Position numbers and translations under genes: made by a program. A DNA stretch of 64,000 nucleotides. Source: Alcaligenes aquatilis. GTDB taxonomy: Bacteria > Pseudomonadota > Gammaproteobacteria > Burkholderiales > Burkholderiaceae_B. The notes under the pieces are model-generated. The model was not told where the DNA came from and ran no database searches. It was given only the letters and a program-made list of their open reading frames with translations. Positions 1 through 64,000 of this stretch are shown piece by piece (position 1 is the stretch's first letter; every line of letters begins with the position of its first letter). Where the stretch lies: the NCBI RefSeq assembly GCF_003076515.1, contig NZ_CP022390.1, positions 2,356,001-2,420,000 of the forward strand. Reading direction: 5' to 3'.

Positions 1-2283
1 GGGTCTGAGTTCGCCTATGCCAGTTTTGTAGTCCATCAGCAACTGCTCACCATCGGCCAGATCATCCAGACGATCCAGACGCAGGCTCAAACGCAGTAAG
101 CCACGGCTCCAGCTCAATTCCTGTTCCGTCGCGCCCAAGGCAAACGGCGGACGCTGGGCTTCCTGATGCGCGTATTGACTCAAAACAGCCAGACCCCGCT
201 CCATTTCCAGGCTGCGCAGCACCGGGCCGTAATCGGCCAGCTCTTCCTGAGCGGCCTGATCAATACACACTTGCACCACGTCCAACAGCGAGTCCTCGCC
301 AATCAGTTCGTGCAAGCTGTCCTGATCCTTCACACGCAGCCAGAACAGTTCGACGGCGCGGTGCAGAAACACCCCGCGTGTATTCATATCACCTACACGG
401 GCGTAATCAGGCAAGGCCTGACCATGCAAACGAAACTTCACAAAAGCCCATAAGGGATTGCGGGCCTGCGTATCCAGCACGCTGATTCCGCCGCGTATGC
501 GCTCTTCAAGCTTCAGGCTGGGGCCTTGCTCGTCCAGCAAGGCTTCCTGTGCGACGGCCTGCTCTGCCTGCACCGCCCAAGGCATTTCCAGCACAGGCCA
601 ATGCGCGATCAAAGGGCTGGGTCTGAGCTCTTGCTCCCCCTGATTCAAAGGCGCACTGAGCAAGACCTGGTTGCCACAGCGCAGCAAGGCGCTCAACATC
701 CAGCGCGCCCACTCCAGCTCCCGCTCTGGCGTACTGCGCGGGGCTTGCACCCGGCGCAGCACTTGGGCGGGGATCAGGGGATTCGGTTTGACGGCAGCGG
801 GCAAAATATCATCGGTCAGGCCCAGCACCCATACGGCATCCCAACGCCCGCCTTCCGCCTCCAGAAAGCCCAGCACATCCAGACGGGAGCGCGGATCACG
901 CTGTGGCTGGAACAGATTTTCACGGGCCATGCGCGCCAGAGCACTTTGCGCCTTCAAGGCACTGATACGGCCCAAGACAGGGGCTTGCTGCGCCAGTTGC
1001 AGCAGCAGGGCCTCCAAAGCTTCCAAGGTTTGAAACTGGGCGCTATCCAAACGATTGGTTCCGGGAAAACCCAAAGCCTCCAGGCATTGACGCATCACTG
1101 AAGCCCAGGTATCCACCCCTTGAGCGCCGGCCGACACGGACTCGAAGCGCTCCACCGCCTTGGCCCAGGCCAGGGCCAGTTCGGGCGTATGAAAGCTGAG
1201 CATGTCGGCAAATTCTTTGCGGCTCACTTGCGTGATGCGATTGTCGCGCCAGGCCTTGTCAATACGGGCACGGCCGCCTGCTTCGGACTGTTCTGCCTGA
1301 CACGCTCCCAAACGCAAGGCTTGACCCAGCATGGCCGGCTCGGCCTGCCCCTTGGTCGCCAGGGTAAACAGGGCTTTCAACCAGGCCAGGGCTGCTTCAA
1401 CCACGGGCCACTCGGCCAAGGATCGGGCCGCTGCCACGTTATAGGGCAAGGCGCCTTGATCCGTGTGCATGGCTTGCCGCAAGAGGCGATGCACCAGCGG
1501 CAGTTGCGTTTCCAACTGCGCCGCCACAATGGCTACCGTGCGATCCGGGTCCTCATCCAATTGACGACGCGCCCATTGCACCGCCAGGCGCCATTCCGTA
1601 TCCGCATCCTGCGCCTGCACCCGATGAACTTCCGTGGCCTGCGCCTCTTCGTGCTGCAACTGCAGAATCTCCACTCCCATATTCTGCAAACCCATTAAAA
1701 GGCTTTGCAGACGCGGCGAGTATTCATGAAAACCATGCAGCACCATATAGCGATGACGCATGTGCAAGGCGCCGGCCTGCACCGCTTTCAGCACGCGCTC
1801 GGCAGCCAGATTCGCGTCATCCAGATCCGCCTGCTCCAGGCTTTGCCGGTAGTGAGAGCGCCATTGCATGAAGCGTTCAAAATCTATGCTGGCCTCGCCG
1901 GGTTTGAGCTCAATATTCCATTCATCCAGCAGGGTATCGGCTTCACAGGCCAGACGCGCTGCCTGGCCGACATCCAGGAAGTAGCCCTCTTCCTCGCACT
2001 GCTCGATGCTGTGTTCCCAGCGCTGCAAGGCGGCGAAGCGATCCATCTGGTGCGCAGCCGGTTGCCATTGCTCGGAAAAGCAGAGCTGATCGCTGGCCTG
2101 TGCCAGCCACGCCCCCAAGGGCACGATTTCCGGCACGGCGACCGTCCCGCCCGCTCCAGCCAGACGGGCCGACAAATGTCCCAGCAGGCGGCGCGCGTAG
2201 CGCTTGTTCACGGTTAACACAACCGTTTCGGCACTATTGAGCTCCTGCAATTGAGCCATGGAAACAGCAGGGGTGTCATACAT
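1..2283 (-). CDS. AddB-like PD-(D/E)XK nuclease, probable DNA repair protein (3' end cut by window edge)
   Basis: The minus strand is open from an ATG at 2283 to the window edge, giving 761 codons without a stop; six-frame ORFs on the other strand here are shadows. Near the visible end (about residues 735-755) there is an R-L-D-R-L-D run followed by LLMDYKTG, the core of the RecB/AddB-type PD-(D/E)XK nuclease fold (catalytic D and K of DYK). The N-terminus reads VVLTVNKRYARRLL, where true AddB has a Walker A loop, so helicase-type ATP binding is not evident. In betaproteobacteria this family usually precedes a UvrD/AddA-like helicase and is thought to act with it in double-strand end processing; that partner would lie outside the window. 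Partial; role inferred. Confidence 0.8.
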   Translation of the reverse strand, partial: MYDTPAVSMAQLQELNSAETVVLTVNKRYARRLLGHLSARLAGAGGTVAVPEIVPLGAWLAQASDQLCFSEQWQPAAHQMDRFAALQRWEHSIEQCEEEGYFLDVGQAARLACEADTLLDEWNIELKPGEASIDFERFMQWRSHYRQSLEQADLDDANLAAERVLKAVQAGALHMRHRYMVLHGFHEYSPRLQSLLMGLQNMGVEILQLQHEEAQATEVHRVQAQDADTEWRLAVQWARRQLDEDPDRTVAIVAAQLETQLPLVHRLLRQAMHTDQGALPYNVAAARSLAEWPVVEAALAWLKALFTLATKGQAEPAMLGQALRLGACQAEQSEAGGRARIDKAWRDNRITQVSRKEFADMLSFHTPELALAWAKAVERFESVSAGAQGVDTWASVMRQCLEALGFPGTNRLDSAQFQTLEALEALLLQLAQQAPVLGRISALKAQSALARMARENLFQPQRDPRSRLDVLGFLEAEGGRWDAVWVLGLTDDILPAAVKPNPLIPAQVLRRVQAPRSTPERELEWARWMLSALLRCGNQVLLSAPLNQGEQELRPSPLIAHWPVLEMPWAVQAEQAVAQEALLDEQGPSLKLEERIRGGISVLDTQARNPLWAFVKFRLHGQALPDYARVGDMNTRGVFLHRAVELFWLRVKDQDSLHELIGEDSLLDVVQVCIDQAAQEELADYGPVLRSLEMERGLAVLSQYAHQEAQRPPFALGATEQELSWSRGLLRLSLRLDRLDDLADGEQLLMDYKTGIGELRP

Positions 2284-2391
2284 AGAGAAAACCAGTTAAG
2301 GTTGCAAGGAAACAGAATGGCCAGCAACGCTGATCCGGCCATTGTACCGGCGCTCTATCCCTAGATTGTTCACGCCCTTACACTTATCGCC

Positions 2392-3204
2392 ATGTCTAGT
2401 TCAAACACCCCCAATACCGAATTAACCGGCAGCCTGTCGCTGCGTACTGGCGAGCATACCTGGGGTAGCGCCCGCCGTATGGCCTTGCTGGCGGCGATCG
2501 CCGAGCAGGGGTCGATCTCTGCCGCCGCCCGCCATATTGGCATCAGCTACAAAGCGGCCTGGGACGCCATCGACATCATGAACAATATGGCGGGCGAGCC
2601 TCTGGTGCTGCGTAGCACCGGCGGCCATCGTGGTGGCGGCGCCACCCTGACGCCCAAGGCCATCGAACTGCTAGAGCTGTACCAAACCTACGACCGGCTA
2701 CATCAACGCTTCATGAGCCGTATTGGTCGTTTAATGCCTTCCGTGGCTACTCAGATGGAGTTACTCCAAACCATGATCATGCAAACTTCGGCTCGCAACC
2801 AATTGCCCGGTATCGTTACCACGATCAAGACCGGTGCCGTCAACGACGAAATTCATGTGGATATTGGCCAGGGCCAAACCGTTGTTGCCTCCATTACGCG
2901 GGAAAGCACGGAAAACCTGGGCCTGCGTGAAGGGCAAAAAGTTCTGGCCTTTCTGAAAGCATCGTCAATCATGATTGGCACGGGCGACACCCGCAATTCG
3001 CTGTCCGCACGCAATCAGTTACCCGGCACGATTACCGATGTCATCACCGGTGCCGTCAATGCAGAAGTCCGTCTGGAGCTGCCACAAGGCCTGACAGTGA
3101 CCGCCAGCATCACCCTGGACAGCACCCAGCGTTTGCATCTGGAAGCGGGCCAATCCGCCTATGCTCTGTTCAAGGCATCCAGCGTAATGATTGCTACGCT
3201 GTAA
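2392..3204 (+). CDS. modE: Molybdate-responsive transcriptional regulator ModE
   Basis: 270 residues, the usual ModE length. An N-terminal LysR-like winged helix-turn-helix lies at about residues 26-100, with the recognition region around 41-60 (SISAAARHIGISYKAAWDAI). Two tandem TOBE/Mop molybdate-binding domains start at residues 133 and 205, each opening with SARNQLPG and containing the TGAVN motif. ModE binds molybdate (or tungstate) and then represses the molybdate importer. It faces modABC tail to tail; its stop lies inside the last codons of modC, an 11-base overlap of two convergent genes. A ModE-box-like sequence lies upstream of modA. Assignment is secure from domain order and neighbours. 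Confidence 0.96.
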   Translation: MSSSNTPNTELTGSLSLRTGEHTWGSARRMALLAAIAEQGSISAAARHIGISYKAAWDAIDIMNNMAGEPLVLRSTGGHRGGGATLTPKAIELLELYQTYDRLHQRFMSRIGRLMPSVATQMELLQTMIMQTSARNQLPGIVTTIKTGAVNDEIHVDIGQGQTVVASITRESTENLGLREGQKVLAFLKASSIMIGTGDTRNSLSARNQLPGTITDVITGAVNAEVRLELPQGLTVTASITLDSTQRLHLEAGQSAYALFKASSVMIATL

Positions 3205-3895
3205 GGGCTTCCAGATCCGCGCTGCGACAACACTCCAAGACGCGTCCGTCGCGAATGCGATAGACCTCTTGGGCCAGGACTCTGGCATCTTCAGGATCGT
3301 GCGTAATCAAGATCGTGGGAATATCGATCTGGCTTTGCAACTGCGCCAGTTCAGCCCGCAAACGAACACGCAAATCCTGATCCAGAGCCGCCAAAGGCTC
3401 ATCCAACAAGAGCAACTGAGGCTCAATCGCCAAGGCTCGCGCCAAAGCACAGCGTTGCTTTTGCCCGCCCGACAACTGGGCGGGGTAGCTACTTAATACC
3501 GACTCCAATTCAAACGCGTCTACCCAACGCTGGGCAGCCGCAGGCATGGCCCGCACGGAGCGGTTGAACAAGCCCCTGTTCAGACCAAAGCAAATATTCT
3601 GTGCGGCGGTCAGATGTGGGAACAGGCCGTAGTCCTGAAACAGGTACGCCACCCGACGCTCGCGCGGCTTCAGGTTGATGCCTTTTGCGGAATCAAAGTA
3701 GACCTGATCGCCAATCTGAATGCGGCCATGATCGGGCCGCAGCAAGCCCGCCACGCTTTGCACCGTCAAGGACTTGCCCGAGCCTGATGGCCCATACAAC
3801 GCAATATGACGAGCCTCGGTTTGAATCTGAATGTTCAATTCAAAATGACGAGCCTCGCTAACTACGGTGCGTTGAATCTGTACCTTCAGGCTCAT
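3194..3895 (-). CDS. modC: Molybdate ABC transporter ATP-binding protein ModC (short form)
   Basis: ATPase subunit that powers molybdate import, docking on ModB at the inner face of the membrane. Walker A GPSGSGKS is at residues 35-42, the signature LSGGQ at 141-145, Walker B LLLLDEP at 161-167, and the switch histidine in the ITHD segment. At 233 residues it is well short of the roughly 350-residue E. coli protein: the C-terminal TOBE/Mop domain that binds molybdate is absent and the protein ends soon after the ATPase domain. The ATG overlaps the modB stop as ATGA, indicating translational coupling. Its 3' end overlaps modE. Third gene of modABC. Confidence 0.95.
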   Translation of the reverse strand: MSLKVQIQRTVVSEARHFELNIQIQTEARHIALYGPSGSGKSLTVQSVAGLLRPDHGRIQIGDQVYFDSAKGINLKPRERRVAYLFQDYGLFPHLTAAQNICFGLNRGLFNRSVRAMPAAAQRWVDAFELESVLSSYPAQLSGGQKQRCALARALAIEPQLLLLDEPLAALDQDLRVRLRAELAQLQSQIDIPTILITHDPEDARVLAQEVYRIRDGRVLECCRSADLEALTA

Positions 3896-4572
3896 TGCAT
3901 CCCTCTTTTACGGCGTACGTGACGGGGTGACAAAGCACGGGTACTCCACAAAACCAGCACACAGGTAATCGAAATAATAGCAACCAGCACTAAAGCCTGC
4001 TGATCTTCCCCTGCCTGCACCGCCTCGTAAATGGCGATGGACATGGTTTGGGTACGCCCCGGTATGCTGCCCGCAATCATCAAGGTTGCACCGAACTCGC
4101 CCAAGGCACGGGCAAAAGCCAGCAAAACCCCGGCCATAATGCCACGCGCCGCCAAAGGCAGGCTGACACGAAAGAAGATGGCCAAGGGCCTTAAACCCAA
4201 CACACTGGCGGCATCTTCTAATCGTGGGTCCACATCCTCAAAAGCCGCACGCGCTGCCTTCAATATCATGGGAAAGGCCACGACTGTGGCGGCAATCACC
4301 GCGCCCTGCCAGGTAAAGATCAGCTCTATCCCCATACTGGAGAGCCATTGCCCTACGGCACTACGCCGACCCAATAGAACCAGCAGGTAATAACCGATAA
4401 CCGTAGGCGGCAAGACCATGGGCAAGGTCAGGATGGAATCAAGCAGGTCACACCAACGCGACTGCCAGCGCGACAGCGCATAGGCAATGCCTATGCCCAA
4501 CACACAAGCGAACAAGGTCGCCCAGCCGGCGACCTTGAGCGATAAGCCCAGGGGAATCCAAAATGAAGTCAT
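3892..4572 (-). CDS. modB: Molybdate ABC transporter permease ModB
   Basis: 226-residue inner-membrane permease with about five hydrophobic segments. The EAA-type cytoplasmic loop that docks on ModC is visible (EDAASVLGLRPLAIFFRVSLP, interrupted here for length: starts EDAASVLG, ends FRVSLP), followed by a GALLAFARALGEFGATLMIAG-type segment containing the ALGEFGA motif characteristic of molybdate and sulfate permeases. It lies 18 bases after modA and overlaps modC by four bases, so the three genes form one operon. ModB homodimers make the translocation pore. Secure from motif and operon context. Confidence 0.95.
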   Translation of the reverse strand: MTSFWIPLGLSLKVAGWATLFACVLGIGIAYALSRWQSRWCDLLDSILTLPMVLPPTVIGYYLLVLLGRRSAVGQWLSSMGIELIFTWQGAVIAATVVAFPMILKAARAAFEDVDPRLEDAASVLGLRPLAIFFRVSLPLAARGIMAGVLLAFARALGEFGATLMIAGSIPGRTQTMSIAIYEAVQAGEDQQALVLVAIISITCVLVLWSTRALSPRHVRRKRGMQ

Positions 4573-4590
4573 CCGGCGATCAACATCCTA

Positions 4591-5340
4591 TCAAGGCTTG
4601 GCAAAACCGTATTTTGCCAGCACTTGCTGCCCGGATTCAGACATGACGAAATCTTGAAAGGCCTGAGCCTTGTCACTACGGCCTTCACGCTGCACCAGAG
4701 CGATGGGGTAAGTGACAGGTTCAGTCGTCTTGAGCACCTCCAGCACGTGCACCTTGTCTTTCATGATGGCCGCGTCAGTCGCAAACACAAAACCGGCTTC
4801 CACCTCACCACGGGCGACGTAATCGAGCACCTGGCGTACGTTCTGACCCAGGATTTCTCGCTGTTTCACGGCATCCCACTGACCCGCTTTTTCCAAGGCA
4901 GCCTGGGTATAGCGGCCCACCGGCACCACGGCCGGGTTACCCAAAGCCACGCGTTTGACATCTGCTTTGTCCAGATCACCCACGTTTGTCACATTGGCAG
5001 GGTTGTCGCTTGGCACAATCAGTACCACCTGATTCTGCACAAAATTCTTGCGGGTAGCAGGGTCCACGACCTGGGCTTCTTCCGCCTTGTTCATAGCCTT
5101 TTGGTCTGCCGAGGCAAACACATCGACAGGAGCGCCGTTGACGATTTGCTGCAGCACGACATCCGATGCAGCGAAACTGGTCAGCACTTTGGTGCCGGGA
5201 TGCTCTGCCTCAAACTGGCCAGCCAGTTCCTTGAAGGCATTGGTCAGGCTGGCAGCGGCGGCCACCACCAATTCATCGGCTTGCGCAGTGCCTTGCAAAA
5301 ACAGGGATAAGGCAGCGACCGATACGACTCGTTTGAACAT
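4591..5340 (-). CDS. modA: Periplasmic molybdate-binding protein ModA
   Basis: 249 residues with a classic Sec signal peptide (positive MFKR, hydrophobic VVSVAALSLFLQGTAQA, cleavage before DE). The mature protein begins ELVVAAAASLTNAF, the oxyanion-binding start typical of ModA, and includes FAASDVVLQQI and VFASADQKAM segments that line the molybdate site. First gene of modABC, preceded by a ribosome-binding site (GGAG) and, about 45 bases upstream of the start, by an AT-rich inverted repeat resembling the ModE operator. Captures molybdate or tungstate in the periplasm and delivers it to ModBC. Confidence 0.95.
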   Translation of the reverse strand: MFKRVVSVAALSLFLQGTAQADELVVAAAASLTNAFKELAGQFEAEHPGTKVLTSFAASDVVLQQIVNGAPVDVFASADQKAMNKAEEAQVVDPATRKNFVQNQVVLIVPSDNPANVTNVGDLDKADVKRVALGNPAVVPVGRYTQAALEKAGQWDAVKQREILGQNVRQVLDYVARGEVEAGFVFATDAAIMKDKVHVLEVLKTTEPVTYPIALVQREGRSDKAQAFQDFVMSESGQQVLAKYGFAKP

Positions 5341-5382
5341 TGTTTTCTCCTCCAGGACGGGTGTAACGAATGAGTATAATCA

Positions 5383-5406
5383 GGAAATATATATAGGTAT
5401 ATAGCG
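5383..5406. promoter_or_regulatory. Candidate ModE operator upstream of modA
   Basis: Read on the modA strand, the site is CGCTATAT, eight bases, then ATATTTCC. The known E. coli ModE box has the form CGxTATAT-N(7-8)-ATATAACG or close to it, so the left half matches well and the right half partially. It sits at the expected place for repression of modA when molybdate is plentiful. Inference from position and pattern. Confidence 0.6.
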
Positions 5407-5527
5407 TATATCTACCCATCTGCTGAATGAAGCTCATCACCCCGGAGTGATAGCATGATGGCTTTCCTGCTTCATTCCGGCTCCCAAAGGCTCGCTGACA
5501 GCCACGCTTTCCGAATTTTTCATCCCC

Positions 5528-6424
5528 ATGACGCAAGCCAGTCTGATTTCCGATTTCATCACCATGCTCTGGTTGCAGGACGGCCTGTCCGCCAACACGC
5601 AGCAAGCGTATCGGCAAGATCTGGAGCGCCTGAAGGAGTGGGCTCAGCAAGAGCGCGAAGGCAAAGCGCTGGAGCAACTGCAAGCCAGCGATTTGCGCGA
5701 ATGGATGGCCAGCCAGGCCGGTCAAAGCAAGGCCAGCACGGCCAACCGCAGGCTGGCCACCTTGCGTCGCTTTTACGATTGGACGGTGCAAGAAGGCATG
5801 CGGCAGGACGACCCCTGCCTGGAACTGAGCAGCGCCCGACAAGCCCCGCGTGTCCCGCATACCTTGTCTGAAGAACAGGTAGAGCGCCTGCTGGCCGCAC
5901 CGGACATACATAATCCCTTGGGGCTGCGTGACCGCTGCATGCTGGAAACCCTGTATGCCAGCGGTTTACGCGTCACCGAACTGACCGAGTTGCCTTTGCA
6001 AAACCTGAGCCTGAGCGATGGCGTGCTACGCATCGACCAAGGCAAGGGTGGCAAAGACAGGCTGGTGCCTCTGGGGCAGGAAGCCTTGCACTGGATTGAA
6101 CGCTATATGCAGCAATCCCGCCCTGCCTTGCTGGGCCAGCGTCGCAGCGATTTTGTATTTATTACCGGGCGCGGCACCTGCATGAGCCGCCAGTCCTTTT
6201 GGTTGATCGTCAAGAAATACGCGCTGCAAGCCGGAATTCTGGCCCCCTTGTCCCCGCACGTTTTACGCCACGCTTTCGCCACCCATTTGCTCAATCACGG
6301 GGCCGACCTGCGCGTGGTACAGATGCTTTTGGGCCACGCCGACATTTCCACAACCCAGATTTATACTCATGTGGCACGTGAGCGCTTGAAAGCCTTGCAC
6401 GCAGCCCATCATCCACGCGCCTGA
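5528..6424 (+). CDS. xerD: Site-specific tyrosine recombinase XerD
   Basis: 298 residues, the family length. The N-terminal SAM-like DNA-binding domain covers roughly residues 5-90 and the C-terminal catalytic domain 110-290. All catalytic residues can be seen: Arg148 (GLRVTEL), Lys in QGKGGKDR (173/176), His244 and Arg247 (HVLRHAFATH), His270 (LLGHADI) and nucleophile Tyr279 (TQIYTHV). With XerC it resolves chromosome dimers at dif under FtsK control. Divergent from modA and 16 bases upstream of ybaK. It is the housekeeping enzyme, not a sign of a mobile element, since no integration boundaries surround it. XerD rather than XerC is chosen from overall resemblance. Confidence 0.9.
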   Translation: MTQASLISDFITMLWLQDGLSANTQQAYRQDLERLKEWAQQEREGKALEQLQASDLREWMASQAGQSKASTANRRLATLRRFYDWTVQEGMRQDDPCLELSSARQAPRVPHTLSEEQVERLLAAPDIHNPLGLRDRCMLETLYASGLRVTELTELPLQNLSLSDGVLRIDQGKGGKDRLVPLGQEALHWIERYMQQSRPALLGQRRSDFVFITGRGTCMSRQSFWLIVKKYALQAGILAPLSPHVLRHAFATHLLNHGADLRVVQMLLGHADISTTQIYTHVARERLKALHAAHHPRA

Positions 6425-6439
6425 GCGCACTACCAAGAT

Positions 6440-6934
6440 ATGGCTAAAGAAAAACACGTCAGCGAAACACCGGCCACGCAGTGGCTACGTAAAAATGGCA
6501 TTTCCTTTACCGAACATAGCTACAACTATGTCGATCATGGCGGAGCCATGGAAGCAGCAGCCCAACTAGGTCTGGACCTGCACCGGGTGGCCAAGACCCT
6601 GATCATGGAAGATGAAAGCGCCAAGCCCCTGATCATCGTGATGCACGGCGACCGAGAAGTCTCTACCAAGAATCTGGCTCGTCAAACGGGCGCAAAGAAA
6701 ATCGCCCCCTGCAAGCCAGAGGTGGCCCAACGCCATTCGGGCTATATGGTTGGCGGCACCTCGCCTTTTGCCACTCGCAAAGCCATGCCTGTGTGGCTGG
6801 AAGAAGAACTGCTGGAGTTCGACACGATTTACATCAATGGTGGCCGACGCGGTTATTTGCTGGGTATCAATCCCCAGGTTCTGATCGACAAACTGGGCGC
6901 ACGCCCAGTACAGGCTGGCCTGGAAAAAGGCTGA
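6440..6934 (+). CDS. ybaK: YbaK/EbsC-type Cys-tRNA(Pro) deacylase
   Basis: 164 residues with the YbaK domain over most of the length. The conserved catalytic lysine lies in the KTLI segment (residues around 53), and the GGTSPFATRKAMPVW stretch is the characteristic family signature. YbaK hydrolyses Cys-tRNA(Pro), a mischarging product of prolyl-tRNA synthetase, acting in the cytoplasm in trans. It follows xerD by 16 bases and ends in a clear intrinsic terminator, so xerD-ybaK may be one transcript. Function is by family; substrate specificity among YbaK/ProX proteins is not decided by sequence alone. Confidence 0.9.
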   Translation: MAKEKHVSETPATQWLRKNGISFTEHSYNYVDHGGAMEAAAQLGLDLHRVAKTLIMEDESAKPLIIVMHGDREVSTKNLARQTGAKKIAPCKPEVAQRHSGYMVGGTSPFATRKAMPVWLEEELLEFDTIYINGGRRGYLLGINPQVLIDKLGARPVQAGLEKG

Positions 6935-6951
6935 TCCCACTTAGCGGCAGG

Positions 6952-6989
6952 TATAAAAAAGACGGCGCTGTCAGCCCGTCTTTTTTATA
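6952..6989 (+). terminator. Intrinsic terminator after ybaK
   Basis: AAAAAAGACGG pairs with CCGTCTTTTTT across a ten-base loop, giving an 11-base-pair stem whose lower part doubles as the T tract. Symmetric, so it could act in both directions. Confidence 0.85.
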
Positions 6990-7066
6990 TTCCGCGCTTG
7001 CTTGAACCATCAAACGCCGCAATAAACAGCCTAGTTCTGCTCCCTGCACTTCCTGCCACGCACGGC

Positions 7067-7115
7067 CACCACCACCACCACCACCACCACCACCTCCTCC
7101 TCCTCCTCCTCCTCC
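7067..7115. repeat. Compound trinucleotide microsatellite (CAC)9(CTC)7
   Basis: Nine perfect CAC units are followed without a gap by seven perfect CTC units, 49 bases of pure pyrimidine-rich repeat on the plus strand. It lies in the gap between the ybaK terminator and an MFS transporter, about 80 bases upstream of a perfect TTGACA at 7195-7200 and 128 bases upstream of the MFS start. No other such tract occurs in the window. It falls in a 66-codon frame that would give nine His then seven Leu, but that frame has no coding support. Rest of the gap 6990-7242 holds small inverted repeats near 7207-7226 and nothing else clear. Confidence 0.95.
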
Positions 7116-7242
7116 CGCAACTGGAACTGGATAGCCGCGCACTGCAACACTGTCCGCCCAGTCGCTTTTCACCAGACAAGGTGATTGCACCGCTTTGACA
7201 TTTCGCCAGATAATTCAAATCTGAATAATAAGAGGGGACCCC

Positions 7243-8472
7243 ATGTTTCAATCCTTGCGCCAGCCCGCCGTAATGACGGTGACTTTGGCAGCGGCTGGCA
7301 TCCTGATGGTTACCATGGGGATACGCCAATCCTTTGGCCTATTCGTCGGCCCGATTGATAAGGCAAGCGGCATGGGCATTATGTCCATCAGCTTTGCCAT
7401 GGCCGTGGGCCAGCTTACCTGGGGGGCGATCCAGCCTATTGCCGGTGCCTGCTCCGACCGCTGGGGCCCGGACCGGGTTCTGATCGCGGGCCTGCTGATT
7501 CTGGCATTGGGCTGTGCAGTGACTCCCTTTATAGGCACAGGCCTGGGACTGACCTTGACCTTGGGCCTACTGGCCAGCGTTGGCTCGGGTGCGGCCAGCT
7601 TCTCTACCCTGATTGGCGCGGCCGCCCAACGAATTCCTGAGCACGCACGCGGCCAGGCCTCTGGCCTGATCAATGCCGGCGGCTCCTTCGGACAGTTCGT
7701 CTTTGCTCCCGTCGTGCAAAAGCTGATCGGTTGGGTGGGCTGGATGTCGACCTTTTGGGTTCTGGCTCTGACCGCCCTGCTAACCCTGCCCCTGATCCGC
7801 AAACTAAGTCCTGGCAGCAAGGCCCAAAAGACAGCCGCCGCCCCCCGCCCCGCTCCTGTTACCAGCGGTCCGGGACTGGCCGAGACATTGAAAAACGCCA
7901 TGACAGATCGCAGCTACTTGCTGCTGAGCCTGGGCTTTTTCACCTGCGGTTTTCACATTGCTTTTCTGGTCACCCACCTGCCGGGGGAAATCGACCTGTG
8001 CGGACTGCCGCCTTCAGTAGCAAGCTGGTCCTTGGCCTTGATCGGCCTGGCCAATATCTTTGGCAGTATCGCCGCCGGTTCCTGCATTGCCCGCTGGCGC
8101 AGCAAGTATGTGCTGGCGCTGATGTATGCCTCGCGCGCCGTGCTGATCCTGTGGTACTTGATGATGCCTAAAACCGATCTGGTGTTTTACATCTTTGCCA
8201 TCGGCCTGGGTCTGACCTGGCTGGCGACCGTGCCACCCACCGCCAATATCGTCGCCAAGCTGTTTGGCACACGTTATCTGGCCACCCTATTTGGCTTGGC
8301 CTTGTTCTCGCACCAGATCGGTGGTTTTCTGGGGGCGTGGCTGGGCGGTATTGCCTTGACTCGTTTTGGTGACTACAGTTGGATGTGGTGGGCTGATATT
8401 GTGCTGGCCGTACTGGCTGCCATTGTCAATCTGCCGATACGCGAAGCCAAGATCAAGATGCAGACGGCTTAG
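7243..8472 (+). CDS. MFS transporter, substrate unknown
   Basis: 409 residues with 12 predicted membrane segments in two six-helix halves, separated by a hydrophilic loop around residues 185-215. The N-terminal half has the G-x-x-SDRWGPDRVL form of the MFS motif A (loop 2-3) at about residues 70-80. The RQSFGLFVGPI start resembles the oxalate/monocarboxylate-type (OFA) branch. Substrate cannot be told from sequence. It stands alone between two terminators. A ribosome-binding site (AGAGGGGA) lies just upstream of the ATG, and a perfect -35 TTGACA lies at 7195 without an equally good -10. Confidence 0.85.
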   Translation: MFQSLRQPAVMTVTLAAAGILMVTMGIRQSFGLFVGPIDKASGMGIMSISFAMAVGQLTWGAIQPIAGACSDRWGPDRVLIAGLLILALGCAVTPFIGTGLGLTLTLGLLASVGSGAASFSTLIGAAAQRIPEHARGQASGLINAGGSFGQFVFAPVVQKLIGWVGWMSTFWVLALTALLTLPLIRKLSPGSKAQKTAAAPRPAPVTSGPGLAETLKNAMTDRSYLLLSLGFFTCGFHIAFLVTHLPGEIDLCGLPPSVASWSLALIGLANIFGSIAAGSCIARWRSKYVLALMYASRAVLILWYLMMPKTDLVFYIFAIGLGLTWLATVPPTANIVAKLFGTRYLATLFGLALFSHQIGGFLGAWLGGIALTRFGDYSWMWWADIVLAVLAAIVNLPIREAKIKMQTA

Positions 8473-8554
8473 GCGTCTCAGGAGTAAAACCCTGCTAAAC
8501 CCCAGCAAAAACTGCAGTCCCAAAAAGAACGCTTTTTAACGGCCCCTTCATCAA

Positions 8555-8586
8555 AAAAACCCGCCATCATTGGCGGGTCTTTTATT
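8555..8586. terminator. Bidirectional intrinsic terminator between MFS and SnoaL-like genes
   Basis: ACCCGCCA (8559-8566) pairs with TGGCGGGT (8571-8578) over a four-base loop, with an A run before it and TCTTTTATTT after it, so it can end transcripts from both convergent genes. Confidence 0.85.
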
Positions 8587-8644
8587 TGGCGTACACATAC
8601 GTCCTCTTTGCACCGGAGCAATACGTCGCCCCACAACAGAGTTC

Positions 8645-9124
8645 TTAGAACATGGTGTTGCTATTGGCAGCCTGCTCCGGCACGGCCTGAATCACATCCC
8701 AGTGCTCCACGATCTTGCCGTCTTGCACCCGGAAAATATCAATCACGGCCTGTCCGCGATCGGCCTTGCCATTGGTCGAATGCACATGCAGATAGACCAG
8801 ATCCCCGTCTGTGGCACTGCGCACAATCCGCGCACGAGACTGCGGGTTCTCTTTGAAATAACCACTAAAGTAGCCCACAAAAGGCGCCTTCCCGTCCGGC
8901 ACTTCCGGGTTGTGCTGGATATAGTCCTCGGCCACCACTGTCGCCGCTTCCTGCACCTGATGCTTGTTAAAGAAGCTATCGTAAAAATTGACCACTAGCG
9001 TGCGATTGCTTTCTTCCTGAACCACATCACGAGTCGGCGAATTGGCAGCCAACGCTGCATTTGTGCTCAACAAGAAAGAGCCCGCCAATAAAACTGGAGA
9101 TACCCATCGAATTAACCCTTTCAT
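8645..9124 (-). CDS. Secreted SnoaL-like / NTF2-fold protein
   Basis: 159 residues from an ATG at 9124 that has AAGGAG eight bases upstream; a GTG nine bases earlier is possible but lacks such a site. A Sec signal peptide (MKGLIRWVSPVLLAG... ending NAALA|AN) is followed by a compact SnoaL-like fold: NFYDSFFNKHQVQEAATVVAEDY, then YIQHNPEVPDGKAP, and the C-terminal IDIFRVQDGKIVEHWDVIQ signature. Cytoplasmic relatives are often found with oxidoreductases, as here with the gene 16 bases upstream. No catalytic function can be assigned. Likely cotranscribed with the NAD(P)-binding protein and under the divergent HxlR regulator. Confidence 0.8.
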   Translation of the reverse strand: MKGLIRWVSPVLLAGSFLLSTNAALAANSPTRDVVQEESNRTLVVNFYDSFFNKHQVQEAATVVAEDYIQHNPEVPDGKAPFVGYFSGYFKENPQSRARIVRSATDGDLVYLHVHSTNGKADRGQAVIDIFRVQDGKIVEHWDVIQAVPEQAANSNTMF

Positions 9125-9140
9125 CAGCCCCACTCCTTGA

Positions 9141-9752
9141 TCAATAACCTACGGTAAAGCGCTGGCGCGAATGGGCAGGATGTTCAATCTCGTCCACCAA
9201 AGCGATGGCGTAATCCTCATAAGAAATCTTGCTGCCTTGGTCGGAGACCAAAAGACTGTCTTGGCCCACACGGAATTTGCCCGTGCGCTGACCGGGACCA
9301 AACTCTGCCGAGGGCGACAAGAAAGTCCAATCCAGCTCTTTTTCCTGACGTAGCTGATCCAGAAAGGCAATCCCCCCCAAGGCTTCGGTACGATACGCAT
9401 CCGGAAATGCGGGCTGATCAATCAATCGCTGACCGGGAGCCACTTCAAGACTGGCCGCACCACCCACCACCAGATAACGCGGCACACCAGCCGCGCGAAC
9501 TGCCGTGATCAGCTTGGAAGGATCCGACGAGGCGAAACGAACGGCGCTAATCGCCACATCGTGACCTTGCAGTAGCGCGATCAAACCGTCCAGATCATTC
9601 ACATCACCCTGAACAGCCGTGACATTGGGCAGGCTGGCAATTTTTTCAGGATGGCGAGCAATCGCTGTCACTGTATGACCACGATCAGAGAGTTCTTTCA
9701 AAAGGCGCGAACCGACTTCGCCAGAAGCACCTATCAATGCAATACGAGACAT
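9141..9752 (-). CDS. NAD(P)H-binding oxidoreductase, atypical SDR/NmrA-like
   Basis: 203 residues from the ATG at 9752, which has AAGGAG five bases upstream; longer frames add an unlikely N-terminal tail and start inside the operator. The Rossmann motif is at the very N-terminus (IALIGASGEVGSRLLKEL, GxxGxxG). The classical SDR active-site YxxxK is not obvious, as in the atypical SDR group (YwnB/NmrA-like) that binds NAD(P) and often acts as a flavin or quinone reductase or redox sensor. Divergent from hxlR with a palindrome overlapping its probable promoter, the usual arrangement for an HxlR-controlled electrophile or quinone response. First gene of a pair with the SnoaL-like protein. Confidence 0.85.
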   Translation of the reverse strand: MSRIALIGASGEVGSRLLKELSDRGHTVTAIARHPEKIASLPNVTAVQGDVNDLDGLIALLQGHDVAISAVRFASSDPSKLITAVRAAGVPRYLVVGGAASLEVAPGQRLIDQPAFPDAYRTEALGGIAFLDQLRQEKELDWTFLSPSAEFGPGQRTGKFRVGQDSLLVSDQGSKISYEDYAIALVDEIEHPAHSRQRFTVGY

Positions 9753-9782
9753 AACCGCTCCTTGTGTGCTCAAATAAAGACC

Positions 9783-9801
9783 TGGTCTATAAAGTAGACC
9801 A
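9783..9801. promoter_or_regulatory. Palindromic operator, likely HxlR site
   Basis: A perfect inverted repeat TGGTCTA-TAAAG-TAGACCA, 31 bases upstream of the oxidoreductase start. On the minus strand the centre reads CTTTATAG, a plausible -10 element, so bound regulator would block that promoter. Assignment to the adjacent HxlR gene is inferred from position. Confidence 0.6.
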
Positions 9802-9861
9802 TTAAGCGTGATGCTAGACAGTTTTTTGACAGTCCACAAGAAGTCACGCCGGCCATACTAG

Positions 9862-9877
9862 GTCACACGCAAGTGAC
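9862..9877. promoter_or_regulatory. Second inverted repeat upstream of hxlR-type gene
   Basis: GTCAC-N6-GTGAC, 26 bases before the regulator start. It differs from the 9783 palindrome, so it may be an autoregulatory or unrelated site. Low certainty. Confidence 0.35.
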
Positions 9878-9903
9878 TATTGAACACAGGAGAGCAAGTC
9901 GCC

Positions 9904-10293
9904 ATGTCCTCATCAAGCGCCACTACACAGGCTTGCAGCCTGATACAGGAAGAGTTCGAGCAACCCTGCCCCATCCGGGATGTGCTGGACCGAATTGGCG
10001 ATCAATGGAGTCTGCTGATCCTGGAGTCCCTGGCACCGGGCACGCTGCGCTTTAACGAACTAAGTCGGGAAATCGGCGATATTTCCCGTCAGATGCTCTC
10101 GCGCACACTCAAGCGCCTGGAAACGGATGGGTTTGTACAACGAACCTTGTACGCAGAAGTGCCGCCACGCGTGGAATACACACTGACCGAACTGGGGCAG
10201 TCCTTTCTGGTGCCCATGCGGGAACTGGTGAAGTGGGCAGACATTCATCATGCGCGTATCTGTCAGGCACGCCGGGAATCCAAATCGGGCTAA
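9904..10293 (+). CDS. HxlR-family winged-helix transcriptional regulator
   Basis: 129 residues from ATG 9904 (AGGAG ten bases upstream); a TTG start eight codons earlier is less likely. The HxlR domain spans residues 20-115: CPIRDVLDRIGDQWSLLILESL (the conserved C-P-hydrophobic and G-DKW-like motif, here GDQW), LRFNELSREIGDISRQMLSRTLKRLETDG, the recognition helix and wing, then YTLTELGQSF. The Cys in CPIRDV is the residue that senses electrophiles or oxidants in HypR/QorR-type members. Likely represses the divergent oxidoreductase/SnoaL pair. Confidence 0.9.
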   Translation: MSSSSATTQACSLIQEEFEQPCPIRDVLDRIGDQWSLLILESLAPGTLRFNELSREIGDISRQMLSRTLKRLETDGFVQRTLYAEVPPRVEYTLTELGQSFLVPMRELVKWADIHHARICQARRESKSG

Positions 10294-10460
10294 CAGTAGC
10301 CGGATGCACCCGGCGGCGCATTACGCCCCACCTCCTGTATTCACCAGCCCCGTTTGCAAGCAAGGCCTGAACGAACGGTCCTACCCCTGCCCCGAATGCC
10401 AGTGCCCGCCCTAAACCTAAACCGGAGGGGACGACGCCTTGTCAGCCCCAGGTCGACAAC

Positions 10461-10486
10461 AAAAAAGCCGCATTACGCGGCTTTTT
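10461..10486. terminator. Bidirectional terminator between hxlR-type gene and PACE gene
   Basis: AAAAAGCCGC pairs with GCGGCTTTTT over a five-base loop; T runs on both sides serve both convergent genes. The stretch 10294-10460 shows nothing else. Confidence 0.85.
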
Positions 10487-10507
10487 CTATCTACGGGAGC
10501 CAAGGCC

Positions 10508-10933
10508 TCAAGCCGCGCTGGCTGGCAAGCCAAACACCCGGTCAAAGGTCCAGCTAAAGATAAAGGAGTAGATCAAGAAGAACACCAGAATGGCCACTTC
10601 CATCCGCAGCGCTTCCATCAAGCCAACCTGATACCACCACATATACAAAGGCACGATGGCAATCACCAGGCCAGCCTCAAAACTGACGGCATGCACGCTA
10701 CGGCGCAACAGGCTACGGCCTTTGACCGTTTGGCGAGACTCCCAATACTCAAAAGCGGTGTTGAACACGTAGTTCCAAACAATCGCAATCACCGAGATCG
10801 CCACCGCGATAGGCGCGGACTCCGAAGCCTCTCCACCGGCAAAGTAGGCCAGCAGGAAAGAAGAAAAAACAATGGCAAAAAACTCAAACAAACCCACGTA
10901 AAACACGCGGCGTTTCCAACCTTGGAGTGTCAT
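10508..10933 (-). CDS. PACE-family (AceI-like) multidrug efflux transporter
   Basis: 141 residues from ATG 10933, the typical PACE size; the longer frame starts with TTG and lacks a ribosome-binding site. Four membrane helices in two tandem bacterial-transmembrane-pair domains are visible: FYVGLFEFFAIVFSSFLLAYFAG with the conserved membrane glutamate (LFEFFAI), SVIAIVWNYVFNTAFEYWE with the W-N-Y-x-(F/Y)-N signature, HAVSFEAGLVIAIVPLYMWW with a second glutamate in the same position, and the last helix ending SFIFSWTFDRVFGLP. PACE proteins exchange protons for chlorhexidine, acriflavine or short diamines. Stands alone. Confidence 0.88.
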   Translation of the reverse strand: MTLQGWKRRVFYVGLFEFFAIVFSSFLLAYFAGGEASESAPIAVAISVIAIVWNYVFNTAFEYWESRQTVKGRSLLRRSVHAVSFEAGLVIAIVPLYMWWYQVGLMEALRMEVAILVFFLIYSFIFSWTFDRVFGLPASAA

Positions 10934-11008
10934 GGCTAAGCTGCTTATGCGCACGCCCCTCAGCCCCAAGATCAAGGAGCCAAGAGAACAGTGCGATTAA
11001 AAATACGA

Positions 11009-11083
11009 TGGCGGGCCCAGCAGGAATCGAACCTGCAATCTTCCCTTAGGAGGGGAAAGTTATATCCATTTAACTATGGGCCC
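11009..11083 (-). tRNA. tRNA-Arg (anticodon CCT)
   Basis: Read on the minus strand, a 75-base cloverleaf. The acceptor stem GGGCCCA pairs with TGGGCCC, the discriminator is G and CCA is encoded. The anticodon stem TTCCC/GGGAA encloses the loop CTCCTAA, giving anticodon CCT (decodes AGG). The T arm GCAGG-TTCGATT-CCTGC is perfect. Structure was folded by eye. Confidence 0.95.
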
Positions 11084-11633
11084 GGCGGGCTTTCTGTGGA
11101 GTGGGCCCAAGCAGGCCAGACGCCACATACACGGCAGGAATTCAGGCTTTACAACATATAAGGGCAGATCCGACGCCTTTTCTTGTCTGCAAAAAACCGG
11201 GTGTTTTCCTGCCTGCTGCTACTGAAAGTGCTACAGCAAAAAGGCGGTTCAACCTACCTGTCCTGCCTCTGTGCGCTTGTCAGAAAAGCAGCCGCAAAGT
11301 GTACCAGCTAGACCGCAGAGGTGAAAGGTTTGAAACAGCTTCACAAAGCGGCCCCAAGATACGCCAGACAAGCCTAAAAGCATCCAGACCACGAATGACT
11401 CCGTAGTCCAAAAACCGCCTCAGCCCCCAGTCTGGAAAGGTTTTCCCTGCCTTGCCGCTTACTGAAAAAACCCAAGCCCCGCCCACAACGCCATTTTCAG
11501 CCCTTTTTAGGACAAACCCCAATCTAAATATGTTGTTAATATATTTATAAAATATTAAGATCGATCCCATGCTCTGCCCCTGGCCGTCGGCCTCTGACAG
11601 AGCTGGACTATAAAAAAACCACTGGAGACAAAC
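11084..11633. other. Intergenic region between tRNA-Arg and the TRAP operon
   Basis: About 550 bases without a convincing gene. Frames of 96-101 codons on each strand lack ribosome-binding sites and family resemblance. The right end (about 11515-11565) is strongly AT-rich and contains the probable promoter of the downstream operon. Nothing else recognisable was seen. Confidence 0.6.
11533..11561 (+). promoter_or_regulatory. Candidate sigma-70 promoter of the TRAP operon
   Basis: TTGTTA at 11533-11538, a 17-base spacer, then TAAGAT at 11556-11561, within the only AT-rich stretch upstream of the operon. Each hexamer is four or five out of six against consensus. Confidence 0.45.
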
Positions 11634-12692
11634 ATGAATTCCAAACTTGTTGCATCCACCTTGGCTGGCCTGTTTTTACTAAGCGGCATGGCCTCGACAC
11701 AGGCAGCCGAAATTAGCTGGCGCGTCCCGACTTCGGTTCCCGAAGGCTCCCCGTTTTATCAGAATTTTCTGGAGCGTTTTGCAAAGAACGTGAAACTCAT
11801 GACGGGGGACCGTGTCGAGATTCAGCCCTTTGGAGCCGGAGTAATCGTTCCCGCCCTTAAAGTCTTTGAAGCGGTAGAAACAGGCGTGGTGGAAGCGGGC
11901 CACTCCACCTCCAGCTATCTGGTCAACCAGGACCCAGCCAATGCCATTTTTGCAGGGTATCCCGGCGGCATGGGGCCCGATGCCTATCGCGTCTGGCTCT
12001 ATGAAGGCGGCGGCAAGGAAAAGCTGCAGGAACTACGTTCCAAAAATGGCCTGAAAACCATGATTGTGGGGCTGGGCTCCACCGAAGTGCTGGCGCACTC
12101 CAATACCCCAATCCGAACCGCTGAAGACCTGAAAGGGCTGAAGTACCGAACCTCCGGCGCCTGGGCCGATGTGATGAAAGACTATTTCGCTGCGGTTCCC
12201 ACGGTTGTGCCTCCTGGTGATACCTACACCTTGCTGCAACGCAAAGGGGTCGATGCCGTGGAATGGGCAACTCCTTCTTCCAATACCCCAGAAGGTTTTC
12301 ATCAGGCGGCCAAATACATCGTCGTACCGGGTGTGCACCAGCCTACTTTTATGTGGGAAGTCGTCCTCAAGCAGGAAACCTGGGACAAGGTGCCCGCCGA
12401 TCTGCAGCCACTCATTGAGGCCGCCGCTGAGCTGACCACGCATCAATCGCTGGACTACTTCTATAACGCCGACATCAAGGCCATGGAGAAGTATCGCCAG
12501 GGACGCAACGAAGTCATCACCCTGGATCCGGCCTTCATCAAACAATTGGCCGAGGCTGGCAATGACTGGGTACACAAGAAAGCCGAGGCCCAGGCGCAGT
12601 CCGGCAACGACTACATGAAAAATCTGCTGGCGGACTACGATGGTTTTCTGACTCGTTGGCGCAGCGAGAGCAATTACCTGATCCGCGACTAA
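11634..12692 (+). CDS. TRAP transporter substrate-binding protein (DctP family)
   Basis: 352 residues with a Sec signal peptide (MNSKLVASTLAGLFLLSGMASTQA|AE). The mature protein starts ISWRVPTSVPEGSPFY, typical of the TakP-like DctP subgroup that binds 2-oxo acids and related carboxylates. The TAEDLKGLKYRT and VDAVEWATP segments are the conserved carboxylate-binding regions; the Arg of KYRT is the likely carboxylate-binding residue. Followed by DctQ and DctM in one operon, with a GntR regulator, a DapA-family lyase and an aldehyde dehydrogenase downstream, so the ligand is probably a hydroxy- or oxo-acid sent into catabolism. Actual ligand unknown. Confidence 0.9.
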   Translation: MNSKLVASTLAGLFLLSGMASTQAAEISWRVPTSVPEGSPFYQNFLERFAKNVKLMTGDRVEIQPFGAGVIVPALKVFEAVETGVVEAGHSTSSYLVNQDPANAIFAGYPGGMGPDAYRVWLYEGGGKEKLQELRSKNGLKTMIVGLGSTEVLAHSNTPIRTAEDLKGLKYRTSGAWADVMKDYFAAVPTVVPPGDTYTLLQRKGVDAVEWATPSSNTPEGFHQAAKYIVVPGVHQPTFMWEVVLKQETWDKVPADLQPLIEAAAELTTHQSLDYFYNADIKAMEKYRQGRNEVITLDPAFIKQLAEAGNDWVHKKAEAQAQSGNDYMKNLLADYDGFLTRWRSESNYLIRD

Positions 12693-12718
12693 GTCCTACT
12701 TTCTGAAGGAGAGCTGCC

Positions 12719-13240
12719 ATGCTGCAGCCTATTTCAAAACTGATCGACTTTGTTGCCCTTGTCAGTGCCAGGTTGGCGCAGTTTGCTGCAGCCATCCTGG
12801 TCACGGCCATGGTGTGGGAAGTCTTTGCCCGCTACGTGCTGCATGCGCCAACAGTCTGGGCCTTCGATATCGCGTACATGATGAACGGAGCCATTTTTCT
12901 GCTGGGCATGGCCTGGGTCATGCGTCAGAACGAACACATCAGCATTGATGTGGTTCGCAAGCACTTACCCAAGTCCTTTGCCCGTATTTCAGATGTAGTC
13001 CTGTACTTGCTGGTGCTGTTTCCCCTGTTTGCCGTATTGAGCAAAGTTGGCATCAACAAAGCCTGGATGGCCTGGAAGCTGAACGAAGTTGAAATGGTCA
13101 GCCCCTGGGCCCCCGTGATGTGGCCGTTCTACGCCTGCATTGCCATTGGTCTGGTCGCCTTCACCTTGCAACTGCTGGCGCATGGCTTGCGCTGCGCGGT
13201 CAACGGGCAAAGCCATACTGAGGTCGAGGTGAACCCATGA
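12719..13240 (+). CDS. TRAP transporter small membrane subunit (DctQ family)
   Basis: 173 residues with four hydrophobic helices, the DctQ topology. The ATG has AAGGAGAG just upstream and lies 26 bases after the binding protein; the stop overlaps the next gene as ATGA. The VFARYVLHAPTVWAFDIAYMM segment, with F-x-R-Y and W-x-x-(D/E), is the family signature. It pairs with DctM to form the sodium-coupled importer. Confidence 0.92.
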   Translation: MLQPISKLIDFVALVSARLAQFAAAILVTAMVWEVFARYVLHAPTVWAFDIAYMMNGAIFLLGMAWVMRQNEHISIDVVRKHLPKSFARISDVVLYLLVLFPLFAVLSKVGINKAWMAWKLNEVEMVSPWAPVMWPFYACIAIGLVAFTLQLLAHGLRCAVNGQSHTEVEVNP

Positions 13241-14556
13241 ACCTATGGATTGCCGGACTGATGTTTCCCGCTCTGTTTCTGCTGGTTTTTCAGGGCATGC
13301 CCGTGGCGTTTGCACTGATCCTGCCGGCTTTTCTGGCGGGTTGGTACGCCTTTGGCCCCATGGTCTTTGATCAGATGTACGGTGCTCTGTATGGAGCGGC
13401 CACCAACCATATCCTGTCAGCGATTCCCATGTTTGTGCTGATGGGGGCGCTGCTGGAGCGTTCAGGTATTGCTGCCCGCCTGTTTCGCACCATGCAATTA
13501 TGGCTAGGTGGTCTGCCAGGCGGGCTGGCCATTGCCACTATCGCCATGGCCGCCACCTTTGCCGCCGCAGCCGGTGTGGTGGGGGCGGTAGAGATCATGG
13601 TGGGGCTGATGGCCATCCCGGCCATGAAACGCTTTCGCTACAACAACTCCCTGATCGCCGGCACGATCTGCGCTGGCGGGTCGCTGGGCACCATGATCCC
13701 TCCGTCGGTGGTTGCAGTCGTCTACGCCTCCCTGGCACAGGTTCCGGTGGGAGAGTTATTTGCTGCCATGCTCTTTCCGGGCCTGTTGATGACCACGCTG
13801 TTTGTGGGCTACATCCTGATCGCCACCACGCTCAAACCGGAGCTGGGGCCTCGGGCGGACGACGAGGATATGCGCCGGCCATTGGGTGAAAAAATCAGTA
13901 TTACGATGCGTGGTCTGGTTCCCATGATGCTGCTGATCATCGCCGTTCTGGGCTCCTTGATGAAAGGGATTGCATCGCCCACCGAGGCCGCTGCCCTGGG
14001 CGCGGCAGCCGCCGCTGTCCTGTGCATTTTCTACCGTCAGTTCAACTGGGACGTTTTCAGTGGAGCATTACGGATTACGGTACGCATTACCGCGATGATC
14101 ATGCTGATTGTGGCCGGAGGCACCATGTTTACCGGCGCCTTCGCTGCCAATGGCGGCGCCAAGCTGGTACACATGCTGACCAGTGATCTGGGCCTGGGCA
14201 GCACCGGTACGATCATTCTGTTTCTGGGTATCGTATTTTTGCTGGGCTTTGTGCTGGACTGGACTGCCAACGTCCTGATTTGCGTGCCGCTGTTCCTGCC
14301 CTTTATTGTGGCAACAGGACTGGACCCCTTGTGGTTTGGCGTGATGGTGATTGTCGTTATTCAAACCAGCTATCTGACACCGCCCCTGGCCTCATCCATT
14401 TTCTACCTCTTGTCCATTGCCCCCAAAGACATGACATACGGACAAGTTTGTCGAGGTGTAATGCCGTTTGTTCTTGCTCAGTTACTGACCTTGCTGATCG
14501 TGGCGCTGTTTCCCGCGATTGCAACCTGGTTACCCCAGCAAGTCTCCGGCTTTTAA
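13237..14556 (+). CDS. TRAP transporter large permease (DctM family)
   Basis: 439 residues and about 12 membrane helices. Family hallmarks include AIPMFVLMGALLERSGIA near residue 64, GGSLGTMIPPSVVAVVYA near 147 (the conserved GxxGxxIPPS segment) and a second repeat with LDWTANVLICVPLFLP. It forms the ion and substrate path that accepts ligand from the DctP-type protein. Translationally coupled to dctQ by the ATGA overlap. Confidence 0.93.
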   Translation: MNLWIAGLMFPALFLLVFQGMPVAFALILPAFLAGWYAFGPMVFDQMYGALYGAATNHILSAIPMFVLMGALLERSGIAARLFRTMQLWLGGLPGGLAIATIAMAATFAAAAGVVGAVEIMVGLMAIPAMKRFRYNNSLIAGTICAGGSLGTMIPPSVVAVVYASLAQVPVGELFAAMLFPGLLMTTLFVGYILIATTLKPELGPRADDEDMRRPLGEKISITMRGLVPMMLLIIAVLGSLMKGIASPTEAAALGAAAAAVLCIFYRQFNWDVFSGALRITVRITAMIMLIVAGGTMFTGAFAANGGAKLVHMLTSDLGLGSTGTIILFLGIVFLLGFVLDWTANVLICVPLFLPFIVATGLDPLWFGVMVIVVIQTSYLTPPLASSIFYLLSIAPKDMTYGQVCRGVMPFVLAQLLTLLIVALFPAIATWLPQQVSGF

Positions 14557-14581
14557 CGTCATTTTTTGTATTGGAGTCTCT

Positions 14582-15232
14582 GTGAGTAGCGCCCCTGCCC
14601 CTTCTTCTCGTGCCGCTGAAACCGCTTACCAAGCGATTGAGCAGTTAATTGCCACACTCAAACTGGAGCCTGGTCAGGCCATTGTGGAAAGTGATCTGGT
14701 GGAAATGACAGGTTTGGGGCGCACCCCCTTGCGTGAAGCCCTGATGCGCATGGTAGCCCTGGGATTGATCGAGCAGCAGCCCCGCCGTGGTCTGCGTGTC
14801 AGTGAAATCCGTGTGGCTGAACACTTGACCCTGATTGAAACGCGCCGGGTTCTGGAGCGCCTGATTGTGCAGGGCGCTGCCCGCTGGGCAAGCCCGGCGC
14901 AGCGCAGCGCCTTGCTCGGCCACGCCCAGGCCATGGTCGATGCCGCCAACGCCAAGGATATCGACGCCTATATGCTGGCCGATCAGCATTTGGACGAAGT
15001 CATCCACCAGGCCTGCCGCAACACCTTTGCTGTGCAAGCGGTCACGCCCATGATCGTTCAGTGCAGACGATTCTGGTACGCCTATCAATACGAAGGCGAC
15101 CTGGAAGCCGGCGCCCAAGCTCATTTCACACTGGCTGAAGGCATCCAGGCTGGAAACCCCGACTTGGCCTTGCAAGGCTCTGAAACGCTAATGGCCTACC
15201 TTAGCGCCTTCACCCGCAAGGTCATTGAGTAA
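14582..15232 (+). CDS. GntR-family (FadR/FCD) transcriptional regulator
   Basis: 216 residues from the GTG at 14582, which has GGAG five bases upstream; the longer frame runs back into dctM. Winged helix-turn-helix at about residues 12-75 (AYQAIEQLIATLKLEPGQAIVESDLVEM, then GLGRTPLREALMRM, and the wing RRGLRVSEI). The C-terminal all-helical FCD domain carries candidate metal-binding residues in DQHLDEVIHQAC (Asp/His) and later histidines (AHFTLAEGI). It probably responds to the transported acid or its product and controls this operon. Placed between transporter and enzymes on the same strand. Confidence 0.9.
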   Translation: MSSAPAPSSRAAETAYQAIEQLIATLKLEPGQAIVESDLVEMTGLGRTPLREALMRMVALGLIEQQPRRGLRVSEIRVAEHLTLIETRRVLERLIVQGAARWASPAQRSALLGHAQAMVDAANAKDIDAYMLADQHLDEVIHQACRNTFAVQAVTPMIVQCRRFWYAYQYEGDLEAGAQAHFTLAEGIQAGNPDLALQGSETLMAYLSAFTRKVIE

Positions 15233-15267
15233 ACCGATAGACCAACGACTAATAATCTGGAGACATC

Positions 15268-16155
15268 ATGAATCTGAACGGAATTCTCGTTCCCATCGTT
15301 ACCCCGTTTGACGCCAACAACCAACTAAATGAAGCTGCTCTGGAGCGCCTGGTCGAGTGCTTTATTGAAGCCGGCGTGGGTGGTATCGTGGCTTGTGGCA
15401 CCACGGGCGAATACTACGCACTGAGCGTACAAGAGCGCCGCCGCGTGCTGGAGATTGTTGCCAACACCGGCCGTGGCCGTACAACACTGATTGCCGGCGT
15501 GAACTCCATGTCACCTGCCGAAGCCATCAGCCGAATCCGCGAAGCCGAGGAGTTGGGTTACGAAGCGCTGATGCTATCCCCCACTCCTTACAGCCTGCCG
15601 GGCCAAAATGAAGTGGTGGCGTATTTCAAAGAAGTCGCCGCCGCCACCGAACTGCCTATCGTCATGTACAACTTCCCAGCACGCATCGGCATCCAGATCG
15701 AGCTTGAGTCCGTTTACGAACTGGCCAAGGTCAAGAACATTGTGGGTATCAAGGAGAGCAGCGGTAACTTCAGCCGGGTAGTGGCCATGGTCAATGCCAA
15801 TCTGCCCGATTTTCAGGTGGTGTGTGGTTGTGATGACCAAGCCGCAGACTTCCTGTTCTGGGGCGTCCGTAGCTGGATCAGTGGCGGGGCCAATGTGTTT
15901 CCGGCCGAGCAGGTTCAAATGCTCAAAGCGGCAGAACAAGGAGACTGGGACAGCGTGCGCCGCATGATGGCCGCCATGCTGCCCGCCATTGCCGCCATGG
16001 AATCGGGTAACTACAACCAAAAAGCCAAACTGGGTTGCGTGCGTCACGGCATTGATGTCGGTTCGGTACGCCTGCCCCTGCTACCCGTCGACGCGCAGGA
16101 ACGGGATGACTTCCTGGCACAAATCAACGCTTACCAAGTCGAACAGGAGGCTTGA
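15268..16155 (+). CDS. DapA-family aldolase/dehydratase (class I Schiff-base lyase)
   Basis: 295 residues, a complete DHDPS-type TIM barrel. Seen: GTTGEYYALS (pyruvate carboxyl-binding GTTGE), the catalytic tyrosine in MYNFPAR (about residue 133), and the Schiff-base lysine in GIKESSGN (about residue 161). Biosynthetic dapA is unlikely because the gene lies inside a transporter-regulator-dehydrogenase operon. Relatives in such settings dehydrate or cleave 2-oxo acids (for example keto-deoxy sugar acids or hydroxyproline-derived intermediates), giving a semialdehyde or aldehyde plus pyruvate. The next gene, an aldehyde dehydrogenase, starts right after its stop, which fits that scheme. Exact substrate unknown. 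Confidence 0.88.
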   Translation: MNLNGILVPIVTPFDANNQLNEAALERLVECFIEAGVGGIVACGTTGEYYALSVQERRRVLEIVANTGRGRTTLIAGVNSMSPAEAISRIREAEELGYEALMLSPTPYSLPGQNEVVAYFKEVAAATELPIVMYNFPARIGIQIELESVYELAKVKNIVGIKESSGNFSRVVAMVNANLPDFQVVCGCDDQAADFLFWGVRSWISGGANVFPAEQVQMLKAAEQGDWDSVRRMMAAMLPAIAAMESGNYNQKAKLGCVRHGIDVGSVRLPLLPVDAQERDDFLAQINAYQVEQEA

Positions 16156-17640
16156 ATGTCTACACAGAAAGAGACGGTCTTTGAGTTGGCCCGCGCCGGC
16201 AAGCTGCACGCTTCCCATTTGATTCCTGGCCACCCAACCACGGCTGCGGGCTTGCTCGATAACATCAGCCCTATTGACCTGACCGTGATTGGCAAAATCG
16301 CCGCTGGCCAAGCCTCGGATGTAGAAGCGGCGGTCACTGCCGCACGCGCAAGTTTTGAATCCGGGCAATGGTCCGAGCTGTCTCCGGCTGACCGTAAGAA
16401 GATCATGCTCAAGTGGGTGGCCTTGTTGGAGCAACACGCCGAGGAACTGGCTGCGCTCGATTGTGTGGATGCAGGCAAACCCATTACCGAATGCCTGAAC
16501 ACCGATATGCCAGCCACCATCGACACCTTCAGTTGGTATGCGGAAGCGGCTGATAAATGCTTTGGCCGAATCTCCCCCACTGGCACAGAAGCACTGGGTT
16601 TGATCACCAAAGAACCCATTGGTGTGGTGGCCGCCGTATTGCCCTGGAACTTCCCGGCCCAGATGTACGCCTGGAAAGTGGCCCCAGCCCTGGTATGCGG
16701 CAACTCGGTGATTGTGAAACCATCCGAGCTGACCAGCCTCAGTGCCTATCGCATGACACAACTGGCGCATCAGGCAGGCATCCCGGAGGGGGCGCTCATT
16801 CTGATCACAGGCACAGGAGAAGAAGTAGGAGAACCGTTGGGACGACACGAGGACGTGGACATCGTGTCGTTTACCGGCTCCACCGAAGTGGGACGCCTGT
16901 TCCTGAAATACTCTGCGGAAAGCAATCTGAAAGAAGTCGTGCTGGAATGCGGCGGTAAAAGCCCTCAGGTCGTTTTTGAGGACGCCCTGCTGGACGAAGC
17001 GGTTCCCTCCATCTTGGCCGCCGCCTTCTGGAACATGAGCGAGAACTGCAGTTGCGGCTCCCGCCTGATCGTACACAGCAGCCTGAAAGACACACTGCTA
17101 CACAAGCTCAAGCAGGGCTTGGACTCCTGGAAAGTGGGCTTGCCTACCGACCCGGATGTGTCTATCGGACCGATGGTCGAAAAAGCGCACTTTGAAAAAG
17201 TGGTCAGCTTTCTGCAGAACCCCGGTAAAAACGCCCAACTGGTCCATGGTGGGCGTGTCCACAGTGACTTGGGCAGTGGCTGGTATATCGAACCCACCAT
17301 CTTCGATCACATCACCCCGCAAGACCGCCTGTTCCAGGAGGAAGTGTTCGGCCCCATCCTGGCCGTCACGACCTTCGAGACAGAGGAACAAGCCATCGCC
17401 TTGGCGAATGACACCCAATACGGCCTGGCCGCCTCCATCTACACACTGGATGTACGGCGCGCACAACGTGTCTCACGCAAGATCAAAGCAGGCACCGTGT
17501 CGGTCAATGGTTTTTCCGAAGGGGATATCACCGCGCCTTTTGGTGGCTTCAAACTGTCCGGTTTTGGCGGCAAGGACAAGGGAATGGAAGCCCTGGATCA
17601 GTACCAGCAAACCAAGGCGATCTGGTATGTGAATCAGTAA
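16156..17640 (+). CDS. NAD(P)-dependent aldehyde dehydrogenase
   Basis: 494 residues, full ALDH superfamily length. The oxyanion asparagine is in PWNFPAQM, the cofactor-binding FTGSTEVGR lies near residue 237, the general base glutamate in LECGGKSPQVV, and the catalytic cysteine in NMSENCSCGSR, aligned with the first Cys of that motif. The usual GQxC is replaced by SENC, with a second Cys two residues on. Resembles the PuuC/AldB-like group. It begins at the base after the lyase stop with an AGGAGG site, so it is coupled. Presumed to oxidise the aldehyde released by the DapA-family enzyme, perhaps an alpha-ketoglutarate semialdehyde-like product; inferred. Confidence 0.9.
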   Translation: MSTQKETVFELARAGKLHASHLIPGHPTTAAGLLDNISPIDLTVIGKIAAGQASDVEAAVTAARASFESGQWSELSPADRKKIMLKWVALLEQHAEELAALDCVDAGKPITECLNTDMPATIDTFSWYAEAADKCFGRISPTGTEALGLITKEPIGVVAAVLPWNFPAQMYAWKVAPALVCGNSVIVKPSELTSLSAYRMTQLAHQAGIPEGALILITGTGEEVGEPLGRHEDVDIVSFTGSTEVGRLFLKYSAESNLKEVVLECGGKSPQVVFEDALLDEAVPSILAAAFWNMSENCSCGSRLIVHSSLKDTLLHKLKQGLDSWKVGLPTDPDVSIGPMVEKAHFEKVVSFLQNPGKNAQLVHGGRVHSDLGSGWYIEPTIFDHITPQDRLFQEEVFGPILAVTTFETEEQAIALANDTQYGLAASIYTLDVRRAQRVSRKIKAGTVSVNGFSEGDITAPFGGFKLSGFGGKDKGMEALDQYQQTKAIWYVNQ

Positions 17641-17685
17641 TCCGCTCCTTGCGCGGCTCAGGCAGTAATAAGCAGGCCGCTGTAC

Positions 17686-17725
17686 ACCGCCCCCCAAACT
17701 TCTGGACATGAAAGCGGGGGGCGGT
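17686..17725. terminator. GC-rich hairpin after the aldehyde dehydrogenase
   Basis: ACCGCCCCCC and GGGGGGCGGT form a perfect ten-base-pair stem around a 20-base loop, 46 bases past the ALDH stop. Only a weak T run follows, so it may be a terminator or a transcript-end stabiliser. Confidence 0.5.
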
Positions 17726-17854
17726 TCTTGTCCGTGAGCGGATCCGGATTCTTGAGCCGGTATAACATCCTGCTTCCAGGTCTCGTCCGGCCCACTCGGC
17801 ATAGGGTGTTCACGATGTGACACTGGTCATCAGCCCTCAGCGGGCAAAACAACA

Positions 17855-18856
17855 CTAGTAGAAAAAAGCCCCCCGCTCCAAGGGCACAGTCTTGTCGGTA
17901 CACACCCGTTTCAGCTCCTGCGCGAACAACTTGTCCACCGGACGCTGCTGACCGGCCACCCGTGTAAAAAGCGCGATCGGTGACAGCCCCCATTCAAAGG
18001 AATACGGCACGATGGCCACCCCGGATACCCGTACCAGTTCCTCGGCAATTTCAGTGGGAACCACGGAGACGGCCCGGGAGTGATTCACGATCAACTCACC
18101 GATCAGCTTGGGTGAAGACGTTTCCACGCTGGGCACAGGCTCGGGCAAGCCCGCGCGTAAAAACAGGTTGGCCACCTGCCGTCGCATGGGCGTACTGCGC
18201 GGCCCCAGAATCCAGTCCAGATCCTGCAACTGCGACCAGTCCAGCTTGCGCCGTCCCAGTCGGCCTGCCAGTTCCCGACTGGCAATCAGACGCGGTTGCT
18301 GCGCGTACAAGGCCTCATGGCGCAGCCCTTTCATATTCAGATCCGCAGAGCTGCGCGCCACCACGGCATCCAGGGCATGATCACGCAATTGTTCCAGCAG
18401 GGTTTCCGTCAAACCTTCGGTAATGCTGACAGAAACCACCTGTCCCTGAGGGCGGGTCGCCCGCAAGGCCGTAGAAACCAGTTTGCCGGACACAAAAGGA
18501 ATCACACCCAGACGCAAATGCGCTTGCCGCCCCATGCTGTGCGCCTGCAAATCCAGACTCAACAATTCCATGTCCTGGACCATCGCCCGAGCGCGTGAAA
18601 TCACGATCTGACCTTGGGGTGTTGCCTCCATGCCACGGGAGGAGCGCAAAAACAGCGGCGTGCCAAAAACTTGTTCCACCTCGGCCAGGGCCTGGGTCAC
18701 CGCAGGCTGGCTCATCGCCATTAAATCCGCCACTTTGGTCAGCGAACCCAAGCGTTCGATCTCGATCAGCAAGGCCAAGTGGCGCAGCTTGAGTCGTTGC
18801 ACCAAGCGATGCGCGATTTCGTTTGATTCCAAGCCCTTACCTCTATCCATAAGCAT
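17855..18856 (-). CDS. LysR-family transcriptional regulator
   Basis: 333 residues. The N-terminal winged helix (about 20-85) has LKLRHLALLIEIERLGSLTKVADLMAMSQPAVTQALAEVEQVFG, the GbpR/CbnR-like arrangement, followed by LFLRSSRGMEATPQG. The C-terminal periplasmic-binding-like effector domain starts near residue 105 (HLRLGVIPFVSGKLV). Two in-frame ATGs (18856 and 18850) are possible; neither has a strong ribosome-binding site. It is divergent from maeB, so malic enzyme may be its target, but the catabolic operon that ends convergently with it is also possible. Effector unknown. Confidence 0.88.
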   Translation of the reverse strand: MLMDRGKGLESNEIAHRLVQRLKLRHLALLIEIERLGSLTKVADLMAMSQPAVTQALAEVEQVFGTPLFLRSSRGMEATPQGQIVISRARAMVQDMELLSLDLQAHSMGRQAHLRLGVIPFVSGKLVSTALRATRPQGQVVSVSITEGLTETLLEQLRDHALDAVVARSSADLNMKGLRHEALYAQQPRLIASRELAGRLGRRKLDWSQLQDLDWILGPRSTPMRRQVANLFLRAGLPEPVPSVETSSPKLIGELIVNHSRAVSVVPTEIAEELVRVSGVAIVPYSFEWGLSPIALFTRVAGQQRPVDKLFAQELKRVCTDKTVPLERGAFFY

Positions 18857-18860
18857 TTAC

Positions 18861-18886
18861 TAATAGGGTAATAATAAGCCCTAATA
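18861..18886. promoter_or_regulatory. LysR-type operator candidate between the LysR gene and maeB
   Basis: TAATAGGG-N10-CCCTAATA has inverted arms TAGGG/CCCTA inside an AT-rich stretch just upstream of the LysR gene, the usual place for an autoregulatory LysR site. Confidence 0.45.
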
Positions 18887-19001
18887 CCCGGGCCTGTTTA
18901 ATTATCTACACTTGTTGAAAACCGGCAGTGACGCACTATTCGCCACGCCTTCCCTGGATTTCACCAAACCCCTATTTGGCGCCTGAGCAAAAGGACACGC
19001 A

Positions 19002-21290
19002 ATGAGTTCACCTGTAGATCGACAAGCCGCCCTGGATTACCACGAGTTCCCCATTCCCGGCAAAGTCACTATTGCCGCGACCAAACCTTTGGTCAGCCAG
19101 CGTGACCTGGGCCTGGCCTATTCCCCAGGTGTTGCTGCCGCCTGCGAAGAAATCGTGGTTGACCCACAAAATGCCTTCCGCTACACCGGCCGTGGCAACC
19201 TGGTGGGCGTGATCTCCAACGGTACTGCCGTGCTGGGCCTGGGCAATATCGGTGCCTTGGCCTCCAAGCCCGTGATGGAAGGCAAGGCCGTTTTATTCAA
19301 GAAGTTTGCTGGCCTGGATGTCTTTGATATCGAAATCAACGAAACCGATCCCGACAAACTGGTGGACATCATCGCCGGCCTGGAGCCTACCTTCGGGGGT
19401 ATCAACCTGGAAGATATCAAGGCACCCGAGTGTTTTGAGGTTGAGCGCAAGCTGCGCGAGCGCATGAACATCCCTGTCTTTCACGACGACCAGCACGGTA
19501 CCGCCATCTGCGTGTCGGCAGCGTTTCTGAACGGCCTGAAAGTTGTCGGCAAAGACATCAAGAAGATCAAAGTCGTGACCTCCGGTGCCGGTGCGGCCGC
19601 TTTGGCGTGCCTGGATCTGATGGTGGACATGGGTCTGCCTGAAGAAAACGTCTGGGTAACGGACATTGATGGTGTGGTCTACAAAGGCCGCCCTGGCCAC
19701 CAAGTGCCCGAGCTGGCTCGTTTCGCCAAAGAAACCGAGGCCCGCAAGCTGGCGGACGTCATCGAAAACGCCGATGTGTTCCTGGGCCTGTCCGCCGGCG
19801 GTGTGCTGAAAGCTGAAATGCTGCAAAAGATGGCAGACCGTCCTTTTGTGATGGCGCTGGCTAACCCCACCCCCGAAATCCTGCCTGAAGTGGCCAAAGC
19901 CGCCCGCGACGACGTGATCATGGCAACTGGCCGTTCGGACTTCCCGAACCAGGTCAACAACGTGCTGTGCTTCCCCTACATCTTTCGCGGTGCGCTGGAT
20001 GTGGGCGCCACCACGATTACCCGTGGCATGGAAAAAGCGGCTGCCCGCGCCATTGCTGCTCTGGCCGAAGAAGAGCAAGACGAAGCAGTAGCCGCAGCCT
20101 ACGGTGGTTATGGACTGAGTTTTGGCCCCGAGTACCTGATTCCCAAACCCTTTGATCCCCGTCTGATCGTGCGTATCGCCCCCGCCGTGGCCCAGGCGGC
20201 CATGGAAGAAGGCGTGGCAACCCGCCCTATCGCCGATCTGGAAGGCTACATTGCCAAGTTGCAACAGTTTGTCTACCACTCCGGCGCATTCATGAAGCCC
20301 GTTTTTGCCATCGCCAAGCAACTGGTGCGCGAAGGCGGCAAGGCTCGCATCGTCTTTACCGAGGGCGAAGAGGAGCGTGTGCTGCGTGCCGTACAAGTGA
20401 TTGTGGATGAGAAATTGGCTCACCCGATTCTGGTGGGCCGCCCTGCCGTACTGCTGTCCCGCATCAAGAAATTCGGTCTGCGCCTACGTTTGGGCGTGGA
20501 TGTGGAAGTGACCAATCCGGAATCGGACGACCGCTTCCACCAGTACTGGACCACCTATTGGGAAAAAATGTGCCGTCGCGGGATCAGCAAGGAAATGGCT
20601 CGCGTGGAAATGCGTCGCCGCCTGACGCTGATTGGCGCCACCATGGTGCACCTGGGCGATGCCGATGGCATGATTTGCGGCACAATCGGCTCCTACCACA
20701 ACCACCTGCGCTACATCGACGAGATGATCGGTCGCAAGCCCGACTCCAGCGTGTACGCCGCCATGAACATCCTGCTCCTGGGCGAGCGCACACTTGCCCT
20801 GACCGATACACACGTCAACGACGACCCGAATGCGCAGGAAATTGCGGAATACACGATTGAAGCGGCCCGCATGTTGAGCACGCTGAGTCTGGAACCCAAG
20901 GTAGCCCTGCTGTCGCGCTCTAACTTCGGTTCGGATTCAGCCGCCTCCGGCCCCAAGATGCGCGAAGCGCTCAAGCTGATTCACGAACAGGCACCGGACC
21001 TGCAAGTAGAAGGCGAAATGCACGCCGACTGCGCGCTGGACGAGGCCCTGCGTAGCCGCACCTTGCCTAACTCTTCGCTGACAGGCTCTGCCAACCTGCT
21101 GGTCTGCCCGAACGTGGATGCCGGCAATATCAGCTACAACCTGCTCAAAACCGCCGCCGGCAGCAACGTCGCCATTGGCCCCTTCCTAATGGGTGCCAAT
21201 GCTCCTGTGCATATTCTGACTTACAGCTCGACCGTACGCCGCATCATCAACATGACAGCCCTGACCGTACTGCAAGCCAATCGTGGCTAA
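19002..21290 (+). CDS. maeB: NADP-dependent malic enzyme, hybrid form with phosphotransacetylase-like domain
   Basis: 762 residues, the length of MaeB hybrids. The N-terminal malic enzyme part (about 1-430) has [35 protein letters not shown] and the catalytic region [20 protein letters not shown]. The C-terminal part (about 440-760) resembles phosphate acetyltransferase, including [22 protein letters not shown] and [17 protein letters not shown]; in MaeB proteins this domain is thought to mediate acetyl-CoA regulation, not catalysis. Converts malate to pyruvate and CO2 with NADPH formation. Divergent from a LysR gene and closed by a strong terminator, so monocistronic. Confidence 0.97.
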
Positions 21291-21306
21291 GCCTTAGGGC
21301 TGACAT

Positions 21307-21337
21307 AAAAAACCGGCCTGCAAAGGCCGGTTTTTTT
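21307..21337. terminator. Intrinsic terminator after maeB
   Basis: AAAAAACCGGCC and GGCCGGTTTTTTT flank a six-base loop. The A run on the left makes it usable for the convergent Bug gene as well. Confidence 0.92.
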
Positions 21338-21359
21338 ATTACTACCTCTGATTCAAACC

Positions 21360-22355
21360 TTATTCCAGCTTGATATTGCCTTTCTTGACCACGTCATGGG
21401 CCCAGTCGTACTGCTCTTTGATTTCCTTGGCGAACTCTTCAGGCGAATTACCCGAAGGTGTTGCTCCCTGCTTTTCCAGGGCAGCAATAATTTCAGGCTT
21501 TTTCAAGGCCTCAACAGCGGCTGCATGCAACTTGGCAACAATTTCAGGAGGCGTACCCTTAGGGGCCAGCAGACCATACCAGGCTGGACTATTTAGCTGC
21601 GGGTAACCTTCCTCAGCCAGGGTCGGCACATCTTTGAGCGCAGGCAGACGTTCGGGCCAGGCAATCGCCAGGGCGCGTAAATTACCAGCCTGAATCTGAG
21701 CCATGGAGGAAGGCAAGTTATCAAACATGGCGTTGATCTGGCCACCAACGGCATCGGTCACAGCAGGACCGGAGCCCCGGTAAGGCACATGGACGATGTC
21801 TGTGCCGGTTGCCAGCTTGAAGGCTTCACCAAACAAGTGCAACACCGAGCATGTCCCGGAGCTGCCATAAGAATATTTACCGGGATTCGCTTTCAACTGC
21901 TGCACGAACTCTTTGAAGTTTTGTGCCGGAAATTTGGGATTGACCTCGATCACGTTGGGCAGGTTGGCAAAGTTGCTGACCGGCAAAAAGTCTTTCAAGG
22001 GATCATAGGGCAGATCATTGGGACGGCAGGCGGGGTTCACGGCCAAGGTCGAGACAGTCGCGATCGACAAGGTGTAGCCGTCAGGTTTAGCGCGAGCCGC
22101 CTCTGCCGCTCCAATAGCGCCACCGGCACCACCCTTGTTTTCTATCACCATGGACTGACCCAACACTTCGCTCATGCCCTTGGTCACAATACGCGCCACA
22201 ATATCGGTGGAGCCACCGGGCGCAAACGGAACAATGACGCGAATCGCCTGATTAGGGTAATCCGCTTGAGCGTGCGCGACATTGGCCGTGCCGATCATGG
22301 ACAAACTTGCACAAAGGGATAGCAGTGCAAATTTCTTGGGAAACTTCTCTATCAT
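21360..22355 (-). CDS. Bug-family (TctC-like) tripartite tricarboxylate-type substrate-binding protein
   Basis: 331 residues from ATG 22355, with GAGGAG eight bases upstream; the longer frame adds an unlikely 19-residue head before the signal peptide. Signal peptide FPKKFALLSLCASLSMIGTANVAHAQA. The mature start YPNQAIRVIVPFAPGGSTDIVARIV is the Bug signature (PFxPGGxxDxxAR). The HVPYRGSGPAVTDAVGGQI segment is the second ligand loop. No TctA or TctB membrane genes are near, so it is one of the orphan Bug receptors abundant in Alcaligenaceae. The ligand is unknown; maeB and the AEC carrier nearby hint at organic acids, but this is weak. Confidence 0.92.
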   Translation of the reverse strand: MIEKFPKKFALLSLCASLSMIGTANVAHAQADYPNQAIRVIVPFAPGGSTDIVARIVTKGMSEVLGQSMVIENKGGAGGAIGAAEAARAKPDGYTLSIATVSTLAVNPACRPNDLPYDPLKDFLPVSNFANLPNVIEVNPKFPAQNFKEFVQQLKANPGKYSYGSSGTCSVLHLFGEAFKLATGTDIVHVPYRGSGPAVTDAVGGQINAMFDNLPSSMAQIQAGNLRALAIAWPERLPALKDVPTLAEEGYPQLNSPAWYGLLAPKGTPPEIVAKLHAAAVEALKKPEIIAALEKQGATPSGNSPEEFAKEIKEQYDWAHDVVKKGNIKLE

Positions 22356-22456
22356 GGGAACATCTCCTCTTTCGTCTTTTTGTAGATCCATCCCCTGGGT
22401 AAGGGGAACCAAACAATAATAGCGCAGCTAATCCCCAACCATTGTTAATTGTGAAA

Positions 22457-22489
22457 GCAGATACTTACAGGGGATATACCTATATCTGC
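22457..22489. promoter_or_regulatory. Inverted repeat upstream of the AEC carrier
   Basis: GCAGATA and TATCTGC, seven perfect bases each, separated by 19 bases, immediately before the carrier start. Possible operator; the region between the divergent Bug and AEC genes is otherwise AT-rich and unmarked. Confidence 0.35.
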
Positions 22490-22506
22490 CTTTAACGACC
22501 GTCATT

Positions 22507-23403
22507 ATGACCACCATTTTTCCGCTGATCCTGCCCGATTTTCTGTTGATTGCACTGGGGGCTTTGTTGCTGCACCGCTTCCATTTCAGTCGGGATTTTT
22601 TCCAGGGTGCTGAAAAACTAGTCTATTACGTGCTGTTTCCTGCACTGCTGTTTGATTCCATTACCCGTATCCCCCTCAATTTGGCTGACACGTGGCCTCT
22701 ATTAGTGGCTGCCGCTGTTTTAATTTCTGTCGGCACCTTACTGGCCTGGCTGGCCCTGCCTATTCTGAAACCCGAACTTTTGCAGCATGCGGCCCTGACC
22801 CAATGTGCATTTCGCTTCAATACCTATTTAGGGATGTCCCTGGCCAGCGCGATTGCTGGCCCACCGGGAGTGGCGGTCATGGCCTTGCTGGTGGGTTTTT
22901 CGGTTCCCATGGCCAATATGGTGGCCGTCACCGTGCTGGCGCGTGGGCAACAAGGCCGCATCGCAATCGAGCTGCTTAAAAATCCCCTGATCCTGTCTAC
23001 CGTAGCGGCATTGGCCTGGAATCTGGCTGGTTTGTCCGTACCAGGCCCGGTTCAATTGGCCTTTAGCCGCTTGGGGGCCTGCGCCTTGGGGATTGGTTTA
23101 CTGTGTGTCGGTGCCGCCCTATCGCTGCAAGGCTCGCGCCGGGCGGGCGCACTGATCAGCTGGATCACGGCCATCAAACTGCTGGCTTTGCCCCTGGCTG
23201 CCTTGGCAACTGCCTGGGTGTTGGATATGAGCCCACTGGAGCGCCAGATGTTACTGGTGTTTGCCGCTCTGCCTACGGCCTCTTCTGCCCACGTCCTGGC
23301 TGCCCGTATGGGGGCCGATAGCCGCATGGTCGCGCTAACCATGTCGATCGGCACTATACTAGCGGGCTTGACCATTCCGCTGTGGTTATCCCTTGCTACC
23401 TGA
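22507..23403 (+). CDS. AEC-family (auxin efflux carrier-like) transporter
   Basis: 298 residues with ten hydrophobic segments in two five-helix repeats, as in bacterial AEC carriers such as MdcF-like malonate or malate transporters. The first repeat shows LPDFLLIALGALLLHRFHFSRDFFQGAEKLVYYVLFPALLF, the second ALPTASSAHVLAARMGAD, a conserved pattern of the family. Divergent from the Bug gene; tsaE starts nine bases downstream, so they may share a transcript. Substrate unknown, probably a small carboxylate. Confidence 0.88.
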   Translation: MTTIFPLILPDFLLIALGALLLHRFHFSRDFFQGAEKLVYYVLFPALLFDSITRIPLNLADTWPLLVAAAVLISVGTLLAWLALPILKPELLQHAALTQCAFRFNTYLGMSLASAIAGPPGVAVMALLVGFSVPMANMVAVTVLARGQQGRIAIELLKNPLILSTVAALAWNLAGLSVPGPVQLAFSRLGACALGIGLLCVGAALSLQGSRRAGALISWITAIKLLALPLAALATAWVLDMSPLERQMLLVFAALPTASSAHVLAARMGADSRMVALTMSIGTILAGLTIPLWLSLAT

Positions 23404-23412
23404 TCCTCGCCT

Positions 23413-23913
23413 ATGAATCCGCATGCGTTGACCCTGTCCTTGCCTGACGAGGACGCCACCACCGCCTTGGCCGAACGACTTGCTCCCTTGCTTAGCGGTC
23501 AGGTGCCTGGCGTACCCCTGGGGGGCCGAATTCACCTTCATGGTGATCTGGGCGCCGGTAAAACCCACTTCGTTCGCGCCCTGTTACGAGCCTGCGGTGT
23601 TACCGGTCGTATCAAAAGCCCCAGCTACGCTTTACTTGAAAGTTATAAAGTTTCTAGCTTATACTTCTATCATCTTGATTTCTATAGATTTAGCGATCCA
23701 CGAGAATGGGTCGATGCAGGTTTTCGCGATATTTTGCAAGACAATGCCGTTGTGCTGATCGAATGGCCCGAAAAAGCAGGGGATTTATTGCCCGAGCCCG
23801 ATCTGGATTTACACCTGGATTATTGCGGTGACGGTCGTTTGGCCACTCTGGATGCACACAGCGCCAAAGGAACGCTATGGATTACGACACTCGCCCCCAG
23901 CCTGCAGAAGTAG
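23413..23913 (+). CDS. tsaE: tRNA threonylcarbamoyladenosine biosynthesis ATPase TsaE
   Basis: 166 residues. Walker A is in HGDLGAGKTHFVRALLRACGV, followed by the family signature IKSPSYALLESY and YHLDFYRF, with WPEKAGDLLP near the C-terminus. TsaE helps TsaB/TsaD install t6A37 on ANN-decoding tRNAs. The last 37 bases overlap the start of amiC, the conserved tsaE-amiC order. The codons between about 23636 and 23700 are strikingly AT-rich and use rare codons (TTA, AGA, CTT), unlike the rest of the gene; that stretch carries a promoter-like sequence. Confidence 0.95.
   Translation: MNPHALTLSLPDEDATTALAERLAPLLSGQVPGVPLGGRIHLHGDLGAGKTHFVRALLRACGVTGRIKSPSYALLESYKVSSLYFYHLDFYRFSDPREWVDAGFRDILQDNAVVLIEWPEKAGDLLPEPDLDLHLDYCGDGRLATLDAHSAKGTLWITTLAPSLQK
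23636..23665 (+). promoter_or_regulatory. Strong promoter-like sequence inside tsaE, facing amiC
   Basis: TTGAAA at 23636-23641, an 18-base spacer and TATACT at 23660-23665; each hexamer is five of six to the sigma-70 consensus. It lies about 210 bases before the amiC start and could give amiC its own transcript. Confidence 0.55.
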
Positions 23914-25247
23914 CCCCCGCCGGCAAGGCCCGTCGCCGATTCGTCGCCACGGCCACTACCCTGTTCCTGCTTCCTGTCATCCCGCGACTGGCGAACGCCA
24001 GCACCATCGTGGCCGTCCGTACCTGGCCGGCTGACGAATACACCCGCGTCACCCTGGAAATGGATAGCGAGCTCAAGGCCGAGCACTTCACGCTGGAAAA
24101 TCCCCATCGCATGGTGGTGGACATCCAGGGACTGACCATGAATCGCACTATCGAGGAGCTGGTTTCCAAAGTCCGTCCTAACGATCCCTATATTCGCTCG
24201 GTGCGTGTGGGCCAGAACCGGCCCGACGTCGTGCGTCTGGTGCTGGATCTGAAACAGCCCATCGCCCCCCAGATCTTTACACTCAAGCCTGTTGGTGAAT
24301 ACAAGTACCGTCTGGTTCTGGACTTGTACCCGCGCGTGGCCCAGGACCCGCTACTGGCCCTGCAAATTCAGGACGACGATGACCCCTTGGCTTCCGTGCT
24401 GGAAAGCCTGGCTCAAAATTCGCCTGACGCTCCAGTGCCGACTGTCCGAGGGCAATCCCTGCCACCCGCTGTGGCACGGACTCCCCCACCCGTCAGCACC
24501 CCGCCCCGCGCTCCTTCGCCGGCGGCAACACCTGGCACACCCAATCGTCCTTTGTTGATTGCACTGGACCCCGGTCATGGCGGAGAGGATCCCGGTGCCA
24601 TTGGTCCGGGTGGTACGCGCGAGAAAGATGTGGTGCTAAACATCGCTCGACGTTTGAAGCGCCTGATTGATGCGCAGCCCAATATGCGTACGTATTTGAC
24701 GCGGGATTCAGACTTTTTCGTCCCGCTGCAAGTACGTGTGCAAAAAGCTCGACGGGTAAAGGCGGATCTGTTTATCAGTATTCACGCAGATGCCTGGATC
24801 AAACCTAGCGCGCGTGGCTCGTCCGTGTACGCTTTGTCTCAAAACGGGGCAACCAGCTCGGCGGCCCGTTGGCTGGCAAAAAAAGAGAATGATGCCGACT
24901 TGATCGGCGGTCTGAACCTGGGTTCCCATAACCGGCAGGTCGCGCAAATTTTGCTGGACCTGTCTACGGCTGCCCAGATCAACGATTCGGTAAAAGTGGG
25001 CTCGCGTCTACTGGGCGAGATCGGCAAGATCAACCGCCTGCATAAACGTCGTGTCGAGCGCGCCGGTTTTGCTGTGTTGAAAGCCCCCGATATTCCTTCA
25101 ATTCTGATTGAAACGGCATTTATCAGTAATCCGGAAGAAGAACGTCTGCTGCGTAGTTCCTCGCATCAGGACAAGATCGCCCAGGCTATTTTGACGGGCA
25201 TTCGAGGCTATTTTGCCGAATTCCCGGCATTGGCCAGCCGCAGTTGA
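23877..25247 (+). CDS. amiC: Periplasmic N-acetylmuramoyl-L-alanine amidase AmiC with AMIN domain
   Basis: 456 residues. The N-terminus has a twin-arginine signal (ARRRFVATATTLFLLP...LANAS), consistent with Tat export of AmiA/AmiC. An AMIN domain covers about residues 45-150 (septal peptidoglycan targeting), then a Pro/Thr-rich linker (about 185-220), then Amidase_3. Zinc ligands and catalytic acid are visible: DPGHGGEDPGA, TREKDVV, SIHADAW and LIETAFISN. Cleaves the amide between MurNAc and the stem peptide for daughter-cell separation, normally activated by NlpD/EnvC. ATG has AAAGGA five bases upstream and overlaps tsaE. Confidence 0.96.
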   Translation: MDYDTRPQPAEVAPAGKARRRFVATATTLFLLPVIPRLANASTIVAVRTWPADEYTRVTLEMDSELKAEHFTLENPHRMVVDIQGLTMNRTIEELVSKVRPNDPYIRSVRVGQNRPDVVRLVLDLKQPIAPQIFTLKPVGEYKYRLVLDLYPRVAQDPLLALQIQDDDDPLASVLESLAQNSPDAPVPTVRGQSLPPAVARTPPPVSTPPRAPSPAATPGTPNRPLLIALDPGHGGEDPGAIGPGGTREKDVVLNIARRLKRLIDAQPNMRTYLTRDSDFFVPLQVRVQKARRVKADLFISIHADAWIKPSARGSSVYALSQNGATSSAARWLAKKENDADLIGGLNLGSHNRQVAQILLDLSTAAQINDSVKVGSRLLGEIGKINRLHKRRVERAGFAVLKAPDIPSILIETAFISNPEEERLLRSSSHQDKIAQAILTGIRGYFAEFPALASRS

Positions 25248-25264
25248 ACCGTAAAGCCCCACAC

Positions 25265-25298
25265 AAAAAGCGCACCAGATTTCTGCTGCGCTTTTTTT
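25265..25298 (+). terminator. Intrinsic terminator after amiC
   Basis: AAAAAGCGCA pairs with TGCGCTTTTT across a 12-base loop, with a seven-T run. Confidence 0.88.
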
Positions 25299-25686
25299 GA
25301 TCTTTGGCAATGCCCACCAGCGTAAACTCATTTCATCAGGCCCCGTAGTCGCTACACTAGCCGTATTTCTTTTTACGGCGCCGTTACGTGAAAACAGGTT
25401 AACCAGTACTCATTTCCAAGAGATAGTCGATGAGACAAACAAGGGCTCTATCCACTTTCTTTCGCCGTTCCAACAAAGCCTCATTGTGCCTGTACAGTCC
25501 GGCTCCTTACCCGTCTCCCCTGCCCTTCATCCCAGGCCAGGGTAGTCCGCGCGCCTGTCGCGAATCACCTCCCTGATCGGCTCACCCTGCAGCCATGTGC
25601 TGGTCGGCTCAACGACCAGGCACACACACACCCTGCCATGTCCTCCGAGCGTTCTTGCATTGGCTTCAAACGACAAGGAAAAAATC
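25299..25686. other. Upstream region of the PepSY/ApbE cluster
   Basis: About 390 bases without a convincing gene. An 82-codon frame at 25297 starts inside the terminator and resembles nothing known. No Fur-like box or clear promoter was found by eye, although this region must hold the promoter of the redox cluster. Confidence 0.55.
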
Positions 25687-26007
25687 ATGAAATCCCCCCC
25701 CTGCCTGCTTATTGTGTACCTATGCCTGTCCCTGATAGCCGGGCCAGCCCGTGCTGATGACGACTGCGATGTCCCAGTACAGCAATGGCAAAGCCGGGAT
25801 GCGGCCCTGGAGCATGCCGCTCGTCTGGGCTGGCAGGTGCAACGCCTGAAAATTGACGACGGCTGCTATGAAATTCGCGGCCGGGATGCTCAAGGCCGTT
25901 CGTTCAAAGCCAAGCTTGACCCGCAAACGCTACGCATCGTGAAAATGAAAGTGCGCGAGGGTCACGACAAGCCGGAGCGCGAACGTGAGCGCGAAAGGAA
26001 TCACTGA
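25687..26007 (+). CDS. Small periplasmic PepSY-domain protein
   Basis: 106 residues from ATG 25687 (AAGGAA just upstream); longer frames add an implausible head. Signal peptide MKSPPCLLIVYLCLSLIAGPARA|DD. The mature part is a single PepSY_2-like domain: DAALEHAARLGWQVQRLKIDDGCYEIRGRDAQGRSFKAKLDPQTLRIVKM (given in two pieces: DAALEHAARLGWQVQRLK and YEIRGRDAQGRSFKAKLDP). Two cysteines (CDVP and DGCYE) could form a disulfide. The tail is very basic and acidic (RERERER). First gene of the cluster, 75 bases before the DUF2271 gene. PepSY domains often accompany membrane redox proteins; no enzyme activity is expected. Confidence 0.8.
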   Translation: MKSPPCLLIVYLCLSLIAGPARADDDCDVPVQQWQSRDAALEHAARLGWQVQRLKIDDGCYEIRGRDAQGRSFKAKLDPQTLRIVKMKVREGHDKPERERERERNH

Positions 26008-26082
26008 AGCCTGCACTTGGCCGCCGTCCTTCCTGCCCTCAACCCTGAAGTTGTTTCCCTTTGATCACACCGGAGAACCATC

Positions 26083-26562
26083 ATGTCCAAGCGTTTTCTT
26101 CTCACCACCCTGGCTGCAGCCTGTACCGTGGCCCTGCCCTCTTTAGCGCAGGGCCGTACCGTGGCACTTTCCACTACCCTCAAAGACTACGGCGGTGACG
26201 GGGCCTATTTGGCCGTCTACCTGACCGATGCCCAGGGCGCGTATGTACGCACACTGTGGGTCGCCGGCGGCAAAGCCAAATACTACAAGCATCTGGCAGA
26301 CTGGAATCGCTTGTCCGCCAGCGATGGCCAACGCCTGCAAGGAGTAACCGGCGCCAGCGTCGGTGCCGGGCGCACTCTGGAGGTGACAGCAGAACTGGAG
26401 GATGCCCTGATTGACGCCGGCTACGAGCTCCGTGTCGATGCCGCCGCCGAAGACATGCGGGATAGCCCATCGGAAATCCGTGTTCCCCTGACTGCCGCCA
26501 ACGCGGGCTCGCCACAGACAGGCAAACAATATATTCAATCCCTGACCTATCAGTTGCAGTAA
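26083..26562 (+). CDS. Exported DUF2271 protein with flavinylation-type TGAS motif
   Basis: 159 residues with a Sec signal peptide (MSKRFLLTTLAAACTVALPSLAQG). The domain matches the DUF2271 pattern: TLKDYGGDGAYLAVYLTD, YVRTLWVAGGKAKYYKHLADW, then LQGVTGASVGAGRTL. The TGAS at residues 89-92 has the [S/T]GA[S/T] form used by ApbE to attach FMN through a phosphoester; Ser92 would be the acceptor. With apbE two genes downstream, the protein is best read as a periplasmic FMN-carrying electron acceptor of the membrane reductase next to it. The biochemical role is inferred, not established for this protein. Confidence 0.8.
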   Translation: MSKRFLLTTLAAACTVALPSLAQGRTVALSTTLKDYGGDGAYLAVYLTDAQGAYVRTLWVAGGKAKYYKHLADWNRLSASDGQRLQGVTGASVGAGRTLEVTAELEDALIDAGYELRVDAAAEDMRDSPSEIRVPLTAANAGSPQTGKQYIQSLTYQLQ

Positions 26563-26571
26563 GGAACCTAC

Positions 26572-28755
26572 ATGATCTGGCGATTCGTCCATCGATGGCT
26601 GGGACTGGTAGCAGGCACCCTCGCGCTGGTACTGGCCATCACAGGCACGATGTTGGCACTTGAGCCCTTGCGCAACGCCCTGCAGGCCGCTCCCACCGAG
26701 TCCGACCTGCCGCTTGCCACACTGGTGGAGCGCGTAAAGAGCACTGTCCCTGGCGCAGAAGAAATTCGTCATCTGCCATCAGGCATCTTCGTGGTCTATG
26801 CGTTTGAGAACGGACAAGCCCGGGCCATACGTGTGGACCCGGCAGACGGCAAAATCCTGGGAGACTACCAGGCCTCCCTGCTGCCGCGTTGGGTCAAAAA
26901 CCTGCATCGCACTTTCTTGATGGACGACCCAGGACGCATTACAGCAGCCATGGTTGCTCTGGCCATGTTGACCCTGTCTGTGTCCGGACTGGTGTTGCTG
27001 CTGCGTCGAATGGGTGGCTGGCGGGGACTTACCGGGCCCGTGCGTGGCACCCTCCCCCAACGCCTGCATGTACTGAGCGGCAGGGTCATTTTATTGATCC
27101 TGGCCCTGTCCTCAGCCACGGCCCTTTACATGAGCGCCAGCACGTTCGAGCTGATCACGCTAAGTCCGAGCACGGAGCCCGAAGTGAGCTCGCAAGCCAC
27201 CGGACAGCCGCCGCTTCCACCGGGCCAGATCGACCTGTTGCAGACTTTACGTGTGCAGGATCTGCAACGGCTCAATCTACCAACACATGAGGACCCTCAA
27301 GACACTTGGCGCGTTCTCACTGTTCAGGGCCAAGGCTGGGCGGACCAGTACCAAGGTCAGACCTTGGCCTGGGAGCCGTCGACCCTGGCACAACGCCTCT
27401 ACGACTGGATCTTGCTCTTGCATACCGGAGATGGAGCCTGGCTGTGGGCCATTTTTCTTGGCCTATCGGCAGCGTGCATACCCTTGTTCTGGTACACAGG
27501 TATCCTAATGTGGTGGCAAGCGCGCCGCAGCCGTCCCACGCTTAAAGGCAATAGCCCACTGGCCCAGGCCGACAGTCTGATTTTTGTCGCCAGTGAGGGC
27601 GGCAGTACCTGGGGGTTTGCGCAAGCGCTGCACGACGCACTCAAAGCCATGGGTCGTCAGGTACATACCACCACGCTGGAGAACTGGCGAGTACCACCAA
27701 CGGCCCGCCAGGTATATATCCTGGCCGCCACTTACGGTGAAGGCCAGCCGCCCGCCCACGCACAAAAAGCACTCAAACAGATCGCCAGCCAGCCGCCCAC
27801 TGATGCTCAAGTCGCGGTTTTAGGGTTTGGGGATAGACAGTTTCCTGACTTTTGCGGATTTGCCAACACGCTCGAGCACGCCTTGCGGGAGCGGGGATGG
27901 AAACCTTTGCTGGCGCTAGAGCGTATTCATCAGCAATCTCCCCAGGAGTTTGCTCGCTGGGGACGAAGCCTTTCTGACGCGCTGGGGCAAGCTGTGCCGC
28001 TTGCCTACCAGCCTCGTTTGCCGCGCATGGCAACCCTGACACTGCTGTCACGCCAGGACTTTCCCGGTGCTACGGGTCAGCCCGCCGTCATCCTGCGCTT
28101 TGCGCTGCCCGACCAGCCAGTGCCCCGCTTCGCAGCCGGAGACCTGCTGGGCGTTCTTCCTCCCGGCGAACAGTCAGTCCCACGCTACTACTCACTGGCC
28201 TCAGGCAAACAGGATGGGTTCGTGGAAATCTGTGTGCGATACACAAGCGGTGGTGTTTGCTCTCCGTATTTGCATCGCCTGCAGATCGGAGATCAGATTC
28301 AAGCCTTCATCCGGCCCAACCCCGGCTTCACGCTGACCGGCTCCCGAAGCCCGGTGGTGTTGATTGGCGCGGGCACCGGGGTGGCTCCGTTGGCCGGTTT
28401 CATTCGCGACAATAGGCGACATCGTCCCATGTACCTGTATTACGGTACTCGTGATTCCAAACAGGATTATTATTTTGAAAAGGAGCTCAAAGACTGGCAG
28501 ACCCAGGGCCATCTACACCAATTGCACACAAGCTTCTCCCGAATGCCTGATGGTGGCGGTTATGTACAGAACGCCGTACAGCGTGACGCCCAACAGATCC
28601 GCACCCTTCTGGAAAAAGGCGCGCTTGTGCGTGTTTGTGGCAGCCGCCCCATGGCTCAGGCAATCAGACAAGAACTGGACACTATTCTGATGGATATGGG
28701 CAAAAACCTGGCCTGGCTCAAGGAGAACGGGCGCTATGCCGAAGACCTCTTCTGA
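26572..28755 (+). CDS. PepSY_TM / flavodoxin / FAD-NAD(P)H flavoreductase fusion
   Basis: 727 residues. N-terminal part (1-330) is a PepSY-associated membrane domain with about four helices. Histidines in FVHRWLG, KNLHRTF, QRLHVLSG and LLHTGDGAW lie at helix ends and could bind heme. From about residue 335 comes a flavodoxin-like FMN domain (LIFVASEGGSTWGFAQAL, LAATYGEGQPP), then from about 485 a cytochrome P450 reductase-type FAD/NAD(P) module: RYYSLASG near 537, GGVCSPYL, GAGTGVAPLAGFIRD near 599, and the C-terminal RYAEDLF. Moves electrons from cytoplasmic NAD(P)H into or across the inner membrane. Starts nine bases after the DUF2271 gene and overlaps apbE. Confidence 0.88.
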   Translation: MIWRFVHRWLGLVAGTLALVLAITGTMLALEPLRNALQAAPTESDLPLATLVERVKSTVPGAEEIRHLPSGIFVVYAFENGQARAIRVDPADGKILGDYQASLLPRWVKNLHRTFLMDDPGRITAAMVALAMLTLSVSGLVLLLRRMGGWRGLTGPVRGTLPQRLHVLSGRVILLILALSSATALYMSASTFELITLSPSTEPEVSSQATGQPPLPPGQIDLLQTLRVQDLQRLNLPTHEDPQDTWRVLTVQGQGWADQYQGQTLAWEPSTLAQRLYDWILLLHTGDGAWLWAIFLGLSAACIPLFWYTGILMWWQARRSRPTLKGNSPLAQADSLIFVASEGGSTWGFAQALHDALKAMGRQVHTTTLENWRVPPTARQVYILAATYGEGQPPAHAQKALKQIASQPPTDAQVAVLGFGDRQFPDFCGFANTLEHALRERGWKPLLALERIHQQSPQEFARWGRSLSDALGQAVPLAYQPRLPRMATLTLLSRQDFPGATGQPAVILRFALPDQPVPRFAAGDLLGVLPPGEQSVPRYYSLASGKQDGFVEICVRYTSGGVCSPYLHRLQIGDQIQAFIRPNPGFTLTGSRSPVVLIGAGTGVAPLAGFIRDNRRHRPMYLYYGTRDSKQDYYFEKELKDWQTQGHLHQLHTSFSRMPDGGGYVQNAVQRDAQQIRTLLEKGALVRVCGSRPMAQAIRQELDTILMDMGKNLAWLKENGRYAEDLF

Positions 28756-29710
28756 CGTTCGACGCCTGACACTGAACGGCCCAACCATGGGCACGCGCTG
28801 GTCCGCCCTTGTGGAAACGACCGATGCCGTGGAGGTAGCAGACCTGCAACAAGCGCTGGCAGAGGCCGTTCACCAAGTGGATCGGCAAATGTCCCCGTGG
28901 CTGCCCGACAGCGAGCTAAATCGGCTCAACCGGACCCCTCCCGGTACATGGCTGGACCTGCCCCCAGAAATACTTGAGGTGTTAGCCTGTGCCCTGGAGA
29001 TCAATCGTCGCAGCCAGGGCGCTTTTGACCCTGGCCTGGGGGACCTGGTAGATGCCTGGGGTTTTGGCCCCGCCCGACATGAGCCCGATGCTGCCGCCAT
29101 CCGTCGTGCCGCTCAAGCAGGTTCTACCCCCGCTTACGAAACACTGGAACTGGATATGGCCGCCGGCCGCGCCATCAAACACGCTCCCCTACAGCTAGAC
29201 CTGTGCGGGATCGCCAAAGGCTATGCGGTAGACCGTATGGCCCTGGTGCTGCGTCAGCACGGCCTTGATCACGCCTTGCTGGCCCTGGACGGAGAACTTC
29301 GCGCCCTGAACAGCCAGTGTCATGGCCAGCCTTGGGCGGTAGCGGTCGAATACCCCCAGGATGGACGGCGCTCCACTCACAGCGTGGTTGAACTGGATAA
29401 TCTGTCCATCGCCACCTCGGGCGATTATCGGCGCTTTTTACAGCTCGGTGATATCCGAGTCGCACACACCATGGATAGCAGGCATCGCGCACCTGTGCGC
29501 AACGATATCGCGTCCGTAACTGTTCTGGCGCCAGACTGCATGCGGGCCGATGCCTGGGCCACCGCCTTGCTGGTCAGCGGCAGCGATGGCATGGCCTTGG
29601 CACAACGCATGGGCATAGAAGCGCTTTGGCTACTGCGTCGTGACAATCGTTTGACCACCGTTGGCCTGGGGCGGTTTAGCGAAGCGCCAGCATCGCCAGC
29701 AAAGGCATGA
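28736..29710 (+). CDS. apbE: FAD:protein FMN transferase (ApbE) lacking a signal peptide
   Basis: 324 residues. Seen are NGPTMGTRWSALVE (MGT motif at 18-20), HQVDRQMSPWLPDSELNRLN, FDPGLGDLVDAWGFG, DLCGIAKGYAVDRM, LALDGELRALN, HTMDSRHRAPVRNDIASVTVLA and the metal-binding ADAWATALLVSG. This enzyme transfers FMN from FAD to a Ser/Thr of partner proteins. It starts 20 bases inside the reductase gene. Unlike the usual periplasmic lipoprotein ApbE there is no signal sequence or lipobox, and no upstream in-frame start could add one, so it looks cytoplasmic. The likely partner is the DUF2271 protein. Confidence 0.9.
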   Translation: MPKTSSDVRRLTLNGPTMGTRWSALVETTDAVEVADLQQALAEAVHQVDRQMSPWLPDSELNRLNRTPPGTWLDLPPEILEVLACALEINRRSQGAFDPGLGDLVDAWGFGPARHEPDAAAIRRAAQAGSTPAYETLELDMAAGRAIKHAPLQLDLCGIAKGYAVDRMALVLRQHGLDHALLALDGELRALNSQCHGQPWAVAVEYPQDGRRSTHSVVELDNLSIATSGDYRRFLQLGDIRVAHTMDSRHRAPVRNDIASVTVLAPDCMRADAWATALLVSGSDGMALAQRMGIEALWLLRRDNRLTTVGLGRFSEAPASPAKA

Positions 29711-29712
29711 TG

Positions 29713-29741
29713 AAAAACGGGACGCCTTAGCGTCCCGTTTT
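29713..29741. terminator. Bidirectional terminator between apbE and dedA
   Basis: AAAACGGGACGC and GCGTCCCGTTTT pair perfectly over a four-base loop, between two convergent genes. Confidence 0.9.
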
Positions 29742-29779
29742 CGCACGGCCCAGTCGTATCAGGCAGCGGACTCGACAGC

Positions 29780-30430
29780 CTATAAAGCGGCATCACCCTT
29801 GCTCTTGCGTTTGAAGATCTTCCACAAGGCCCCGGCCACAACAGGCACCGCGGCAGCCGCAATACCAATCAGCACGATAGTATTCAAATGCGCCTTGATG
29901 AAAGGCACGTTACCAAAGAAGTAGCCCAGCGTAATCAAGCTGCAAATCCATAAAACCGCGCCTGTCATGTTGTACATCTGAAAGCGCCAGGCATTCATGT
30001 GCCCCACTCCCGCCACAAAAGGCGCGAAGGTACGGAACAGAGGCAGGAAGCGGGAAATGACGATGGTCTTGCCACCATGCTTTTCATAGAAAGCATGGGT
30101 TTTGACCAGCGCACGGCGATCCAGGAATCGGGATTCCTGGGTAAAGACTTTCGGGCCTATATACCGCCCCACGTGATAGTTCACGGTATTGCCCAGCACC
30201 GCCGCCACGATCAGCAGGCCACCGAGCATCACCGGGTCCAGCATGCCCGAAGCGCCAAAGGCTCCAGCAATAAACAGCAAGGAATCGCCCGGCAGGAAAG
30301 GCAGAACCACAAGCCCGGTCTCGCCAAATATAATCAAGAACAGAACAAGATAAATCCAGGCCCCATACTGCTCGACCCACACCCCCAGGTATTGGTCAAT
30401 ATGAAGGATCATGCTGAGTAAATCGGGCAT
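29780..30430 (-). CDS. DedA-family membrane protein
   Basis: 216 residues from ATG 30430, the family size; the longer frame runs back through the mutL 5' region and is spurious. Hallmarks: E-x(2)-LVVLPFLPGDSLLF (FGETGLVVLPFLPGD), NTVNYHVGRYIG, and the signature KHGGKTIVISRFLPLFRTFAPFVAGVGHM with the conserved arginines and F-x-R-x-x-P pattern. DedA proteins are inner-membrane undecaprenyl-phosphate or phospholipid transport-related proteins. Convergent with apbE and divergent from mutL. Confidence 0.92.
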   Translation of the reverse strand: MPDLLSMILHIDQYLGVWVEQYGAWIYLVLFLIIFGETGLVVLPFLPGDSLLFIAGAFGASGMLDPVMLGGLLIVAAVLGNTVNYHVGRYIGPKVFTQESRFLDRRALVKTHAFYEKHGGKTIVISRFLPLFRTFAPFVAGVGHMNAWRFQMYNMTGAVLWICSLITLGYFFGNVPFIKAHLNTIVLIGIAAAAVPVVAGALWKIFKRKSKGDAAL

Positions 30431-30575
30431 AGTTCCACACCAAAATAACAATCCAGTCAGCCCAATACTGACCAGACCGACACCATAGATCAAGCGGTTA
30501 AAATAAGCCGCTACCGTTTGAAACCCGTTGAACGTGTATGGTTCAACCCTGAATACACACAAGGCCAGCCGCCCT

Positions 30576-32444
30576 ATGTCATCAAGACGCCGTATTATCC
30601 CACTCCCTGACTTGCTTGTAAGCCAAATTGCAGCCGGTGAGGTTATTGAGCGCCCGGCATCTGTGCTGAAGGAACTGCTGGAAAACGCCATTGACGCCGG
30701 TGCCAGTGCCATCGAAATTCGTCTGGACGGCGGCGGTATCCGCCGCATCTCTGTCAGCGACGATGGTCACGGCATCACGCAAGAAGAATTGCCCTTGGCG
30801 CTGCTGCAACATGCCACCAGCAAGATTCGCTCGCTCGAAGAGTTGGAGTCTGTGGCGTCCATGGGCTTTCGGGGTGAGGCCCTGCCCTCGATTGCCTCGG
30901 TCGCCCGTCTGACGATCAATTCGCGCACCCAGGACGACCCACACGCCTGGGAGTACTCGCTAGGCCAAAGTGAACCTCAACCGGCCTCTGGGCAGATCGG
31001 CACGCATGTGGATGTACGCCAGCTCTTTGACGAGATCCCCGCCCGTCGCAAGTTTCTGCGTACGGAAGGCACGGAGTACGGCCATTGCGTGACTGCGCTG
31101 GAGCGCATTGCCCTGGCACAGCCACAAATCGCTTTTCGCCTGTTTCACAATGACAAACCCCAGCGCCACTGGCGCAGTGGCACGCTGGAACAGCGCCTGC
31201 TGGATATCTTGGGCAAAGAGTTTATTGAGCAAAGCCTGCCCGTCGCCCAGGAACAAGGCCTGATCAGCTTGCGTGGTCTGGTGATTCACCCTGCCCACGC
31301 TCGCCCAAGTGGAGACAAGCAGTTCCTGTTTGTGAATGGCCGCTTTGTGCGCGATCGTACCGTGTCTCATGCCATACGCAGTGCGTATGCCGATGTGCTG
31401 CATGGGGATCGCCAACCCGCCTATGCCCTGTTTCTGGACATTGCCCCCTCCACACTGGATGTAAACGTACACCCGGCCAAGCACGAAGTCCGCTTCCGTG
31501 ACAGTGGTGCCGTGTACCGCTTTGTGCTGCAATCCGTGGGACAAACCTTGGCGCAAGGCAGTATGGCCGGTGAAACGCCTATTGCCGCCATGCCTTTGCC
31601 TGAAGGTGCCACCCAGCCCCAAGCGCCAGAGACACCCTACCCTTCCCCCGTTCCTGGCGCAGCAGGCGGCTCCTATACCAGCGGCGAACCCGCCATGCCA
31701 TATAGCCATCCGGCTCGCCAAGGCTGGCAATCCAGCTTCAACATGCGCGAACCTTCCGGAGGTGGTGCAGACTGGAAAAGCATGTACCGCCCGATTGAGC
31801 CTGTTTCCAGCAACACCCCCGTCACCGACTATCAAAGCGACACGGATAGCCCGACCGACGAATTTCCCTTGGGCATGGCGCTGGGCCAATTGCACGGTAT
31901 CTACATTCTGTCGGAAACCCGTCAAGGCATGATTCTGGTGGACATGCACGCCGCCCACGAACGTGTGGTCTACGAACAGTTAAAGCAGGCGCTGGATGGT
32001 CGTGAGCTACCTCGCCAAGACTTGCTGGTCCCCGTGGTCTTTGGCTGCTCGGAAAGCGATATCGCTTTACTGGATGAGCATCAGGAGACCCTGGCCGAGC
32101 TGGGTCTGAGCATGAGCCCGGCAGGCCCCACCACGATGGCCGTGCGCGCCGTCCCTGCCCTCCTGGCGCAAGGCGATATCGAATCCCTGGCCCGTGCCGT
32201 GCTGCGCGATCTGGCCCAGGTAGGCTCGTCACGCCATCTGGATGAACAGCGCAACGAACTACTCTCGACCATGGCCTGCCATGGTGCGGTACGTGCCAAT
32301 CGCCGCCTGAGCATTCCCGAGATGAACGCTTTGCTCCGCAAGATGGAACAAACTGATCGGGCCGACCTGTGCAATCACGGCCGCCCCACCTGGTTCCAAT
32401 GGAAGCTCAGCGAGCTGGACAAACTTTTTATGCGTGGACAATGA
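30576..32444 (+). CDS. mutL: DNA mismatch repair protein MutL with endonuclease motif
   Basis: 622 residues from ATG 30576; a GTG 16 codons earlier is unnecessary. The GHKL ATPase motifs are clear: [12 protein letters not shown] (E and N), DDGHGI, and [12 protein letters not shown] Pro/Gly-rich linker covers about 330-430. The C-terminal domain carries [12 protein letters not shown] at about 456-467, fitting the DQHA(x)2E(x)4E endonuclease motif with M for Q, plus ACHGAVRA and CNHGRPT zinc-site motifs. MutL here is therefore probably a nicking endonuclease, as in bacteria without MutH. The stop overlaps the miaA start as ATGA. Confidence 0.97.
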
Positions 32445-33379
32445 ACGATTTACCCATTCTGTGCCTGGCCGGCCCGACGGCCAGCGGCAAAAGCGCAAGC
32501 ACGCACACCTTGGCGCAACACTGGCCAATTGAAGTGATTGTGATGGACTCGGCCACGATTTATCGTGACATGGATATTGGCACCGCCAAGCCCAGCGCCG
32601 AAGAACAAGCGGCCATTCCCCACCACTTACTGGATATTCGCGACCCAGTTGAAAGTTATTCGGCGGCGGAATTCGCCACCGATGCCACCCGACTGATTCA
32701 GGAGATTCAGGCACGCGGGCATTATCCCGTCCTATGTGGCGGCACCATGCTGTATTACAAAGCCTTGCGTGAGGGCTTGAACGACTTGCCACAGGCCGAC
32801 CCTGCCATTCGCCAGCAACTGGATGAACGCGCCCAGGAAATTGGCTGGCCCGGCATGCACGCGGAACTGACCCGCATCGACCCGGTAACAGCCGCCCGAC
32901 TGGCTCCACGCGATAGCCAGCGCATTCAACGTGCGCTGGAGATTTTCCATATCAGCGGCAAAACCATGAGCGACTGGCTCAAGGACAAGGCCCAGCCTCA
33001 AGAAGGCAGCCATCGGTACGTCACCCTGAGCCTGGAACCGGAAGACCGATCCTGGCTGCATAAACGTATTGCGGTTCGCTATCAAGACATGATCAAACAA
33101 GGGCTGCTGCAGGAAGTAGAGAAGCTTTATCAGCGCCCTGACTTGCATCCCGGCCTGCCCTCTATTCGTTGTGTGGGCTATCGGCAACTGTGGTCGTATC
33201 TGGACGGCGAAGTCAGCCTGGACCTGGCCATTGAACAGGCTATTGCCGCGACTCGCCAACTGGCCAAACGCCAATTGACCTGGCTGCGATCCGAACCCGA
33301 GCGTCAGCAATTCAACTGCCAGAACCCGCAAGCCGCCGAGCAGATTGTGCAAGCGGCACGCCAGATCTGGCCAGCTTGA
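32441..33379 (+). CDS. miaA: tRNA dimethylallyltransferase MiaA
   Basis: 312 residues from the ATG that overlaps the mutL stop. The P-loop is [12 protein letters not shown] (about residues 8-19), then [21 protein letters not shown], the substrate and tRNA-binding start of the family, [10 protein letters not shown] and the [11 protein letters not shown] segment. Transfers the dimethylallyl group to A37 of tRNAs reading UNN codons. Coupled to mutL, a widespread gene order. Confidence 0.97.
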
Positions 33380-33405
33380 TACTCAGATAACAGCCTCGTT
33401 TTTAC

Positions 33406-33452
33406 GAACAGTCCCTGGCAGCCGGATAGTATCCAACTGCCAGGGACTGTTC
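33406..33452. repeat. Perfect 16-base inverted repeat between miaA and the NCS1 permease
   Basis: GAACAGTCCCTGGCAG and its exact complement CTGCCAGGGACTGTTC, separated by 15 bases, lie between the convergent genes. A run of seven T follows 12 bases after the stem on the plus strand, so a terminator role is possible, but the T run is not adjacent. Confidence 0.8.
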
Positions 33453-33485
33453 AAAAAGACCGCTTTTTTTATCCAAACTCCGTTT

Positions 33486-34946
33486 TTACACCGAAGCGCC
33501 GTTCAGCTTGGGCTGGATTTGAGTGCGCATCGCCAGGTACTGGAACGCACCGCCCAACAAGGCACCAATCAACCAACCATAACCGGCCATATTCGCCAGT
33601 GCGGGTACCCACACCGTCGCCACCGAGAACACAGCCGCCAGGAAAAAAGCGATCATGGCACGCTTGTTCCAACCATTCTGGAAGTAGTAGGCACCACTTT
33701 CTTTCAGGGAGAACAGATCCGACACCACCACCCGCTGTCTGCGAATCAAGTAAAAGTCCACAATCATGATGCCGTACAAGGGGGCCAGCAAGGCGCCCAA
33801 GGTATCCACAAAGCCGGTGATCCCGATGGCGCTGATCAAGGGCAGCCACAGAGCACCGATAAAGAAAGCAATGACAGCAGTCAGAATACCGCCCATCTTG
33901 GCGGAGATCAGCTCGGGCTTCAGATTGGCCAGGTCAAAAGCAGGCGGAATGAAGTTCGCCACCAGGTTGATACCGACGGTGGCGGCAAAGAAGGTCAAAG
34001 CCGCAATGACCGTCAGAACCAGGCTATCGACACGATCCACAATATCGGTGGGGTTGGTCAAGGTTTCACCAAACAGCACAGCCGTACCAGCGGTAATGAA
34101 CAAGGCCAGGAAGGAGAACACGGCCAGACTGACGGGCAAGCCCATGAAGTTACCGATACGCATGCTGCGCTCGTCTTTCACAAAACGCGAGAAGTCACCG
34201 TAATTGATCACGACAGCGGCAAAGTACGCCACCATGGTCCCCACCACCGCACCAAAGGCCATCAAGGGGCCGCCTTCATAAGTGCCCTTACCGGCAAAAA
34301 TCTCGCCTACTTTATCAAGCAGACCGCTGCCTGCCTTGTACCAAATCACCGCCAGCAGCGCGAACATCACCAGGTACACCAAGGGACCTGCCCAATTCAG
34401 GAAGCGCGTAATCCACTTCATGCCCATCAGAAAAATACCCAGTTGCAAGACACAGACCACGATGTAAGACAACCAGCCCACCCAATCCAGCCCCAGGAAC
34501 AGAGCACCTCCGGGGTGGCCGAGCAAGGCATTGAACAACAAAGCCAAGGCGGTAGAGGCAAAATAGGTCTGCACGCCGTACCAGAAGATAGCCACAATCC
34601 CGCGTACCAGGGCAGGAAACTTGGCGCCCTTCACCCCCATGCTGATACGGGCGATCACAGGATAGGGAACGCCATACAACACGCTGGGTTTACCGCTCAG
34701 GTTCACCAGGCCCATCACAATAAAACCGGCCAGCAAGATGCCGGCAAACACGGCCCAGCCATTCAGACCATAAGAAATAAACAAGGTGGCGGCCAGGGTA
34801 TAGCCAAACAGACTTTGAATATCGTTGGACCAGACGTTGAAAATCTCGAACCAGCCCCACAAACGTTTTTGTCGCGGCAAAGGCGCCAGATCCTCGTTAT
34901 GCAAGGATGGATGCGGGTCCTTCAAGGATAAATCGCTATGCTCCAT
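33486..34946 (-). CDS. NCS1-family nucleobase/hydantoin-type permease
   Basis: 486 residues with 12 membrane helices. Family features are the early LWGWFEIFNVWSNDIQSLFGYTLAA segment, SGKPSVLYGVPYPVIARISMGVKGAKFPALVRGIVAIFWYGVQTYF (quoted in parts: YGVPYPVIARISMGVKG and IFWYGVQTYFAS), and NYGDFSRFV, all typical of NCS1 symporters of the PucI/Mhp1/uracil type. Substrate could be uracil, cytosine, allantoin or a hydantoin; no catabolic genes are next to it to decide. An inverted repeat TATTTG-N5-CAAATA lies 163 bases upstream (35109-35125). Confidence 0.9.
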   Translation of the reverse strand: MEHSDLSLKDPHPSLHNEDLAPLPRQKRLWGWFEIFNVWSNDIQSLFGYTLAATLFISYGLNGWAVFAGILLAGFIVMGLVNLSGKPSVLYGVPYPVIARISMGVKGAKFPALVRGIVAIFWYGVQTYFASTALALLFNALLGHPGGALFLGLDWVGWLSYIVVCVLQLGIFLMGMKWITRFLNWAGPLVYLVMFALLAVIWYKAGSGLLDKVGEIFAGKGTYEGGPLMAFGAVVGTMVAYFAAVVINYGDFSRFVKDERSMRIGNFMGLPVSLAVFSFLALFITAGTAVLFGETLTNPTDIVDRVDSLVLTVIAALTFFAATVGINLVANFIPPAFDLANLKPELISAKMGGILTAVIAFFIGALWLPLISAIGITGFVDTLGALLAPLYGIMIVDFYLIRRQRVVVSDLFSLKESGAYYFQNGWNKRAMIAFFLAAVFSVATVWVPALANMAGYGWLIGALLGGAFQYLAMRTQIQPKLNGASV

Positions 34947-35108
34947 TTTTCTTCCCCTCAGAAATTGCTTCTAACATTTCAGCTAATATTTCTATGCTCT
35001 TGCCGCTACTGTAGGAGCCTTGCTGGCCGGGGAACATTATGGAATGTACGAGTAATACTTAAATTCGGATTAGCTCGAAAAACAGCATAATTACTTTCAT
35101 ATAAACCT

Positions 35109-35125
35109 TATTTGAAAATCAAATA
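35109..35125. promoter_or_regulatory. AT-rich palindrome upstream of the NCS1 permease
   Basis: TATTTG-AAAAT-CAAATA, perfect arms, in the 285-base AT-rich gap between the permease and purM. Possible operator; no matching regulator is nearby. The rest of the gap holds the purM terminator only. Confidence 0.35.
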
Positions 35126-35173
35126 CACCAGATTCGATGCGCTAATACAGCGGGCTTCGGGAGCAGACGCAGA

Positions 35174-35206
35174 AATAAAAAAAGCCAGCTCATTGAGCTG
35201 GCTTTT
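35174..35206 (-). terminator. Intrinsic terminator after purM
   Basis: AAAAGCCAGCT/AGCTGGCTTTT with a five-base loop; on the minus strand it is followed by a long T tract. Confidence 0.9.
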
Positions 35207-35231
35207 CTATTCACGGAAAGATCCGAGGGTT

Positions 35232-36281
35232 TCAGACCACTTCAGTCTGCGCCTGACCTTCCTGACGTTCCAGGATTTCGCCCAGTTGGTAGACGGTTTC
35301 ACCTTGCTCGGACAAGGTGGCGCTGATGGCCTCTGCCTTGTCTGCAGGAACGATGATGATCATGCCAATACCACAGTTGAACACGCGGTACATTTCTTCG
35401 TCGGCCACGTTACCGTTGCTTTGCAACCACTGGAACAAGGCAGGCATGGTCCAGGAATCGCGCTTCAGGCGGGCAGTCAGGTGCTTTTGCAGAATGCGTG
35501 GCACGTTCTCCAGCAAACCGCCGCCCGTGATGTGAGCCAAGCCCTTGATGTCTGCACCGTGGGCAGCCAAGGCGGCCAGCACGGATTTCACGTAAATGCG
35601 GGTGGGTTCCATAACCACGTCAGCCAAAGGACGGCCATCCAGCTCGTCGGTAGGCTTGGCATTGGCGTGCTTGAGAATCTTGCGAATCAAAGAGTAGCCA
35701 TTGGAGTGAGCACCGCTGGATGCCAGGCCCAGAACCACGTCACCGGGGACAATGGACTTGCCGTCGATAATGCGCGATTTCTCCACCGCACCCACCGCAA
35801 AACCGGCCAGGTCGTATTCGCCTTCGGGGTACATGCCGGGCATCTCTGCCGTTTCGCCACCGATCAGGGCGCAAGCGGACAGTTCACAACCCTTGGCAAT
35901 GCCACCCACCACTTGAGCCGCCGTATCGACTGACAGCTTGCCGCAGGCAAAATAATCCAGAAAGTACAAGGGTTCTGCGCCCTGGACTAGAATGTCGTTG
36001 ACACTCATGGCCACCAGGTCTATACCCACAGTGTCGTGGCGCTGCCAGTCAAATGCCAGGCGTAGTTTGGTACCAACACCGTCGGTGCCGGACACCAGAA
36101 CGGGCTCTTTAAGGTGGGTAGGCACTTCAAACAAAGCGCCAAAGCCTCCGATTCCAGCCATGACGCCTGCACGCATGGTTTTGGCAGCCAGTGGTTTAAT
36201 ACGATCGACCAGGGCATCGCCCGCGTCGATATCCACGCCTGCATCGCGGTAGGTCAAGGAAACAGAAGTAGTGTTTTTCAT
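35232..36281 (-). CDS. purM: Phosphoribosylformylglycinamidine cyclo-ligase PurM
   Basis: 349 residues from ATG 36281; the longer frame reads back into hda and is rejected. Motifs include [28 protein letters not shown], the nucleotide-binding [47 protein letters not shown] and [11 protein letters not shown]. Makes AIR from FGAM, the fifth step of purine synthesis. Divergent from hda with 54 bases between the starts. Confidence 0.98.
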
Positions 36282-36335
36282 GGGAAAAGCCGTGGGATAT
36301 GTGAAAATTGCGAGTTGGACGAAATTGTACGACAC

Positions 36336-37034
36336 ATGACCGAGCAACTGATTCTGGATATATCTCCAGCACCGCCTGCCTCTTTGGACAACTTTGTTGC
36401 CGGAGCGAATCAGGCTGCGTTGCAGGCTCTGCGTCAGTGCAGTCCAGGACGCGCGGTTTACCTGTGGGGACCACCCGGCGCAGGTCGAACACATCTGCTG
36501 CGGGCGATGGCCAGTCAAGACGACAGCCGCTATTTTAGTTCAGATACTCCCTCCCAGCCCATCTTTGACATCGCCACGGATGACAAAGCTCCTCCCAGCC
36601 TCTTGGCCATCGACGATATCGAACGTTTTGACAAGCACGGACAGGCTGCCGTATTTGCACTGTACAATCGCTGGCGCGAGTCGGCCACCCGGCCCGACGC
36701 CTTCACGCTGCTGGTCTCCGGCGACCGGGCACCCAAAACCATGTCAGTACGCGAGGACTTGCGAACACGACTGGGCTGGGACCTGGTATTCAGACTGGAA
36801 TACCTGTCGGACGCCCACCGGGCCGAAGCCATGCAACAGCGGGCCGCTGCCCGTGGGCTGCAACTGCAAGCGGAAGTGCTCAGTTGGATACTGACTCACT
36901 ACGATCGCGATATGAACCGCTTGAGCGCACTGATCGATGCGCTGGACAACTATTCACTGGTAAAGAAACGCCCCATCACTTTACCCCTGCTCAAAGAACT
37001 TCTGGCCAACAGCCAGACCCAATCTTCTAGTTGA
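36336..37034 (+). CDS. hda: DnaA regulatory inactivator Hda
   Basis: 232 residues from ATG 36336. The N-terminus MTEQLILDI contains the beta-clamp-binding consensus QLxLxx, as in E. coli Hda. The single AAA+ domain follows: [17 protein letters not shown] (Walker A with G-x-G-R-T in place of GKT), [11 protein letters not shown] (Walker B), and [30 protein letters not shown] with the sensor and arginine-finger region. Clamp-bound Hda promotes ATP hydrolysis by DnaA after initiation. The start region overlaps no other gene; the HAD gene follows after three bases. Confidence 0.93.
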
Positions 37035-37037
37035 GTC

Positions 37038-37739
37038 ATGACTGCTTCTTCTTTTATTGCCCTGTTTGATCTGGACCACACTCTGCTTCCTTTAGATAGC
37101 GATTACCAGTGGGCTGACTTCCTGGCCCGTACTGGCCGCGTCGGTGACCCCGCCGAAGCCATCCGTCTGAATGAAGACCTGATGGAACGCTATAACCAGG
37201 GATTATTGACGGCCGAAGAATCGGCCGAATTCATGTTGGGCCTGCTCACCAACGCCAGCCAGGAAGAGTTGCTGGCCTGGCAAGACGAATTCATGCAGGC
37301 CGTGATCCTGCCCTCGATCAGCCCCGCTGCCCGCGAGCTGCTGGCCCAGCATCAGGACCAGGGCCATCTGGTAGCGATTGTGACGGCCACCAACGAATTT
37401 GTGACGCGTCCCATTGCCGCTGCACTGGACGTAGACCACTTGATCGCCACTACCCCTGAAATGAAAGATGGCCGCTACACCGGCAAGATCAGCGGTGTGC
37501 CCAGCTTTCAGGCTGGCAAGATTACCCGTGTGGAGCAATGGCTCCAAACCATGGGCAAATCTCTGGCTGACTTCGAGCGCAGCTGGTTCTACAGCGATTC
37601 GCCCAATGATCTGCCCCTGATGGAAGTGGTGACCGACCCTGTGGCGACCAACCCCAGCGACAAGCTGCGCGCCGTGGCGACCGAACGTAATTGGCTCGTC
37701 ATCGATTTGTTCGCTGACATGATGGACAGCAAATCGTAA
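37038..37739 (+). CDS. HAD-IB family hydrolase (phosphoserine phosphatase-like)
   Basis: 233 residues. HAD motif I is FDLDHTLL near residue 10, motif II IVTATNEF near 114, and motif IV FYSDSPNDLPLMEVV near 189, with a lysine in the GKI segment. Belongs to the HAD-IB group of phosphatases (CicA/SerB-like). It sits three bases after hda and ten before pcnB, the usual burkholderiales order. Substrate is not known. Confidence 0.9.
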   Translation: MTASSFIALFDLDHTLLPLDSDYQWADFLARTGRVGDPAEAIRLNEDLMERYNQGLLTAEESAEFMLGLLTNASQEELLAWQDEFMQAVILPSISPAARELLAQHQDQGHLVAIVTATNEFVTRPIAAALDVDHLIATTPEMKDGRYTGKISGVPSFQAGKITRVEQWLQTMGKSLADFERSWFYSDSPNDLPLMEVVTDPVATNPSDKLRAVATERNWLVIDLFADMMDSKS

Positions 37740-37749
37740 AATCAGACGC

Positions 37750-39129
37750 ATGCTCAAGCGAACAATAAAAACATTTGTCGACCGGCTGCTCAAACCAGCC
37801 AAAAGCGCGCGTCCCAAAGGGCCGCGCCGCTACACACGTGAAGAACATGGCATAGACCGGCGTCTGGTCTCACGTCATGCCATCAAAGTGTGCGAAGTGC
37901 TGAACCACGAAGGCTATCAAGCCTATGTCGTGGGCGGCGCGGTGCGCGATTTGCTGGTGGGCCTGGAACCCAAGGACTTTGACGTGGCCACCAACGCCAC
38001 GCCCGAGCAAATCCGCCCCCTGTTCCGTCGCGCCCGCATTATTGGCCGCCGCTTCCGCCTGGTTCACGTGGTGTTTGGCCAGGAAATTATCGAAACCTCG
38101 ACCTTCCGGGCTGACGATAGCGGCAAGCAGACCGACGAACATGGCCGGATCCTGCGAGACAACGAGTACGGCACCATCGAAGACGATGCTGCCCGCCGTG
38201 ATTTCACGCTGAACGCGCTTTACTACGATCCTCTGACCGAAACCGTCATCGACTACCACAACGGGGTGGCCGATCTGAAAGACCGTCAGGTACGTATTAT
38301 TGGTGATGCGCAAACCCGCTATCGTGAAGACCCGGTCCGCATGCTACGCGCCGTGCGCTTTGCCTCCAAGCTGGATGCCACCATCGAACCCACGACCGAC
38401 GCGCCGATTCGTTCCTTGTCGCGCCTGATCGAGAACGTGCCCGAATCCCGTCTGGCTGACGAAACCCTCAAGCTGCTGAACTGCGGCCACGCCATGGATT
38501 GCATCCAGCGCCTGCAAGCCTTGGGCCTGCACAGCAAGCTCTTGCCCATGGTGGAGCCGGTGCAGCGCCTGCCCGGTGGCTCGGAGTTTCTGGATATGGC
38601 CCTGGCCCGTACCGATACCCGCGTTCGCGCCGGTAAATCGGTCAGCCCCAGCTTTATCTATGCCTGCCTGCTCTGGAAGCTGGTCAAGCAGGAGTGGGAC
38701 CGACGCAGCGCTCAGGACATGCATCCCCAGCAAGCCTTGCTGGAGGCCGCCGACCTAATCCTGGAAAAACAAAGCCGCATCATGCCGATTCAAAAGCGCT
38801 TCCAGTCGGATATGCGCGAAATCTGGTTCATGCAGCCCCGTTTTGAACGCATCGCCAATCGCGCCATCTGGCGCATGACGGAACAACCTCGTTTCCGTGC
38901 CGCTGTGGACTTTTTACAACTACGCGCCGAAGCCAAAGAGATCGATAGCGTACAGGCACAATGGTGGATGGATCTGGCTGATGCGGGCGATGAAGAGCGC
39001 AGCGCCATGATCGCCGTGCGCAAACCTGCTGGCACCGCCGCCACTGGCTCGCGCAGTGGTCAGCGCCGCACACGTCGTCGCCGCTCCAATGCCAAGCGCA
39101 GCAACTCAGCAGGCGCAAACGAATCGTGA
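37750..39129 (+). CDS. pcnB: Polynucleotide adenylyltransferase (poly(A) polymerase I) PcnB
   Basis: 459 residues. Nucleotidyltransferase head: AYVVGGAVRDLLVGLEPKDFDVATNATPEQI with the GG and DxD (DFD) catalytic elements, RRFRLVHVVFG, and RRDFTLNALYYDP. This is followed by the RNA-binding helical domain and an Arg/Lys-rich C-terminal tail (SGQRRTRRRRSNAKRS), as in bacterial PAP I. Adds 3' poly(A) tails to destabilise RNA. The basic tail separates it from CCA-adding enzymes. Its end overlaps folK by four bases. Confidence 0.94.
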   Translation: MLKRTIKTFVDRLLKPAKSARPKGPRRYTREEHGIDRRLVSRHAIKVCEVLNHEGYQAYVVGGAVRDLLVGLEPKDFDVATNATPEQIRPLFRRARIIGRRFRLVHVVFGQEIIETSTFRADDSGKQTDEHGRILRDNEYGTIEDDAARRDFTLNALYYDPLTETVIDYHNGVADLKDRQVRIIGDAQTRYREDPVRMLRAVRFASKLDATIEPTTDAPIRSLSRLIENVPESRLADETLKLLNCGHAMDCIQRLQALGLHSKLLPMVEPVQRLPGGSEFLDMALARTDTRVRAGKSVSPSFIYACLLWKLVKQEWDRRSAQDMHPQQALLEAADLILEKQSRIMPIQKRFQSDMREIWFMQPRFERIANRAIWRMTEQPRFRAAVDFLQLRAEAKEIDSVQAQWWMDLADAGDEERSAMIAVRKPAGTAATGSRSGQRRTRRRRSNAKRSNSAGANES

Positions 39130-39611
39130 TCCCAGGCAACACCACCGTTTTTGTGGCTATGGGCGCAAATCTGGGTGAGGCACGGCAAACTCTGGAAACA
39201 GCAGCGGCTGAACTGGCCGCTACTCCCGGTATTCAGGATCTGACGCTGGCCCATTTCTACAGCACGGCTCCCGTCGATTCCAGTGGCCCGGATTACGTCA
39301 ATACTGTCGTCCGCTTCACCTGCACCCTGGCTCCCGAGAATTTGCTGGACCGTCTGCAACACATCGAACAAGAGCACGGCCGCACACGCCTGTACCGTAA
39401 TGCACCCCGTACCCTGGATCTGGACTTGCTGCTTTACGGGCAAGAGCAGATCAATACGGAACGGCTGATCGTGCCACATCCCCGCATGCACGAGCGTGCC
39501 TTTGTGCTGGTTCCACTGGCCGATCTGGCTCCTGAACTTGAACTGGCCCAAGGCCACATAAGCACCCTGCTGGACTCGGTGAAAGACCAGGGCATCTGGC
39601 GCCTGGACTAA
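39126..39611 (+). CDS. folK: 2-amino-4-hydroxy-6-hydroxymethyldihydropteridine pyrophosphokinase FolK
   Basis: 161 residues from a GTG overlapping the pcnB stop. Signature motifs: VFVAMGANLGEARQTLETAAAEL, YSTAPVD, VNTVVRFTCTLAPENLLDRLQHIEQEHGR, and RTLDLDLLLYG with the metal-binding DLDLL, then VPHPRMHERAFVLVPLADL. Catalyses ATP-dependent pyrophosphorylation in folate synthesis. Last gene of the hda-HAD-pcnB-folK run; the 180 bases after it show no feature. Confidence 0.96.
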   Translation: MIPGNTTVFVAMGANLGEARQTLETAAAELAATPGIQDLTLAHFYSTAPVDSSGPDYVNTVVRFTCTLAPENLLDRLQHIEQEHGRTRLYRNAPRTLDLDLLLYGQEQINTERLIVPHPRMHERAFVLVPLADLAPELELAQGHISTLLDSVKDQGIWRLD

Positions 39612-39791
39612 TTGCACGCAGGATCAACTTGCCACCTTTTTGCGTCATCAATGCGTGACAAGGCTGCTAGTGACTGAAATAAGGGGTGACTACACCCCGG
39701 CCAGCTCCTTGGAGCGAGCAAGAAAGACTCCCTGCAAACGCTGTACAGGCCGCTGTCATCGACACCGGCCTATTAACGTTTTTTTTGCGCG

Positions 39792-40070
39792 CTAGGCGTC
39801 CAAGAGCTTGATCAGCGCGTCCTGATGATTGGATCGGGCTTCCAGCAGTTGCCGCCCTTCTTCGGTCAACATGGCAATCAAAGGAGCGGGAAAAGGGGAA
39901 GGCGTTTGCGTCGTTTGCGGGATGGCTTGGACTAATCCCAGCGACTGTAATTGTTCAAAAACGGCTTGTTTCTTGTGCCAGGGAGTTTGGCGTAAGCGCA
40001 CGAGCTCAAGAGTGTTCCAAATAGTGGGGTTGAGCTGCGGAATAGTTGTGGAGCGCTGAAGTTGCGTCAT
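39792..40070 (-). CDS. Small hypothetical protein, possibly winged-helix-like
   Basis: 92 residues, no recognised family. ATG 40070 has AAGGGCC seven bases upstream. The sequence has an amphipathic first half (NPTIWNTLELVRLRQTPWHKKQAVFEQLQSLGLV) and ends with LTEEGRQLLEARSNHQDALIKLLDA (split as LTEEGRQLLE and ALIKLLDA), reminiscent of the C-terminal half of small winged-helix repressors. No signal peptide or membrane helix. Stands alone in a 650-base stretch between folK and an MFS gene; the 196 bases upstream contain only a short GTACA/TGTAC inverted repeat. Confidence 0.55.
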   Translation of the reverse strand: MTQLQRSTTIPQLNPTIWNTLELVRLRQTPWHKKQAVFEQLQSLGLVQAIPQTTQTPSPFPAPLIAMLTEEGRQLLEARSNHQDALIKLLDA

Positions 40071-40266
40071 ACAAGGCCCTTAATTAAGACCACCCATACC
40101 GACATTGTGTGCCCATAAGGGGAGGTCAGCCAGAAAGCATCCCTATACCGTACAACATAACAATGTACAGAATATTTCAAGGAGTTCTGACAAACATCGT
40201 CGCAGTGCTGCTCCAAGTCACCAATAAGCAATAACCCGCGCTTGCGCCCTTGCTGGACCGGGAAAA

Positions 40267-41478
40267 TCAGTCTGAGCCCTGTTTTTTCGCACAGCTTTTA
40301 TGTCGCAAAATTATTCCGAACAGCAGCAAAAACACAACAAAAGAGGCCAGGCCAGCCAGCCCCAGATTTGCACTCAAGCCATAGGCGTCCACAAACTGCC
40401 CACCCAGCCAGGAGCCAAGCGCTATGCCGATATTGAAGACAGCTACGTACAACGCAGTGGCGACCTCAACAGCATTGGCTGCAGCCTTCATCATCCAGCT
40501 CATCAGCCCAACCGACACCCCGCCATAGGCCAGGCCCCAAAGCAGCAAAATCACACCTCCACCCAGCGGTGAACCACCCACTGTCAAGAAAAGCAAAGCA
40601 GTGATGCTTATACCCAACGCTATCGCCATCAAGCTGGCTTCAGTGCGTTGCGCCGCCGAAATCCCGATCAGGAAATTGCCCACAATCCCGGCCACACCAT
40701 AAGCGAACAACAAGCCCCCTATCCATTCAGAGCCTATGCCCGAAACAGACAGCAAAAGAGGACGCACAAAGGTAAACGCGCTGAAATGCCCCGCAACCAG
40801 CATCAAGGTCAGCAGCAAGCCAAACCATAACCGCCGATTGCCAAATTGCTCGACGAACTGACGCCATGTGGTCGAGCACGACACAGACAGAGGAGGAATC
40901 ACGGCCAGATGGAAGATCAGCACCAAAGCGCTCAATAGCGCCATGCCGCCAAAGGCCCAACGCCACCCAAGCAGATCGCCCATCAAGGCGCCTAAGGGCA
41001 CGCCCAATACAGAAGCCGCGGCGACCCCACCGAAGATGATCGAGGTTGCCAACCCCACAGACTGAGTCGGAACCAGACGAGAGGCCAAACCACCTGCAAT
41101 GGCCCAGATCCCTCCCATGCAAAAGCCGACCAGTACACGGGCAGCCAGCATCCAGACAATGCTGGGAGCCAGGGCAGACGCAATATTGGCCACCACCAAC
41201 AAGGCCAGCAAACCGCACAGGATGCGTCGCCTATCCACGCCACCAGAAGCTAGCACTACCAGCGGCGCAAACAAAGCGGCCAATAAGGCAGGTAAGGAAA
41301 TCAACAAACCAGCCGTCCCCGTAGAGGTCTGCAAGCTGTCTGCAATGGAGGTCAACAAACCTACGGGCAACATTTCTGTGGTGACCACTGAAAAGGTGGC
41401 CAAGCCAACAGCGCCAACCGCCAACCAGGACTGCCGCTTGCCGGGCTGCCCGGCCATGGATAGAGAAGAGGTATTCAT
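40267..41478 (-). CDS. MFS transporter, NepI-like (DHA1 family)
   Basis: 403 residues, 12 helices. Motif A-type loop GGVDRRRILCGLLALL, then ARVLVGFCMGGIWAIAGGLASRLVP and GVPLGALMGDLLGWRWAFGGMA, the drug:H+ antiporter-1 motif C region, closely resembling the purine ribonucleoside exporter NepI in order and spacing by memory of that protein. May export nucleosides or drugs. Lies 24 bases downstream of the second MFS gene on the same strand. Confidence 0.85.
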   Translation of the reverse strand: MNTSSLSMAGQPGKRQSWLAVGAVGLATFSVVTTEMLPVGLLTSIADSLQTSTGTAGLLISLPALLAALFAPLVVLASGGVDRRRILCGLLALLVVANIASALAPSIVWMLAARVLVGFCMGGIWAIAGGLASRLVPTQSVGLATSIIFGGVAAASVLGVPLGALMGDLLGWRWAFGGMALLSALVLIFHLAVIPPLSVSCSTTWRQFVEQFGNRRLWFGLLLTLMLVAGHFSAFTFVRPLLLSVSGIGSEWIGGLLFAYGVAGIVGNFLIGISAAQRTEASLMAIALGISITALLFLTVGGSPLGGGVILLLWGLAYGGVSVGLMSWMMKAAANAVEVATALYVAVFNIGIALGSWLGGQFVDAYGLSANLGLAGLASFVVFLLLFGIILRHKSCAKKQGSD

Positions 41479-41502
41479 CGCTAAATATTCAAGGAAAGAA
41501 GG

Positions 41503-42705
41503 CTAAACAGCGCAGGAACGAGCCGTTACAGGTTTGCGCAAACGTTGATGGCTGAACAAGGCAAGCAAGACGATCAAGGCAGCGGCATAGAGCGCGACCA
41601 TAAAACCAGAACTAGCTCCGCCCTGATCCACCATCTGTCCCGAAGCGGCAGCCCCCATGGCCACACCAATATTCAGACCAGCCAGCAACCAGGTCATGCC
41701 CTCGGTTAATTGCTGCTCCGGCACCACACGCTCAACCAGCGACATGGCAACAATCATGGTGGGAGCGAAAAACAGACCAGCCAGCAAGACCGCCCCTGCC
41801 AACTGAGCCACGCTGGCCACCAGCCATAAAGGCAAGGTCGTGGCAGCGGTAGCCAAACCACCTATTAAAAGCAGACGATGCAAAGGAATATTCAGCTTCA
41901 AACCACCAAACACCAGACCCGCCACGCAAGAACCCAAGGCGTAAGCCGATAGCACCAGACTGGCCGCCCCCGGCTGCCCCATCTGCTCGGCAAAGGCCAC
42001 GCTGACAATATCCACGGTGCCCACGATCACACCCATGGCAAGCATCAACAAGGCCAACAGGCGCACACTATTCAGACGCAGAACCGAAGGGCGACTGCCC
42101 TGCTCCTGCACTTGAATCGGTGGCTCAGTCCCCTTTTGGAGCAGCAGAGCCAACACACCCGCAATCAGTAATAGCGCAGCAGCCAGCACACCCGCTTGCG
42201 GAAACACCAGAACCGCCAAGCCCACCGACAAAGGCGGCCCGGCAATAAAGGTGACTTCATCCAGCACGGTTTCCAACGAATATGCCGTTTGCAAACGATC
42301 CTGACCACGGTAAATCGCCGTCCAGCGTGCACGCACCATGGCCGACATGCTGGGCATGAAACCAGCCAGCACCGCGCCTGCAAACAAGATCCAATCAGGC
42401 GCTTGCCACCAGCTCGCCCCCAACAAGAGCAGCAGGCCCAGCACACTAATGGCTGTTGCCAGCGGCAGGACACGACTTTGCCCACGCTGGTCCACCCAAC
42501 GGGACACCTGCGGCGACACCAACGCATAGGTCAGGACAAAAGTGGCGGACACCGCCCCCGCCAAGGCATAGCTGCCCCGCAATTGCGACAGCATGGTGAT
42601 GATTCCTATCCCTATCATGGGCAGCGGAATCCGGGCCAGCAGCCCGGCCAGGGCAAAACCCCGTGTGCCGGGCGCGGCAAAAAGTTCTCGATAAGGCTGA
42701 GCCAT
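41503..42705 (-). CDS. MFS transporter under TetR control
   Basis: 400 residues from ATG 42705 (GGAG six bases upstream); the longer frame runs through the operator region and is rejected. Twelve helices; SPQVSRWVDQRGQSRVLPLA is the loop 2-3 motif. Divergent from a TetR gene with three operator-like repeats between them, the classic layout of an inducible drug or metabolite exporter. Substrate unknown. May be cotranscribed with the NepI-like gene downstream. Confidence 0.87.
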   Translation of the reverse strand: MAQPYRELFAAPGTRGFALAGLLARIPLPMIGIGIITMLSQLRGSYALAGAVSATFVLTYALVSPQVSRWVDQRGQSRVLPLATAISVLGLLLLLGASWWQAPDWILFAGAVLAGFMPSMSAMVRARWTAIYRGQDRLQTAYSLETVLDEVTFIAGPPLSVGLAVLVFPQAGVLAAALLLIAGVLALLLQKGTEPPIQVQEQGSRPSVLRLNSVRLLALLMLAMGVIVGTVDIVSVAFAEQMGQPGAASLVLSAYALGSCVAGLVFGGLKLNIPLHRLLLIGGLATAATTLPLWLVASVAQLAGAVLLAGLFFAPTMIVAMSLVERVVPEQQLTEGMTWLLAGLNIGVAMGAAASGQMVDQGGASSGFMVALYAAALIVLLALFSHQRLRKPVTARSCAV

Positions 42706-42756
42706 TACATTCTCCGTGGACGCCCGCTTGCCACGACACGGTGATGCGTCGACAAT

Positions 42757-42826
42757 ACATACAAGGCGTATGTTTAAATGATATATACATACGTCGCGCA
42801 TGTAAATATACATTCAGTCCGTATGT
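42757..42826. promoter_or_regulatory. Three tandem TetR-type operator repeats
   Basis: ACATAC-N5-GTATGT at 42757-42773, ACATAC-N5-GCATGT at 42787-42803 and ACATTC-N5-GTATGT at 42810-42826. All share the same half-site and spacer length, and they fill the gap between the divergent MFS and TetR genes. The half-site recalls AcrR-type operators. The third copy ends 11 bases before the TetR start. Confidence 0.7.
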
Positions 42827-42837
42827 AAGGAGAAACT

Positions 42838-43425
42838 ATGGCACGCCGTACCCGCGCCGAGATGGAAGAAACCCGCGCCACCCTGCTGGCCACCGCCCGC
42901 ACTTTCTTTGCAGAGCGTGGTTATGCCGACACATCCATGGACGAATTGACGGCCCAAGCAGGTCTGACACGCGGCGCGCTCTACCATCACTTCGGCGACA
43001 AAAAAGGTTTGCTGGCGGCGGTGGTCGATCAGATCGATGCAGAAATGGATGAACGCCTGCAGGCTATTTCAAACAATGCCGAGGATGCCTGGGACGGGTT
43101 TGTACGCCGCTGCCATGCCTATCTGGAAATGGCACTGGAGCCCGAAATGCAGCGCATTGTCTTGTGTGATGCCAAAGCCGTACTGGGTGGCGCCTCACCC
43201 GAATCACATCAATATTGTGTCGGTTCCATGGAAGGCCTGATTCAGGCACTGATGGATCAAGGCCGGATTGAACAGGCCGATCCCCACGCCCTGGCTTCCC
43301 TGATTTACGGCAGTCTGGCTGAAGCCGCATTCTGGATTGCCCAGGGAGAGGATGGCGATGCCCGCTTGGTGAAGGGGCTGGCAGCACTGGATTTGTTGCT
43401 GCGCGGCTTGCTGATCAAGTCCTGA
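42838..43425 (+). CDS. TetR/AcrR-family transcriptional repressor
   Basis: 195 residues. The N-terminal helix-turn-helix is canonical: RAEMEETRATLLATARTFFAERGYADTSMDELTAQAGLTRGALYHHFGDKKGLLAAVV (recognition helix LTRGALYHHF near residues 42-51). The rest is the ligand-binding helical domain with VLCDAKAVLG. RBS AAGGAG lies seven bases upstream. Presumed to repress the divergent MFS exporter and itself through the three repeats. Confidence 0.93.
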   Translation: MARRTRAEMEETRATLLATARTFFAERGYADTSMDELTAQAGLTRGALYHHFGDKKGLLAAVVDQIDAEMDERLQAISNNAEDAWDGFVRRCHAYLEMALEPEMQRIVLCDAKAVLGGASPESHQYCVGSMEGLIQALMDQGRIEQADPHALASLIYGSLAEAAFWIAQGEDGDARLVKGLAALDLLLRGLLIKS

Positions 43426-43752
43426 ACGGGTGATGCTCAAAGCAGCCAGAGTCCCGGCAAAGAGCAGGCCTGGGAGTATCTGCTTCTAGCGACAGGCAGA
43501 TCAACAAATCGAATTCTGTTTTACGCGACTTCTTGAGCGGCGAGAAATATACGGTCCTGGCTTTTGCGGCGATAATGAGCCGTCCCAAAAGCCGAAACGT
43601 CCTGGCAAGCAAGTAAAGGCCACATAAACGCCAGCCATAAAAAAAACCCGCATTGAATGTTGTGCCGACACTGCTTTTACAAGCAGACCAGAAACACTCA
43701 TGCGGGTTTTTCATCGACAAAGCCGGGAAGCCCAAGCTTCCCACTTCACGTC
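43426..43752. other. Structured intergenic element between TetR and fumarase genes
   Basis: About 330 bases between convergent genes. Outer arms AAAAACCCGCAT (43642-43653) and ATGCGGGTTTTT (43700-43711) pair perfectly around 46 bases that contain a second perfect hairpin CTGCTT-TTAC-AAGCAG (43671-43686). The eight-T run on the minus strand suits a fumarase terminator. Small Cys- and Phe-rich frames cross the element on the minus strand in two frames but are unconvincing as genes; their pattern loosely recalls short phage Ash-like ORFs often called from such non-coding repeats. Confidence 0.6.
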
Positions 43753-45273
43753 TTACACAGCGACCAAAGAGATCTCTGCAATACGCTTGCGCCACTCGGC
43801 CGGGCCAGTGTTGTGCACGGACACGCCTTGCGAATCCACGGCTACGGTCACAGGCATATCCTGAACCTCGAACTCGTAAATGGCTTCCATGCCCAGGTCT
43901 TCAAAAGCCACCACTTTCGCATTGCGAATGGCCTTGGATACCAGGTACGCAGAACCACCCACGGCCATCAGGTAAGCCGACTTGTGAGCACGAATGGCTT
44001 CAATCGCGGTTGGGCCACGCTCGGCCTTGCCGATCATGGAGATCAGGCCGGTTTTGGCCAGCATCATCTCGGTGAACTTGTCCATGCGAGTGGCGGTGGT
44101 TGGGCCTGCTGGACCCACGGCTTCGTCACGCACAGGATCAACCGGGCCCACGTAGTAAATCACACGGTTGGTGAAGTCCACTGGCAGGGACTCGCCCTTT
44201 TCCAGCATGTCCTGAATACGCTTGTGAGCGGCGTCGCGGCCCGTCAACATCTTGCCCGACAGCAGCAAGGTCTGACCTGGCGTCCAGGAAGCCACTTCTT
44301 CAGGGGTCAGCTCATCCAGATTCACCTGGCGGGACTTGTTGTAGTCCGGTGCCCAGTGAATGTCAGGCCAGGCCGACAGCGGTGGAGGTGCCAGCTCGGC
44401 TGGGCCATTGCCATCCAGCGAGAAATGCACGTGGCGGGTTGCCGCACAGTTGGGGATCATGGCCACAGGCTTGGAAGCGGCGTGGGTCGGGAAGGTGTTG
44501 ATCTTCACATCCAGCACAGTCGTCAAACCACCCAGACCTTGAGCGCCAATACCCAAGGCATTGACCTTCTCGTAGAGCTCGATACGCAGCTCTTCCAGCT
44601 TGCTTTGCGGGCCGCGTTGCAGCAGCTCGTACATATCGATGTCTTCCATCAGGGCTTCTTTGGCCATCAGCATGGCTTTTTCGGCTGTGCCGCCAACGCC
44701 AATACCCAGCATGCCCGGAGGACACCAGCCAGCGCCCATCGTAGGAACGGTCTTGAGTACCCAATCAACCAGAGAATCGCTGGGGTTGAGCATCACGAAC
44801 TTGCTCTTGTTTTCTGAACCACCACCCTTGGCTGCCACTTGAATGTCGACCTGATCCCCAGCGATCAGTTCGACATTCACAATACAGGGTGTGTTGTCGC
44901 GCGTGTTCTTGCGCGTGAACAAGGGGTCGTTCAGGATGGAGGCCCGCAGCGGATTATCCGGATTCAGATAACCGCGACGTACCCCCTCGTCACAGAGCTC
45001 CTGCAAGGAGCGCTTGGTATCAAAGCGCACACCCATGCCCACTTTCAGGAATACGTTCACCACCCCGGTGTCCTGACAGATGGGGCGGTGGCCCTCGGCA
45101 CACATGCGCGAGTTGGTCAGGATCTGGGCGATGGCATCTTTGGCCGCCGGGTTCTGTTCGCGCTCGTAGGCGCGGGCCAGATGCTCCAGATAGTCGGTGG
45201 GATGGTAGTAACTGATGAACTGCACCGCATCAGCGATGGACTGAATCAGATCGTCTTCTTTGATCGTGGTCAT
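43753..45273 (-). CDS. fumA: Class I fumarate hydratase (4Fe-4S)
   Basis: 506 residues, the fused alpha-beta class I length. Cluster-ligand cysteines appear in PICQDTG (about residue 66), GAGWCPPGMLG and PNCAATRH. Other family segments are GGSENKSKFVMLNPSDS, GIGVGGTAEKAM and the C-terminal GPTTATRMDKFTEMML. Interconverts fumarate and malate. Lies 39 bases downstream of a crotonase gene on the same strand and ends in the structured element. The symbol fumA is used for the class; the FumA/FumB distinction is not meaningful here. Confidence 0.95.
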   Translation of the reverse strand: MTTIKEDDLIQSIADAVQFISYYHPTDYLEHLARAYEREQNPAAKDAIAQILTNSRMCAEGHRPICQDTGVVNVFLKVGMGVRFDTKRSLQELCDEGVRRGYLNPDNPLRASILNDPLFTRKNTRDNTPCIVNVELIAGDQVDIQVAAKGGGSENKSKFVMLNPSDSLVDWVLKTVPTMGAGWCPPGMLGIGVGGTAEKAMLMAKEALMEDIDMYELLQRGPQSKLEELRIELYEKVNALGIGAQGLGGLTTVLDVKINTFPTHAASKPVAMIPNCAATRHVHFSLDGNGPAELAPPPLSAWPDIHWAPDYNKSRQVNLDELTPEEVASWTPGQTLLLSGKMLTGRDAAHKRIQDMLEKGESLPVDFTNRVIYYVGPVDPVRDEAVGPAGPTTATRMDKFTEMMLAKTGLISMIGKAERGPTAIEAIRAHKSAYLMAVGGSAYLVSKAIRNAKVVAFEDLGMEAIYEFEVQDMPVTVAVDSQGVSVHNTGPAEWRKRIAEISLVAV

Positions 45274-45312
45274 GGTGGCGTCTATATAAAAAACGGAATG
45301 AACAAGGGGAAA

Positions 45313-46080
45313 CTATTTGCCCTGCCAGACAGGCTCGCGCTTTTCAGCGAAGGCCGTCGCGCCTTCCTTGGCGTCTGCAGAGGTGAAGATGGCAGCGATA
45401 CGAGGGCGTTGCAGATCAAACAGATCCGACTGACGCCAGTCGCGCGACTGGGAAATAATGCTCTTGGCAGTTTGCACAGCCAAAGGACCATTGGCAGCAA
45501 TCTGCTCGGCCAGTGCCAGGGCCTGCTCGGTGGCTTTGCCTGGCTCGGCCAGACGGCTGACCAACCCAAGTTCTGCCATACGGGCCGCGGGGTACATCCC
45601 GCCGGTCAGCACCATTTCCATGGCCATATGGTAAGGGACGCGGCTTGGCAAACGCACCATGCCGCCCGATCCAGGAACGATGCCGCGTTTCACTTCAGGC
45701 AGACCAAAGTTGGCGCTGTCGGCCGCAACAATCAGGTCGCAGGACAAGGCAATTTCAAAACCACCGGCCAGGCAGTAGCCTTCCACAGCGGCAATCAATG
45801 GCTTGGCAGGCGGGCGCTCGCAAATACCGGCAAAGCCGCGGTCGCCTACATAGGGGCGCTGCCCCGTCTTGGCAAAGGCTTTCAGATCCATACCGGCGCA
45901 GAACGTATTGTTGGCACCGGTCAGCACGCCTACGGCAATGCTGGGGTCGGCATCAAACTCATCCAGAGCCTGAGCCAGCGCCTGCGCCGTTTCCAGGTTG
46001 ATGGCATTGCGTGCCTCGGGACGGTTCAAGGTAATCAACAACACCTTGCCGATACGTTCAAGCGTGACAAGTTCACTCAT
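45313..46080 (-). CDS. Crotonase-fold enoyl-CoA hydratase/isomerase family protein
   Basis: 255 residues. Oxyanion-hole segments FCAGMDLKAF and EGYCLAGGFEIALSCDLIVAADSANFGLPEVKRGIVPGSGGMVRLP (quoted in parts: YCLAGGFEIAL, FGLPEVKRGIVPGSGG). A catalytic glutamate is present in LPEVKRG. Likely hydrates or isomerises a short acyl-CoA in fatty or aromatic acid breakdown. Upstream partner of fumarase; substrate unknown. Confidence 0.9.
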   Translation of the reverse strand: MSELVTLERIGKVLLITLNRPEARNAINLETAQALAQALDEFDADPSIAVGVLTGANNTFCAGMDLKAFAKTGQRPYVGDRGFAGICERPPAKPLIAAVEGYCLAGGFEIALSCDLIVAADSANFGLPEVKRGIVPGSGGMVRLPSRVPYHMAMEMVLTGGMYPAARMAELGLVSRLAEPGKATEQALALAEQIAANGPLAVQTAKSIISQSRDWRQSDLFDLQRPRIAAIFTSADAKEGATAFAEKREPVWQGK

Positions 46081-46322
46081 GGACCTAGCCTCCTATAGAC
46101 TGCTGCCCGGGATTGTGTTTCAAGATCGGGTCAGCAAATAAGCCGTATTTGGACAAACGCATATGATACGTCTAAAAACAACTTGACCGCCCGGTACACA
46201 GCGGCCTTGCCCATGGCCCGGACGGCCAAAATAGCCCATTGCGGGCGCTTTTCTGCTGCAAGGGCGCAGTTCACGCTAAAATAGAAAAATTTTGCAGCTT
46301 CTCGCTTTACTGGCCATTGCTC

Positions 46323-47228
46323 ATGCTCACCTTTCAGCAAATCATACTTACGCTCCAGCAATACTGGGACAAGCACGGATGCGCTCTGCTTCAGCCCTAC
46401 GACATGGAAGTCGGTGCCGGAACCTCTCATACGGCAACCTTTTTACGGGCTATTGGTCCCGAACCCTGGCGCGCTGCCTATGTACAACCTTCGCGCCGCC
46501 CCAAAGACGGGCGCTACGGGGACAACCCCAACCGCCTGCAACACTATTACCAGTTTCAGGTCGTGCTCAAGCCCGCACCTGAAAACATTCTGGATCTGTA
46601 TATCGGCTCGCTGGAAGCCTTGGGCATCAATCCCAAGGCGCACGACATCCGTTTTGTTGAAGACGACTGGGAAAACCCGACACTGGGCGCCTGGGGTCTG
46701 GGCTGGGAAGTCTGGCTCAACGGGATGGAAGTCACCCAGTTCACCTACTTCCAGCAAGTAGGCGGCCTGGATTGCACGCCGACCACGGGCGAAATCACCT
46801 ATGGTCTGGAACGTCTGGCCATGTACTTGCAAGGCGTGGAAAGCGTCTACGATCTGGTCTGGACCGAAGGTCACAACGGCCAGCGCATTTACTACCGCGA
46901 CGTGTTCCACCAGAACGAAGTCGAGCAATCCACCTACAACTTCGAGCACGCCAGCACCGATGTGCTGTTTGCGCATTTCAACGACTACGAAGCCGAAGCC
47001 AAGCGCATCATTGACGTGCCGCTGGCCCTGCCCGCTTACGAGCAAACGCTGAAAGCGGCCCATACCTTCAATATGCTCGATGCACGCGGCGCCATCAGTG
47101 TGACTGAGCGCGCTGCCTATATTGGCCGTATCCGCAATCTGTCCCGCGCTGTCGCACAGGCTTACTACGACTCCCGCGAACGCCTAGGTTTCCCCATGCT
47201 GAGCAACACATCCTCGGAGGCCAAGTAA
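46323..47228 (+). CDS. glyQ: Glycyl-tRNA synthetase alpha subunit
   Basis: 301 residues from ATG 46323; the longer frame adds a spurious head. Highly conserved features: [41 protein letters not shown] (in part [13 protein letters not shown]), [34 protein letters not shown], and [22 protein letters not shown]. Catalytic subunit of the alpha2beta2 class II enzyme. A -10-like TAAAAT lies at 46277. Its stop overlaps the glyS start (TAATG). Confidence 0.98.
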
Positions 47229-49360
47229 TGAACGCCTCCACGACACAGCCTTTGCTGATTGAACTGTTCACTGAAGAACTGCCCCCCAAAGCGCTGCAAC
47301 AGCTAGGTCAGGCCTTTAGTGAAGGTCTGCAAAAAGTATTGGGCGAGCAAGCCCTGCTGGCACCGAACTGTGAAGTGCGTGCCTACGCCACGCCACGCCG
47401 CTTGGCTGCCTGGTTCAGCGCTGCTTACCAGCAAGCTGAAGACCAGCCTTACACCGAAAAACTGATGCCCGCCCATATTGGCCTGGATGCCAACGGCGAG
47501 ATCGCCCCGGCTCTGGCCAAACGCCTGGCTGCCAAAGGTCTGGAACATCTGAAAGCCAGCGACCTGCTGCGCGAATCCGATGGCAAGCAGGATTACCTGT
47601 ACGCTAGCGGCATAGCCACCGGCGCGGCGCTGAAAGACGGCCTGCAAGAAGCCCTGGAATGGTCCATTACCCACCTGCCCATCCCTAAAGTGATGCGCTA
47701 CCAGTTGGCCGATGGTGTCAGCAGCGTGCGCTTTGTGCGCCCTGCCCATGGTCTGGTCGCCCTGTGGGGTTCGGACATCGTTCCCGTCAGCGCCCTGGGT
47801 CTGCAAGCCGGTCGTCAAACACACGGCCACCGCTTCATGTGCGATGCCCCCTTCGACATCCGTGATGCCGATAGCTGGGCCACCCAAGTCCAGGAACAAG
47901 GCTGGGTCGTTCCGTCCTTCGAGACTCGCCGCGAACAGATTCGCACCGACCTGGAAGCTGAAGCCAAACGCCTGAACTCCACCTTGGGCGACGATCCCGA
48001 AGTGGAAGCGTTGCTGAACGAAGTCACCGCTCTGGTCGAATACCCCACCGTGTACGTGGGCCAGTTCGACGAGCAATTCCTGCAAGTGCCTTCCGAGTGC
48101 CTGATTCTGACCATGCGTCTGAATCAAAAGTATTTCCCACTGTTTGACCCCGCCACCCAAAAACTGACCAATCGCTTTTTGATCGTCAGCAATATGAAGG
48201 TGGACGATCCCAGCAACATTATTGAAGGTAACGAGCGCGTGGTTCGCCCCCGTCTGGCGGACGCCCAGTTCTTCTTTGAAACTGATCGCAAACAGACTCT
48301 GGCCGAGCGTGTTCCTACACTGGCTGGCAGCGTGTACCACAACAAGCTGGGTTCGCAACTGGACCGTATCGAACGCTTGCAGTCCGTCGCTGGCTACATC
48401 GCCAAGCAGTTGGGTGCCAATCAAGAGCACGCCCGTCGTGCCGCGCTTCTGGCCAAGGCGGACTTGAACTCCAATATGGTGGGCGAATTCCCCGAACTGC
48501 AAGGTGTGATGGGTGCTTACTACGCCCAAGGCGATGGCGAGCCCGAGGACATCGTGCTGGCGATTCGTGAGCAATACCGTCACCGTCTGGACCAGCCAGT
48601 CACAGAAGCCAGCCTGACCCAGGCCATTCTGTTCCTGGCCGAGCGCGCCGAGGTTCTGGTCGGTATCTGGGGCATTGGTCTGGCTCCTACAGGTGAACGC
48701 GACCCCTACGCCCTGCGCCGCGCGGCTCTGGGCCTGATCAGCGCCTACGAACAGCTACAAGCCGGTGCCCAGTTGAAGGCCAATAGCCTGAATCTGGATA
48801 CGCTGCTGAACACCACGGCATCCTTCTTCAAGGACGGTGCCCTGGCTGCTGACACGGTAGACGCGGTTCAAACCTTCATTTACGAACGCTACCGTAACCA
48901 ACTCAGCAACGATTACGAGCGCAGCGTGGTGGATGCCGTGCTGGCTTTGCGCCCACCGCTGGAACAGGTTCACGCCCGTATCCAAGCTTGCGCCTCCTTC
49001 GCCCAACGCCCTGAAGCCGAGAGTCTGGCTGCCGCCAACAAGCGTGTCAGCAATCTGCTCAAGAAAGCCGAAGGTGAACTGGCCACGCTGGACGACAAAC
49101 TGCTGGTCGAACCTGCCGAGCGCGAGCTGGCTGCCAAGATAGAGCAATTGCAGCCTGTTGCTCAGGCCCAATTTGAAGCCGGCGAGTTTGACGCGTCCCT
49201 GGCCACCCTGGCTCAGGCCCGTGGTGCTGTGGATACCTTCTTCCAGGACGTCATGGTCATGGCAGAAGATCCAGCCGTCCGTGCCAACCGTCTGGCCTTG
49301 CTGGCCAAGCTGCACGCACTGATGAACCAGGTTGCTGATCTTTCCAGGCTAGCTAACTAG
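47228..49360 (+). CDS. glyS: Glycyl-tRNA synthetase beta subunit
   Basis: 710 residues. LLIELFTEELPPKALQQLGQAF at the N-terminus, ECLILTMRLNQKYFPLFD, NRFLIVSNM, and the HD-type segment followed by the C-terminal DALR anticodon-binding region (VDTFFQDVMVMAEDPAVRANRLALLAKL, in part FFQDVMVMAEDPAVRANRL) are family signatures. Binds tRNA-Gly and completes the alpha2beta2 synthetase. Overlaps glyQ and gmhB, so translation of the whole run is coupled. Confidence 0.98.
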   Translation: MNASTTQPLLIELFTEELPPKALQQLGQAFSEGLQKVLGEQALLAPNCEVRAYATPRRLAAWFSAAYQQAEDQPYTEKLMPAHIGLDANGEIAPALAKRLAAKGLEHLKASDLLRESDGKQDYLYASGIATGAALKDGLQEALEWSITHLPIPKVMRYQLADGVSSVRFVRPAHGLVALWGSDIVPVSALGLQAGRQTHGHRFMCDAPFDIRDADSWATQVQEQGWVVPSFETRREQIRTDLEAEAKRLNSTLGDDPEVEALLNEVTALVEYPTVYVGQFDEQFLQVPSECLILTMRLNQKYFPLFDPATQKLTNRFLIVSNMKVDDPSNIIEGNERVVRPRLADAQFFFETDRKQTLAERVPTLAGSVYHNKLGSQLDRIERLQSVAGYIAKQLGANQEHARRAALLAKADLNSNMVGEFPELQGVMGAYYAQGDGEPEDIVLAIREQYRHRLDQPVTEASLTQAILFLAERAEVLVGIWGIGLAPTGERDPYALRRAALGLISAYEQLQAGAQLKANSLNLDTLLNTTASFFKDGALAADTVDAVQTFIYERYRNQLSNDYERSVVDAVLALRPPLEQVHARIQACASFAQRPEAESLAAANKRVSNLLKKAEGELATLDDKLLVEPAERELAAKIEQLQPVAQAQFEAGEFDASLATLAQARGAVDTFFQDVMVMAEDPAVRANRLALLAKLHALMNQVADLSRLAN

Positions 49361-49899
49361 TGAAACTTGCCATCATTGATCGGGACGGTGTCATCAACCA
49401 TGACAGCGATGCCTTTATCAAAAGCCCACAAGAGTGGGAAGCCATTCCAGGCAGTCTGGAGGCCTTGGCACGCCTGACCGAAAACGGCTGGAAGGTGGTC
49501 ATTGCCACCAACCAGTCTGGTCTGGCACGTGGTTTGTTTTCCATGACCACGCTAAACGCCATCCATGCCAAGATGCGCCGCGAACTGGCCTTGCTGGGTG
49601 GTTTTATAGACGCCATCTTTATTTGCCCGCACGGCCCTGATGATGGCTGCACCTGTCGCAAACCAGCCCCTGGCATGTTTCACGATATCGCACACCGCTA
49701 TGAAGTGAACCTGAAAACCGTACCCTCGGTGGGCGATTCCTTACGCGATCTGCAGGCGGCCAGCCAAGCCGGTTGTGCTCCCTGGTTGGTCCAGACTGGC
49801 AAAGGCATGCGTACTCTAGAGAAAGGCGGCTTGCCCGACGGCACGCGCGTCGAGGCCGATCTGGCCGCTGTTGTCGACAAATGGCTCCACGGAAACTGA
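49360..49899 (+). CDS. gmhB: D-glycero-beta-D-manno-heptose-1,7-bisphosphate 7-phosphatase GmhB
   Basis: 179 residues from a GTG overlapping the glyS stop. HAD motif I IIDRDGVINHDS (nucleophile Asp and acid Asp), VIATNQSGLARGLF, the zinc-binding loop CPHGPDDGCTCRKP (Cys/His ligands) that identifies GmhB, and GDSLRDLQAA. Removes the 7-phosphate during ADP-heptose synthesis for LPS inner core, or acts on histidinol phosphate in related enzymes. One base between its stop and the plsC start. Confidence 0.95.
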   Translation: MKLAIIDRDGVINHDSDAFIKSPQEWEAIPGSLEALARLTENGWKVVIATNQSGLARGLFSMTTLNAIHAKMRRELALLGGFIDAIFICPHGPDDGCTCRKPAPGMFHDIAHRYEVNLKTVPSVGDSLRDLQAASQAGCAPWLVQTGKGMRTLEKGGLPDGTRVEADLAAVVDKWLHGN

Positions 49900-49900
49900 T

Positions 49901-50650
49901 ATGGGCATTATCCGCGCTTCACTCTATCAACTCTTTTTGTTGATTACCGTCATCCCCTATGCCTTTGCCAGCCTGCTGATGGCACCGCTGCCACTGGATA
50001 TACGCTACCGCGTAACCACCGGCTGGCCACGTCTGGCGGTCTGGGGTGCCCGCACGATTTTGGGCATACGCTGGCAGACCAAGGGCTGGGAAAACCTGCC
50101 CGATGGCAAGGCCATCATCCTGTCCAAGCACCAGTCAGCCTGGGAAACATTGTTCTTTCCGTCCTACATGCCGCGACAGGTGTGTTTTGTTTACAAGCGC
50201 GAGCTACACAAAGTCCCCTTCTTCGGTTGGGGATTGGCCTTGTTGCGCATGATCCCGATTGATCGCGCCAAAGGCCGGGATGCCTTTGAACAAGTCATCA
50301 AGGTCGGGCAGCAGCGCATTGACGAAGGCCGCTGGCCCCTCTTGTTCCCGGAAGGGACTCGTACCGCCCCTGGCACAACAGGCCGCTACAAAATGGGGGG
50401 AGCCTTGCTGGCCACCCGTACCGGCACACCGGTCATCCCCGTCGCCCACAATGCGGGCGAATGCTGGCGTCGCAATGCCTTTATCAAGACGCCGGGCTTG
50501 GTTACTATCTCTTTTGGGCCGCCCATTGATCCCACCGGGCTGAGCCCTGAAGAAGTCAACCAACGCGTACAGACATGGATTGAAACCGAAATGCGCGTCT
50601 TGAACCCGGAACGCTATGACGGTCCCCCCGCAACTGGCTCTGTTTCCTGA
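49901..50650 (+). CDS. plsC: 1-acyl-sn-glycerol-3-phosphate acyltransferase PlsC
   Basis: 249 residues from ATG 49901. N-terminal membrane helix (ASLYQLFLLITVIPYAFASLL), then the acyltransferase motifs: SKHQSAWETLFF (motif I, HX4E where HX4D is usual), VPFFGWGLALLRMIPIDR, FPEGTRTAPG (motif III) and GTPVIPVAHNAG. Makes phosphatidic acid at the inner membrane. Its 3' end overlaps the next gene by 35 bases. Confidence 0.93.
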   Translation: MGIIRASLYQLFLLITVIPYAFASLLMAPLPLDIRYRVTTGWPRLAVWGARTILGIRWQTKGWENLPDGKAIILSKHQSAWETLFFPSYMPRQVCFVYKRELHKVPFFGWGLALLRMIPIDRAKGRDAFEQVIKVGQQRIDEGRWPLLFPEGTRTAPGTTGRYKMGGALLATRTGTPVIPVAHNAGECWRRNAFIKTPGLVTISFGPPIDPTGLSPEEVNQRVQTWIETEMRVLNPERYDGPPATGSVS

Positions 50651-51497
50651 CACGGCCTTTCCCCACCCGGCGCAGCGGCAAGAAAAGCCGCCCGCTGGTT
50701 CTGCTTTGCCGCCCAGCCAGGTCTTGACCATCCGGCCTGACACCTTGCCCGAAGGCGTTCAGTGGCAACAAGTCGAACTGGATGGCCACACCATTGGCTA
50801 TCAACTCAAACGCTCTCGACGTCGCACCCTGGGTCTGACCATTAACGACAGTGGCCTGACCGTTGCCATGCCTTCCTGGGTAAAGCTCAGCCAGGCCGAA
50901 CAAGTCCTGCACAGCAAAAGCGCCTGGATACTGCGCAAGCTGCGCGAATACCAACAGCGTCGCGAACAATTGGCCTTGCAAAGCCTGCAATGGGTTGATG
51001 GCGATACCCTGCCCTTTATGGGCGTACCCATTCGCCTTAGCCTGAACCCACAGATTCAACAAGTTCAGTTTGAAGGCCTGATCAGCCAAGCCCAACACGG
51101 CCAGCGCTTGTCCCTGCCCTTACCCGTCGATGCCGAGGCCCAGCGCGTTCAGGAGCTGACCCAAGCCTGGCTGCAAAAACAGGCCCGGCTCTGGTTTGAG
51201 CAGCGTCTGGCGCATTATCTGGAATTGTCAGGCCTGAGCGCCAGAAAACTGCGTCTGGCCGCCCCCGCCAAACGCTGGGGATCCTGCAACAGTGACGGCA
51301 CGATCATGCTGAACTGGCGCCTGATACACTTTCACCCATCCATCATTGATTACGTCGTCGCTCACGAGGTCGCGCATCTGCAAGAAATGAATCACGGCCC
51401 ACGTTTCTGGGCTTTAGTCGAATCGCTCTACCCTGATTTTGTCAATGCGCGCAATCAGTTACGACAATATGATCCAGTCACCCTGCCCCTGCTTTAG
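50616..51497 (+). CDS. YgjP-like zinc metallohydrolase (DUF45, M48-like)
   Basis: 293 residues. The YgjP core is KRSRRRTLGLTINDSGLTVAMPSW near residue 65, KRWGSCNSDGTIMLNWRLIHFHPSIIDYVVAHEVAHLQEMNH in the C-terminal part (WGSC, then HEVAHLQEMNH with two zinc histidines and the catalytic Glu). In many betaproteobacteria the gene sits after plsC as here. A predicted metal-dependent hydrolase or peptidase; physiological substrate unknown. The N-terminal 40 residues are Pro-rich and poorly conserved. Confidence 0.9.
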   Translation: MTVPPQLALFPDTAFPHPAQRQEKPPAGSALPPSQVLTIRPDTLPEGVQWQQVELDGHTIGYQLKRSRRRTLGLTINDSGLTVAMPSWVKLSQAEQVLHSKSAWILRKLREYQQRREQLALQSLQWVDGDTLPFMGVPIRLSLNPQIQQVQFEGLISQAQHGQRLSLPLPVDAEAQRVQELTQAWLQKQARLWFEQRLAHYLELSGLSARKLRLAAPAKRWGSCNSDGTIMLNWRLIHFHPSIIDYVVAHEVAHLQEMNHGPRFWALVESLYPDFVNARNQLRQYDPVTLPLL

Positions 51498-51509
51498 GAG
51501 CTCTACCTT

Positions 51510-51905
51510 ATGCGTATCCTGCACACCATGCTGCGTGTCGGCAATCTGGACCGTTCTTTGGCCTTTTACACCGAAGTACTGGGCATGAAATTGCTGCGCC
51601 AGTCCGACTACCCGGACGGCCGCTTCACCCTGGCTTTTGTGGGCTATCAGGACGAGTCCGAAGCCGCCGTACTGGAGCTGACCCACAACTGGGACACCCC
51701 CTCCTACGATCTGGGTAATGGCTATGGCCACATCGCCCTGGAAGTGCCTGATGCCTACAAAGCCTGTGAGAACATCAAGGCGCGCGGCGGCAAGGTCGTA
51801 CGCGAGGCCGGTCCCATGAAGCACGGCACCACCGTGATTGCGTTTGTGGAAGACCCGGACGGCTACAAGATTGAACTGATCCAGGCCAAAGGGCGCGTGG
51901 ATTAA
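51510..51905 (+). CDS. gloA: Lactoylglutathione lyase (glyoxalase I)
   Basis: 131 residues. The four nickel ligands match E. coli GlxI exactly by position: His5, Glu56, His74 and Glu122. Signature [16 protein letters not shown] and [11 protein letters not shown]. Converts the methylglyoxal-glutathione hemithioacetal to lactoylglutathione. Ends the glyQ-to-gloA run and is closed by a terminator. Confidence 0.97.
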
Positions 51906-51912
51906 AAAACAG

Positions 51913-51939
51913 AACCGGCCGTAGCAGGCCGGTTTTTTT
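51913..51939 (+). terminator. Intrinsic terminator after gloA
   Basis: AACCGGCC and GGCCGGTT over a six-base loop, followed by a T run to 51939. Confidence 0.92.
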
Positions 51940-52282
51940 ATGGCGCCCCTGGACACTCTACGACTGATGATTGCCTCCCTACGACTGCTTGTACTTACTA
52001 CGCTCTAGGGCAGCCAGATACTACAGTCATCGTAAGGCCTTCTTCGCTCCACCTGCTGTTCACATTTGAAGACGGCTAATCACCAGCGATCAAACTAGGT
52101 CCAAAACAAGGTTGATCGCTTCCCGATCAGGTGGTTTCAAGTTCAAAATCAGAGCCAAGCGACTCGAATCCTATTTTGCGACTATTTGTGCCAACACCCT
52201 TACATAGCGTAGCCGCTAAAACCCGCCTGGATTCTGCGACAATCTAGCTTGGCTTGTCCCTGCCCTGTTTACTGCCAACACT
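51940..52282. other. Intergenic region upstream of the SpmAB-like gene, with inverted repeat
   Basis: About 340 bases, less GC-rich than the genes around it. A perfect nine-base inverted repeat AGCGATCAA (52085-52093) / TTGATCGCT (52112-52120) spans an 18-base loop. The words CTACGACTG recur at 51958 and 51977. No reading frame looks coding; promoter or small-RNA functions are possible but unsupported. Confidence 0.5.
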
Positions 52283-53512
52283 ATGCTCAATACTCTTTGG
52301 CTGCTTTTCTTCCTGATCGCCGCCGTCAGCGGTTTTTACCAGTGGCTGGTCGGGGGCAATAGCGAAATTTTCGCGCAGATGGTGCGCAGCTTGTTCGATA
52401 TGGCCGCCCTGTCCGTGCAACTGATGCTGCTGCTTTTTGGCACGCTCACCCTGTGGTTGGGTTTCTTGAAGATTGCCGAGAAAGCCGGGCTGATCGACAC
52501 CTTGGCTCGCTGGCTGGGACCACTGTTCAGCCGCCTGATGCCTGGCGTGCCTGCCGGTCACCCCGCTTTGGGCTTGATCACCCTGAACTTCGCCGCCAAT
52601 GGCCTGGGCCTGGACAATGCCGCCACGCCCATAGGTTTGCGGGCCATGAAGTCGCTGCAAACACTGAACCCGCATCCGGACACCGCCACCAACGCTCAGA
52701 TCCTGTTTCTGGTGCTGAATGCCTCGTCACTGACGCTGATTCCCATCAGCATTTTCATGTACCGGGCTCAACAAGGCGCACCGGACCCCACGATGGTGTT
52801 TCTGCCCATTCTGCTGGCCACCACCGCCTCCTCACTGGCCGGATTGCTCAGCGTGGCCCTGGTGCAGCGCCTGCGTCTGTTTGATCCGGTGCTGATGTTG
52901 TGGTTTGGGGTATTTGCGCTGATCCTGGGCTCTTTCATGGCCTTGCTAGCCACACTTAGCGCTGCGGCTATCCAGTCGCTTTCTTCCTTGCTGGGTAACC
53001 TGACCCTGCTGTCCATTATCTGGCTGTTTCTGCTTATCGGATGGCGCCGCAAGGTGCCGCTCTATGAAACCTTTGTAGAAGGCGCCAAAGAGGGCTTTGG
53101 CGTCGCCAAGGATCTACTGCCTTATCTGGTTGCCATGTTGTGTGCAGTAGGCGTGCTGCGTAGCTCTGGCGCCCTGGATATCGTGCTGGACATGATCCGC
53201 TGGCTGGTCAACCTGATCGGGCTGGATACACGCTTTATTGATGCCCTGCCTACCGCCTTGGTCAAGCCCTTCTCGGCCGGTGCCGCTCGCGCCTTGCTGA
53301 TCGAAACCATGCAGCATCACGGTGTAGACAGCTTCCCCGCGCTACTGGGCGCAACGGTGCAAGGCAGTACCGAAACCACGTTCTATGTGCTGGCCGTGTA
53401 TTTTGGTGCGGTAGGCATACAACGTGCTCGCCACGCCGTTTCCTGCGCCTTGATTGCCGATCTGGCTGGCGTACTGGCCGCCATCGCTGTTTGTTATTGG
53501 TTCTTCGGCTAG
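52283..53512 (+). CDS. Fused SpmA-SpmB-like nucleoside-recognition (Gate domain) membrane protein
   Basis: 409 residues with about ten hydrophobic segments. The first half resembles SpmA (LGLITLNFAANGLGLDNAATPIGLRAMKSLQ, in part NFAANGLGLDNAATPIGLRAM) and the second SpmB (FVEGAKEGFGVAKDLLPYLVAMLCAVGVLR, then TVQGSTETTFYVLAVYFGAVGI). In spore-formers these are two genes; non-sporulating proteobacteria often carry a fusion of unknown role. An inner-membrane transport-related function is presumed. Confidence 0.9.
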   Translation: MLNTLWLLFFLIAAVSGFYQWLVGGNSEIFAQMVRSLFDMAALSVQLMLLLFGTLTLWLGFLKIAEKAGLIDTLARWLGPLFSRLMPGVPAGHPALGLITLNFAANGLGLDNAATPIGLRAMKSLQTLNPHPDTATNAQILFLVLNASSLTLIPISIFMYRAQQGAPDPTMVFLPILLATTASSLAGLLSVALVQRLRLFDPVLMLWFGVFALILGSFMALLATLSAAAIQSLSSLLGNLTLLSIIWLFLLIGWRRKVPLYETFVEGAKEGFGVAKDLLPYLVAMLCAVGVLRSSGALDIVLDMIRWLVNLIGLDTRFIDALPTALVKPFSAGAARALLIETMQHHGVDSFPALLGATVQGSTETTFYVLAVYFGAVGIQRARHAVSCALIADLAGVLAAIAVCYWFFG

Positions 53513-53611
53513 GAGCCAAGGCTCAGCGTGAGAGTCAGAAGCATCGCCCCAGCAGACTCAGCCAAGAAGGATTGATTATCGCAGTAAGGTGTGGCCTTAA
53601 CAGGGCCCACC

Positions 53612-53655
53612 ATGAAAAACACCCCAAAACAGGATCAAGGTCCAATTTTTGGGGT
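53612..53655 (-). terminator. Terminator after rsmA
   Basis: ACCCCAAAA (53621-53629) and TTTTGGGGT (53647-53655) form a stem; on the minus strand it is followed by GTTTTT. Confidence 0.7.
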
Positions 53656-53689
53656 CTCATTCATTAGGGAGTGTTGTGCATCTGGCGGC

Positions 53690-54472
53690 TTATAGAACGC
53701 CCTTATCCATCAGGTGATCGGCCAGCGCAATGTACTTTTCCAAGGACAAATCAGCAGGCCGACTGGTCGGCGCAATTTCCAAGGCCTCCCAATCAATATG
53801 GGGTGTCCAGTCACCCAGACCACCTCGCAACATCTTGCGCTTTTGTGCAAACGCGCGGGCCACAACCTGGCTGAACACCTTTGCATCACGGGCCTGGGCA
53901 CGGTCAGCGGGCAAAGGCACCATGCGCACCACGGCGGACACCACTCGCGGCGGTGGGTTGAAAGCCTCGGGCGGCACTTCAAAGAGCTTGGTCATGCGAT
54001 AGCGTGCCTGCAACATCACCGACAATCGGCTGTAATCCGAGGAGCCGGGTTTGGCGACCATGCGGTCGATCACTTCCCGTTGCAGCATGAAATGCTGGTC
54101 CAGCACGGCATCGGCATAGTCCAGCAAATGAAACAGCAAAGGACTGGAAATGTTGTAAGGCAGGTTGCCCACAATACGCAGATTCGGGCCCAAGGCACCG
54201 AAATCCACGCTCAAGGCATCAGCCTCAATGATTTCCAGCTTGTTGGGCGAATAATGATGACGCAGGCGAGCCGCCAGATCGCGGTCAATCTCGACCACGC
54301 GCAAGCGCTCCAGCGCCTGCGTCAACGGTCGGGTCAGGGCCGACAGGCCCGGACCAATTTCCACCATATTATCGACAGGCCGAGGGCCAATCGCACGGAT
54401 GATCTGGTCGATGATGGCCTCATCTTCCAGAAAGTTCTGTCCAAAGCGCTTGCGCGCCTGATGCTGGGCCAT
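53690..54472 (-). CDS. rsmA: 16S rRNA dimethyladenosine transferase RsmA (KsgA)
   Basis: 260 residues. Methyltransferase motifs: [29 protein letters not shown] (SAM binding), EIIEADAL, and [19 protein letters not shown] with the NLPY catalytic motif. Dimethylates A1518 and A1519 in 16S rRNA. Follows surA by eight bases in the lptD-surA-rsmA operon. Confidence 0.97.
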
Positions 54473-54480
54473 ACCTGTCC

Positions 54481-55923
54481 TTAGCGACGGCGGGTGCTGG
54501 ACTCGGGGTCCAAACGGTTATCAATGTAAGCACGGCCACGCAAGCTGTTCAGCCAGTCCTCAAAAGCAGGCTCGGCGCGCTGCTGGAACAGGGCCTGACG
54601 AGCCTGCATACGCTTGTACTCGTTTTCCATATTGCGGGTACGGCGCTCGATAACCTGGATCAAGTGCCAGCCAAACTGGGACTCGACCACGGCGGTATCG
54701 TTGCCAGGTTGCAACTTGTCCATGGCTTGCTCGAACGGAGGTACTGTCTCACCGGGCGAGAGCCAACCCAAATCACCACCTTGTGGCGCACTGCTGTCTT
54801 CCGAGTAACGCTTGGCCAGATCCTGGAAGGACTCACCGTTGCGTAAACGCACTTGCAATTGCTCAATACGTTGACGGGCCTGCTCGGAGGTCATGACCTT
54901 GGAGAGCTTGACCAGAATGTGGCGAGCATGCGTCTGAGTCACCATCATGGGACCCGATTGGGCCGATGTCGCACTGGCCACAGGCGAGGTATTGCTTGGC
55001 GCAGCGCCGCCACGCTCCAGCACCTTCAGAATGTGAAAACCTTGACCACTGCGGATCAGGTTGGAAACCTGGCCGGGAGCCAGGTTATGAACAGCTTGTG
55101 CGAACAAATCAGGCCAGTCGGACAGTGAACGGCTTCCCATCACACCGCCATTCAGGGCTTCCTGACCGTCCGAGTTGGACGCAGCCAAACCCGCAAAGTC
55201 TGCCCCCGAACGAGCTTGGGCCAACAGACCTTCAGCTTTGGTACGCAAACGGGCTTCTTCACTAGCGTTGGCGCCTTCAGGCACCCGCACCAGAATCTGC
55301 GCCAGGGCAACGGGCGCATTCTGGCTTTGTGCAGCGGACTGCCCCAAATTACCCAAACCCGCACCACCTTGAGAGCGCAGATAAATATCGATATCGGCAT
55401 CCGTAATATTGATGCTGCTGTCGACCGCACGCATACGCAACTGATCCAGCAGAATTTCCTGCTTCAGATTGGCACGATACTGTTCCCAAGTAATGCCATT
55501 TTTCTCAATCTCGGCACGCAACTGGGCTTCAGTCATATTGTTGCGCGAGGAAATCATGCGTATGCCTTCATCCACCTGCTGAGGGCCGACAGAAATACCC
55601 ATGGCACGCGCTTCCTGCTGCTCCAGACGCTCGTTGATCAGACGTTGTAAAACCTGTTTACGCAAAACGTCTTGCTCAGGAGTCGGAATTTTTTGGCGTT
55701 TGAGCTGTTCCAGCACTTGAGCCGCTTCCAGATCAACTTGACGCAAGGTAATAACCTCGTCATTGACCACGGCAGCAATGCCGTCCACAAACTGGGAGGC
55801 GGCAGCCGGTGCTGCCTTGTTTGCAGCGGGCTTGGATTGCGCCTGAGCCATGTGAGCCGTACCCAGCCCCATGACGGCCATCAAAGCCAATGACAGGCTG
55901 CGGTTTTTCAAGCTGAAACGCAT
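54481..55923 (-). CDS. surA: Periplasmic chaperone/peptidyl-prolyl isomerase SurA
   Basis: 480 residues from ATG 55923, which has AGAGGT nine bases upstream; in-frame ATGs at 55932 and 55941 are possible, all overlapping or abutting the lptD end. Signal peptide [28 protein letters not shown]. Then a SurA_N chaperone domain ([20 protein letters not shown]) and two parvulin domains, starting around [12 protein letters not shown] and [12 protein letters not shown] (the second with [14 protein letters not shown]). Assists outer-membrane protein folding, including LptD, the gene upstream. Confidence 0.95.
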
Positions 55924-55924
55924 A

Positions 55925-58282
55925 TTATTCATACCTCTCATGAATCATTTTTTCCTGTACGGGGTCCGAGATGGGTTCATAGCCAATCACGCGATCACGC
56001 AACATTTTGATAGGGTCGTTGCCAATGCCGCCCAAACCGGACAGCTCCAGCTGGAAGAACATGGCTTTATTGGTTTCCCTGGCCGAAACCGCATAGCGTT
56101 GCAGAACCACTCGCGCCGCCCAGCAGCAATCACCTTTGTACTCCAAGCCCAACACCGTCTGTGTACCACGGCTTTCCTGAATGGAGTAATCGTAACGCCC
56201 CACCGCATACAGCTTGTTGCTCAAGGGCCATTGGCCCATCATGGAGACGTATTCCTTGCCACGATGATCTTCCTCGGTAGGCGTAAAAAAAGGATCCACG
56301 ACCTGACGCGGGTCACGTTCATAACGATAATTCACACCCAGTGTGGCCAGACGTTTGGGACGCCAACGAATACCGGAAGCCAGACGGTTGCGGCGTTTTT
56401 CGTCAGGGTTAAATTGTGCATCGAAATTGACCGAGAACGTATTGGTCAAGGCGGCACTGGCACCGACCAGATAGTCGGAACGCGTGCTGGTACGCGCCTT
56501 TTCATCGCCCAAGGTGACAGTTTGCTTATCAAAATACAAACGCTGAGCAGCCTGCAGAACCAGACGCTCGTAGCCGGTGTCGGCATCCAACCAACGGGAA
56601 GTCAAACCCACCGTCACCTGGTTCGCATTGGAAATACGGTCCCAACCACCCGAGAAGATGTTTTCGCTAAAGGCCTGGGCAAAGTTGAAACTGGCCAGAC
56701 TGGTGTCGTACAAGGGCAGCGTAGACTGGTCGCGATAAGGCACATATAAATAGTACACACGCGGCTCTAGGGTCTGGATGGAGTCATTGCCAAACAAGGT
56801 GGTGTCGCGCTCGAAAGTCATGCCCGAATCCAGAGACAGAATGGGCAGCACGCGACTTTGCGTACGGGAGCGGTCTGCGAACCTGGCCATATTGGGGTCA
56901 CCCACATACCAGTCCGTCTGGTATTGACTCATGTGCAAGCCCGCTTTCGGCGTGATATACCAGCCTGGGCGAACGACAGGGTAAGCCACCGTCGTATAGG
57001 ACGAGAAACGCGTACCATCTGGAGCCAGACGGGTGCTGCGCATATTGTCGAACTCGCTCAGGTTACCGCTGTAAAACGGCAAGCGGAAACGGGTTGCGTA
57101 GTTATCGCTGACCACATCAAAGCCACCCCAGTTATAACGGGATGCTCCCAAATACCATTCAGGCAATTTGTCGTATTGTGGTTGGCGGTAACCGGTACTG
57201 GAGTCCTGTAAGGTCTGATAACGCGTTGCACTGACGTGGGAGCGGAAATACTTGGAACCGCCCCACCCCAGCGTCACTGTGCTGGCCAGATCCTGAATAG
57301 TCGAATCATTCAGGCCAAAACTGCTGAAGTCACGAAAGTAATCGTCATCCGACACCCGGCGAATATCGGCATTCAGATAAAAGCTGGCGGGCAGACTCTG
57401 GCGATACTGCCCCATGAACAGCCAACGTTTATAACCCAGCTCGTTGTCATCAGGCAGGTAGTTACCCGTCAGCTCTCCGGAGAAGCTGTCACCCAAGTAA
57501 CGGAATTCACCGCCCAGCATGGCACCGCGCTTGCTCATGAGGCGCGGCGTCAGGGTAGCATCGTAATTCGGCGCCAGATTCAAGTAATACGGCACGCTCA
57601 GGTCCAAACCACCGCGCGTAGTCATGCCGTAAGTAGGCAACAGAAAACCCGACTTGCGCTCTTTACGCAACGGGAAGGTCAAGTAGGGGGAGTACAACAG
57701 GGGGACCCCCTTGAAATACAGGACGCCATTACGCGCCACCCCTTCATTTTCCTTGGAATACAGGTCTACTTTGGACGACTGGATATACCAGGACGGCTCA
57801 GGACATGGGCAACCCGAATAATTCACGTCAGACAAACGCATATGATTAGAGCTGAGAATGTCAGCCTGCGTCGCCGTTCCCCTGCCACCCGTTGCACCCA
57901 GCCAGAACTCCGGCGATGACATGCGCCCGGTATCGGCATCCAGGTTGTAATCAAATTCCTGGCTGCGCACCAAAGCGCCGTCACGCATGATCAAGCCATT
58001 GCCACGGACTTGCACCTGGCCGGTTTTTTCCTGATAGTCGATCCGATCGCCTTTGACCACAGAGTCAATGCGCCGAACCTGAGCACCGCCTTCCAGACGC
58101 AACGTACCGTCCTGTAGCGTTTTCATCTGATCGCCTATTAAATAGACGGCCATGTCCTCTTCCTGGAGTTTGCGCACTTGCAAACCGGGGGACGTCTTTA
58201 AAGACGGACGCACGGACGACTCAGCCTGGGCGACCCCCATGCCTGTCATCATCAACACGATATACCACGCCGCAACTCGCAC
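55925..58282 (-). CDS. lptD: LPS-assembly outer-membrane protein LptD
   Basis: 785 residues from a GTG with GGAGG ten bases upstream. Signal peptide MRVAAWYIVLMMTGMGVAQA. An OstA/LptA-like N-terminal domain (about 45-150) precedes a large beta-barrel. The paired cysteines Cys158/Cys160 (SGCPCPEP) and the C-terminal pair (GDCCWAA, about 719-720) are the four disulfide residues needed for LptD maturation. The barrel ends with RYE. With LptE it inserts LPS into the outer leaflet. First gene of lptD-surA-rsmA; divergent from amgK. Confidence 0.96.
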   Translation of the reverse strand: MRVAAWYIVLMMTGMGVAQAESSVRPSLKTSPGLQVRKLQEEDMAVYLIGDQMKTLQDGTLRLEGGAQVRRIDSVVKGDRIDYQEKTGQVQVRGNGLIMRDGALVRSQEFDYNLDADTGRMSSPEFWLGATGGRGTATQADILSSNHMRLSDVNYSGCPCPEPSWYIQSSKVDLYSKENEGVARNGVLYFKGVPLLYSPYLTFPLRKERKSGFLLPTYGMTTRGGLDLSVPYYLNLAPNYDATLTPRLMSKRGAMLGGEFRYLGDSFSGELTGNYLPDDNELGYKRWLFMGQYRQSLPASFYLNADIRRVSDDDYFRDFSSFGLNDSTIQDLASTVTLGWGGSKYFRSHVSATRYQTLQDSSTGYRQPQYDKLPEWYLGASRYNWGGFDVVSDNYATRFRLPFYSGNLSEFDNMRSTRLAPDGTRFSSYTTVAYPVVRPGWYITPKAGLHMSQYQTDWYVGDPNMARFADRSRTQSRVLPILSLDSGMTFERDTTLFGNDSIQTLEPRVYYLYVPYRDQSTLPLYDTSLASFNFAQAFSENIFSGGWDRISNANQVTVGLTSRWLDADTGYERLVLQAAQRLYFDKQTVTLGDEKARTSTRSDYLVGASAALTNTFSVNFDAQFNPDEKRRNRLASGIRWRPKRLATLGVNYRYERDPRQVVDPFFTPTEEDHRGKEYVSMMGQWPLSNKLYAVGRYDYSIQESRGTQTVLGLEYKGDCCWAARVVLQRYAVSARETNKAMFFQLELSGLGGIGNDPIKMLRDRVIGYEPISDPVQEKMIHERYE

Positions 58283-58421
58283 TAAGACTGCGCCTCCAGT
58301 TGTGTCCTGCCATTTGTTCGCACCAGATGAAAAACCCTGGCGACCCGGTATTATAGTTAAGCCTGCCGTTTAGCGGCACTGCTAAACACTAATCCGTTAC
58401 GATCTTCTGCTTCCTTTATTT

Positions 58422-59468
58422 ATGTCTGCTTCTATTTCTGCCGCTACCGACCCTCGTTTGCAGCAAGCAATCTCTTGGCTGAACACCCTGAAATCCCGCT
58501 TTGGGCTGGATATCGACAGCCTGCAAATGGCCTCCAGCGACGCCAGCTTTCGCCGTTACTTTCGCCTTCAGGCCCAGGACCGCAGCGTCGTTTTGATGGA
58601 TGCCCCCCCCGCCACTGAAGACTGCAAACCCTTTATACACGTTACCGAACTGCTGGCACCTACTGGTATTCATGTGCCCGAGATCCTGGCGGCTGATACC
58701 GAGCAAGGTTTCTTGCTATTGAGCGACCTGGGCCAGGACAATTTCCAGACCGCCCTGAAAAACCCCTTGCCACAAAGCGAGCTGGACAAACTGTACCGCA
58801 GTACGCTGCTGACCCTGGTGAAATTGCAACAAGCGGACACCACGGGCTTGCCTGAGTACAACGAACAGCGCCTGCTAGAAGAGCTGCAAGTATTCCCCGA
58901 ATGGTACATACAGAAGCACCGCCAGTTTGAGCTGAATGAAAAAGATCAGGCCATGTTGCGCAAGACCTTTGCCGAACTGGTTCAGGGCAATGTGCAAAGC
59001 GCTACTGTACTCGTGCACCGGGATTTCCACAGCCCTAATTTGATGATGCCCCTGCCCGGACAGACAGAGCCTGGCGTCATTGACTATCAGGATGCCTTGG
59101 CCGGCCCCATCACTTATGACATTGCCTCTTTAGTCATGGACGCGCGCGTTACCTGGACGGAGGAGCAGCAACTGGACTGGGCAATTCGCTATTGGCAAGC
59201 CGCCATGGAGGCCGGTCTGGATGTCCCCGCCGACTTCGCCGTCTTCCACCAGCAATACGAATGGATGGGCCTGCAACGCAATCTGCGTATTCTGGGTGTC
59301 TTTGCCCGCCTTTCTCTGCGTGACGGCAAACACCATTACCTTGATCACATGCCCCGCCTGCTCGGGTATGTACACCAAGTGGCCAGCCGCTACGAAAGCT
59401 TCAACGGTTTGCTGCGCCTCTTGAACCGTCTGGAAGGCCGCCAAACTGTTTTAGGCATGACGGTCTGA
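58422..59468 (+). CDS. amgK: N-acetylmuramate/N-acetylglucosamine 1-kinase AmgK
   Basis: 348 residues, aminoglycoside phosphotransferase fold. Seen: SDASFRRYFRL, the kinase catalytic loop VLVHRDFHSPNLMM (HxDxxxxN), and GVIDYQDALAGPITYDIASL (DFG-like DYQD). AmgK phosphorylates MurNAc and GlcNAc at C1 in the MurU recycling route. The gene overlaps murU and is divergent from lptD, the same arrangement as in pseudomonads. Specific function is strongly suggested by the pairing. Confidence 0.93.
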   Translation: MSASISAATDPRLQQAISWLNTLKSRFGLDIDSLQMASSDASFRRYFRLQAQDRSVVLMDAPPATEDCKPFIHVTELLAPTGIHVPEILAADTEQGFLLLSDLGQDNFQTALKNPLPQSELDKLYRSTLLTLVKLQQADTTGLPEYNEQRLLEELQVFPEWYIQKHRQFELNEKDQAMLRKTFAELVQGNVQSATVLVHRDFHSPNLMMPLPGQTEPGVIDYQDALAGPITYDIASLVMDARVTWTEEQQLDWAIRYWQAAMEAGLDVPADFAVFHQQYEWMGLQRNLRILGVFARLSLRDGKHHYLDHMPRLLGYVHQVASRYESFNGLLRLLNRLEGRQTVLGMTV

Positions 59469-60178
59469 TGCGCGCCATGATTCTGGCGGCGGGTCGAGGC
59501 GAGCGCATGCGTCCCTTAACCGACACCTGCCCCAAACCTCTGATTCCGGCCGGCGGCCAGCCACTGATCGTCTGGCATTTACGTGCGCTGGCTAAAGCGG
59601 GCTTTCGTGACGTCATCATCAACCACGCCTGGTTGGGCGAGCAGATTGAATCCACCCTGGGGGACGGCAGCCAATGGGGGCTGCGCCTGAGTTACTCACC
59701 AGAGGAAACCGCCCTGGAAACGGCCGGTGGCATTGCCAGGGCACTGGATTTTTTCCAAGACCAGCCTTTCTTGTTAATGAATGGCGATATCTGGTGTGAT
59801 TGGGATCCGGCACAGGCCTTTGCCATGGCCGAGCGCCTGCAAGCAGGCCCGGAGCAGGCCTGGTTGATCCTGACCCCCAACCCACCCCACCACCCCGAAG
59901 GCGACTTTGGCATGCAGGAAGGACAACTGCATCTATGCGCCAAAGCCTGTGCGGGAGCCCGTAGCGCCACCTTGAGCGGCATAGGAGTCTACAAGCCCGG
60001 ACTCTTTGCGCACCTGCCTAAAGATCAGCCTGCCAAAGCCGCTCCTTTGTTACACGCCGCCATTGATCGCCATCAAGTACTAGGCTGCCTGCATCCAGGT
60101 TTCTGGATGGATGTGGGCACCCCCGAACGATTAAACCAGCTAAACCAACACTTGGAATCGTTAGCACCCTCACAGTAA
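59468..60178 (+). CDS. murU: N-acetylmuramate-1-phosphate uridylyltransferase MurU
   Basis: 236 residues. Nucleotidyltransferase signature AMILAAGRGERMRPLTDTCPKPLIPAGGQPLIVWHL (in part LAAGRGERMRPLTD), LLMNGDIWCDWD and WMDVGTPERLNQL. Makes UDP-MurNAc directly from MurNAc-1-P, bypassing de novo synthesis and MurA (fosfomycin target). Start codon overlaps the amgK stop (TGATG), so the two enzymes are coproduced. Confidence 0.93.
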   Translation: MRAMILAAGRGERMRPLTDTCPKPLIPAGGQPLIVWHLRALAKAGFRDVIINHAWLGEQIESTLGDGSQWGLRLSYSPEETALETAGGIARALDFFQDQPFLLMNGDIWCDWDPAQAFAMAERLQAGPEQAWLILTPNPPHHPEGDFGMQEGQLHLCAKACAGARSATLSGIGVYKPGLFAHLPKDQPAKAAPLLHAAIDRHQVLGCLHPGFWMDVGTPERLNQLNQHLESLAPSQ

Positions 60179-60194
60179 ACTGATCATTCGCAGT

Positions 60195-60316
60195 CTGGTT
60201 GGCAGACGTTTCCAAGCACAACAAAGGGCAACAAAGCCAACCAGTCCCGCCTCCTTAGCCCCAATGACGTCTATGCTAATGGGTTTTGTAATCAGGACTT
60301 GATTTGTCTCAAGTCC
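60195..60316. repeat. Two inverted repeats between murU and the coiled-coil protein gene
   Basis: CTGGTTGGC (60195-60203) pairs with GCCAACCAG (60236-60244) over a 32-base loop; GGACTTG (60295-60301) pairs with CAAGTCC (60310-60316) over eight bases, 26 bases before the next start. The first may end the murU transcript, the second could be an operator or RNA hairpin. Confidence 0.4.
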
Positions 60317-60342
60317 CTTGTCTGACAGGAACGTCTGTTCTC

Positions 60343-61050
60343 ATGCTTGGTTCCTCCAAACGCACCGTATTCAAGCCCACCGCCTACGGCTCCAGCCGTC
60401 GAAAACGCCGTATTCCACGCTGGTTTGTCCTGCTGTTGACAGGCATTGCCCTGGGTGCGGGCGGTCTGCTGTTCTTGCAACAAAGTTATGGCCCCACGCG
60501 CCTGACCGTAGAGCAGTCCGAACAGTTGCACTATGATCTGAACAGTGCCAACGCCGAGAAGCAACGTTTGCAAGCTCAGTTGAACCAGACCAGCCGCGAG
60601 CTGGAAGACGTCAGCCAAAACGAGGACAAACTTGGCAAACAGACCAGCGACCTGCAAGCCATGGTCACCAAACTGGAAAAAGACATTGCCCTGTTTGCCG
60701 ATGCCATGCCGCCAGACCCACGCGGGACCTCGCCCGGCATTCGCGCTGCCGAATTCACCATCAAGGAAGGCCAACTGAATCACTTTGTGCTGCTGATGCA
60801 AGACAAGGGCAAAGAAACCGAATTTAGCGGCACGATGGAACTGGTTGCAGCGGGTCGTTACAGCAATGGCCGCTCTGGCAATGTGGACCTGCCTGGCCAG
60901 ACCGTCAGCGTAGGCCGTTATGCCTACATCAATGGCTCCGCCGAACTGCCCGCCGGCTTTACGCCGCGCCAGGTCACGATACGCATCAAACCAGATGGCT
61001 CGAACCGCGTCGTGGCCACACGTACCATCTACGTCACTCCATCGAAATAA
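60343..61050 (+). CDS. Membrane-anchored coiled-coil protein of unknown function (DUF6776-like)
   Basis: 235 residues from ATG 60343; a TTG 13 codons upstream starts inside an inverted repeat. Basic N-terminus (SSRRKRRIPR), one membrane helix (WFVLLLTGIALGAGGLLFLQQS), a coiled coil at about 55-115 (EQLHYDLNSANAEKQRLQAQLNQTSRELEDV, in part NAEKQRLQAQLNQTSREL), then a beta-rich periplasmic domain. Such proteins occur widely in Burkholderiales without assigned function; the family name is from memory. Independent gene closed by a terminator. Confidence 0.8.
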   Translation: MLGSSKRTVFKPTAYGSSRRKRRIPRWFVLLLTGIALGAGGLLFLQQSYGPTRLTVEQSEQLHYDLNSANAEKQRLQAQLNQTSRELEDVSQNEDKLGKQTSDLQAMVTKLEKDIALFADAMPPDPRGTSPGIRAAEFTIKEGQLNHFVLLMQDKGKETEFSGTMELVAAGRYSNGRSGNVDLPGQTVSVGRYAYINGSAELPAGFTPRQVTIRIKPDGSNRVVATRTIYVTPSK

Positions 61051-61092
61051 CAACCCTTGCCTGTCTGTCACGTACAGGCAGGCAATGACAAG

Positions 61093-61143
61093 AAAGCCCT
61101 TCAGGTCCTTGGCTCCATCGCCAAAACCCTGAAGGGCTTTTTT
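61093..61143. terminator. Bidirectional terminator between coiled-coil protein and glnQ
   Basis: AAAGCCCTTCAGG and CCTGAAGGGCTTT, a 13-base-pair perfect stem with 22-base loop and T run to 61143. Confidence 0.9.
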
Positions 61144-61168
61144 ATGCCCAACGATCCCGACAGACGCT

Positions 61169-61897
61169 TTAAGCTACATGCTGCAAAAAGTCTTTAAGGC
61201 GTTGGCTAGGAGGATCACTGAGCAGCTCGGCAGGCGGCCCATCATGCGCTACCCGGCCCTGATCAATAAAAATCAGACGGCTGCCCACACGACGCGCAAA
61301 ATCCATCTCGTGGGTTACCACCACCATAGTCATGCCTTCCTCTGCCAGCAATTGCATGACCTTGAGCACCTCCTGGCGCAGCTCCGGGTCCAGCGCAGAG
61401 GTTGGCTCATCAAACAGCATCAACTTAGGCTTGATCGCCAATGCACGGGCGATAGCCACTCGCTGCTGCTGACCACCGGACAACTCATTCGGGTAATGAT
61501 TGACGCGCTCGGCCAAGCCCACCTTGGCTAGCAGCTCCATCGCTTCCTTACGCGCCTGGGCGCGATCCATGCCCCGCGTATGCACGGGCCCGAACATGAC
61601 ATTTTCCAACGCACTCATCTGCGGAAACAGATTGAACTGCTGAAACACCATGCCAGCTTCCCGGCGCAGCTCCCGCACTTGGGCTGGCGTACCATTCACG
61701 CTCAAGCCATTGACCACAATGTCGCCCGCCTGAATGTCTTCCAGCTTGTTGATGCACCGTAAAAAAGTCGACTTCCCCGAACCCGAGGGGCCGACCACCA
61801 CAACCACTTCGCCCTTATCAATCGTCAGACTGATATCGTCGAGCACGATATTGTCTCCAAAGCGCTTGGTTACCTGCTTGAACTCGACAATACTCAT
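61169..61897 (-). CDS. glnQ: Polar amino-acid ABC transporter ATP-binding protein (GlnQ-like)
   Basis: 242 residues. Walker [22 protein letters not shown]-loop [21 protein letters not shown], signature [18 protein letters not shown], Walker [21 protein letters not shown] and the [23 protein letters not shown] switch are all typical of the GlnQ/HisP type. Powers import with GlnP. Overlaps glnP by four bases. Third gene of glnHPQ; the exact amino acid (Gln, Glu or other) is inferred from the GlnH-like receptor. Confidence 0.93.
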
Positions 61898-62733
61898 ACA
61901 ATCCTCATACGGTGTTCAATCAACTTCAGAGTCAGGGCAATCAGGCCAGTCAGGATCAGATAGATCACGGCAACCGCCCCCCAAATCTCCACCGAACGAA
62001 AGTTATTCGCAATAATCTCCTGACCCTGGCGAGTCAGTTCGGCCACACCGATCACAATAAACAGCGATGAATCCTTCAGGCTGATAATGCACTGGTTACC
62101 CATGGCCGGAATCATGCGGCGAAATGCCACGGGCCCAATGATGTGCCGCAAAATCTTGTAAAACGGCAAGCCCATCGCCTCGCCCGCCTCTTTCAGCCCC
62201 TTGGGTACCGATTGCAAGGCACCACGTACGATCTCGGAAATATAGGCTCCGGAATTGATCATCAAGGTAAAAATGGCGGCAGTCAGTCCATCAATGCGGA
62301 TGTTGGCCAGCAGGGGCAGCGCAAAGTAGATAAACATTACCTGCACGACAATCGGCGTGCCGCGGATAAGCAGCACATAGACCTGGCACAGAAAGGACAG
62401 AACCAGCAGCAGATAGCGCCTGAAAAAAGCCAGCAAGAACAGAGCCATCAATGCCTGCAGCGAACTCCAGATCCAGGCCGGCACAAAGCTCAACCAATTA
62501 CCTGTCAGCCAGGACAGGCCCTTGATCACAAAACCGAGCACAAACAGCCCCAGGATGAACCATGCTGCCCGGCGCCAAGTGACCGGCACCCGAACATAGG
62601 TGGTAATCACCCCGGTCAGAAAACCCAATACAGCGCCACCCATCAAACCCGACAGGGTAATGAGCAGCGTCATTTTTGTACCTTCCAGAAGGCTGGGTAA
62701 AGCCCCCCAGATAGCGTCCCATTCAAAAGTCAC
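61894..62733 (-). CDS. glnP: Polar amino-acid ABC transporter permease (GlnP-like) with extra hydrophobic insertion
   Basis: 279 residues from GTG 62733 (AAAGG seven bases upstream); usual GlnP-type permeases are about 220. The start [27 protein letters not shown] and the later [45 protein letters not shown] (docking loop) are classical. Between them, about residues 50-115 hold an additional block with two hydrophobic segments ([21 protein letters not shown] and [20 protein letters not shown]) absent from E. coli GlnP. Membrane channel of the importer. Confidence 0.92.
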
Positions 62734-62781
62734 AGTGCTACCTTTGTCTTTGAATAAACGCCCGCAACAGAGCGTCAAAAA

Positions 62782-62819
62782 ATAAAAGCGGTGATCCCGT
62801 TACGACACGCGATCACCGC
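62782..62819 (-). terminator. Intercistronic hairpin between glnH and glnP
   Basis: GCGGTGATC (62788-62796) and GATCACCGC (62811-62819) form a nine-base-pair stem; on the minus strand it is followed by CTTTTATTTTTT. Placed after glnH it may partly end transcription so that the binding protein is made in excess. Confidence 0.65.
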
Positions 62820-62845
62820 CTGGCATGCGCTTGGCTCCAAGCTGT

Positions 62846-63604
62846 TTAATCAGGCTGCTTGCCAAACCATTTTTGGTAGATTTTGTCGTAAGTGCCGTCA
62901 GCACGAATGTCTTTCAGAGCCTGGTTCACAACCGGAACCAGTTCGCTGTTCTTGGGAAAGCCAATACCGTAGAAGTCACCACTTTTCACGGCGCCAGTGA
63001 CCTTCACACGGTCCTTGCCGCCGGTCTGGGCGTAATACTGCACATTGGGGGTATCGTGCACCACGGCATCCACACGGCCTGTTGCCAGCTCCAGGAAGGC
63101 GTTGTCGATATTGGGAAACAGCTTGAGCTTGGCAGTCGGCACCGAACGCTGCATGAAGTCCACAGTGGCCGTACCGATCTTCACAGCCACCGTCTTGCCT
63201 TCCAGGTCGGCGGCGGTCTTGATGGCGGAGTTATCGGTGTTGACCAAAATAGCCAGACCGCTTTCGTAGTAAGGATCGGAGAAATCAATCACTTGCTTGC
63301 GGTCATCACGGATGGTGATCCCGGCCAGCGCGGCATCCAGATTGCGCGTTTGCAAACCTGGAATAATGCCGTTGAAATCCATGGGCTGGAAGCGGTAATT
63401 CAGATTGGCTTTTTTTGCGACCGCATCCCACAAGTCGATATCAAAGCCTGTGTACTTACCGTTCTGCTTGAACTCAAAAGGCACAAACGCCGTATCGGTT
63501 GCGACCACCAGCTCTTTGCCTTGTTGCGCCAAGGCCTGCCCAGCGGGCAAAGCCAAAGCCAGGGCCAAGCCGGCCATCAGGGTTTTCATTTTCTTATTGA
63601 ACAT
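62846..63604 (-). CDS. glnH: Glutamine-type amino-acid-binding periplasmic protein (GlnH-like)
   Basis: 252 residues with signal peptide MFNKKMKTLMAGLALALALPAGQALAQ. Mature protein: KELVVATDTAFVPFEFKQNGKYTGFDIDLWDAVAKKAN (in part FVPFEFKQNGKYTGFDIDLWD), LAGITIRDDRKQVIDFSDPYYESGL and the KIGTATVDF and VVHDTPNVQYY ligand loops, close to E. coli GlnH. RBS AGAGGAG lies upstream. The hairpin at 62788 separates it from glnP. Confidence 0.93.
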   Translation of the reverse strand: MFNKKMKTLMAGLALALALPAGQALAQQGKELVVATDTAFVPFEFKQNGKYTGFDIDLWDAVAKKANLNYRFQPMDFNGIIPGLQTRNLDAALAGITIRDDRKQVIDFSDPYYESGLAILVNTDNSAIKTAADLEGKTVAVKIGTATVDFMQRSVPTAKLKLFPNIDNAFLELATGRVDAVVHDTPNVQYYAQTGGKDRVKVTGAVKSGDFYGIGFPKNSELVPVVNQALKDIRADGTYDKIYQKWFGKQPD

Positions 63605-63737
63605 CCGTTACTCCTCTGTAGGGACTGACCCACAATCAGCCAGTTCGATGTTTACCCAAGTCTGGTACAGGCTCATGACCTGGCCCAGCGTTGATCTATG
63701 CTACCCGAAGCAGCCCAACTCTTCGTATTTAATAGTT

Positions 63738-63775
63738 TTAAAAAAAGAAAAACCTCGGGAAATCCCGAGGTTTTT
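63738..63775 (-). terminator. Terminator after the MetQ-like gene
   Basis: AAAAACCTCGGG and CCCGAGGTTTTT with a four-base loop; on the minus strand a long T-rich tract follows. Confidence 0.9.
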
Positions 63776-63804
63776 CAGACAATGAGCCGTATCAAAACTC
63801 ACAT

Positions 63805-64000
63805 TCAGAACGCAGGAACAATGGCCCCCTTGTATTTGTCTGCAATGAATTTCTTTACATCTTCGCTATGCAAAGCCTGGATCAGCTTGGCTACACGTGG
63901 GTCGTCCTTGGACTTGGCAGCCACCGCGATCAAATTGGCGTAAGGAGAGTCTGCACCTTCAATAGCCAAAGCATCCTTGGTGGGGTTCAGACCCGCTTCC
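63805..64000 (-). CDS. metQ: MetQ-like (NlpA family) ABC substrate-binding protein, C-terminal end only
   Basis: The last 65 codons are visible, running from the window edge to a TGA at 63805. The sequence DSPYANLIAVAAKSKDDPRVAKLIQALHSEDVKKFIADKYKGAIVPAF (in part LIQALHSEDVKKFIADKYKG) is the typical C-terminus of MetQ/NlpA methionine-binding lipoproteins. The N-terminus and metN/metI partners are outside the window, so the ligand is not proven. Confidence 0.85.
   Translation of the reverse strand, partial: EAGLNPTKDALAIEGADSPYANLIAVAAKSKDDPRVAKLIQALHSEDVKKFIADKYKGAIVPAF

Follow-up and report, generated by a model that had tools for sequence, protein, structure and literature searches.

On a modest balance of probability, the four-gene operon studied here is an NADPH-fed transmembrane electron exporter whose DUF2271 protein receives its FMN while still in the cytoplasm and only afterwards leaves, as a flavinylated precursor, via Sec. 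The operon lies in a stretch of 64,000 nucleotides of the Alcaligenes aquatilis genome, hereafter the window. Clusters of PepSY-like, DUF2271 and ApbE genes, with a proposed role in iron reduction, have already been published (Méheust 2021, PMC8238504). Thus, the operon is not an undescribed kind of system, as the original prediction had suggested, although the electron route drawn there, from NAD(P)H through flavins and hemes to a protein-bound FMN and an acceptor, fits both the anatomy of the proteins and the published model. We propose that it represents a distinct sub-type of the PepSY-like flavinylation systems, apparently marked by a FoxB-like/diflavin fusion, a leading PepSY_2 gene, little Fur-box signal and a leaderless ApbE.

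A conserved four-gene operon

The predicted close, same-strand order of the four genes was confirmed by open reading frames and Pfam matches (Table 1), and the reading frames of the last pair share 20 nt. The inverted repeat behind apbE was read directly from the sequence and is not among the terminator-scan matches; the promoter scan gave 0 matches.

Table 1. Features of the operon, in window coordinates.
Feature	Position	Strand	Description
PepSY_2 gene	25687..26007	+	106 aa; PF13670; Pfam 7.9e-26
DUF2271 gene	26083..26562	+	159 aa; Pfam 9.1e-34; Sec-type leader
PepSY_TM/flavodoxin/FNR fusion gene	26572..28755	+	727 aa; Pfam domains
ApbE gene (FAD:protein FMN transferase)	28736..29710	+	324 aa; Pfam 1e-75; leaderless
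Inverted repeat, possible transcript end	29714..29741	no strand	12 bp, perfect; 4-nt loop; just 3' of apbE

Co-occurrence of the four families, set beforehand as a point on which the original prediction could fail, was found in the order PepSY_2-DUF2271-fusion-ApbE on one strand at 76 of 80 named loci and, within the same bacterial family, at 25 of the 28 loci that carry this DUF2271 sub-family. The arrangement is therefore kept far beyond chance. Three of the four exceptions among the named loci (L084, L116, L143) reach a contig end after the start of the fusion gene; at the fourth (L091) the fusion and ApbE are absent from the DNA covered. DUF2271 is present with no adjoining ApbE match at L046, L091, L205 and L206, and L200, L204 and L208 gave no PepSY_2 match. 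A first scan of the genome contigs with the fusion alone as query found no match.

An operon ApbE without a leader

The ApbE triad Ser228-His244-Asp272 is invariant in 19 of 19 sequences, each residue numbered 13 below Ser241/His257/Asp285 of the reviewed V. cholerae enzyme, which are named as its catalytic triad (PMC12052999). The window's ApbE carries no signal peptide, and a stop codon in frame 15 codons upstream of the ATG leaves no space for one; AAGGAG can be read in the sequence 10 nt 5' of that ATG. The leaderless state is absent from the original prediction. A miscalled start concealing a leader was considered and rejected, for the window by the upstream stop and for most relatives by an in-frame stop at most 30 aa before GxxMGT (68 of 96). 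Six further ApbEs found by BLAST lack GxxMGT and were kept out of this count; five have MAT for MGT and are leaderless by eye, and the sixth (L118) is missing its N-terminus.

Leaders were scored with a custom hydropathy rule (threshold 1.5) in place of SignalP. Counting any possible start, at least 1.5 was reached by 5 of 115 four-gene-type ApbE rows, a total that, like those over 108 loci below, holds eight repeats from genomes counted twice (L040/L097, L042/L129, L043/L145, L044/L138, L051/L113, L059/L122, L060/L114, L063/L134). Among the positive controls it was reached by all 17 other ApbEs (the window's second ApbE and those at 16 loci, which come from 15 of the 26 family genomes) and by 4 of 4 ApbE-DUF2271 fusions. 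In four of the five high-scoring rows (L039, L041 and, from one genome, L040 and L097) the upstream starts fall within sequence shared with the fusion gene; the value of L057 we attribute to the enzyme domain. The open frame of L058 opens with a hydrophobic segment, part of which precedes any possible start, and this row scores below threshold. By this rule, almost all measured orthologues of the operon ApbE are without a recognizable export signal, and because the enzyme is leaderless, its action outside the cytoplasm, suggested by the wording of the original prediction, cannot be assumed.

Among other DUF2271-linked ApbEs the term leaderless is less clear-cut, with 6 of 34 reaching 1.5 (in 4 of the 34 the range examined offered no start codon, and these were scored as below it) and a lipoprotein-type leader in L162. 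An ApbE tree was built from 41 four-gene ApbEs (drawn at random or picked for their divergence, with domains shorter than 200 aa dropped) and every one of the 55 rows in the other groups, and was rooted arbitrarily. Whether the whole clade, that is the ApbEs of four-gene operons and perhaps most stand-alone ApbEs of other Pseudomonadota DUF2271 operons, would load an exported protein before Sec is in our judgement evenly balanced.

The exported proteins

The flavinylation motif of DUF2271 reads V-T-G-A-S, with G90-A91-S92 invariant in 24 of 24 sequences, and Ser92 (precursor numbering) is the predicted FMN acceptor. The pattern [ST]GA[ST] is kept in 29 of 29 DUF2271 proteins and occurs in 0 of 27 ApbEs, 1 of 27 PepSY_2 proteins and 6 of 28 fusions; on these sequences the exported DUF2271 protein carries the operon's only conserved target motif. 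Its family is a demonstrated ApbE substrate, covalent FMN having been seen for the Amantichitinum pair (PMC8238504). The window's protein has Gln in place of the motif's first Asp, and exchange of the motif Asp for Ala had only a minor effect; serine is a poorer FMN acceptor than threonine (PMC12052999). Foldseek returned no relatives of the DUF2271 fold at E 0.001 or less.

Leader hydrophobicity was found in all 106 DUF2271 proteins measured, and signal-peptide-like hydrophobicity in all 105 measured PepSY_2 relatives. Twin-arginine-like patterns occur in 21 of the latter and in 2 of the DUF2271 leaders; the window's DUF2271 leader starts MSKRFLL, without twin arginine. Tat export of a folded DUF2271 protein was rejected on this count. 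PepSY_2 probably has an accessory role in the periplasm, and C27 and C60 of its precursor, kept in 27 of 27 sequences, could possibly form a disulfide.

A single chain predicted to lead from NADPH to the periplasmic face

The fusion comprises a PepSY_TM domain predicted to bind heme (residues ~1-325), a flavodoxin (~335-450) and an FAD/NADP(H) FNR module (~485-727). The corresponding Pfam domains are PepSY_TM at 6-316 (PF03929, E 6.2e-37, encoded beside DUF2271 and ApbE), Flavodoxin_1 at 337-449, FAD_binding_6 at 506-577 and NAD_binding_1 at 597-699. The flavodoxin and FNR module make up a complete, P450-reductase-like diflavin unit. Because its matches filled the fold search, the membrane part was compared by sequence profile instead, and its sole natural match in the PDB was FoxB (7abw, E 2e-8), the rest being designed proteins. 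H7, H112, H166 and H284 are invariant in 23 of 23 fusions and correspond in position to those of FoxB, which suggests two bis-His heme sites, H7/H166 and H112/H284. S656-R657 presumably represents a 2'-phosphate signature, giving a preference for NADPH.

In the mechanism that we favour, the leaderless ApbE would place FMN on Ser92 while the DUF2271 precursor is still in the cytoplasm, with FAD available there, and the FMN-bearing precursor, not yet folded, would leave through Sec. Within the fusion, hydride from NADPH could pass to FAD and on to the flavodoxin FMN, and electrons from there to the cytoplasmic-side heme (H7/H166), the periplasmic-side heme (H112/H284) and finally the periplasmic DUF2271-bound FMN. 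Either DUF2271-FMN or the heme protein itself would then pass electrons to an acceptor in the periplasm, for which a metal ion or complex (Fe or Cu) is the likeliest candidate. ApbE recognizes a seven-residue motif and is active in the cytosol on truncated partners; for one Salmonella ApbE, though, a version placed in the cytosol failed to replace the periplasmic one (PMC12052999). A literature precedent for an FMN-bearing precursor passing Sec was not found. The passage of bulky conjugates through Sec has reportedly been studied.

Alternative readings

The operon might instead be a PepSY-like system of the published type, acting as an assimilatory ferric reductase, with DUF2271 receiving its flavin in the periplasm, either from a different ApbE that is exported or from this one after it has crossed by an unknown route. 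A second ApbE with a leader occurs in 15 of the 26 family genomes, which weakens the case for cytoplasmic loading, and the window's own genome has one beside an apparent nos cluster. However, the leaderless operon ApbE is the sole ApbE in 7 of the 26 genomes, 4 of them at least 99% complete. Three more (G122, G126, G159) have a second full-length ApbE that is likewise leader-poor, so that no leader-bearing full-length ApbE is present and cytoplasmic loading gains support (G224 was left out of this leader check).

The ferric part of this alternative draws on the published model and on Fur control of related clusters in Caulobacter and Shewanella (PMC8238504). At our loci, Fur-like sites matching at least 14 of 19 positions occur in 5 of 108 versus 1 of 108 shuffled, and the 119 upstream neighbours include one VIT1 and one Nramp. 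On the other hand, consensus matches in 109 upstream regions lie near the shuffle level (at least 12 in 8 regions versus 7.2 expected; exactly 11 in 31 versus 21.4). Sites of at least 15 of 19 occur in 1 of 108 four-gene loci; among the phylum's remaining DUF2271 loci 7 of 54 have one, yet the other DUF2271 sub-family has one at just 1 of its 30 short loci. These scans used a simple match count against a Fur consensus and mononucleotide shuffles, and the locus-wide count ignored distance to the operon; by this measure the sub-type has little Fur-box signal. Of the 55 neighbour families, the 25 listed include no TonB receptor. Iron, one of the acceptors put forward in the original prediction, thus finds no special support for this sub-type, and we consider the published-type alternative rather unlikely.

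A second alternative, to which we give little credence, holds that the leaderless ApbE modifies some cytoplasmic protein and that DUF2271 is not its substrate. In Klebsiella, an ApbE and its target are indeed both cytoplasmic (PMC12052999), but the DUF2271 motif is kept in 29 of 29 sequences and a DUF2271 protein is a proven substrate elsewhere. A search of the seven single-ApbE genomes for alternative targets, covering FMN_bind proteins and NqrB/RnfD, found each in 0 of 7; in one of these genomes (G119, locus L050) the fusion is missing, yet DUF2271 and ApbE still adjoin.

It is equally improbable that electrons go to copper or an oxidised envelope protein, not iron, and that the operon belongs to an envelope-stress regulon under a two-component system in part of the lineage: OmpR-type response regulators lie near 26 of 108 loci (on the opposite strand every time), with histidine-kinase (19), ferric-reductase-like (17) and cytochrome-b561 (8) clusters, all being BLAST clusters annotated from one representative each, and a Bordetella PepSY_TM protein is copper-linked (PMC13038864), but no regulator, kinase or reductase-type neighbour was recognized by eye among the window's open reading frames, neither of the two regulators tested scores above a curated NCBIfam cut-off for the families shown, and function varies between PepSY_TM sub-families (PMC13038864).

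Comparison with known systems

The operon shares with the PepSY-like flavinylation systems a PepSY_TM protein, a DUF2271 protein with [ST]GA[ST] and an ApbE, all clustered, and an NAD-binding domain is also present in 1077 of the PepSY-like genes described there (PMC8238504). Unlike those systems as described, which often include DUF4198, the operon has PepSY_2 first, flavodoxin within the fusion, a leaderless ApbE and little Fur-box signal. No DUF4198 gene interrupts the operon, and the neighbour families listed do not include DUF4198. The Caulobacter cluster CCNA_03155-03159 has the core families in common. Its five genes encode a transporter/PepSY-family protein, DUF2271, DUF4198, ApbE and a sulfite-reductase-type flavoprotein; it is iron- and Fur-regulated, and insertions in it reduce fitness in EDTA. 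There, the flavoprotein gene is separate from that of the PepSY-family membrane protein, whereas here the two are fused.

FoxB, a siderophore reductase of Pseudomonas aeruginosa, has heme-ligand histidines, two per membrane face (PMC13038864), and consists almost wholly of the PepSY/TM region, without the two flavin domains that the fusion adds. P450 reductase and CysJ pass electrons to P450 or sulfite reductase, whereas here they are predicted to go to a heme domain in the same chain. The Klebsiella cytoplasmic ApbE, which serves a soluble fumarate reductase, likewise lacks a leader (PMC12052999), but its target stays in the cytoplasm, while the sole conserved target here is exported.

Implications

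The route by which FAD reaches periplasmic ApbE was termed obscure in a 2025 review (PMC12052999). If cytoplasmic loading is true, a cytoplasmic flavin transferase would sidestep this puzzle; covalent cofactor attachment would precede export, and Sec could carry a cofactor-loaded precursor. The operon is compact, with one protein predicted to lead from NADPH to the periplasmic heme and one small flavinylated carrier, and would therefore be a convenient model for transmembrane electron export and for the search for the DUF2271 acceptor.

The four genes and the flavin carrier

Open reading frames and Pfam matches bear out the original prediction of a PepSY_2 protein, a DUF2271 protein, a 727-residue fusion and ApbE (FAD:protein FMN transferase) on one strand, including the overlap of the last pair, which share 20 nt. 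Gaps of 75 nt and 9 nt separate PepSY_2 from DUF2271 and DUF2271 from the fusion. In the fusion, PepSY_TM (residues 6-316) is followed by Flavodoxin_1, FAD_binding_6 and NAD_binding_1 (Pfam). A second PepSY_TM protein of 553 aa is encoded far from the operon (locus L065, 2567-4228; about 516067-517728 on C1, the contig of the window's own genome), and Pfam found no flavin domain in it.

Genes of the operon (window coordinates)
Gene	Position	Strand	Basis
PepSY_2	25687-26007	+	ORF and Pfam
DUF2271	26083-26562	+	ORF and Pfam
Fusion, 727 aa	26572-28755	+	ORF and Pfam
ApbE	28736-29710	+	ORF and Pfam

Export of the DUF2271 protein, also predicted, agrees with a Sec-type leader at its N-terminus, MSKRFLLTTLAAACTVALPSLAQG. 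The motif [ST]GA[ST] occurs in 29/29 DUF2271 proteins, and elsewhere in 0/27 ApbE, 1/27 PepSY_2 and 6/28 fusion proteins, at varying positions. A DUF2271 protein from another bacterium is reported to be flavinylated at this motif by its own ApbE (PMC8238504). The full ApbE target motif is given in a review as D-x-x-[ST]-G-A-[ST] (PMC12052999); many relatives match it completely with DGVTGAS, whereas the window's protein has QGVTGAS, with Q first.

Conservation and local history of the operon

DUF2271 was matched in 112 of 268 genomes of the window's bacterial family (108 above the cut-off), and the scores form a high and a low group, the latter including the window's protein. We examined the 28 other low-group loci, which come from 26 genomes, and 25 keep the order PepSY_2, DUF2271, fusion, ApbE. 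The exceptions are a contig end (L056), a locus without PepSY_2 and ApbE (L046), and one without PepSY_2 and a fusion match, where DUF2271 is directly followed by ApbE (L050). L050 thus retains the putative substrate-enzyme pair without the reductase. A scan of named genomes with a DUF2271 alignment gave at least 571 relatives; among the best 80, 76 have all four genes in the same order on one strand, three lie at a contig end, and L091 lacks the fusion and ApbE in the DNA examined. The co-occurrence of the four families that had been expected is therefore found in 25/28 family loci and 76/80 of the best named loci. Most hosts among these 80 carry names of Burkholderiales (Comamonas, Acidovorax, Hydrogenophaga, Castellaniella, Pusillimonas, Rhodoferax, Polaromonas) or Thiobacillus; many are metagenome bins, and a few bear other labels. 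Across a phylum sample, DUF2271 was present in 70/398 genomes; by profile, 13 of the 67 loci fetched (L198-L209, L211) are of the window's type, eight of them with all four genes. The operon had been put forward as an undescribed system, but this kind of electron exporter is already published, and the operon is a conserved, distinct sub-type of it.

The cassette lies between amiC and dedA/mutL (window 25240-29780; neighbours named by reading the window's ORFs), and the amiC-dedA site carries it in the window, G054 and G057. In six congeners without DUF2271 (G055, G056, G058-G061), amiC and dedA are 0.1-0.6 kb apart. The interval in G062 is also within this range, and a divergent operon copy, its fusion 43% identical to the window's, lies elsewhere in that genome. 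This patchy presence suggests that the cassette was gained or lost within the genus.

Regulation, neighbours and possible role

Related clusters are described as Fur regulated and iron-linked (PMC8238504 among the sources). For the four-gene sub-type, matches to a 19-position Fur consensus give a weak signal: scores of at least 12 upstream of the operon in 8/109 regions (7.2 expected from shuffles) and of exactly 11 in 31/109 (21.4 expected). Over whole loci, irrespective of distance to the operon, at least 14/19 was reached in 5/108 (1/108 when shuffled; eight genomes are repeated) and at least 15/19 in 1/108; the values for other DUF2271 loci are 21/54 (6 when shuffled) and 7/54.

Neighbours were clustered by BLAST and annotated from one representative each. 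An OmpR-type response regulator cluster lies near the operon, on the opposite strand, in 26/108 loci, and histidine kinases (19/108), ferric-reductase-like FAD proteins (17/108) and cytochrome b561 (8/108) also recur. In L068, L078, L079, L119 and other loci, a divergent OmpR-type two-component system, a ferric-reductase-like FAD protein or cytochrome b561 adjoins the operon; such neighbours occur in part of the lineage. Of 138 upstream neighbours listed, 119 were compared with Pfam; the families seen include Ferric_reduct (8), b561 (7) and response regulator (5), together with one VIT1 and one Nramp protein. Iron is a possible acceptor, and a link to copper or envelope redox stress is possible too; a Bordetella PepSY_TM protein is reported to be copper-linked (PMC13038864).

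An ApbE without a leader

The window's ApbE begins MPKTSSDVRRLTLNGPTMGT, with an in-frame stop 15 codons 5' of its start and AAGGAG 10 nt 5' of the ATG. GxxMGT is present in 96 relatives, of which 68 carry an in-frame stop no more than 30 residues before this motif. By our own leader rule (hydropathy of at least 1.5 from any start), the threshold is reached in 5/115 rows of the four-gene type (eight genomes repeated), 17/17 other ApbEs (16/17 with a twin-arginine-like pattern), 4/4 ApbE-DUF2271 fusions and 6/34 other DUF2271-linked stand-alone ApbEs. The last set (L146-L193, L229-L231) mostly shows no clear leader, 28/34 falling below the threshold, and many of its members begin with a short [RV][VI]LIP motif. 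The fusions (L194, L195, L197, L212; about 500 aa) do have leaders, and enzyme and target would be exported as one chain. The catalytic triad given for V. cholerae ApbE, Ser241, His257 and Asp285 (review, PMC12052999), maps to S228, H244 and D272 in the window's ApbE and is invariant (19/19). An unrooted tree of 96 ApbEs places those of the four-gene type in a single group (support 100/99), beside other DUF2271-linked ApbEs and apart from leader-bearing ones.

Place of flavinylation

We inventoried ApbEs in the 26 family genomes carrying the window's DUF2271 type. The leaderless enzyme is the sole ApbE in seven: G062 (single contig), G187 and G267, all 100% complete, G119 (99%), and G178, G212 and G252 (91-96%). 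A second ApbE has a leader in 15/26 and no clear leader in 3/26 (G122, G126, G159); that of G224 stands outside these counts. The window's own genome encodes a second ApbE with a Tat-type leader (L064; C1, about 3277550-3278560) adjoining genes that resemble a nos cluster, and its only FMN_bind match is about 8 kb away, in this apparent cluster.

In the seven single-ApbE genomes, neither FMN_bind proteins (0/7) nor NqrB/RnfD (0/7) were found, which leaves the exported DUF2271 protein as the one substrate family detected for the sole ApbE. That ApbE itself lacks an export signal, and the simplest way to reconcile these observations is that DUF2271 would be flavinylated in the cytoplasm and then exported. 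According to the review (PMC12052999), ApbE requires the seven-residue motif alone, and flavinylation works when a truncated ApbE and a truncated partner are co-expressed in the cytosol; however, the same source reports that a cytosolic form of Salmonella ApbE failed to replace the periplasmic enzyme. We found no statement of cytoplasmic flavinylation before export in the literature searched, including PMC8238504, PMC11334425 and PMC12052999 (supplements excluded). The location of the flavin transferase is the point that specialists would want tested.
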